DNA of 32,955 nucleotides from Micavibrio sp. (GCA_027047045.1 JALTWL010000314.1:1-32955); one strand, 5' to 3'. Positions 1 to 32,955 are shown, numbered from the stretch's first letter. The notes: generated from the letters alone by a model not told the origin. Translations and numbers: made by a program.

Positions 1-780
1 ACTTGTGCGGTGGTTGATGCTGAACATGCGCTTGACCCAGTATATGCAGCTAAACTTGGCTGTGATGTTGAAAATTTGCTTATATCACAACCAGATACAG
101 GGGAACAAGCTCTTGAGATTGCAGATACTCTTGTTCGTTCTGGTGCTTTAGATGTTTTGGTTGTTGACTCTGTTGCTGCTCTTGTTCCAAAGGCTGAACT
201 TGAAGGGGAAATGGGTGATGCTCATGTTGGCCTGCAAGCAAGATTGATGAGTCAGGCTCTGCGTAAAATTACAGGCTCTATTTCAAAATCCAAAACAATT
301 GTTATATTTATTAACCAAATACGTATGAAAATAGGTGTTATGTTTGGCAATCCTGAAACAACCGCGGGGGGGAATGCTCTTAAATTTTACTCATCTGTAA
401 GGCTTGATATTAGACGTGGCAAAGCAATTATGGATAAAGACGATGCGGTTGGCTCTATAACCACAGTAAAAGTTGTGAAGAATAAAGTATCTCCACCTTT
501 CCGCAAAGTTAGTTTTGATATAGTCTTTGGTGAAGGTGTGTCAAAAGAAGGTGAAATATTGGATTTAGGTGTTGAATGTGGCGTTGTTGAAAAGTCAGGC
601 TCTTGGTATTCTTACAAAGGTGAGAAAATAGGACAGGGGCGTGAAAAAGCAAAACAATTCTTAAAAGACAATCTTGATATTTCTGCAACAATAGAAAAAG
701 TAATTAGAGAAAAAAAAGGCTTAGTAGATAGTGCAATGCTTATGAGCAATGATGAGGCTGCTGAATTTAAAGATAAATAA
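1..780 (+). CDS. recA: Recombinase A, 3' part (5' end outside window)
   Basis: RecA is the ATP-dependent strand-exchange protein of homologous recombination and the co-protease that triggers LexA cleavage. The reading frame is open from base 1, so the gene starts upstream of the window; roughly the first 80 residues, including Walker A, are missing. Visible family blocks are [11 protein letters not shown], the Walker B strand [15 protein letters not shown], the L1/L2 DNA-binding stretch with [18 protein letters not shown], and [17 protein letters not shown]. The C-terminal domain follows, ending in an acidic tail ([10 protein letters not shown]) as is usual. The gene converges on the phosphoesterase-like gene with only 21 bases between the stop codons, and I see no clear terminator between them. 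Identification is secure. Confidence 0.97.
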
Positions 781-801
781 AAATAAAAATAAATTTTGTA
801 G

Positions 802-1638
802 CTATATTGTTAAAATATCTAAAACTTTACCATTGGCGCTAAGCAGAGATGTTGTGATTGTTGGGGTTTTTGTGTCATTGGTAGTGTTGCCATCTAGGCT
901 CATGGTAACACCATTTATGTGAATGCCGTTGGCATTTGGGTCATATCCGCGAATTATATAATGAAATGGACAATATGGTTTTGTTATTTCATTGAAGTCA
1001 TTACTTTTCCACCAGAAATTATCACCTTGTGCAATTAGTGGCTTGTTTACATCTATACCAGAATGAACAAATAACATGGCCGTTTCATTTTGAGTAAATG
1101 CAGCCCTTTTTATTGCAGAAAAAAACTCTGTATGCCCAGCAAAATTACGTATATTATGCCTTAAATAGCTAGTCCAACGACTAATGCCTATTGTGCCTTC
1201 CCTAATTGCGCGCCTTCCATCTTCAATATTGCTACCGTAACCAATAAGCACTTGTTCTATACCACTAGAAATTATCCATTCAAATACTTCTTTGGGATTA
1301 TAAGCAAATTGTAACTGTAAAAGTTTTTGCCAAATTTCTTCTTGTTGCCCACGTAAAAATACAATATCGTCTGGTTTTACCCCAGAAAAACTAAGTATAG
1401 TTTTTCTAAATTCCAGTATTTGATTTATTGTCATTATGGGGCAGTATTTTTTAATATTTACAAATTTACCGATATAATTTCCGAAATAGACGATTTTATC
1501 GCCTGCTTGAAAATTTTCAATTATTTGTTGATGTATTTGATAAAGCCTAGCAAAATCACCGTATATTGGTGATATTGTCCATATTCTGTGAGCTATGCCT
1601 AATTCTGCAAATCGCAAATCATTAGATAATTTTGTCAT
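802..1638 (-). CDS. Metallophosphoesterase-fold protein with degenerate active site
   Basis: The 278-residue protein has the overall pattern of a calcineurin-like (PPP-type) phosphoesterase but lacks most catalytic ligands. Where active members have GDxHG it has SPIYG (residues 23-27). GDxxDRG is replaced by GNYIGKF (53-59) and GNHE by GQQE (97-100). The later block FVHSGID (190-196) with QGDNFWW (204-210) keeps its histidine, and the substrate-loop region RGYDPN is also kept. From memory, similar proteins with the same changes occur in other Alphaproteobacteria, which suggests a conserved non-catalytic or altered role rather than decay. It is the last gene of the minus-strand run, 95 bases after pyrC. 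Function is unknown; the fold assignment is inferred from motif spacing. Confidence 0.75.
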   Translation of the reverse strand: MTKLSNDLRFAELGIAHRIWTISPIYGDFARLYQIHQQIIENFQAGDKIVYFGNYIGKFVNIKKYCPIMTINQILEFRKTILSFSGVKPDDIVFLRGQQEEIWQKLLQLQFAYNPKEVFEWIISSGIEQVLIGYGSNIEDGRRAIREGTIGISRWTSYLRHNIRNFAGHTEFFSAIKRAAFTQNETAMLFVHSGIDVNKPLIAQGDNFWWKSNDFNEITKPYCPFHYIIRGYDPNANGIHINGVTMSLDGNTTNDTKTPTITTSLLSANGKVLDILTI

Positions 1639-1733
1639 TATTTTTACCAGATAAGGTGATATTTTTAAGGACAGTTAGAATAAACTGACATCTCAGTATA
1701 GCATAAGTGATTCGCATGTGTAAATAATTGTTT

Positions 1734-3050
1734 TTAAGTAGTGAATTTGACTTCTGAGCCTATAGGCTCACCAATTATTTTATCTTCACGCATAACCACA
1801 CACCCACCAATAATGGTCATAATAGGCCAGCCTTGAACATTAAGCCCATGATATGGAGTCCAGCCACATTTACTTTTAATCCAGTCGTTAGTAATTGTAC
1901 GTTTTGCCTGCATATCAACTATGGTAAAATCAGCGTCATAGCCAACTTTGATATAGCCTTTATTTTTTATACCATATAATTTTCTTGGGTTATGTGCAGC
2001 AAGTTCAACTAGTTTTTCTAAAGATAATTTACCTAAATTAACATGGCTTAACATTATTGGTAGTAATGTTTGAACTCCAGGCATGCCACTTGGGCTTTTG
2101 GGATATGGTTGTTTTTTTTCCTCAAGCGTATGAGGTGCATGGTCAGAGCCAATAATTTTAACAGTATTATTTTCAATTCCCTCCCAAAGAGCTTCCATAT
2201 GTTTTTTTTCTCTAATGGGTGGGTTCATCTGGGCAAGAGTGCCCAGCCTATCGTAACAATCAGGCGCAAATAGAGTTAAATGTTGGGGGGTAACCTCAAC
2301 ACTGGCAATATCCCTATATTTGGCAAGCATTTGCATTTCTTTTGCAGTTGTTACATGTAAGACATGTACTTGTCTTCCTGTTCTATAGGCGGCTTTAATC
2401 AATCTTCTTGTTGCCTCAACGGCTGTTTCTTCATCGCGCCATATGGGGTGAGCGTGAACATCTGCCTTTTCTTCTGCAATTGTTTGGCGGTCTTTTAGTC
2501 TTTTTTCATCTTCTGCGTGAACTGCCACCCTTCTTGAGCCATTTTCCAATATTTCAATTAAAGTTTCATCATCTTCGGTTAGTAAATTACCAGTGCTAGA
2601 ACCCATAAATACCTTAACACCAGCACAAGCGGGCAGTTTTTCTAAAAAAGGCAATTCTTTAGCATTTTCTTTAGTGCCACCAATAAAAAATGCAAAATTA
2701 CACCAAGCTCTGCCATTTGCTCTTAATATTTTGTCAAAAAGAGCCTCTTTGCTTGTAGTCAAAGGGTCAGTATTTGGCATTTCAAATATAGATGTAATTC
2801 CTCCAGCAATTGCAGAGAGTGTTCCAGTTTCTAAATCTTCCTTGTGCGTATTTCCTGGTTCTCTAAAATGTACTTGGGTATCAATAATTCCAGGTAAAAT
2901 ATGAAGTCCATAACAGTCAATATTTTCTTTGGCTGCCCCATCTAGGGCGCCTATTTCAACTATTTTACCATCAATGGTGGCAATATCGGCTTCTATTATT
3001 CCATCATCAGCAGTTACAATTTTTGCATTTTTTAAAAGTAAGTCATACAT
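1734..3050 (-). CDS. pyrC: Dihydroorotase-type amidohydrolase
   Basis: Dihydroorotase interconverts N-carbamoyl-aspartate and dihydroorotate in cytosolic pyrimidine synthesis. The 438-residue length and motifs fit the long amidohydrolase form. They include DTQVHFREPG (57-66), GGITSIFEMPNTDP, GVKVFMGSSTGN with candidate bridging lysine K146, VAVHAEDE (H178), HVLHVTT (H232), QMNPPIRE and GSDHAPHT (D303). One ligand position is unusual: the first histidine of the HxH metal motif is glutamine (Q59, then H61). I recall the same DTQVHFREPG form in other alphaproteobacterial dihydroorotases, so the enzyme may still be active, but a related cyclic amidohydrolase or an inactive paralogue cannot be excluded. 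It lies 28 bases downstream of mrcA on the same strand, probably in one transcript. Confidence 0.88.
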   Translation of the reverse strand: MYDLLLKNAKIVTADDGIIEADIATIDGKIVEIGALDGAAKENIDCYGLHILPGIIDTQVHFREPGNTHKEDLETGTLSAIAGGITSIFEMPNTDPLTTSKEALFDKILRANGRAWCNFAFFIGGTKENAKELPFLEKLPACAGVKVFMGSSTGNLLTEDDETLIEILENGSRRVAVHAEDEKRLKDRQTIAEEKADVHAHPIWRDEETAVEATRRLIKAAYRTGRQVHVLHVTTAKEMQMLAKYRDIASVEVTPQHLTLFAPDCYDRLGTLAQMNPPIREKKHMEALWEGIENNTVKIIGSDHAPHTLEEKKQPYPKSPSGMPGVQTLLPIMLSHVNLGKLSLEKLVELAAHNPRKLYGIKNKGYIKVGYDADFTIVDMQAKRTITNDWIKSKCGWTPYHGLNVQGWPIMTIIGGCVVMREDKIIGEPIGSEVKFTT

Positions 3051-3078
3051 ATGTTAAAGCCCTCAAATAGTTTAAAAT

Positions 3079-5532
3079 TTAATATAGTCCGCCAGTTCCT
3101 GTATTTATATTTGTATCAATACTATTATTATCTTTATCAAGTTCAATTGGTACAAGTTTATTTTTATAAAATATCACAGCTGTATCTGTAGGCTCTGTTC
3201 CCTGAGTAAAGGCCTCCCATATAACGTCGCTATCTTCTGGCTTTGCTCTGGTTCCATCAAGCCTGTTTATTTTTACCAATCTTATGCCTTTTGGTATACG
3301 AAAAGGGGTTGCGGGCTTATCTTTTAGGGCTTCTTCTACAAATTCCTTAAATATTGGAACTGCAACGCGTGAGCCTGTTTCTTTTTTACCCATTGGTCTT
3401 GGATTATCAAAACCAACATAAACACCCACTACTAAGTCAGGGGTATAGCCAATAAACCAAGCATCTTTTTCTTCATTGGTAGTGCCTGTTTTACCAGCAA
3501 GGGGGCGATTTAAAGATTTTAATCTTATACCTGTTCCACGTTTTACAACACCTTCCATAATTGATACCATTTGATAGGCATTTTGCGGTGATAATACTTG
3601 CTCTCTTATGTCTGGAATATCAGGTACAGCTTGCCCTTTCCAATCAATTAAAGGACCACATTTACTACAAGGACGAGTATCTGTTTTAAATATAGTTTTA
3701 CCATCTCTGTCTTGTATTCTATCAATAAAGCTTGGATATATTTTTTTGCCACCATTTACAATACTACTGTAGGCAGCAACCATTTTAAGTAGTGTGGTTT
3801 CTCCCGCTCCAAGTGCCATAGATAAGACTTCGGGCATATTTTCAATGACATTTAAGCGTTTTGCAATTTCTGCAATTTCATTCATACCCAATTGATGCGC
3901 AAGCCGAACAGTCATTAGATTTCTTGATTTTTCTATACCTATTCGCAATGGAGTATAGCCATAAAATTTCTTAGAATAGTTACTAGGGCGCCATTTTCCT
4001 AAATTTCCGCCTTGGTCTAAAACAAAAGGTGCGTCAAGTATCAATGTCGCAGGTGTATAACCTTTTTCTAAAGCTTTTAAATATACAAAAGGCTTAAAAG
4101 CAGAACCAGGCTGACGCTGTGCCTGTGTTGCGCGGTTAAATTCACTAATTTCATAACTAAAGCCCCCAACAATGGCAAGCACACGCCCTGTATGAGGGTC
4201 CATAGCAATAAGTCCGCCTTGTACTTCGGGTATTTGGCGATAATGATATATTTTTGTTCCATTTTCTAATTTTTCACCAGAAAATTCTGTAAGTATAACA
4301 TCACCCACCTTTAAAATCTGTGAAACAGCTGTAATTTCTGCTCCCATTTTAAAACTAGATATTCGTTTACGAGCCCATTTTACCTTGTTAAAAGTAATCA
4401 CCGCAGTGTTTCCATCTTTAAAACCAACTTTAGCTAGTTTTTCATTAGAGCTAAGCACAACTGCCAACTGCCAGTCTTCCGCGCCAACTGGAATTGGAAT
4501 TTTGTTTAATTTTTCTTTCCATTTTTTGATATTCTTGATTTTTGCAATATGTTTTCTGTGTTTACCATGTCTTCTATCATAGGCAACTAGTCCATTTCTG
4601 AGCGCTTTTTTTGCAATTGCTTGTAATTTGGGGTCAAGAGATGTTTGAACAGTTAGCCCATCTTCATATAAAGATTTATCACCATATTGCGCAATTATTT
4701 GTCTTCTTACTTCCTCTGCAAAATAAGATGCATTTGTATAAACATTTGTTGTGTTTTTTATGGTTAGTAATTTTGCTGCTTTGGCAGTTTTGTAATCTTC
4801 TTCATTTATATAGCCATTTTCAAACATTCTAAGCAAAACCCAATTTCGCCTAGCAATAGCAGCATCATATTTTCTTACAGGGTGATAATTATTAGGAGCT
4901 TTGGGCAGAGCTGCTAGATAGGCCGCTTCTTCAAGAGTTAATTTATCTAGTGATTTACCAAAATAATTGATAGATGCCGCTGCCACCCCGTAAGTTCCTT
5001 GCCCAAGATAAATTTCATTTAAATATAGCTCTAATATTTGATTTTTTGTAAACGCCTTTTCTAATTTTAAAGCAAGTATTGCTTCTTTTATTTTTCTTTC
5101 ATATGAAACTTCATTACTAAGTAAAAAATTCTTTGCAACTTGTTGGGTAATGGTTGACGCTCCAACTAGTCTTTTTCCTGTTTTTATATTGGCAAGATTC
5201 GTTCTAATTGCTCTTAAAATGCCAAATGGGTCTATGCCTTTATGTGTATAAAAATTTTTATCTTCTGCAGAAATAAAAGCTTCTTTTACATTATTTGGTA
5301 CTTCACCGATGGGGATAAAAATGCGTCTTTGGGTAGAAAATTCCGCCATCAATTTACCATCAGATGTATGAACACGCGTGATAATAGGGGGCTTGTAATT
5401 TCCCAGCTGCTTAAATTCAGGCAAATCTTGACTATAATAGAATAATATCAGAACAAAAATAGCAACTCCAACGATAAGCCCCGTTATTGCCAAAGAAAAA
5501 ATTACTGCTAGTGCTTTAAAAAACCATTTCAT
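3079..5532 (-). CDS. mrcA: Penicillin-binding protein 1A, bifunctional transglycosylase/transpeptidase
   Basis: This class A PBP polymerises and cross-links peptidoglycan at the outer face of the inner membrane. Its 817 residues begin with one membrane anchor (about 10-33). The GT51 transglycosylase follows, with catalytic block SAEDKNFYTHKGID (E90), then GASTITQQVAKN and LNEIYLGQGTYGV. After an inserted OB-like segment comes the transpeptidase with QPGSAFKPF (active serine near residue 475), SRN, and LAGKTGTTNEEKDAWF. Length is typical for the 1A type. It sits 43 bases after mlaF and before pyrC. In many Alphaproteobacteria mrcA follows the AmiC-type amidase next to rne; here that amidase is more than 20 kb away, so the usual neighbourhood is broken. 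Confidence 0.96.
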   Translation of the reverse strand: MKWFFKALAVIFSLAITGLIVGVAIFVLILFYYSQDLPEFKQLGNYKPPIITRVHTSDGKLMAEFSTQRRIFIPIGEVPNNVKEAFISAEDKNFYTHKGIDPFGILRAIRTNLANIKTGKRLVGASTITQQVAKNFLLSNEVSYERKIKEAILALKLEKAFTKNQILELYLNEIYLGQGTYGVAAASINYFGKSLDKLTLEEAAYLAALPKAPNNYHPVRKYDAAIARRNWVLLRMFENGYINEEDYKTAKAAKLLTIKNTTNVYTNASYFAEEVRRQIIAQYGDKSLYEDGLTVQTSLDPKLQAIAKKALRNGLVAYDRRHGKHRKHIAKIKNIKKWKEKLNKIPIPVGAEDWQLAVVLSSNEKLAKVGFKDGNTAVITFNKVKWARKRISSFKMGAEITAVSQILKVGDVILTEFSGEKLENGTKIYHYRQIPEVQGGLIAMDPHTGRVLAIVGGFSYEISEFNRATQAQRQPGSAFKPFVYLKALEKGYTPATLILDAPFVLDQGGNLGKWRPSNYSKKFYGYTPLRIGIEKSRNLMTVRLAHQLGMNEIAEIAKRLNVIENMPEVLSMALGAGETTLLKMVAAYSSIVNGGKKIYPSFIDRIQDRDGKTIFKTDTRPCSKCGPLIDWKGQAVPDIPDIREQVLSPQNAYQMVSIMEGVVKRGTGIRLKSLNRPLAGKTGTTNEEKDAWFIGYTPDLVVGVYVGFDNPRPMGKKETGSRVAVPIFKEFVEEALKDKPATPFRIPKGIRLVKINRLDGTRAKPEDSDVIWEAFTQGTEPTDTAVIFYKNKLVPIELDKDNNSIDTNINTGTGGLY

Positions 5533-5575
5533 TTTTTATCTAACTATATCGTTATTGTTACAGATTACTACAAAA

Positions 5576-6346
5576 TTAAACAGCAACTTCAATGGGTCCT
5601 TCTGCTTTGCCATGAATGAATTGTTCTATATATTCATTGCCTGATTTATCTATATCTTTGGCAGCACCACGCCAGATTATTTTGCCATCATATATCATGG
5701 CGATATTATCGGCAATTTTCCTAGCGCTTGCCATGTCGTGAGTAATTGTTAGCGTGGTTGCCCCCAACTGTTTTGTCGCTTTTACAATTAAATTATTGAT
5801 AACATCTGCCATTATTGGGTCAAGCCCTGTTGTGGGCTCATCAAAAAATATTATTTCTGGATTAGTGGCAATTGCCCTTGCCAAGGATACACGTTTTTGC
5901 ATACCACCAGAAAGTTCAGCTGGAAAAAGTTTTGCTATTTTTTCCTTAAGCCCAACAGAGCGAAGCTTTTCAATGGCGATTTCATATGCTTGCTTTCTAG
6001 GTATATGTTGGTTTTGTATCAATCCAAAAGCAACATTTTCCCAAATGGGCAAACTATCAAATAACGCGCCGCCTTGAAATAACATACCAAATTTTTGTGT
6101 TATTTCTCCACGTTGTTGTATGGAGATATTGGTTACATCTTTACCATCAATAATTATTTTTCCACTATCGGGAATTATAAGTCCTAAGATAGATTTTAAA
6201 AGCACTGATTTACCAGTGCCAGAACCACCAATTATTACCAAAGATTCGCCTTGTTTTATTTCAAGATTAACTCCATTTAAAACATGGTTATCACCAAAGG
6301 ACTTATGTAGATTTTCTAATTTTATTTTTGTTTTTTTATCTGTCAT
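5576..6346 (-). CDS. mlaF: Phospholipid transport ABC ATPase MlaF
   Basis: This is the ATP-binding subunit of the MlaFED-type inner-membrane complex that moves phospholipids between inner and outer membranes. The 256 residues contain Walker A GGSGTGKS (about 39-46), a Q-loop in KFGMLFQGGALFDSLPIWENV, the signature LSGGMQKRVSLARA, Walker B EIIFFDEPTTGLDP and the H-loop ITHD. The FQGGALFDSLPIWENV segment is characteristic of the Mla/Ttg2A subfamily. It follows mlaE by 25 bases, so the two are surely co-expressed. The usual downstream gene mlaD (MCE domain) is missing; mrcA comes next instead. Confidence 0.94.
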   Translation of the reverse strand: MTDKKTKIKLENLHKSFGDNHVLNGVNLEIKQGESLVIIGGSGTGKSVLLKSILGLIIPDSGKIIIDGKDVTNISIQQRGEITQKFGMLFQGGALFDSLPIWENVAFGLIQNQHIPRKQAYEIAIEKLRSVGLKEKIAKLFPAELSGGMQKRVSLARAIATNPEIIFFDEPTTGLDPIMADVINNLIVKATKQLGATTLTITHDMASARKIADNIAMIYDGKIIWRGAAKDIDKSGNEYIEQFIHGKAEGPIEVAV

Positions 6347-6371
6347 TTTAATTTAGAGCCTCAAAAGTTTT

Positions 6372-7154
6372 TTATGAGAAAAATATCTTTGTAATAATAA
6401 AGTTAAAGACCAATATAAGTATAGAGGCAGAAACAACTGCATTTGTTGTGGCAAGCCCAACACCTTGTGCGCCACGTCCAGAATTATAGCCGTGATAACA
6501 GCCCATCAAGGTAACAATAAAGCCAAATACAGATGCTTTAATTAGTCCCGATATAACGTCCATCGCCTCTAGATATTCCCAACTATTTTTCAAGTAATTC
6601 TCTGGGCTAAAGCCAAGAGAGTAAACACCAACTATATAACCACCTAAAATACCGATAACATCGCCTATTAAAACAAGTATAGGAAGCATAGTTATACCCG
6701 CAATCAATCTAGGCGCAATTAAATATTTATAAGGATTTGTAGAAAGAGTGTTAAGCGCGTCAATTTGTTCGGTTACCCGCATAGTGCCAATTTCGGCTGC
6801 AATCGCCGCTCCAACACGACCAGCCACCATAAGCCCAGCTAAAACTGGTGCAAGTTCGCGAGTAATGGATAACACAACAACGGTTGAAACCGCCCCTTCT
6901 GCCGAGAATCTAGAAAATCCAGTATAGCTTTGTAATGCTAAAACCATACCAGTAAAAAGAGTTGTAAGCGCAACAACGGGTAAAGAATAGTAACCTATTT
7001 GCATAAATTGTCTGAATATTATTCGCCAATATATGGGCGGGGTCAAAGAGTGATATAGGCCCTTACCAGTAAAAATAGAAATTTTTCCAATAGAGGCTAA
7101 AAAAGTAATTACACTAGCACCTATTGTATTTATTGAAGATAAAATAATATTCAT
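6372..7154 (-). CDS. mlaE: Phospholipid transport ABC permease MlaE
   Basis: This is the membrane subunit that partners MlaF (MlaE/permease family). The 260-residue protein is rich in hydrophobic helices. It carries the family core from FTGMVLALQSYTGFSRF through VVVLSITRELAPVLAGLMVAGRVGAAIAAEIGTMRVTEQIDAL, the block ELAPVLAGLM followed by GRVGAAIAAEIGTM being diagnostic. The C-terminal block has GCYHGYNSGRGAQGVG. It starts 44 bases after the alr stop and shares the minus-strand run. The ATG at 7154 has an AAGG element about 10 bases upstream. Confidence 0.94.
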   Translation of the reverse strand: MNIILSSINTIGASVITFLASIGKISIFTGKGLYHSLTPPIYWRIIFRQFMQIGYYSLPVVALTTLFTGMVLALQSYTGFSRFSAEGAVSTVVVLSITRELAPVLAGLMVAGRVGAAIAAEIGTMRVTEQIDALNTLSTNPYKYLIAPRLIAGITMLPILVLIGDVIGILGGYIVGVYSLGFSPENYLKNSWEYLEAMDVISGLIKASVFGFIVTLMGCYHGYNSGRGAQGVGLATTNAVVSASILILVFNFIITKIFFS

Positions 7155-7198
7155 TTTTTTTGCCTTAATTGTTACCGTAGCGAATTATTATATATTAT

Positions 7199-8320
7199 TT
7201 ATATTTTTTCAGCATTTTTTATATCACCAATATAATATTTATTAAAGCTTTTACCAATAGAAGTTAATATTTCATATGGAATAGTATCAGAAAATTTTGC
7301 AAATTCATTTATTGTTTGATTTTTGCCTAATATTTCTACACGATCGCCAATTTTTATTTCAAAATTTGCATCGGTAATATCAATTGTAATTAAATCCATT
7401 GATATGCGTCCAATAATTGGAAATTTTTGATTGTTTATAAATACATATCCTCTATTGCTAATATTTCTAAATAGTCCAGATGAATATCCAATTGCAATGG
7501 TTGCTATTTTTGTTTTTCTTTTGCATTTGTAAATAGCACCATAGCCAACAGTTTTTGACTTCTCAGCAAAATGAATAGATATTATTTTAGATTCTAAATA
7601 CATAACTTCGTACATTTTAGGCTGCTTGTTGTGTAGCTCTACTCCATAAAGAGCAGCACCACATCTAACCATATCAAAATGTAGCTTTTCATCGTAAAAA
7701 CAACCCGCCGAATTTGCAAGACTTCTTCTTGTGAGGGGTAGAATTTTGCTTTTTGTTAAAAATATTTTTAACTGTTGTTCGGTCATTATATTTTCCAGCT
7801 CATCAGCGCAAGCAAGATGACTAATTACATATAACCAATTTATACCGTCAAATTCATTTATTTTATTTTGTAAGATATTAAATTCGTCCTTACAGATACC
7901 TAGCCTATTCATACCTGTATCAATATGGAGTATAGCATCATATTTTTGTTCATTTATTTTTGCGTTTCTTTGCCAGACTTCTATTTCCTCTAGACTATTT
8001 AAAACGGGTATTAAGCCCAATTTAGCAAAAATTGAAATAGATTTTTGGTCACGAATACCACATAGTCCATGTAATGTAAAAATTAAACTATCTATTTTAT
8101 TTTTTAATATTTCTTTTAACTCTAGAGCTTCATCAATTGAGGCAGCAAAAAAAATACGCACCCCCTCAGCATAGAGGATATTAACAGCTTTTTCCATACC
8201 AATCCCATAGGCATCAGATTTTACAACTGCTCCAACTGCTGTTTTATCCTTATTAGTAGCATTTAAAATTATTTTATAATTTTCTCTAAGAGCATTTAAA
8301 TCTATAGATAAGCTATTCAT
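7199..8320 (-). CDS. alr: Alanine racemase
   Basis: This PLP enzyme makes D-alanine for peptidoglycan. The N-terminal TIM-barrel carries AVVKSDAYGIG, with PLP lysine K34 counted from the ATG. HIDTGMNRLG, a block with SNSAGCF-like spacing (LANSAGCFYDE) and DMVRCGAALYG follow. The C-terminal domain has VGYGAIYKCKRKTKIATIAIGYSSG, which includes the catalytic tyrosine, and RISMDLITIDIT. I choose the ATG at 8320; an in-frame GTG lies one codon upstream. The start overlaps the 3' end of dnaB by a few bases, indicating translational coupling. The dnaB-alr pair is a common alphaproteobacterial arrangement. At 373 residues the length is normal. Confidence 0.95.
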   Translation of the reverse strand: MNSLSIDLNALRENYKIILNATNKDKTAVGAVVKSDAYGIGMEKAVNILYAEGVRIFFAASIDEALELKEILKNKIDSLIFTLHGLCGIRDQKSISIFAKLGLIPVLNSLEEIEVWQRNAKINEQKYDAILHIDTGMNRLGICKDEFNILQNKINEFDGINWLYVISHLACADELENIMTEQQLKIFLTKSKILPLTRRSLANSAGCFYDEKLHFDMVRCGAALYGVELHNKQPKMYEVMYLESKIISIHFAEKSKTVGYGAIYKCKRKTKIATIAIGYSSGLFRNISNRGYVFINNQKFPIIGRISMDLITIDITDANFEIKIGDRVEILGKNQTINEFAKFSDTIPYEILTSIGKSFNKYYIGDIKNAEKI

Positions 8321-9809
8321 CACTATGTTGTAAATCCAAATCTGAAAATCTTGTATATTCTCCTTGGAAGAACATTTCTATTTTTCCAATAGGTCCATGT
8401 CTTTGTTTTGCAATTATACATTCTGCTTTGTTATAAGCTTCAGACAAGCGATTTTGCCAATTTTCATATCTTTCATTATAGCGTTCTTCGCTTTCATCTG
8501 CTTTGCGGACGGGTTCTTCTCGCTCTAAATAATATTGTTCCCTGTAGAGGAACATAACAACATCTGCATCTTGTTCAATAGAGCCTGATTCTCTAAGGTC
8601 AGACAGTTGAGGTCTTTTATTTTCTCTACTTTCAACTCCACGGCTTAGCTGTGATAGAGCAACAACAGGAACATTTAACTCTTTTGCAATTGCTTTAAGT
8701 CCGCGGGTGATTTCTGATACTTCTTGCACTCTATTGTCACCATGCCTTGAGCTGCCATGTAAAAGCTGTAAATAGTCAACTACAATTAAACCCAAATTTT
8801 CGGTTCTTTTTAATCTTCTAGCACGCGTTCTAACTGCGCTAATACTAAGTGCGGGTGTGTCATCTACAAAAAGTGGCACAGATGATAAAAGCTGGCTTGC
8901 CTCAACGAATTTTTGAAAATCAGTTTCTAACAATTCACCTTTACGAATCTTATCAGATGGCACGCTGGAAATATCGGCTAAAATACGACCTGCTAATTGT
9001 TCCGATGACATTTCAAGTGAAAATATCGCGGCAACAGCGCCTTCTTTGCCATCACTGTGAAGATAGGCTTTTGCCGCATTAAAAGCAATATTGACTCCCA
9101 TTACCGTTTTACCCATAGACGGGCGCCCTGCAACTATTAAAAGGTCAGAATTGTGTAGTCCACCCAACATTCTATCTAAATCTTTAAGACCAGTTGTTAT
9201 ACCTGTAATTTTCCCCTGTCTTTGATAGGCTTTTTCTGCAATTTTAATTGCAGCTGTTAGTGATTTTGAAAATGTAATAAACCCACCCTTTACTTCACCT
9301 TCTTCGGCTAATTGAAAAAGAGATTGTTCAGCATTTTCAATTTGCATTTGAGGGTTTAAATCAATATTTGCGTTAAAAGCATTATCTGCAATAGTTTCCC
9401 CAAGCGCAATTAAAGCACGCCTTAAATGTAAATTATATATAGTGCGTCCATATTCATAAACATTGACAACATTGATAACATTGCGAGCAAGCTCGGTTAA
9501 ATATTCACTGCCCCCGACATGTTCTAAATCTTCATCTTTGGCAAAATATTCTTTTATGGTTACAGGACTTGCCTCTTGCCCTCTATCGATCATTTTTTTT
9601 GTAATATCAAAGATTCTGCCATGAGCAGGATTAAAAAAATGTTCCTGTTTTAAAAAATCGGCTACTTTTTCAATGGCGTTATTATTGACAAGCAAAGCCC
9701 CAAGCAAAGCCTGTTCGGCCTCAATATTATGGGGCATAACTTTATAGTTATCTGTAGCTATATCATTATTGCCGTCAACAGAATCTGTAACTTGTAAATG
9801 TGTCATCAT
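8313..9809 (-). CDS. dnaB: Replicative DNA helicase
   Basis: DnaB is the hexameric 5'-3' helicase of the replication fork. The N-terminal domain begins at MPHNIEAEQALLGALLVNN, and the linker region leads to the RecA-like domain with TGLKDLDRMLGGLHNSDLLIV. Walker A is GRPSMGKT, followed by AAIFSLEMSSEQLAGR, Walker B-like LGLIVVDYLQLL, and the arginine-finger and C-terminal blocks ALSQLSRGVE, DLRESGSIEQDADVVMFLYRE and AKQRHGPIG. No intein interrupts it. Two consecutive ATG codons (9809, 9806) are the plausible starts; an upstream in-frame TTG at 9821 is less likely. It heads the minus-strand run, diverging from the zinc-ribbon gene. Confidence 0.96.
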   Translation of the reverse strand: MMTHLQVTDSVDGNNDIATDNYKVMPHNIEAEQALLGALLVNNNAIEKVADFLKQEHFFNPAHGRIFDITKKMIDRGQEASPVTIKEYFAKDEDLEHVGGSEYLTELARNVINVVNVYEYGRTIYNLHLRRALIALGETIADNAFNANIDLNPQMQIENAEQSLFQLAEEGEVKGGFITFSKSLTAAIKIAEKAYQRQGKITGITTGLKDLDRMLGGLHNSDLLIVAGRPSMGKTVMGVNIAFNAAKAYLHSDGKEGAVAAIFSLEMSSEQLAGRILADISSVPSDKIRKGELLETDFQKFVEASQLLSSVPLFVDDTPALSISAVRTRARRLKRTENLGLIVVDYLQLLHGSSRHGDNRVQEVSEITRGLKAIAKELNVPVVALSQLSRGVESRENKRPQLSDLRESGSIEQDADVVMFLYREQYYLEREEPVRKADESEERYNERYENWQNRLSEAYNKAECIIAKQRHGPIGKIEMFFQGEYTRFSDLDLQHSDE

Positions 9810-9858
9810 GGCAACAGACAATAACAGAATAGAGCCAAAAGCAAAAGTACTAAAGTTA

Positions 9859-9877
9859 GCAAAATATATAATTTTGC
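9859..9877. repeat. Inverted repeat in the dnaB / zinc-ribbon divergent promoter region
   Basis: GCAAAAT and ATTTTGC are perfect 7-base arms around ATATA, located between the two divergent start codons. The position suits an operator. A weak plus-strand promoter, TTGCAT (9874-9879) then 17 bases then TAAGAT (9897-9902), would overlap it. In such AT-rich DNA chance is a real alternative. Confidence 0.35.
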
Positions 9878-9939
9878 ATTTTTATTTTATATACTATAAG
9901 ATAAAATACTATTTTTTCTATTTAATAATGTTGATAATA

Positions 9940-10689
9940 ATGATAGTAAAATGTCCTAAATGCCATACTAAATTTAAAATGCCTGCTGCCGCGATAGGGT
10001 TATCTGGTAAGTTATTACAATGTGGTATATGTCAACATAAGTGGCATAAGCAAGTAACTAATAGTGATATAGAACAAGATAAAGATATTGATAGCGGCGA
10101 TAAGAATAATAGTATTTTTGAAGATAAAACAGATGGTGAAGAAAATACCTATATCGCAAATTATCACTTTGATGAAATAGAAAAAGAACAAACAGGCAGT
10201 TTATCTATAGATAAAAAGTTTGTTGCTATTGTATTTCTTATATTTTTAGTGCTTAGTATTTTATTTGCTATTTTTTCACCAAAAATAATAATTAAAAATT
10301 TCCCTGCAACATATCCTATTTATAAATTTTTAAATATTGAGAAAAATATTTTTGAATATATTCCGACAATAGTTAAATATAAAAAAAATAGTGATGGTGA
10401 GAAAATTTTATATATAGAATTAAAGATAAAAAATATTACAAATAGTAAGCAACAATTTGAACCCTTAAAAATTGCTCTTTACAATAGTGAGGAAAAACTA
10501 TTAAAAGAATGGGAAGTGCCTCCACTAGATGGAAATATTAAAGCGGGCGAGGATAGAATATTAAAATTTGGCTTTAAATCTCCACCCAAAGGAGGACATG
10601 ATATAGTTATTAAAAGAGATATAAAGAAAATTTACAATTTTAGTATAAAAAGAAGTGAGGCTAAAAATAATCCTCATAATATTGATTGA
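9940..10689 (+). CDS. MJ0042-type zinc-ribbon single-pass membrane protein
   Basis: From the ATG at 9940 the 249-residue protein opens with a zinc ribbon, MIVKCPKCHTKFKMP, with cysteines 5, 8, 28 and 31 in two CxxC pairs. An acidic linker follows (41-90), then one membrane helix (about 94-112) and a C-terminal beta-rich domain of the DUF3426/FxLYD kind (about 155-225; LKIKNITNS, FGFKSPP). This architecture is widespread in Alphaproteobacteria; its role is not established to my knowledge. An upstream extension of the frame to 9769 would run into dnaB and lacks family character, so I reject it. It lies 14 bases before cpdR, suggesting co-transcription. Confidence 0.85.
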   Translation: MIVKCPKCHTKFKMPAAAIGLSGKLLQCGICQHKWHKQVTNSDIEQDKDIDSGDKNNSIFEDKTDGEENTYIANYHFDEIEKEQTGSLSIDKKFVAIVFLIFLVLSILFAIFSPKIIIKNFPATYPIYKFLNIEKNIFEYIPTIVKYKKNSDGEKILYIELKIKNITNSKQQFEPLKIALYNSEEKLLKEWEVPPLDGNIKAGEDRILKFGFKSPPKGGHDIVIKRDIKKIYNFSIKRSEAKNNPHNID

Positions 10690-10703
10690 GATATATAGTA
10701 AAT

Positions 10704-11090
10704 ATGACCAAAAGAGATGATTTTGCGGATACAAAAATTTTAATTGTCGATGATGAGCCTGCTGTTAGAGAATTTGTAGAGCGCGCCCTGTCTTATCATG
10801 GCTATCAGGTGGTTGTTGCATCTGATGGTGATAGTGCAATTCGTGCAATGCAAGAAAACGGACATTTTGATTTGCTGCTAACCGATATTGTTATGCCTGA
10901 TATGGACGGTATATCTTTGGCTTTAAAGACAGCGGGCGATTTTCCAAATACAAAAATTATGATGATGAGCGGATATACTCAACAGCGTGAAAGAGCCTAT
11001 AACCTAGAGGCTTTGGTGGTTGATATAATAGAAAAGCCCTTTACGATTGAAGGACTTTGTAAAAGTGTTGATACAGCTCTTAGGGCTTAA
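10704..11090 (+). CDS. cpdR: Single-domain response regulator, CpdR type
   Basis: The protein is a 128-residue stand-alone receiver with no output domain. It has acidic residues D16, D17 and E18 (VDDEPAVREFV), phospho-acceptor D61 (LLLTDIVMPDMDGI), a serine/threonine switch in MMMSGYTQQRERA, and K111 (IEKPFT). The IVMPDMDGI to GYTQQRERA to KPFT pattern closely resembles CpdR. In Caulobacter, unphosphorylated CpdR delivers substrates to ClpXP, and CckA-ChpT controls its phosphorylation. ATG 10704 is preferred over the TTG six codons upstream. A CckA-like hybrid kinase lies about 9 kb downstream in this window. The CpdR name rests on motif similarity. Confidence 0.8.
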   Translation: MTKRDDFADTKILIVDDEPAVREFVERALSYHGYQVVVASDGDSAIRAMQENGHFDLLLTDIVMPDMDGISLALKTAGDFPNTKIMMMSGYTQQRERAYNLEALVVDIIEKPFTIEGLCKSVDTALRA

Positions 11091-11143
11091 AAATAAATAT
11101 TTTTTATCTGACAATTTGTTTTAAATATGCTATCTAAGCTGTC

Positions 11144-11905
11144 ATGGATAGTTTAGAGAAAATAAAAGAAAATAATCTGCCACGCCATATTGCCTTGATT
11201 ATGGACGGTAATGGTCGCTGGGCAAAATCTAGAGGAATGCCCAGAATTGAAGGACATAGACGGGGGGCAACAGCTGCCCGCAATATTGTTAAATTTGCCA
11301 GAAAATATGGCATAAAATATTTAACATTTTTTGCTTTTTCTTCGGAAAATTGGCTAAGACCTGCAAATGAAGTCGATGCTCTGATGAATATGATTAGAAA
11401 TTATTTAAAAAAAGATGTAAAAGAATTAGATGACATTAACACACGCCTACATGTAATAGGTGAGATTGAAAAACTACCTCAAGATATAATTTATTTAATA
11501 AATAAATGGCAAAATAAAACAAAAAATAATGACTCTATGCATGTTGTGATGGCTCTGAGCTATGGCGGTAGGCAAGATATTATTAGTGCCGTTAAAAAAA
11601 TTATAGAGGCAAATATTACAGCTGACATGTTAGATGAGAAGGTTTTTTCTTCTTTTTTGGCAACAAAAGATATTCCAGAGCCAGATTTACTTATTAGAAC
11701 AAGTGGAGAACAGCGGATTAGTAATTTTCTTTTGTGGCAAATGGCATATACCGAAATGTATTTTACTGATACATATTGGCCAGATTTTAATGAAAAAGAT
11801 TTTAATAAAGCACTTTTGGCTTATGCAAATAGGGAAAGGCGGTATGGTAATATTAAAGATGGTAATAAAGATGATGAATGTAAAATTATATCAGGTTTAA
11901 TATGA
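11144..11905 (+). CDS. uppS: Undecaprenyl diphosphate synthase
   Basis: This cis-prenyltransferase extends farnesyl diphosphate with isopentenyl diphosphate to the C55 carrier for peptidoglycan and polysaccharides. Diagnostic blocks are HIALIMDGNGRWAKSRGMPR (catalytic D21), GHRRGA, FFAFSSENWLRP, ALSYGGRQDI, PDLLIRTSGEQRISNFLLWQ and YTEMYFTDTYWPDF. The 253-residue length is normal. Its stop overlaps the cdsA start by four bases (ATGA), a clear sign of translational coupling, and it follows cpdR by 53 bases. Confidence 0.96.
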   Translation: MDSLEKIKENNLPRHIALIMDGNGRWAKSRGMPRIEGHRRGATAARNIVKFARKYGIKYLTFFAFSSENWLRPANEVDALMNMIRNYLKKDVKELDDINTRLHVIGEIEKLPQDIIYLINKWQNKTKNNDSMHVVMALSYGGRQDIISAVKKIIEANITADMLDEKVFSSFLATKDIPEPDLLIRTSGEQRISNFLLWQMAYTEMYFTDTYWPDFNEKDFNKALLAYANRERRYGNIKDGNKDDECKIISGLI

Positions 11906-12576
11906 GTAGTTTGGCCAAAAGAACTATATCGGCAGCTATATTGATGCCTGTTTTTTTAATAGCATTATTTATAAATAATTGGCTATTTTATATTGTTATT
12001 CTTTTAATGCTGATAATTGCATGGCGGGAATGGTATTTTCTTATTTTATCTAAGGCAGAAGATAAAATTAAAAATACAGACAAAAAACTTTTAATTTTTG
12101 GTTTTGTATATATTGGGTTATTTGCTTTGGCACAGGCTTGGATATTTTCTCATAAGATAGATGGAGCATGGTTGATTTTATTTGTTTGTGCCGCCGTTTG
12201 GGCAACTGATATATTTGCATATTTTGCAGGTAAGGCAATAGGAGGGGCAAAAATGGCTCCTAAAATTAGTCCTAATAAAACTTGGGCGGGGCTAATTGGT
12301 GGGGTGTTTGGCTCTGTTATTGTAACATCTATTTTAGCAATGCCACAATTTTCTATTAGTATTTTTACTGGAATTTCTATTTATATGGTTGCAATTATTG
12401 GTATTATTTTGGCAATTGCAGACCAAACGGGGGATTTGTTAATTTCTGCAGTTAAAAGAAAATACGGCGTTAAAGATACAGGCAATATTATACCAGGTCA
12501 TGGCGGTATTTTAGATAGAATAGATGGCCTAATTCTAAGCAGTATATTATTTGCCATTATATTATTATTTATATAG
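11902..12576 (+). CDS. cdsA: Phosphatidate cytidylyltransferase
   Basis: This integral membrane enzyme makes CDP-diacylglycerol from phosphatidate and CTP. The full family signature is present near the C-terminus: SAVKRKYGVKDTG followed by IIPGHGGILDRIDGL. The block MAPKISPNKTWAGLIGG also occurs, along with several hydrophobic helices. At 224 residues it is shorter than the usual 260-285, mainly through a compact N-terminal membrane part. It overlaps uppS by four bases. In most Alphaproteobacteria dxr and rseP follow on the same strand; here the next genes are on the opposite strand. Confidence 0.94.
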   Translation: MSSLAKRTISAAILMPVFLIALFINNWLFYIVILLMLIIAWREWYFLILSKAEDKIKNTDKKLLIFGFVYIGLFALAQAWIFSHKIDGAWLILFVCAAVWATDIFAYFAGKAIGGAKMAPKISPNKTWAGLIGGVFGSVIVTSILAMPQFSISIFTGISIYMVAIIGIILAIADQTGDLLISAVKRKYGVKDTGNIIPGHGGILDRIDGLILSSILFAIILLFI

Positions 12577-12848
12577 AGTTTTACACAAAAATATTTTGTT
12601 TGGTTATATGTAATTATAATGGGGATAATAATATTTAAGAGGATACAAATAGCCTACTTTCAAACAACTAAAAATAAATAATAATATTCTTACTTTTGTC
12701 AGTGATTTTTTGTTGCGTGACTATGTGAAAATAAGCTGTAAACTATGAAAGCTAAATATTATCCCTGCTTTAAATAGGTTTTGCATAATTTGTTATAGGG
12801 CTTAATATTGGCAGTTTAAGTAATTTTGAAAGCGGTTATATAACTGCA
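12577..12848. other. Intergenic region between convergent cdsA and the DUF2147-like gene
   Basis: These 272 bases contain no coding frame I can support. Just after the cdsA stop, ACAAAA (12585-12590) and TTTTGT (12594-12599) form an AT-only hairpin that could be a weak terminator. Further on, GGGATAATAATATTT and AAATATTATCCC are imperfect inverted copies about 130 bases apart. The strand switch here marks the probable end of an inverted segment. Confidence 0.45.
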
Positions 12849-13346
12849 TTATTTTTTAGGTAATGTAGGAAATTTAGAAATATTAGGAGCTTCTTTACTA
12901 GGCTTTACTCTATTAAATTTATAATTGAGAGATATAAAAGATACACTTATCTTTACATTTGCTATATTTTCTTCCCTATAAGTAATTTTAACCTTAGCAA
13001 TAGAGGCTAAAAAGCCTTTTACATTAACTATCTTACCTGTATAGCTTAATTTATCTTTATGAGTTGGTCTTAAATTTTCTATAACTAAATTGTTACTTTC
13101 ATTCGCGCTATCTACATAAAGGTTAAATTGCTTGGATAAATCCTTATCTATGCTCTTTAAATATCCACAATATTTAGCTTTATCATTATGACAGTGCTTT
13201 ATATCTATACTGCCTATTTTATCATTGCGCCACACTCCAAACACATCACTTTCATCTATATTATCATTGGCATATATCCCACCACCAGATACTAATCCAA
13301 AAGCCAGCGTCAAACTATAAATTGCCTTTTTTGACTTATTTTTCAT
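12849..13346 (-). CDS. Small secreted protein, possibly DUF2147-related
   Basis: From the ATG at 13346 the protein has 165 residues with a clear signal peptide (MKNKSKKAIYSLTLAFGLVSGGGIYAND). The preceding GGGA, nine bases away, supports this start over the ATG at 13361. The mature part begins with VFGVWRNDKIGSIDIKHC and AKYCGYLKSI. This resembles the opening of DUF2147 proteins (GxW..., then a cysteine and a CGxI/L block), with two nearby cysteines. The rest (beta-rich, YTGKIVNVKG) fits loosely. The start is about 20 bases after the rseP stop, so it is probably the last gene of the dxr-rseP transcript. Function is unknown; the family link is tentative. Confidence 0.6.
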   Translation of the reverse strand: MKNKSKKAIYSLTLAFGLVSGGGIYANDNIDESDVFGVWRNDKIGSIDIKHCHNDKAKYCGYLKSIDKDLSKQFNLYVDSANESNNLVIENLRPTHKDKLSYTGKIVNVKGFLASIAKVKITYREENIANVKISVSFISLNYKFNRVKPSKEAPNISKFPTLPKK

Positions 13347-13365
13347 TTGTTTAATTCCCATTAAG

Positions 13366-14577
13366 TTAAGATATTAAACCAGCAATATAATCAAAAAACT
13401 TCAGTTGTACTAAATCATTCCATGTAGCAAATAACATCAAGCCAATTACCATCACAAAACCTGTACGCAAAGCATATTCTTGAGCTCTAGGAGAAAGGGG
13501 CTTTCCTTTTAAAAATTCAATAATATAAAATACCAAATGTCCACCATCTAATAGAGGTATTGGAAATAAATTTATCAATCCCAAATTGATAGATAACAGA
13601 GCCGTAAAAGTAATTAAAGATATTATACCTGCTTGGGCAAATTCACCTGCATAGGCGCCTATTCTTAAAATACCACCAAGCTCTTGCGCGCTTCTTTCAC
13701 CAGTTATCATTTGCTTAACACCTTTAAGTGTTAGGTAAGTCAAACGCCAAGTTTCCTCCAAAGAGGCAATAAATGCATCAAATGGTCCATGCTCTAGCAA
13801 AGCTGCTTTGCCAGGGGGGCTAATTACACCAATTCTACCAACAGAATGTTTAAAGCCAAATCTATCTTCTACCTCTTCAACTTTGGGAGTTATTTGCAAA
13901 GATATAGGATTTTCTGTATCCCATTTATTATCCCCAAGATAACGCAAAACAGTAACATTCATTTCTTTGCCTAAATTAAGGCTAACCGATTGTACCAAAT
14001 CTTCAAATCTAGTCATTTTTATGCCATTTATTTCAATAATTTTATCATCTGGCATAATGCCTGCTGCCTCTGCAGGTGCGCCTTCAACAAGAGTTGCCGC
14101 AACAGGTGGCGTATATGGTTGTCCATGAAATGCAAAAAGCCCACTTAAAAGTAAAATAGCAAATAAATAGTTAATTGCAGGCCCCGCAAATACGATTGAA
14201 AATCTTTTCCAAAGAGGTTGTGCAAAAAATGCAACTTTTCTTTCTGCCTCTGTCATTGGTCTTTTTTTGCCATCTTCATCTTCTACAATATCATCGGCAT
14301 GTCCGCTAGCAGGGTCGCTATCACCAAACATTTGCACATAGCCACCAAGAGGAATTAAGCTTACTTTCCATCTAGTGCCATGTCCGTCTGTTCTACCAAA
14401 AAGCTCTGGCCCAAAACCAATAGAGAATTTTTCAACCTTAACACCGCATAGACGAGCAACTATATAATGTCCCCATTCATGTACAAATACCAATATGCTA
14501 AGTACCAAAATAAACGGACCACCATAATTGCGTAAAAATTCATATGGGGCGGATATTAACTGATTTAAAAGTTCCAT
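13366..14577 (-). CDS. rseP: Site-2 intramembrane zinc metalloprotease RseP
   Basis: RseP cleaves membrane-bound anti-sigma factors and leftover signal peptides within the inner membrane. The 403-residue protein has the HExxH motif HEWGH (33-37) in the first helix, then FSIGFGPELFGR and the loop SLIPLGGYVQMFGD. One recognisable PDZ domain follows (about 150-210; AAGIMPDDKIIEINGIKM). The third-helix motif is NLGLINLFPIPLLDGGHLVFY, with the metal-binding aspartate. It starts 27 bases after the dxr stop. The dxr-rseP order is the usual alphaproteobacterial one, but the pair runs opposite to uppS-cdsA. Confidence 0.95.
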   Translation of the reverse strand: MELLNQLISAPYEFLRNYGGPFILVLSILVFVHEWGHYIVARLCGVKVEKFSIGFGPELFGRTDGHGTRWKVSLIPLGGYVQMFGDSDPASGHADDIVEDEDGKKRPMTEAERKVAFFAQPLWKRFSIVFAGPAINYLFAILLLSGLFAFHGQPYTPPVAATLVEGAPAEAAGIMPDDKIIEINGIKMTRFEDLVQSVSLNLGKEMNVTVLRYLGDNKWDTENPISLQITPKVEEVEDRFGFKHSVGRIGVISPPGKAALLEHGPFDAFIASLEETWRLTYLTLKGVKQMITGERSAQELGGILRIGAYAGEFAQAGIISLITFTALLSINLGLINLFPIPLLDGGHLVFYIIEFLKGKPLSPRAQEYALRTGFVMVIGLMLFATWNDLVQLKFFDYIAGLIS

Positions 14578-14604
14578 AACTAATTATAACCTCTAATTAA
14601 AATT

Positions 14605-15792
14605 TTAACTATAACCTATATTAGTAGCATGTTTTTTAATCTTCTCAAGTGTTATTATTCTTATTTCTTCATCAATTGGAAAAATATCTTCAAATTCATT
14701 AACTTTAAATTTAATATTACTGGCATGCTCAACCATATCAAAAATTATATTTTCTATATCTAAAAAAGAAATATTTCCTTGTAAAAATTCATACACAGCA
14801 ACCTCACCTGCGGCATTAAAGACAACTGGTAATATTTTTCCTTCATCAATTACCTCTCTGACCAATTTTAACAGAGGAAAACGTTTTGTATTAGGTGGGT
14901 AAAATTCTAAATTCATATAGTTTGAAATATCTAGCTTACTTCCAGTTGTATTCATTCTATTTGGCCATGCAAGTGTGTATGCTATTGGAGTTCTCATATC
15001 TGGTGCTCCCAGTTGCGCCAATAAAGAACCGTCAATATATTCCACCATTGAATGTATTGTTGATTGCGGATGTATTAACACATCTATTTTATCTGAGCTC
15101 ATATTAAATAAATGATGTGCCTCTATAATTTCTAATGCTTTGTTCATCATAGTTGCACTATCAACAGAAATTTTTGCCCCCATAGACCAATTAGGATGGG
15201 TAATTGCTTGTTTGGGAGTAATATTTTTTAGCTCATCTCTTGTCTTTTTTAAAAAAGGCCCGCCAGATGCAGTTAGTATAATTCTTACAATATTTTCTAA
15301 CTTACTGCTATCAAATACTTGGAAAATTGCATTATGTTCACTATCTAATGGAAGCAATTCAGCCTTAAATTGCTTTATTTTATTCATCATATAGCTACCA
15401 GCACATACCAAACATTCTTTATTTGCCAATGCTATTATTTTGCTATTTTCAATTGCGCGCATGGTTGGTTTTAGGCCTGCAAATCCAACAATTGCAGATA
15501 TTGTTACATCTGTATGCAAAGATGCTGCCTCAACTGCTGCCATATTTCCAGATACAATTTCTATTTTTGTATTTTTCAAAGCATCTTTTAATATTTTACT
15601 TTTACCACTATTTGCGATTGCTATCAATTTTGGTTTGAATAATTTTGCCTGCTCTAGCAATAAATTTACGTTACTACCTGCGCTAAGTGCCACGATGTCA
15701 AATTTATCGGGGTTAGCCGCAATAATATCCAGTGTATTTTTACCAATTGAGCCAGTACTACCCAATATTGTAATTTTTTTCTTCTCAGCCAT
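14605..15792 (-). CDS. dxr: 1-deoxy-D-xylulose 5-phosphate reductoisomerase
   Basis: This is the second step of the MEP pathway, NADPH-dependent formation of methylerythritol phosphate for isoprenoids. Visible motifs are the NADPH-binding ILGSTGSIGKNTLDII at the N-terminus, LANKECLVCAG, PLDSEHNAIFQ (metal ligands D and E), TASGGPF, HPNWSMGAKISVDSATMMNKALE, and LIHPQSTIHSMVEY. The 395-residue length is normal. A strong GAGGTAA ribosome-binding site precedes the ATG at 15792, which fixes the start. It leads the dxr-rseP transcript and feeds the same isoprenoid pathway as uppS. Confidence 0.96.
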   Translation of the reverse strand: MAEKKKITILGSTGSIGKNTLDIIAANPDKFDIVALSAGSNVNLLLEQAKLFKPKLIAIANSGKSKILKDALKNTKIEIVSGNMAAVEAASLHTDVTISAIVGFAGLKPTMRAIENSKIIALANKECLVCAGSYMMNKIKQFKAELLPLDSEHNAIFQVFDSSKLENIVRIILTASGGPFLKKTRDELKNITPKQAITHPNWSMGAKISVDSATMMNKALEIIEAHHLFNMSSDKIDVLIHPQSTIHSMVEYIDGSLLAQLGAPDMRTPIAYTLAWPNRMNTTGSKLDISNYMNLEFYPPNTKRFPLLKLVREVIDEGKILPVVFNAAGEVAVYEFLQGNISFLDIENIIFDMVEHASNIKFKVNEFEDIFPIDEEIRIITLEKIKKHATNIGYS

Positions 15793-15909
15793 AAAGATTA
15801 CCTCAAAAACTTATAATCGTAGATTAAAATAAACAAAAAAATCTGCCATGACAAGAAGTGTGAGTATATTTAAAAAACTTTACTAAAGTATCTATTTTTA
15901 TATATATTT

Positions 15910-16461
15910 TTATTTTCTTGGGCTTGGAGTTTTAGGTGCGGATTTAATACTCGCACTTATACCGGCTTTGGGAGTATTTGGTTTAGGCGCATTTGTTGGC
16001 GATTTCGGTTGTATTCCATTTTTTACTGCGCAACTTACCCCAGTTGCAATATTTTTTATGTTGCCGTTAAGCGGTTGAACAGTACCCTTAGATATACCGA
16101 CCCTCTTATCAGCAGGTTTGGTTTTTTTATCATTATCTGGGTCGCCAAAAATCCTACAAAGAAGATTATAAGTATCAATCTTAGCCCTTGCATAGAGATA
16201 TGCCCGCCTTGGGTCTTTGCTTTGTATCCCAGCATAAAGTCTATCACCCCTTAAAAGATTTTGCTCTTTTTGATACTGCTTTAATGTTTTACCTTGTTTT
16301 TCTGCCTCTAAGCGATCTTCTGCTTCTTGCTCTGCCTTTTTACGTCTGTAAATAGCCTCAACATCTAGCTCTTCATCATCACCTCCACTTGGTTTATCGC
16401 CACTAGCATTTGCATGAATATCTAGATTTTTTACTTCTTCTTCTTGTTTATCTTTGTCCAT
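15910..16461 (-). CDS. Unrecognised hydrophilic protein with acidic N-terminus and Pro/Lys-rich tail
   Basis: The 183-residue protein has no family I recognise. The first 45 residues are acidic and polar, and residues about 45-75 are a charged predicted coiled coil (AIYRRKKAEQEAEDRLEAEK). The middle (75-110) is the only part that looks folded (SKDPRRAYLYARAKIDTYNLLCRIFGD). The last 50 residues are low-complexity Pro/Lys/Ser (PTNAPKPNTPKAG, SAPKTPSPRK). It has no signal peptide or membrane helix. It follows the 126-residue unknown gene by 29 bases on the same strand, so the two probably form a pair. GGAG lies about 12 bases before the ATG. Confidence 0.6.
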   Translation of the reverse strand: MDKDKQEEEVKNLDIHANASGDKPSGGDDEELDVEAIYRRKKAEQEAEDRLEAEKQGKTLKQYQKEQNLLRGDRLYAGIQSKDPRRAYLYARAKIDTYNLLCRIFGDPDNDKKTKPADKRVGISKGTVQPLNGNIKNIATGVSCAVKNGIQPKSPTNAPKPNTPKAGISASIKSAPKTPSPRK

Positions 16462-16490
16462 TTATAAACCAATCTCCAAAAATTAAGTAA

Positions 16491-16871
16491 CTAAATATTT
16501 GTTAAACAAACAGGTACTTCATACAATTTCTCACTCCCACCATCATTTACATGAGCAAAATAAGTAACCGCCTCCCTTTTCCATATGTCCATATTAACAG
16601 ATTCGATCGGATATTGCAACTCAATTCCCGCTGTCCCAAAATCCCCCCCCACAATGCTTAACAAAGATGTATTTAGATTTACAATTATAACATCAGGGGG
16701 GCTAGTAAAATTATAGTCACACAAAATAATTGTTTTGCCATTATCAGTTTTAGCTAAAATTGCATTTACATCTTCTATATCAATTTTTATATCTTTAGGT
16801 AAAGGAGTAATATCTGTAGCGTCAGATATATTTTTCCTAATCATAAAATTACTGCTAGTATCGTTTTTCAT
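16491..16871 (-). CDS. Unrecognised 126-residue protein
   Basis: I do not recognise this protein. It is cytoplasmic in character, with no signal peptide or membrane segment, and looks beta-rich from about residue 25 on (TIILCDYNF, DVIIVNLNTSLLSIVGGDFG). It contains two cysteines, one near the C-terminus (PVCLTNI). The start ATG at 16871 has a good AGGGAA ribosome-binding element. It is divergent from the kinase/phosphatase fusion gene, sharing a 118-base promoter region, and is followed by the other unknown gene. The location suggests, but does not show, a link with the signalling cluster. Confidence 0.55.
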   Translation of the reverse strand: MKNDTSSNFMIRKNISDATDITPLPKDIKIDIEDVNAILAKTDNGKTIILCDYNFTSPPDVIIVNLNTSLLSIVGGDFGTAGIELQYPIESVNMDIWKREAVTYFAHVNDGGSEKLYEVPVCLTNI

Positions 16872-16989
16872 CGTAATTTCCCTATATTTTAAGTAAATGC
16901 TATCACAATAAAGTTAATACATTCTTTACCTTAAACTGCCACAATCTAAAGATGTGTATTTTAAAGTATAACTAAGAGTGAATAAAATT

Positions 16990-18681
16990 ATGCAAGAACA
17001 GCAAGAAAATTCCCTAACTTCCCCCGATGAAAATATAAATGATGAAATTATACTATGGCTTTGTTTTGAAAAACTATCTTTGAGAGATTTGCCCAAAATT
17101 AGAAAATCAATTCAAAATTCTATCAATGATGTGCTAGAATTAGAACAAAAATATATCGATGCTTTTATGCTTGCTGTTACTGAAATTTTATCTAACTTAA
17201 TAAAATATGGTAAAGAAAACATATCTTACATAAGCATAACACTTTATACAAAAGAAATAGACAGTAAAAAATCTTTGATATTAAAAGTAAGTGATAATGG
17301 CGATGAAATCGCTGATTTTAGTGTTAAATATAATTCTTCATGCCACAAAGTGCAAAATAAAATTATACATGAAGATGAAAATGACCACGGACGTGGAATA
17401 GGAATAATTGATAACATAATGGATAATTTACTTTACATATCAAATATAGATAGCAAAGATAACTTAAACCATATAATTGTAGAAAAATATCTAGACAGAT
17501 TGCCTAAAAATATAAAAAAACAACCAAATTCTCAAAAAATAGATAAAAAACAACATAAGATATTTATAATAGATGACGATAATATTTTGTGTAAAATGCT
17601 AGATTCATTACTATCCAAATATTACAACACAAAAGTCTTTTCCTCAGCGCTAGATGCGCTTGACAAGTTTGAACAAGAACAGCCAGACTTAATATTGTCA
17701 GATTTACTTATGCCAGAAATGAACGGCGCTGAGTTGCGTGAGGCTTTATCTGAGAAAAAAAATGGTGATATTACTCCTTTTATCTTTTTAAGCGGTCACC
17801 CAGAGGAAGCAAAAAAAGAATATGTAAGTAAACTGGGAATTGATGGTTTTTTGAATAAATCAATAGATAAAAAAGAACTACTTGCAACTATTAAAAGAAC
17901 TATTAGACGTTCTCAACAACTACGTAACAATATACCAGAACAAATAGCATCAGATATTAGCAACGCTCTAAAACCCAAAGCGCCGCCCAATAGCAAATAT
18001 TGGAAATTCGCTATAAAGTCAGAAATTGCCGATACTGGTGGTGGAGATATGTTGCTATATTATCCAACCAATGATGGTATCATGATAGTCTTTGCGGATG
18101 TTATGGGACATGGTATTGCAGCAAAATTTTTCGCTTACGCCTATATGGGATATTTAAGAAGTATAATTAGAACATCTATAAAAAACTCAATAGAGCCTGC
18201 ATCTTTATTAAATGAAGTCTCAAGAAATATATATGAAGATGAATTTTTAGATGATTGTATTTTCACATGCCAAGTAGTATTATTACAAAATGACGGTATA
18301 TTAAAAGTATCTTCTGCTGGACACCCGCTACCGATAATTGCAAATCCAGACGGTCAGTGTGATTTTTTAGAAATATCAGGAACATTACCTGGAATGTTGC
18401 CAAATACACGTTACCACCAAGAAATATATGAAATGTCAAATAATGATAGGTTAATATTATATACAGATGGGATAATTGAAAATATATCTCGCCAAAATCC
18501 TGAAAAAGCTCAAAATATATTAAGTAAAAATATACAAAAGTATAGTATCATGGAATTATCAGTTGAAAAACTATTAAGGCAAATTTGGAAAACACAAATA
18601 GAAAATTTCTCAAACGGCTTTAATGATGATACAACTATACTAGCAATTGAATATAACAATGTAATTTGCACAGGAAAATAA
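16990..18681 (+). CDS. RsbW-like kinase / receiver / SpoIIE-type PP2C phosphatase fusion
   Basis: The 563-residue cytosolic protein joins three signalling domains. Residues about 25-170 are a GHKL (HATPase_c_2) anti-sigma-type kinase: N-box TEILSNLIKYG with E65 and N69, G1 SDNGDE (D102), G2 GRGIGII (134-140). Residues about 188-305 are a receiver with D195-D197, phospho-acceptor D238 (LILSDLLMPEMNG), S268 and K290. Residues about 335-555 are a SpoIIE/PP2C phosphatase with metal-binding GGD (351-353), ADVMGHG (369-375), SSAGHP, LYTDGIIE (D493) and FNDDTTI (D546/D547). All key residues look intact. It is two bases from the STAS gene, its likely substrate. I choose ATG 16990 over the GTG at 16978. 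Whether the HATPase module phosphorylates the STAS protein or binds a sigma factor is inference. Confidence 0.9.
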   Translation: MQEQQENSLTSPDENINDEIILWLCFEKLSLRDLPKIRKSIQNSINDVLELEQKYIDAFMLAVTEILSNLIKYGKENISYISITLYTKEIDSKKSLILKVSDNGDEIADFSVKYNSSCHKVQNKIIHEDENDHGRGIGIIDNIMDNLLYISNIDSKDNLNHIIVEKYLDRLPKNIKKQPNSQKIDKKQHKIFIIDDDNILCKMLDSLLSKYYNTKVFSSALDALDKFEQEQPDLILSDLLMPEMNGAELREALSEKKNGDITPFIFLSGHPEEAKKEYVSKLGIDGFLNKSIDKKELLATIKRTIRRSQQLRNNIPEQIASDISNALKPKAPPNSKYWKFAIKSEIADTGGGDMLLYYPTNDGIMIVFADVMGHGIAAKFFAYAYMGYLRSIIRTSIKNSIEPASLLNEVSRNIYEDEFLDDCIFTCQVVLLQNDGILKVSSAGHPLPIIANPDGQCDFLEISGTLPGMLPNTRYHQEIYEMSNNDRLILYTDGIIENISRQNPEKAQNILSKNIQKYSIMELSVEKLLRQIWKTQIENFSNGFNDDTTILAIEYNNVICTGK

Positions 18682-18683
18682 AA

Positions 18684-19040
18684 ATGGTGTTAGAACAAAA
18701 ATATACTGAACTTGACAATAAATTGGTAAATATATCTAAATGTAATCAATTCATAGTAATTACTTTTCTAAATGATATAGATGCATTTGTTGTATCAGAG
18801 GTTAAAAATAACATAAAACAAATAGTAAAAAATGACAATGGTCAGCGCAATGTGATGATAGATTTAGCAAAAATAGAATTTATTGATAGCTATGCAGTTG
18901 GGCTTTTTGTTTCTTTATTAAAAATTCTACATAAAAATAACAAAAAACTAATATTTGCAGGGGCAAGCGGGCAGCCACAATCTATATTAAATATTGTGGG
19001 GCTTAATGAAGATGTTGTTTCTTTCATTGATAATATTTAA
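18684..19040 (+). CDS. STAS-domain anti-sigma factor antagonist
   Basis: This 118-residue single STAS domain is of the RsbV/SpoIIAA type. The core is present: VITFLNDIDAFVVSEVKNNI, then VMIDLAKIEFIDSYAVGLFVSLLKIL. The phospho-acceptor serine position is kept (S69, after D68), but the usual DSSG or DSTG is DSYAVG. In partner switching the unphosphorylated form frees a target by binding the kinase; SpoIIE-type phosphatases reactivate it. Only two bases separate it from the fusion gene upstream, so the pair is almost certainly a co-translated cognate set. ATG 18684 is preferred over a TTG that would overlap the upstream gene. Confidence 0.9.
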   Translation: MVLEQKYTELDNKLVNISKCNQFIVITFLNDIDAFVVSEVKNNIKQIVKNDNGQRNVMIDLAKIEFIDSYAVGLFVSLLKILHKNNKKLIFAGASGQPQSILNIVGLNEDVVSFIDNI

Positions 19041-19138
19041 ATAAAAATATTTTAAATTATATTTAAATTATATTTATTTTTTTAAATACAACCTATACGA
19101 TATATTTATGAAGTAATAATTTAGTAAAGGATAATAAA

Positions 19139-19798
19139 ATGAATATTTTAATTGCAGATGACCACACTTTATTTAGGGAAATGTGTACTGAATATATTGC
19201 CAGAAAACGTCCTGAGGCAAAAATTTTATCTAGTAAGAATTTTGCTGATGCTTGTGAGATTATGGCCAATAATAAGGATAATATATCACTAATAATATTA
19301 GATTTATGCATGCCTGGTATGAACGGTACTGAAGGTGTTAAAATTATGCATGAAAAATATCCTAAAATTCCAATTGCTGTTATATCTGGGGTGGCAAAAC
19401 AACGTGATGTTGATGCTTGTATAGAGGCAGGGGCAAGGGGTTTTTTTCCAAAAACATTATCAGGAATGGCGCTAATAAGCGCAATTGAGCTTGTAATTAG
19501 TGGAGAAAAATTTATTCCTGTTGACTATGAAGAACCACCAGAATTGATACATGCCCAAATGTCTAATAATAAAAATTTAGATGAAAATCTAAAAGCAATT
19601 GGAATTTATTTAACAAAACGTGAAAAAGAAATACTTAGCTTTCTGGTGCGTGGCTGTTCTAACCAAGAAATAGCTGATAGTTTAGGTCTGCAATTAGTAA
19701 CTATAAAGCTACATGTTAGAAGTACTTGTCAAAAATTAGGTGTTAAAAATAGAACACAAGCAGCCCTCAAGGCAAAAGAGCTTGGGGTGGGGTTGTAA
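19139..19798 (+). CDS. LuxR/NarL-family response regulator
   Basis: The 219-residue protein has an N-terminal receiver (1-122; D7, D8, phospho-acceptor D55 in LIILDLCMPGMNG, S83, K105). Its C-terminal LuxR-type helix-turn-helix (about 157-214) reads LTKREKEILSFLVRGCSNQEIADSLG, then VTIKLHVRSTCQKLGVKNRTQAA. It should be a DNA-binding transcription factor activated by phosphorylation. An AAAGGA ribosome-binding site lies seven bases before the ATG. It is separated from the STAS gene by about 100 AT-rich bases and precedes the hybrid kinase by 32 bases, so that kinase is the obvious candidate partner. Targets are unknown. Confidence 0.93.
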   Translation: MNILIADDHTLFREMCTEYIARKRPEAKILSSKNFADACEIMANNKDNISLIILDLCMPGMNGTEGVKIMHEKYPKIPIAVISGVAKQRDVDACIEAGARGFFPKTLSGMALISAIELVISGEKFIPVDYEEPPELIHAQMSNNKNLDENLKAIGIYLTKREKEILSFLVRGCSNQEIADSLGLQLVTIKLHVRSTCQKLGVKNRTQAALKAKELGVGL

Positions 19799-19830
19799 AT
19801 GACTAACCAATACTGAAAATTAAAATAGCT

Positions 19831-21303
19831 ATGAAATACAAAAGCCAAGAACAAGAAATAAAAAAAATTAGAACGCTTGCTGTAATTTCTGCCTTTTTCA
19901 TGGTAATTATATTTATATTGCTAGTCACATATAAACAAGACAGTTTACTTAGTAATTTTTCTACCAAAAATAAAGATATAATATTAATGTTAGCCATGCT
20001 AATACCAATTGGCTTTATATTAAAATTACTATATGACAAAACTAAAGAAGCGGCTGAGCTAAGAGAACAATTTTACCAATCACAAAAAATGGAGGCAATT
20101 GGAAGACTTGCAGGCGGTATTGCACATGATTTTAATAATATTTTGGCCTCAAGCACTGGTTATGCAGAATTTTTAGTGGAAGATTTAGCAGATATTGACC
20201 CAAAATTACAAAATTTTGCCAAACAAATATTACTAGCCAACAAACAAGCGCAAAAATTGGTTGAACAAATACTTAGCTTTAGCAGAAAACAAGAAAATAT
20301 AGATATGAGCTATATTGATTTAAAAGAAGCTATACCCGAAATGTTAGAGTTACTCAAATCAAGAATAAAACAAGGAATAGAGCTTAAATCAGAAATAGTA
20401 AGCAAACCCGTAATTGTAAAAGCTAACCACAGTTTATTACATCAAATAATTATGAATTTATGCGTAAATGCAGTTGATGCTATGATACCAAACAAAAAGG
20501 GAATATTACAAGTCACTGTTGTAATTGATAAAATACCAGAAGATATTAAAAATATTCTAAATTTAAAGTCTAAGGAAAATTTTATAAATAAATTGATAAA
20601 TAAAGTAAATCAAAATTATTTAATAAATGGCAATATTAACACAAAGACGCTATATGCAATAATTACAATAAAAGATAATGGTTCTGGAATTGAAAAAGAG
20701 ATTTTAAAACAAATATTTGACCCTTTTTTTACAACCAAAGGCACAAATAAAGGCACAGGGCTTGGGCTGTCTTCTGCCTTGAATATAGTAGAAATGCACA
20801 AAGGCTCAATAATTGTTAAAACAAAAGAAAATATTGGAACAGAATTTATGATATTTCTACCAATTGAGAAAAATCACCATATATATAAAGACGCAAATAA
20901 CCAAAATAACCAAAATATTGAGAAAAATAAACAAAGTCAGCAAAAATATATTTTACTAATTGAAGATGATATATCTGTTGCTGGTACCATGGAAATAATG
21001 CTTGAAAGAATGGGGTACGAAAGTTTGCACTGTCTAAATCCACTAGAGGCAATTGATCTTTTAGATGCAGGCGAAAAATTTGACCTGATAATTTCAGATT
21101 ATAAAATGCCACATATGACAGGTTTAGAAATGGCAAAAAATCTATATAAAAAATATCCTAAACTTAAAATTATTATGACAACTGGCTTTAGTGATAAAAA
21201 AATTGGCACACAGCTAAAAAATACTGCTATTACTACAATTCTAAAAAAACCTGCTAATCAAGATGAAATTAAAAAAGCCATAAATGAGGCTTTTAAGGAA
21301 TAA
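19831..21303 (+). CDS. Membrane hybrid histidine kinase, CckA-like
   Basis: The 490-residue protein has two N-terminal membrane helices (about 14-34 and 49-66) with only a short loop between them, then a coiled coil. The dimerisation domain carries H-box QKMEAIGRLAGGIAHDFNN (H99). The ATPase domain has N-box LHQIIMNLCVNAVDAM, G1 IKDNGSGIE, F-box FDPFFTTK and G2 GTGLGLSSALNIV. A C-terminal receiver (about 370-490) carries phospho-acceptor D423 (LIISDYKMPHMTG). The H-box and kinase-receiver layout resemble CckA, but the PAS domains of classical CckA are absent. The tiny periplasmic loop suggests sensing in or near the membrane. It lies 32 bases after the LuxR-type regulator. CckA orthology is unproven. 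Confidence 0.9.
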   Translation: MKYKSQEQEIKKIRTLAVISAFFMVIIFILLVTYKQDSLLSNFSTKNKDIILMLAMLIPIGFILKLLYDKTKEAAELREQFYQSQKMEAIGRLAGGIAHDFNNILASSTGYAEFLVEDLADIDPKLQNFAKQILLANKQAQKLVEQILSFSRKQENIDMSYIDLKEAIPEMLELLKSRIKQGIELKSEIVSKPVIVKANHSLLHQIIMNLCVNAVDAMIPNKKGILQVTVVIDKIPEDIKNILNLKSKENFINKLINKVNQNYLINGNINTKTLYAIITIKDNGSGIEKEILKQIFDPFFTTKGTNKGTGLGLSSALNIVEMHKGSIIVKTKENIGTEFMIFLPIEKNHHIYKDANNQNNQNIEKNKQSQQKYILLIEDDISVAGTMEIMLERMGYESLHCLNPLEAIDLLDAGEKFDLIISDYKMPHMTGLEMAKNLYKKYPKLKIIMTTGFSDKKIGTQLKNTAITTILKKPANQDEIKKAINEAFKE

Positions 21304-21316
21304 CATTGCTTGATTA

Positions 21317-21346
21317 TCCAAGTAAATTTTTATATCTTAACTTGGA
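21317..21346. repeat. Inverted repeat upstream of sodB
   Basis: TCCAAGT (21317-21323) and ACTTGGA (21340-21346) are perfect 7-base arms with a 16-base spacer. They lie between the hybrid kinase stop and the sodB start. No T-run follows on the plus strand, so an operator or leader hairpin is as likely as a terminator. Confidence 0.4.
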
Positions 21347-21370
21347 CGATAACAAAAAAATGAGGAAAAA

Positions 21371-21964
21371 ATGACTATTTTTATATTACCAGAACTGCCA
21401 TTTCAAAAAGACGCTCTAGAACCGCATATGTCAGCAAATAGCTTAGATTTTCATCATGGCAAACATCACAATGCTTATGTTGTAAAGGCAAATGAACTAA
21501 TTGAGGAAAAGCCAGAGCTTAAAAATTTATCGCTAGAAGAAATTGTAATTGAGGCCGAAAAACAAAATATGGAGGCCTTGTTTAATAATATTGGGCAACA
21601 TTTTAATCATAGTTTTTTTTGGAATTCTCTAAGCCCAAATGGTGGTGGCAGACCTAATGGAGAAATTTTAGGCAAAATAAACGAAGATTTTGGTTCATTT
21701 GAAAATTTTAGAGAAGAATTTATAAATACTGGTATTGGTCAATTTGGTAGTGGTTGGGTTTGGTTAGTTGAAAATGGTAAAAAATTAGAAATTGTAAAAA
21801 CTGCAAATGCCAAAACTCCAATTACTGATGGTAAAAAGCCTATTATTGTCTGCGATGTTTGGGAACATGCTTATTATTTAGATTTTCAAAATAGACGTCC
21901 TGATTTCCTGGCCTCTTTTTTAGACAATCTTGTTAATTGGGAATTTGCAAAGCAAAATCTATAA
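21371..21964 (+). CDS. sodB: Superoxide dismutase, Fe/Mn family (probably Fe)
   Basis: This enzyme converts superoxide to oxygen and hydrogen peroxide in the cytosol. At 197 residues it has the usual length. Metal ligands are visible in DFHHGKHHNAYV (H28), FNHSFFWNSL, and DVWEHAYYLDFQN (D and H). The N-terminal pattern FILPELPFQKDALEPHMS and the GQHFNHSFFW block are closer to iron than manganese enzymes, but metal choice cannot be settled from sequence alone. GAGG lies about six bases before the ATG. The trmD start follows two bases after its stop, an unusual partner for trmD. Confidence 0.94.
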   Translation: MTIFILPELPFQKDALEPHMSANSLDFHHGKHHNAYVVKANELIEEKPELKNLSLEEIVIEAEKQNMEALFNNIGQHFNHSFFWNSLSPNGGGRPNGEILGKINEDFGSFENFREEFINTGIGQFGSGWVWLVENGKKLEIVKTANAKTPITDGKKPIIVCDVWEHAYYLDFQNRRPDFLASFLDNLVNWEFAKQNL

Positions 21965-21966
21965 AT

Positions 21967-22671
21967 ATGTTTACAGCAAAAATATTAACTCTATTTCCTG
22001 CTATGTTTCCTGGAGCTTTAGGGCATAGCCTTGCTGGACGTGCCTTGCAAAAATCTATTTGGAATTTGGATATTGTTGATATACGAAATTTTGCCAAAAA
22101 TAAACACAAGACAGTTGATGCCCCTCCTTTTGGTGGTGGGGCGGGAATGGTAATTAAGCCTGATATTGTAAGTGATGCAATTGAGGCTAGCAAACCACAT
22201 AGTAAAATAATTTTTATGTCTCCTCGGGGAAAAAAATTTAATCAAAAAATTGCAAAAAGCCTAGTACAAGATGCCTCTATTACAGTTCTTTGCGGTAGAT
22301 ATGAGGGGATAGACCAAAGAGTAATAGATTATTATCAAATGGAAGAAATATCTATTGGTGATTATGTACTTTCTGGGGGAGAAGTTGCAGCTATGGTGCT
22401 AATTGATGCTTGCGTTAGGCTATTGCCTAACGTAATGGGTAATTGTGATACCACAAATGAGGAGAGTTTTGAAAATAATTTATTGGAATATCCTCACTAT
22501 ACTCGCCCCGCTATTTGGAATACACCTGATGGAGAAAAAATTACTATCCCCGAAATTTTAACTTCTGGTCATCACAAAAAAATTAAAAACTGGCGACTAG
22601 AACAAGCAAAAAATTTAACAAAGGCACGTCGCCCAGATTTATGGGAAAAATATAATAAAAATAACAAATAA
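21967..22671 (+). CDS. trmD: tRNA (guanine-37-N1)-methyltransferase
   Basis: TrmD methylates G37 of tRNAs reading CNN codons, using S-adenosylmethionine, and prevents frameshifting. The 234-residue protein shows the deep-knot SPOUT motifs: LCGRYEGIDQRVIDYY, EISIGDYVLSGGEVAAMVLIDA, and LLEYPHYTRPAIWN. The N-terminal block is TLFPAMFPGALGHSLAGRAL and PFGGGAGMV follows. ATG 21967, two bases after the sodB stop, gives the normal N-terminus; an upstream in-frame start would overlap sodB. The usual partners rpsP and rimM are not upstream, but rplS is downstream as usual. Confidence 0.96.
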   Translation: MFTAKILTLFPAMFPGALGHSLAGRALQKSIWNLDIVDIRNFAKNKHKTVDAPPFGGGAGMVIKPDIVSDAIEASKPHSKIIFMSPRGKKFNQKIAKSLVQDASITVLCGRYEGIDQRVIDYYQMEEISIGDYVLSGGEVAAMVLIDACVRLLPNVMGNCDTTNEESFENNLLEYPHYTRPAIWNTPDGEKITIPEILTSGHHKKIKNWRLEQAKNLTKARRPDLWEKYNKNNK

Positions 22672-22745
22672 TAATAAAAAAATACCTATAGATAAAAAAA
22701 ATACTTGTATTTTTACCCTATTTTAATGTAAAAGGCATAAAAGGG

Positions 22746-22773
22746 GGCTGGCTCAAGTTATTTTGAGTCGGCT
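22746..22773 (+). terminator. GC-rich hairpin between trmD and rplS
   Basis: GCTGGCTCAA (22747-22756) pairs with TTGAGTCGGC (22763-22772), including two G-U pairs, around a six-base loop; one more G-U pair extends it. This is the most stable-looking fold in the gap. No T-run follows, so it may be a processing or regulatory hairpin of the rplS leader rather than an intrinsic terminator. Confidence 0.45.
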
Positions 22774-22845
22774 ATATATTTGTGTTTGCAAATTATTAAC
22801 TATAATGAAGGTATGATAAACATATCCGTTAATTAAAAACAAAGT

Positions 22846-22894
22846 GAACCGCCAAAATTTTTGCAATGGGGTAATTATTTTGATTATCGGGTTC
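22846..22894 (+). promoter_or_regulatory. Possible rplS leader stem
   Basis: GAACCG (22846-22851) can pair with CGGGTTC (22888-22894) with one bulged G, closing a 36-base loop. The right arm ends 19 bases before the rplS ATG and just upstream of its AGGA ribosome-binding site. The position fits ribosomal-protein autoregulation or a translation-control hairpin, but pairing is short. Confidence 0.3.
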
Positions 22895-22913
22895 CAAAAA
22901 AGGATAGAGAAAA

Positions 22914-23381
22914 ATGAACGAAATTGATAAATTTGAAAAAGAACAAATTGCCAAATTAACAGCTGAGAAAAAAATACCTGATTTTAGTGCTGGTGATACT
23001 GTGCGTGTAAATGTTCGGGTAACTGAGGGTAATCGTGAACGTATTCAGGCATATGAAGGTGTATGTATTGCTAAAAGCGGCAAAGGACTAAATCAATCTT
23101 TTACTGTTCGTAAAATTAGCTATGGTGAAGGGGTAGAGCGTGTATTTCCACTTTTTAGCCCTAGAATTGAATCTATTATTCTTGTGCGTCGTGGTGATGT
23201 TAGACGTTCTAAGCTTTATTATCTTCGCAATCGTCGTGGTAAGGCTGCCCGTATTGCTGAGAGAACTACAGGACATGGCCTAAATGATAAAAAGCCTAAA
23301 TCATCTAAAAGTGATACAAAAAATGCAAAAGCTAGTGAAACAAAAACAGATGCTGAAAAAAAAGTAGCCGCTGCGGGTTAG
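22914..23381 (+). CDS. rplS: 50S ribosomal protein L19
   Basis: L19 lies at the 30S-50S interface. Residues 1-120 match the family: [86 protein letters not shown] 35-residue Lys/Ala/Ser-rich tail ([20 protein letters not shown], then AEKKVAAAG) extends it to 155 residues, longer than the 115-125 common elsewhere; such tails do occur in Alphaproteobacteria. AGGA lies about nine bases before the ATG. It is separated from trmD by 242 bases, unusually far for this pair. Confidence 0.96.
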
Positions 23382-23421
23382 TTGTTTTTACTATTTTAAT
23401 TTTTTTATAGCTACTTTCAAA

Positions 23422-23480
23422 ATTACCTGCACTATTTATTTTCTCCTTTTTATAGAGGGCAAAATGAGAGTGTAGGTAAT
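23422..23480. terminator. Long inverted repeat between convergent rplS and eno
   Basis: ATTACCTGCACT (23422-23433) and AGTGTAGGTAAT (23469-23480) are 12-base arms differing at one position that still forms a G-U pair, with a 35-base loop. The repeat sits centrally between the two convergent stops, as expected of a shared transcript-end structure. The large loop and lack of a clean T-run are against a classical intrinsic terminator. Confidence 0.45.
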
Positions 23481-23502
23481 GGCTGTTGCTTTATTTCAAC
23501 CA

Positions 23503-24813
<1,311 letters not shown>

Positions 24814-24864
24814 TTAAGTTTTAATTTAAGTAATTATGTTACTGATAAAAAAAACCAATACAAG

Positions 24865-24882
24865 TATAATTTTTTAATTATA
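24865..24882. repeat. Inverted repeat in the eno divergent region
   Basis: TATAATT and AATTATA are perfect arms around TTTT, lying between the eno start and the secreted-protein gene. It could be an operator or promoter element; being all A/T, chance occurrence is likely. Confidence 0.25.
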
Positions 24883-24961
24883 AATTAGTTTGTACTTTCA
24901 TTTAACTTTTGTCTAATATAGTTATTGTATTTGGTAATTTTATTTAAATATGGTTGAAATT

Positions 24962-25633
24962 ATGCTTACTAGATTATTTAGATTTGTGTTTGTGTTTGTG
25001 TTTGTTTTTATAACTATTGCAAGCTCTCAAGTAAGGGCTGATGTGTTTTTATATACTGACCCTGAATTTAAATTTACTTTTTCTGTACCTGATAGTTGGA
25101 AAAGACAAATTGCATCTTCACCAAATACAAGAATAAAATTTGTAGCTCCCGTTGTTGGGGAATATGCATATTGTGAAGTTGCAGCAGAGAAAGATAGACG
25201 TTTTCAAATATATCCCAAACGACTTATGGGTGCTGCTATGCGAGAGAATTTTTCTGTTGATTTTTGGCTTAAAGAAGTAGCGCGTCGCTTTGATAATTCA
25301 GCTATAAAATTGATAAATACCGATGCTGGGCTTGACAAGGGTGATGCAACTATGGCAGAGGCTACATATGATATGCAATTGGATAAGGATAAAAATCCAG
25401 TTCGTATGCGTGCTGTTTTACTTACTAGTGTGTATGGTGATGTGCGTTATACTATGATTTGTGGTGCTAGTGATAATTCATATTTTAAATGGAAAAATTT
25501 ATTTGGCAGTATTATTTCATCTATGACGCTTGATGATAGATATGTAATTAAGCCAAATGGACTTTATCGTAATTTTCTGCTAGATAGAAAAAAAATAATT
25601 CCTCACCCCGGTATTGGTGATATTGTAAGGTAA
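24962..25633 (+). CDS. Secreted protein of unknown function
   Basis: The protein has 223 residues from the ATG at 24962; a second in-frame ATG four codons upstream would put a glutamate in the signal n-region and is less likely. It opens with a signal peptide (MLTRLFRFVFVFVFVF then ITIASSQVRAD) and should be periplasmic or outer-membrane associated. The mature part starts FLYTDPEFKFTFSVPDSWKRQ, a pattern seen in small exported proteins with a beta-sheet fold. Further segments are YCEVAAEKDRRFQIYPK, TMAEATYDMQLDK and RYTMICGASDNS. I do not recognise a named family. The signal peptide is encoded by a short tandem repeat. It converges on the amidase gene with nine bases between stops. Confidence 0.75.
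   Translation: MLTRLFRFVFVFVFVFITIASSQVRADVFLYTDPEFKFTFSVPDSWKRQIASSPNTRIKFVAPVVGEYAYCEVAAEKDRRFQIYPKRLMGAAMRENFSVDFWLKEVARRFDNSAIKLINTDAGLDKGDATMAEATYDMQLDKDKNPVRMRAVLLTSVYGDVRYTMICGASDNSYFKWKNLFGSIISSMTLDDRYVIKPNGLYRNFLLDRKKIIPHPGIGDIVR
24983..25006 (+). repeat. Hexanucleotide tandem repeat inside a signal peptide
   Basis: Three exact TTTGTG units and one TTTGTT follow each other in frame and encode alternating Phe-Val in the hydrophobic core of the signal peptide. A gain or loss of a unit would keep the reading frame and change only the length of the hydrophobic core. Confidence 0.8.
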
Positions 25634-25642
25634 TATTTGATT

Positions 25643-26977
25643 TTAATGCAAAGATGCTTGTTCTAATTTATAGAAGAACTCATCTATGCTTTCTATAAGA
25701 GCAAGTGATATTTTTTGTTGATGTTCATATGATGTTAGAAGTTTTGCTTCTCTAAGATTGCTAATAAATCCAGTTTCTATTAAAACTGATGGTATGTCTG
25801 GTGCTTTTAAAACTGCAAAACCAGCTGACCTATGTGCTTTTTTAAGCAGTCTTAGTTTATTTTTTCTAAATTTTTTCACAATAGAATTTGCAAGTATATT
25901 GGAATTATTTACTGTATCCCTAATTGCAATGTCTATCAATATATCTGCAACATCTTCATCTTCGTGTGAGAGGTCAATTCCTGCGATTATATCTGCATCA
26001 TTTTCACGTTTTGCCAGTTTTGCTGATTCTTTATCTGATGCCTTTTCAGATAAAGTATAAACCGAACTTCCTCTGACATTTTTTCGGGCAATTTTATCTG
26101 CATGAATGGATATGAATAAGTCTGCTCCTGCTTTTCTTGCGATGTTTACTCTTTGTCTTAATTTTAGAAATTTATCTTTTTCTCTTGTCATTACGACTTT
26201 GTATTTGCCGGTTTTTAAAAGCTCTATTTTTAACATTTTTGCTAAAGCAAGTGTAATATTTTTCTCTACAAATCTGCCATTTGTTGCACCTGGGTCTTTA
26301 CCTCCATGCCCAGCATCTATAGCAATTATATATTTACCATCAATATTTATAATTTTTGGCTTTTTACTAGGAATAATATTAGATATAGGAGCAGCCAAGT
26401 CATTAGCTTTGATAATTTCTGTAATATTTTTTGGTTTTGTGGTTTCTTTTTGCAAATTTAAATATTGTTGATATTTATTAACTACTGATATGATTTTATT
26501 TTCTTTTGTTAAGGGAGTATTCTTTACTGGGGCAAGCTGCGCCTTTTTATTTGAGCGTTTAGCTTTTGTTATATCTACTACTATGCGATTTGCAATTTTA
26601 CCATCTGCGGGTAAAGCGAATTTTTTCACAATATTAAAATCATATTTTAATTTAAATACTATTCGGCTTGTTTTGCTGTCAGGCTTGCCATATTTATAGT
26701 CTTTAATTGGACTATTTGAGGGAGTTTTAAAATCATTAAAAACTATATCAGTTGCAAATATATCAATTACAAGTCGGTTAGGACTGCTTAGTGTAAAAGC
26801 ATTAAATTTATATTTTTTATTTGTTTCTATTACTATTCTAAAAATATCCGTTTGAGGGTGTCCAAATCTAATTTTATTGATATTATCCGCAAATGCAAAA
26901 TTTCCCCACAATATAAATATAGAGAATAATATAAATGTAATAATTATGTGCTGTTTAAGAGAGTTAAATTCGAACAT
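25643..26977 (-). CDS. amiC: N-acetylmuramoyl-L-alanine amidase, AmiC type
   Basis: This zinc hydrolase cuts the peptide stem from glycan strands, mainly for daughter-cell separation. The 444-residue protein has a signal peptide or anchor (about 9-31). An AMIN domain (about 33-138; RIVIETNKKYKFNAF, RLVIDIFATDIV) targets septal peptidoglycan, and a linker leads to an Amidase_3 domain (about 216-435). Zinc ligands and the catalytic glutamate are visible: IAIDAGHGGKDPGA (H224), FVEKN (E238), ISIHAD and VLIETGFISN. It is divergent from rne across a 477-base region. In many Alphaproteobacteria mrcA follows directly; here it does not. Confidence 0.93.
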   Translation of the reverse strand: MFEFNSLKQHIIITFILFSIFILWGNFAFADNINKIRFGHPQTDIFRIVIETNKKYKFNAFTLSSPNRLVIDIFATDIVFNDFKTPSNSPIKDYKYGKPDSKTSRIVFKLKYDFNIVKKFALPADGKIANRIVVDITKAKRSNKKAQLAPVKNTPLTKENKIISVVNKYQQYLNLQKETTKPKNITEIIKANDLAAPISNIIPSKKPKIINIDGKYIIAIDAGHGGKDPGATNGRFVEKNITLALAKMLKIELLKTGKYKVVMTREKDKFLKLRQRVNIARKAGADLFISIHADKIARKNVRGSSVYTLSEKASDKESAKLAKRENDADIIAGIDLSHEDEDVADILIDIAIRDTVNNSNILANSIVKKFRKNKLRLLKKAHRSAGFAVLKAPDIPSVLIETGFISNLREAKLLTSYEHQQKISLALIESIDEFFYKLEQASLH

Positions 26978-27066
26978 AAAATATATTATAGCTTACAAAA
27001 AAGTGATTTATAAGTTTTTAATTGCTAATTTAAAAAAATTACTGTATCATTAAGTCGGATTTTAAG

Positions 27067-27119
27067 TCTAACTATACTGTTTTGTGATATATGATTTTAC
27101 TGTTTTAGTATAGTTTAGA
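27067..27119. repeat. Imperfect inverted repeat upstream of rne
   Basis: TCTAACTATACT and AGTATAGTTTAGA are 12- and 13-base arms matching throughout except for one extra T in the right arm (a single bulge), separated by 28 bases. It may be an operator for the amidase/rne divergent pair or a hairpin at the 5' end of the rne leader. Confidence 0.5.
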
Positions 27120-27395
27120 TTTGTTATGAATAAATGGGATTCAGACTGGTAATATGACCATTTTATTGTGAGGTTAATATAGTTATGGTCGTGTTGTAAC
27201 CGAATTTAAAAGGTTTTTTGTTAAAGTTTTTTAAGATTGCTTTATAAATGTTTAATTTAGGAAACTATAGATATATATGTTGTTTTGATAGGGTGAATTT
27301 ATCATATTTCCTACCTTTTTCTAGGTGGCGTTATGCTCATGTATAAAATATATACGCTGTATTCGGTTATTTTCTAGTCTGATTTTATATTTACT

Positions 27396-27426
27396 AATCG
27401 CAGTAACTGTTTGGTTGTTGGCGATT
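27396..27426 (+). promoter_or_regulatory. Hairpin immediately upstream of the rne ribosome-binding region
   Basis: AATCGCAGTAAC (27396-27407) pairs with GTTGTT (27414-27419) and GCGATT (27421-27426), leaving one bulged G and a six-base loop; two pairs are G-U. It ends 28 bases before the rne ATG. The place and shape suit control of rne translation or stability. Confidence 0.5.
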
Positions 27427-27454
27427 GTATAAAATTTTAGAAGGGCTAAAGAAA

Positions 27455-29731
27455 ATGACAAAAAAAATGTTAATAGATGCTACTCATAAAGAAGAAACAC
27501 GGGTGGCAATAGTAGAAGATACAAGATTAGAAGATTTTGATTACGAAACAAATGTTAGAAAACAGCTAAAAGGTAATATATATTTAGTGAAAGTAACAAG
27601 GGTTGAACCTTCTTTACAGGCAGCATTTGTTGATTATGGTGGTAATAGGCACGGTTTTTTACCTTTTCCAGAAATACATCCAGATTATTATCGTATTCCA
27701 ATAGAAGATAGAGAAGCCTTACTGGCGGAAGAACAAAGAATAGCAAAAGAACGCGCAGCTGAGGCTGAGGCTATTGCTGATGCTGAGGCTGAAAAAGAAG
27801 AGAAAAAATATAAAAATAAAAGAAAAAAAACGGTAAGTAAAAATAGCAATGATGAAGATATAAATAATGATATAGAAGACGAATGTGAAATAGATATTAA
27901 AAATGTGGAAATCGTCGGTGGTGATAGCGATGATGAGGTAGAAGAAAATGCAGTAAAGCCAGCATTTTTAAAACGCAATATAAAACGTCGCTATAAAATC
28001 CAAGAAGTTATAAAGCGTGGTCAAGTCATGCTTATACAAATAAATAAAGAAGAGCGCGGGAATAAAGGGGCGGCGGTGTCAACTTATATTTCTTTACCTG
28101 GTCGTTATTGTGTTTTAATGCCTAATTCTTCCAGAGGTGGTGGGGTTAGCCGTAAGGTTACAAATTACAAAGATAGAAAAAGGCTAAAGAAAATATTAAA
28201 TGAAATAGGTGTGCCAGATGGTATGTCGGTTATATTGCGTACAGCAGGCGTGTCTAGAACAAAGGCTGAAATTAAACGTGATTTAGATTATTTGTTAAGA
28301 TTGTGGAATGATACAAGGGAACTAACATTACAATCAACCGCGCCCGCACTTGTTCATGAAGAGGGGAATTTAATTAAACGCTCTATTCGTGATTTATACA
28401 GGCGGGAGATAGAGGAAATATCAATTGCGGGTGAGGCTGCTTATAAAACGGCTAAAAAATTTATGAGAATGTTAATACCTAGCCATGCAAAAAAAGTTAA
28501 ACAATATAAGGAAGATATACCTATTTTCTCTAAATATAATGTAGAGCGTCAAATTGATGAAACTTACTGTCCTAATGTTAGATTGAAATCTGGTGGATAT
28601 TTGGTAATTAACCCAACAGAGGCACTAATATCAATTGATATTAACTCTGGTAAGGCAACAAAAGGACGCCATATTGAAGAAACCGCACTTAAAACTAACC
28701 TAGAGGCAGCAGAAGAAATTGCAAGGCAATTGCGTCTTCGTGATTTAGGGGGGCTAGTTGTTATAGACTTTATAGATATGGAAGACTATAAAAATAATCG
28801 TCTGGTTGAAAGAAAATTAAGGGAGGCTATGCAAGGTGATAGAGCAAGAATACAAATTAGCCGCATATCTGCCTTTGGTCTGTTAGAGCTATCACGACAA
28901 CGTTTACGCCCAAGTCTGGTTGAAAGTAACTTTATTGTTTGCCCACATTGTGTTGGAAATGGTGTGATTAGAACTGTTGAAAGCGCAGCGGTTATGGTGC
29001 TTAGACATGTAGAAGAACAATTACTACAATCAAAGGAATTGAACAGCCTTTGTCTTGAGCTTTCTGAAGAAGTGGCGCTTTATCTCCTTAATCAAAAAAG
29101 ACGTAGATTGCGTGAATTAGAAGAAATACACAATTGTAAAATTACCGTTGAAATTGAAACTGGTACAAGTCATCAAAATTTTGTTATTTATGTTATCAAT
29201 TCTGTGGGTGGTAAGGTTAAACTTTATTCATCATCAGAACAACTAATAGAAGTTGATAAAACTAGCAATATAAAAAATATAGATACGGACAATAAAAAAC
29301 GAAAAAATACTCGTCGTAAGTCAAATAAAAAACAAAATAATAACAATCGTCGCAAAAAAGAAAATACAGCAGCAAATTTAAAAAATGTCGATACGAATGT
29401 TGTTTCTAATAAAGAAGATAATACAGAAATAGAAAAAAAATCTGAAGATGTATCAAATGATGTAAAACCAAAAAGAAAGCAACAAAATAGCAAAAAAAGC
29501 TCTAAGTCAGAAGATAACACATCTAATATCTCTAAAGAAGAAACAAAAGAGATTAGTAAAAGCAAAAAAAAGCGCTCATCTAAAAAGAAAATAGAAGAAG
29601 ATAAAGAAAAGAAAATAGTTGAAATAGAAATATCTTTAGATGAAACAAATAATAATAATCCTGATGAAATTGCTGAGGCTCAACCACCTAAGAAGAAAAA
29701 AAAGGGCTGGTGGCAAAAGCTAAAAGAATAA
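27455..29731 (+). CDS. rne: Ribonuclease E
   Basis: This is the endoribonuclease that starts mRNA decay and processes stable RNAs, and the degradosome scaffold. From ATG 27455 (MTKKMLIDATHKEETRVAIV, the family N-terminus) it has 758 residues. The S1 domain is split by an acidic/basic low-complexity insert (about residues 95-170), as in many Alphaproteobacteria. The catalytic core shows ISLPGRYCVLMP, LISIDINSGKA (Mg aspartate), VVIDFIDM (second aspartate), RARIQISRISAFGLLELSRQR and the zinc-link CPHC. The C-terminal 150 residues are a Lys/Asn/Ser-rich disordered tail ending KKKKKGWWQKLKE. Residues of an upstream in-frame TTG start are not family-like. A long structured leader precedes it. Confidence 0.96.
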   Translation: MTKKMLIDATHKEETRVAIVEDTRLEDFDYETNVRKQLKGNIYLVKVTRVEPSLQAAFVDYGGNRHGFLPFPEIHPDYYRIPIEDREALLAEEQRIAKERAAEAEAIADAEAEKEEKKYKNKRKKTVSKNSNDEDINNDIEDECEIDIKNVEIVGGDSDDEVEENAVKPAFLKRNIKRRYKIQEVIKRGQVMLIQINKEERGNKGAAVSTYISLPGRYCVLMPNSSRGGGVSRKVTNYKDRKRLKKILNEIGVPDGMSVILRTAGVSRTKAEIKRDLDYLLRLWNDTRELTLQSTAPALVHEEGNLIKRSIRDLYRREIEEISIAGEAAYKTAKKFMRMLIPSHAKKVKQYKEDIPIFSKYNVERQIDETYCPNVRLKSGGYLVINPTEALISIDINSGKATKGRHIEETALKTNLEAAEEIARQLRLRDLGGLVVIDFIDMEDYKNNRLVERKLREAMQGDRARIQISRISAFGLLELSRQRLRPSLVESNFIVCPHCVGNGVIRTVESAAVMVLRHVEEQLLQSKELNSLCLELSEEVALYLLNQKRRRLRELEEIHNCKITVEIETGTSHQNFVIYVINSVGGKVKLYSSSEQLIEVDKTSNIKNIDTDNKKRKNTRRKSNKKQNNNNRRKKENTAANLKNVDTNVVSNKEDNTEIEKKSEDVSNDVKPKRKQQNSKKSSKSEDNTSNISKEETKEISKSKKKRSSKKKIEEDKEKKIVEIEISLDETNNNNPDEIAEAQPPKKKKKGWWQKLKE

Positions 29732-29751
29732 TTGTATAAAGATTGATAAGT

Positions 29752-29913
29752 ATGAATAGTAACGGGGAAAGTAAAAGTAAAGATGCCCATAATATAAGAC
29801 CTATGATATGGCTTGTTGCTATTATGAGTATTTTACTTGTGGTGGGGTTGATTTTATTCATATACGGTTTTGTTGTACAATATCAAGAGCTAATGAATAA
29901 AACATCATCTTAA
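29752..29913 (+). CDS. Small single-pass membrane protein, 53 residues
   Basis: A short frame starts at ATG 29752, 20 bases after the rne stop. It encodes a polar, basic N-terminus (MNSNGESKSKDAHNIRP), one membrane helix (about 18-42, MIWLVAIMSILLVVGLILFIYG) and a short polar tail (YQELMNKTSS). The next gene begins 24 bases later, so it is flanked by close same-strand genes. Coding is supported by the clean topology and spacing; I recognise no family. The positive-inside rule suggests the N-terminus is cytoplasmic. Confidence 0.65.
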   Translation: MNSNGESKSKDAHNIRPMIWLVAIMSILLVVGLILFIYGFVVQYQELMNKTSS

Positions 29914-29937
29914 AGAATAATTTATATTGATAATGTT

Positions 29938-31899
29938 ATGCAATTATTGCCTAAATATTTAGTATTACCAATTATTATAGCCTTTATTAGTGGGCTTTTT
30001 TTTACAAGCATACATAGCGTATATTTTGCTCCAACAATATTATTTATTTCTCTATTTTCATTGATAATTTTTTGGAATAAAGGCTTTAAAATACCAAAAT
30101 CAGCAGTTACCTATATTATATTATTATGGTGGCTTTATATAATTTTGTCATATTTTTGGTCTTATATCTCTTTTAGTAGTATATTATTTTTGGGTATCTT
30201 TTCCATTATACCATTGTTGTTTATATCTATATTGAATAATGCAGAAGAAGATATAAAATCTTTGATAAAATATTTATCTATATATTTGCTTGTGGCTATT
30301 TTGTTATTAGCAATTGGGGCGACCGTACAATTTTTCTTTTTCTTTACTGAATATGGTCCTAGGATAGAATATCCAATGGCAAATCCTAATAGTTTGGCTG
30401 TTATTTTTGCCATGACAATTATTGCAATTACAGGGCGATATTTACTTGAATATAAAAATACCAATAGTAAATATTACTTATTCATTTTATTCATATTGTT
30501 TATGGCTTTATTTGTTACATATAGTCGTGGGGCTATATTTTCCACTATTTTATCACAAATATTGCTATTTGTATTTTATGTAAAAAAGGAGAGGCGATTT
30601 AAGGCTATATTTAAAGTTGCCTTGTTGGGTGCAATTACTTATATGCTTATATCTTATAGTTATATGCAACTAATACAAAATGATGCCTATCTTTATAGTA
30701 TGGATTCCATTAAAAATATTAGCAGTTTAGAAAAACGTGTTCAAATATGGAAGTCTAGCTTAGAGTTAATTAAAGAAAATCCTATCTTTGGTATTGGTCT
30801 TGGGAATTTTTATGCTTTTTATCCTAAATATAGATTTTTTGCTGATACATCATCTGGTAATTGGGCTCATAGTGACAGTTTACAGATATTGATAGAACTT
30901 GGCATTATTGGATTGATATTATTTTATTTTCTATTAACAGCTATTTTGATAAGAACAATTATAGCTGTTCAAAAATCAGAAAAAAAATTAAAAATTATTA
31001 TACCTTTTGCAGCAATGCTAGTGGTATTTATCCATGGACAAATAAGTTTTCATATTTATCAACCAGCAATTTTAATTCCTTTAAGTTTATTATTGACATG
31101 GTGGTATTTTGAAACGAATAAAATTCTTAAAACTGGTGTTATTGTAATACCATTTAATTTTAATATGTGGCGAGTGGTAATTTTGTTGATATTTTTAGTT
31201 GTTACAAGTTGGAATATAAGGGCAGCAATTAGTATATATTTAACTGAACAAATTAAAAAATATCTTAGAGCAGAACAGTTAGAAAAATTTGCAAAAACTA
31301 TAGAATTTGCAAATAAGATAGCCCCCAAAAGCTATATCATGCCAAAATTATATGTATCTGGTTTTCATCTTGGCTTACTACAAAACGCTGCCAGCAATAT
31401 GTCTAATGATAACTATGCTAGTTCCCTAAAAATAGCAGACAATATGCTGAGTGAGGCAGAAAAACAAAATCCAAAAGAGCCAACAATTAAATATTCAAAA
31501 GCAAATCTTTTTTTAATTAAAGGCAGCACAGAAAAAGCAAAAGAAATATTGATACAGAATTTAGAAGATAATCCAAGACATATTAAAACTCGCATGCTTT
31601 TGTCAGATATATTTTGGCGAGAAGGAAAAAAAGAAAAAGCACTAACGATATTAGAAAATGGACTTTATTGGGCGTATGCTGAAAATGTTAGAGCCTATTA
31701 TTTAAAAGTTTTAGATAGCTATTACATACTTGGTTATATTGATAATTACAATAAGTTAAAAAATAAAATTGATGATTTTTATAAATTTTATCAGGAATTT
31801 CCAAAGGCTAATATTAGACCCATAATTAGCAAAGATAAAAACTTTCATTGTATAGATATTGCTAGCTGTGATAAAAAAGCAAGATTGAATATTGATTGA
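29938..31899 (+). CDS. O-antigen ligase/polymerase-like membrane protein with TPR tail
   Basis: The 653-residue protein has about ten to eleven membrane helices in its first 425 residues. The Wzy_C/WaaL-type signature sits near 265-330: RVQIWKSSLELIKENPIFGIGLGNF, then NWAHSDSLQILIELGIIGLI with the conserved histidine. The last 200 residues are soluble and contain helical TPR-like repeats (ADNMLSEAEKQNPKEPTIKY, GSTEKAKEILIQNLEDNPRH, GKKEKALTILENGLYWA). Such proteins act on undecaprenyl-linked glycans at the periplasmic face, as ligase, polymerase or protein glycosyl transferase; sequence alone does not separate these. The sugar-phosphate transferase gene follows 23 bases later, supporting a polysaccharide role. 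Confidence 0.85.
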   Translation: MQLLPKYLVLPIIIAFISGLFFTSIHSVYFAPTILFISLFSLIIFWNKGFKIPKSAVTYIILLWWLYIILSYFWSYISFSSILFLGIFSIIPLLFISILNNAEEDIKSLIKYLSIYLLVAILLLAIGATVQFFFFFTEYGPRIEYPMANPNSLAVIFAMTIIAITGRYLLEYKNTNSKYYLFILFILFMALFVTYSRGAIFSTILSQILLFVFYVKKERRFKAIFKVALLGAITYMLISYSYMQLIQNDAYLYSMDSIKNISSLEKRVQIWKSSLELIKENPIFGIGLGNFYAFYPKYRFFADTSSGNWAHSDSLQILIELGIIGLILFYFLLTAILIRTIIAVQKSEKKLKIIIPFAAMLVVFIHGQISFHIYQPAILIPLSLLLTWWYFETNKILKTGVIVIPFNFNMWRVVILLIFLVVTSWNIRAAISIYLTEQIKKYLRAEQLEKFAKTIEFANKIAPKSYIMPKLYVSGFHLGLLQNAASNMSNDNYASSLKIADNMLSEAEKQNPKEPTIKYSKANLFLIKGSTEKAKEILIQNLEDNPRHIKTRMLLSDIFWREGKKEKALTILENGLYWAYAENVRAYYLKVLDSYYILGYIDNYNKLKNKIDDFYKFYQEFPKANIRPIISKDKNFHCIDIASCDKKARLNID

Positions 31900-31922
31900 A
31901 AAAATTAACTAGTTGAGCCGAT

Positions 31923-32951
31923 ATGTTATTTGAAATATTTTTTACTTTTATTACTGCTTGCGCTGTTATTGCACTTAGTATATTGCTTGCTCCTAAGTTT
32001 GGGCTTATTGACCATCCGCATGAGGCAAGAAAAAAGCATATAACTCCAACCCCAACATCTGGTGGTTTGGCAATTTTTTTAACTATTATATTTAGCCTTA
32101 CATATTACCATTTTGATTTATTAGACAGTTATTTTTATTTATTACTAGCAACGGGGGCGTGCGTGGTAATTGGTGTTATTGATGATATATTTCATATTCG
32201 CGCTTTGGTTAAGATGTTACTACAAATTTTAATTGTATCTATATTTGTGATTTTATCAGGTCTAAAAATTCACTATTTAGGGGATTTATTTGGTTTTGGA
32301 GCTGTTGGGACTAGATGGGTGGCTATTCCATTTACGATATTTTGTATGGTTGTTTTAATGAATGCGATTAACTGGATTGATGGCATGGACGGGCTTTCTG
32401 GTGGGATATTATTTATTATATTTGCTATGCTATTATTGGTCGCTGGCAATAGCATTATTGCACCTATAATTTTAACTGTTATGGTCGTTATTTTTGCATT
32501 TTTATTATTTAATATGAGATGGCCTTGGCTTAAAAAAGCAAAAATATTTATGGGCGATGCTGGCTCGCTTGGGCTTGGTTTTGTGCTTGCTTGGGTGGTT
32601 ATATATTTAACTCAAATTGATGCAGTAAAAGAAATACCTCCAATGGTGGCTGTTTGGATTATTTCTTATCCTTGTTTTGATATGATAAGTAGCGTTCTTA
32701 ACAGAATTGTAGATAAAAAGCCAATTTATAGTGCTGATAATCTGCATGCTCATTTTATAATTAAGCAAAAATTTAATTTATCAGTTGCAATGACTAGCTA
32801 TTTACTAATATTGCTAGCAACAATTTATGGCGGTTTGGGGCTTATTTTATATTATATCCTAAAAATGCCAGAATTTATGCTATTGATAAATTGGTTGCTG
32901 GTGGCAATGTTGCATTTTTTAGTAATTAGAAAATTTGCAAAATCATTTTGA
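31923..32951 (+). CDS. Undecaprenyl-phosphate sugar-1-phosphate transferase, WecA/TagO/MraY family
   Basis: This integral membrane enzyme family transfers a sugar-1-phosphate from a UDP-sugar to undecaprenyl phosphate, starting glycan assembly. The 342-residue protein has about ten helices and the cytoplasmic motifs TPTSGGLAIF, VIGVIDDIFHIRALVKM (Asp-Asp), NAINWIDGMDGLSGG, KKAKIFMGDAGSLGLGFVLAW and SADNLHAHFII. The C-terminal HAHF block and the NWIDGMDGL motif favour the WecA/TagO branch over MraY. It follows the O-antigen ligase-like gene by 23 bases and ends four bases before the window edge; more of a glycan locus may lie beyond. Confidence 0.92.
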   Translation: MLFEIFFTFITACAVIALSILLAPKFGLIDHPHEARKKHITPTPTSGGLAIFLTIIFSLTYYHFDLLDSYFYLLLATGACVVIGVIDDIFHIRALVKMLLQILIVSIFVILSGLKIHYLGDLFGFGAVGTRWVAIPFTIFCMVVLMNAINWIDGMDGLSGGILFIIFAMLLLVAGNSIIAPIILTVMVVIFAFLLFNMRWPWLKKAKIFMGDAGSLGLGFVLAWVVIYLTQIDAVKEIPPMVAVWIISYPCFDMISSVLNRIVDKKPIYSADNLHAHFIIKQKFNLSVAMTSYLLILLATIYGGLGLILYYILKMPEFMLLINWLLVAMLHFLVIRKFAKSF

Positions 32952-32955
32952 ACTA

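Follow-up and report, generated by a model that had tools for sequence, protein, structure and literature searches.

The four genes at positions 16990-21303 of the window, i.e., the whole stretch of 32,955 nucleotides from Micavibrio sp. that was analyzed (GCA_027047045.1 JALTWL010000314.1:1-32955), are a real and new arrangement of familiar parts and not a new type of system. They probably encode a serine phosphorylation switch of the SypE/SypA type together with a separate two-component pair. The joining of serine and histidine/aspartate phosphorylation chemistries is already known from the syp system. What is new is that the genes are adjacent, that the partner is of LuxR type, that polysaccharide genes are lacking and that both gene pairs can occupy the same slot in relatives. 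Because the two pairs are almost always apart in the order and are joined in one genus, nature offers here a case for testing how two-component pairs and partner switches come to be connected.

Genes, Domains and Residues of the Cluster

Four consecutive genes were found on the same strand, all with the originally predicted domains (Pfam) and with the expected catalytic residues:

16990..18681, + strand, fusion of HATPase_c_2, REC and SpoIIE (PP2C) domains, 563 aa from the ATG (Pfam)
18684..19040, + strand, STAS-domain protein, 118 aa (Pfam)
19139..19798, + strand, NarL/LuxR-type response regulator (REC-GerE), 219 aa (Pfam)
19831..21303, + strand, hybrid histidine kinase (HisKA-HATPase_c-REC), 490 aa (Pfam)

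The N-terminal domain of the fusion is an RsbW/SpoIIAB-like kinase (HATPase_c_2, Pfam, 1.3e-9), followed by the REC (1.3e-21) and SpoIIE (1.3e-31) domains, and the STAS protein matched STAS at 1.2e-12. The fusion contains the kinase residues E65/N69 of the N-box and D102 of G1, the receiver residues D195/D196/D238/S268/K290 and the PP2C residues D353/D370/D493/D546/D547, and its active-site residues were invariant in an alignment across 10-12 relatives. The predicted phospho-acceptor of the STAS protein is Ser69, which is located in a D-S motif (FIDS69YA). D55/K105 are present in the LuxR-type regulator, as are H99, N213 and D282 in the hybrid kinase and D423/K473 in its receiver. The N-terminus of this kinase has two hydrophobic stretches, judged by eye from the sequence, and neither a PAS nor an Hpt domain was detected in it with Pfam.

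For the fusion, the ATG at 16990 that had originally been given is more likely the start than the GTG at 16978, from which the protein would have 567 aa. The STAS protein most likely starts from the ATG at 18684, which lies 2 nt past the fusion stop with AGGA upstream; a TTG-start form (18666-19040) was listed by the ORF caller. The STAS and LuxR genes are separated by 98 bp in the window, and a separate promoter could lie within this gap. A scan for terminators stayed near background.

In the AlphaFold2 model of the fusion (mean pLDDT of 79, pTM of 0.48), three folded domains were found, and a long helix (residues 294-326) joins the REC domain to the phosphatase. Its best matches in the PDB were RssB of P. 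aeruginosa, Rv1364c in its RsbU-RsbW portion, and SpoIIE/PP2C phosphatases; phmmer found no PDB match for the HATPase segment alone. The STAS protein matched the profiles of SpoIIAA, RsbV-type and other anti-sigma-factor-antagonist structures.

The genes next to the cluster in the window are dxr, rseP, trmD and one resembling a Fe/Mn superoxide dismutase gene. The cluster has no adjoining polysaccharide export gene in the window, and no sypB/C/D-like locus was found there.

Conservation in the Second Species of the Genus

Besides the window genome, our search included a single member of the genus, G006, which carries all four genes in unchanged order (51, 43, 61, and 51% identity for the fusion, STAS protein, LuxR-type regulator and kinase, respectively), followed by sodB- and trmD-like genes as in the window. 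This conservation of gene order and of sodB and trmD argues that the cluster is not a chance arrangement. The gaps among the four genes of G006 are 0-16 nt, including 12 nt between the STAS and LuxR genes and 0 nt between the LuxR and kinase genes, which suggests that they form one operon. The window genome, an alphaproteobacterial assembly of 2.17 Mb in 342 contigs (labeled G000), has an estimated contamination of 5%; at the cluster, the synteny with G006 argues against a contaminant contig.

Upstream of the fusion are two divergent genes of families without Pfam/NCBIfam match:

16491..16871, - strand, divergent 126-aa gene, conserved beside the fusion in G006
15910..16461, - strand, 183-aa gene next to the 126-aa gene, with a G006 counterpart of 29% identity

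In G006, a leuD-like gene is inserted between the 126-aa gene and the fusion. The 126-aa protein, whose model is uninformative at a pLDDT of 56 and of too low confidence for a structure search, may possibly be a neighbor of the signaling system.

Two Separable Gene Pairs in the Order

The survey covered 142 genomes of the order, which was taken as Micavibrionales; many are fragmented, and divergent copies may be missed at the match thresholds of 1e-25 for the fusion and 1e-22 for the LuxR-type regulator. Fusion-type matches were found in 17 of the 142 genomes, 14 of them of the SypE-like kind (i.e., G000, G006, G007 and eleven genomes of family f6). The remaining matches, in G079, G089 and G091, were of other kinds: that of G079 adjoins polysaccharide export genes, and in G089 and G091 the kinase and the REC-phosphatase are separate genes. 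The STAS gene directly follows the fusion, with the D-S motif intact, at all 13 loci that could be read (the window and 12 relatives). This adjacency and the invariant phospho-serine motif support the original assignment of the STAS protein as the probable substrate of the fusion.

Conservation of the four genes in related genomes, which had been proposed as a check, was found in part: the four-gene order is present in G000 and G006 only, and elsewhere among the 142 genomes the cluster splits into pairs. The fusion and STAS genes occur without the LuxR gene in 12 of the 14 genomes with a SypE-like fusion. LuxR matches, found in 85 of the 142 genomes, are in 83 cases without a SypE-like fusion and usually with a kinase, so that the original pairing of the regulator with the kinase is conserved in relatives. 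The association between the fusion and the LuxR-type regulator is negative (Fisher p = 0.0003, with genomes treated as independent and confounded by phylogeny). Thus, fusion-STAS and LuxR-kinase are separable modules. As 12 of the 14 fusion genomes have no LuxR match, co-occurrence does not support signaling from the kinase to the receiver of the fusion, and these counts together weaken what had been the central link of the original prediction.

In relatives, an SLT lytic transglycosylase gene immediately preceded the LuxR gene at each of 20 inspected loci, and the LuxR gene was followed by a hybrid kinase gene at 14, by a truncated kinase gene at 1 and by no kinase gene at 5. In the f6 genome G126, the fusion-STAS pair is located behind SLT and ahead of BatA/DUF4159 and DUF58 genes, and genes of the same sizes are found in the corresponding positions of G123, G136 and G138, with the SLT identity Pfam-tested in G126 and G007 only. 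In G007, SLT and the fusion are separated by an alpha/beta-hydrolase gene. The genes that follow in G132 and G134 are of BatA-type size, and SLT was not seen directly upstream; in G000 and G006 the SLT genes are on other contigs than the cluster. The same slot in relatives, downstream of SLT and beside BatA/DUF58, can hold either pair, and this shared slot behind a lytic transglycosylase gene makes the cell envelope a place to look.

In the fusion tree, the window and G006 sequences fall within a 13-row clade of the order with a support of 100/100. In the kinase tree, for which long-branch warnings were given, the window kinase branches together with kinases that neighbor LuxR genes in relatives (99/98), and nine CckA rows form a clade (100/99) without it. 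Both trees are consistent with the genes having been inherited within the order. The joint cluster may either have arisen late in the genus, by joining of the pairs, or be what is left of a larger ancestral unit.

Some of the LuxR-partner kinases in relatives are reduced. That of G048 (L146:5976-6665(-)) consists of HisKA-REC only, with the ATPase domain lost, and in G089 and G091 (L096:7601-7849(-) and L097:8003-8239(+)) an ORF of 78-82 aa keeps only the His-containing helix motif HDCYN. The latter ORFs are possibly stand-alone phosphotransfer proteins. In addition, in G091 (L048; 2279-3815, 4005-7853) separate HATPase_c_2 and REC-SpoIIE genes directly precede flagellin, FliD and an ORF with a match to sigma-70 region 2; this gene set is a possible flagellar partner switch.

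Comparison with Known Systems

In V. fischeri, SypE phosphorylates SypA via its N-terminal kinase, is reported to dephosphorylate SypA when its receiver is presumably phosphorylated, and acts on SypA downstream of syp transcription (PMC3610818). SypF reportedly passes its signal on to SypG as well as to SypE (PMC12369376). Like the window fusion, SypE and an Aliivibrio homologue have the order RsbW-like kinase, REC and PP2C, and N69 and D238 of the window fusion are invariant in the alignment with the Aliivibrio homologues. SypA, like the window STAS protein, is a small STAS protein with a phospho-serine (predicted here to be Ser69), and in both cases the locus also encodes a response regulator and a hybrid kinase. 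Re-reading of Vibrionaceae loci revealed STAS, fusion, hybrid kinase and sigma-54-type regulator genes together. The fusion and STAS genes are, however, separated by sypB-D in the syp loci of Vibrionaceae and adjacent in the window. The syp regulator is sigma-54-dependent and that of the window is of LuxR type (GerE); the syp hybrid kinase has an Hpt domain, which the window kinase lacks; and syp is a polysaccharide locus, whereas no polysaccharide genes adjoin the window cluster. Compared with SypE, the window fusion belongs to its own strongly supported clade with members of the order.

The search of named records depended on two peptide patterns and covered the best 80 of 273 matches. Among the matches listed, SypE-like proteins of Vibrionaceae were among the best outside the order, and in several other Alphaproteobacteria fusions of the SypE type adjoin polysaccharide or glycosyltransferase genes. 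On large plasmids of Plesiomonas shigelloides (L018 and L019), genes for exopolysaccharide likewise form a cluster that includes a STAS gene and a fusion of the SypE type.

HsbR of Pseudomonas and CrsR of Shewanella are REC-PP2C-kinase proteins that bind RpoS, and Pseudomonas HsbR is fed by hybrid kinases through Hpt (PMC6482189). HsbR-HsbA and CrsR-CrsA resemble the window pair in that a single protein with a STAS partner carries kinase/anti-sigma, PP2C and REC domains. They differ in domain order, which is kinase-REC-PP2C in the window fusion, and their output runs via RpoS, FlgM or HsbD. Rhodobacter, also an alphaproteobacterium, has the partner switch RbaV/RbaW/RbaY, whose phosphatase is of REC-PP2C type (PMC3999984); there the kinase and phosphatase are separate proteins rather than fused as in the window. 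Given the Rhodobacter system, SypE/SypA/SypF/SypG of Vibrio and the similar fusions in several other Alphaproteobacteria, the novelty originally seen for this class was overstated.

The LuxR-type regulator and kinase of the window are relatives, by sequence and pairing, of the SLT-linked pair of the order. The latter is directly downstream of SLT, while the window pair is beside fusion-STAS and away from SLT; in addition, the G079 kinase of the SLT-linked type has a PAS domain, which is absent from the window kinase. The window kinase shares the HisKA-HATPase-REC core with CckA and matches the NCBIfam CckA models below their cut-offs. It was rejected as the CckA of its genome because it falls outside the CckA clade and a separate, longer CckA-like kinase is encoded at G000:C130.

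Proposed Mechanism and Alternatives

That the fusion acts on the STAS protein is well supported by domain architecture, active-site residues and the SypE precedent: the N-terminal kinase would phosphorylate Ser69, and the C-terminal SpoIIE domain would remove the phosphate. Phosphorylation of the fusion receiver at D238 would tip this balance, probably toward the phosphatase as reported for SypE. From their conserved pairing in relatives, the hybrid kinase and the LuxR-type regulator would form a two-component pair that alters transcription, with phosphotransfer from the former to the latter being likely. As both pairs are in one probable operon in the genus, they would be co-expressed. Signaling from the kinase to the fusion receiver in this genus, directly or via an Hpt protein such as a ChpT-like one, is possible, although we would not expect it on balance. 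With a receiver and no Hpt domain, the kinase would either need a further protein for a relay or phosphorylate its targets directly. A ChpT-like HPTransfase is encoded in the genome, and its service in such a relay is speculation. Unphosphorylated STAS protein would bind a target for which a sigma factor encoded in the vicinity is an improbable candidate; by analogy with SypA, a non-sigma target is predicted to be more likely.

One alternative is a single integrated syp-like pathway, in which the hybrid kinase controls both receivers, that of the LuxR-type regulator to set transcription and that of the fusion to set STAS phosphorylation. The four genes would then be an undivided control unit that was split or lost in other lineages. 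The four-gene order held in two species despite only about half of the residues being conserved, the SypF-SypG/SypE precedent and the shared SLT/BatA/DUF58 slot, explicable by an ancestral SLT-fusion-STAS-LuxR-kinase order and reciprocal losses, make this reading a candidate to keep in mind. We nevertheless hold it only tentatively: among the 142 genomes only those of the genus were found to combine all four genes, the pairs stand alone elsewhere and so neither needs the other, and the slot may also have received two insertions independently. The same separability and the negative association between the pairs across the order, together with the 98-bp gap between the STAS and LuxR genes, would fit two unrelated neighbors that came to share a locus by accidental rearrangement, with independent inputs and outputs. 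Such an accident seems rather unlikely to us, in that G006 keeps the order with short STAS-LuxR and LuxR-kinase gaps that suggest co-transcription.

The output could also be that of a classical partner switch, the HATPase domain of the fusion holding RpoD or one of the two ECF factors until unphosphorylated STAS protein frees it, as might be expected from the binding of RpoS by HsbR and CrsR and from a genome with RpoD and two ECF-size genes in which NepR was not detected. We consider this improbable, since each ECF gene has an adjacent downstream gene of its own, the cluster has no adjoining sigma factor gene in either the window or G006, the window genome showed no RpoS-size factor, and SypE, with the same architecture, acts on SypA downstream of transcription. 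More improbable again is that the cluster is an undivided envelope-control unit, originally behind SLT and beside BatA/DUF58, of which other families kept one half, with the kinase driving both the LuxR-type regulator and the serine/STAS switch and with the STAS output directed at cell-wall or envelope remodeling rather than at a sigma factor. We prefer a SypE/SypA-type switch co-encoded with a separate two-component pair.

Other Signaling Genes of the Genome

The fusion is the only SpoIIE protein of the genome, the cluster STAS protein its only STAS match, and the kinase domain of the fusion its only HATPase_c_2 domain above the curated cut-off, so that no competing partner was found. The output of a SypE/SypA-type switch could hence be studied here without paralogues.

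The Pfam search for sigma-70 region 2 matched RpoD and the two ECF-size genes, and no RpoH-size factor was found by it in this fragmented assembly. The absence of a sigma factor gene from the four-gene cluster agrees with the original observation that none is nearby; with none adjacent and with the ECF genes having neighbors of their own, a sigma factor was rejected as a linked partner. Nor was a NepR-based stress response (PhyR-NepR-EcfG) detected: NepR (PF18557) had no match in 17 genomes of the order, with a positive Caulobacter control, although a very short, divergent copy could escape this search. The contrast that had been drawn with PhyR-NepR-EcfG is thus not directly applicable.

Elsewhere in the window, a zinc-ribbon protein gene (9769-10689(+)) overlaps a gene for a single-domain receiver protein (10686-11090(+)), and this gene pair (9769-11090) is located upstream of an undecaprenyl diphosphate synthase gene.
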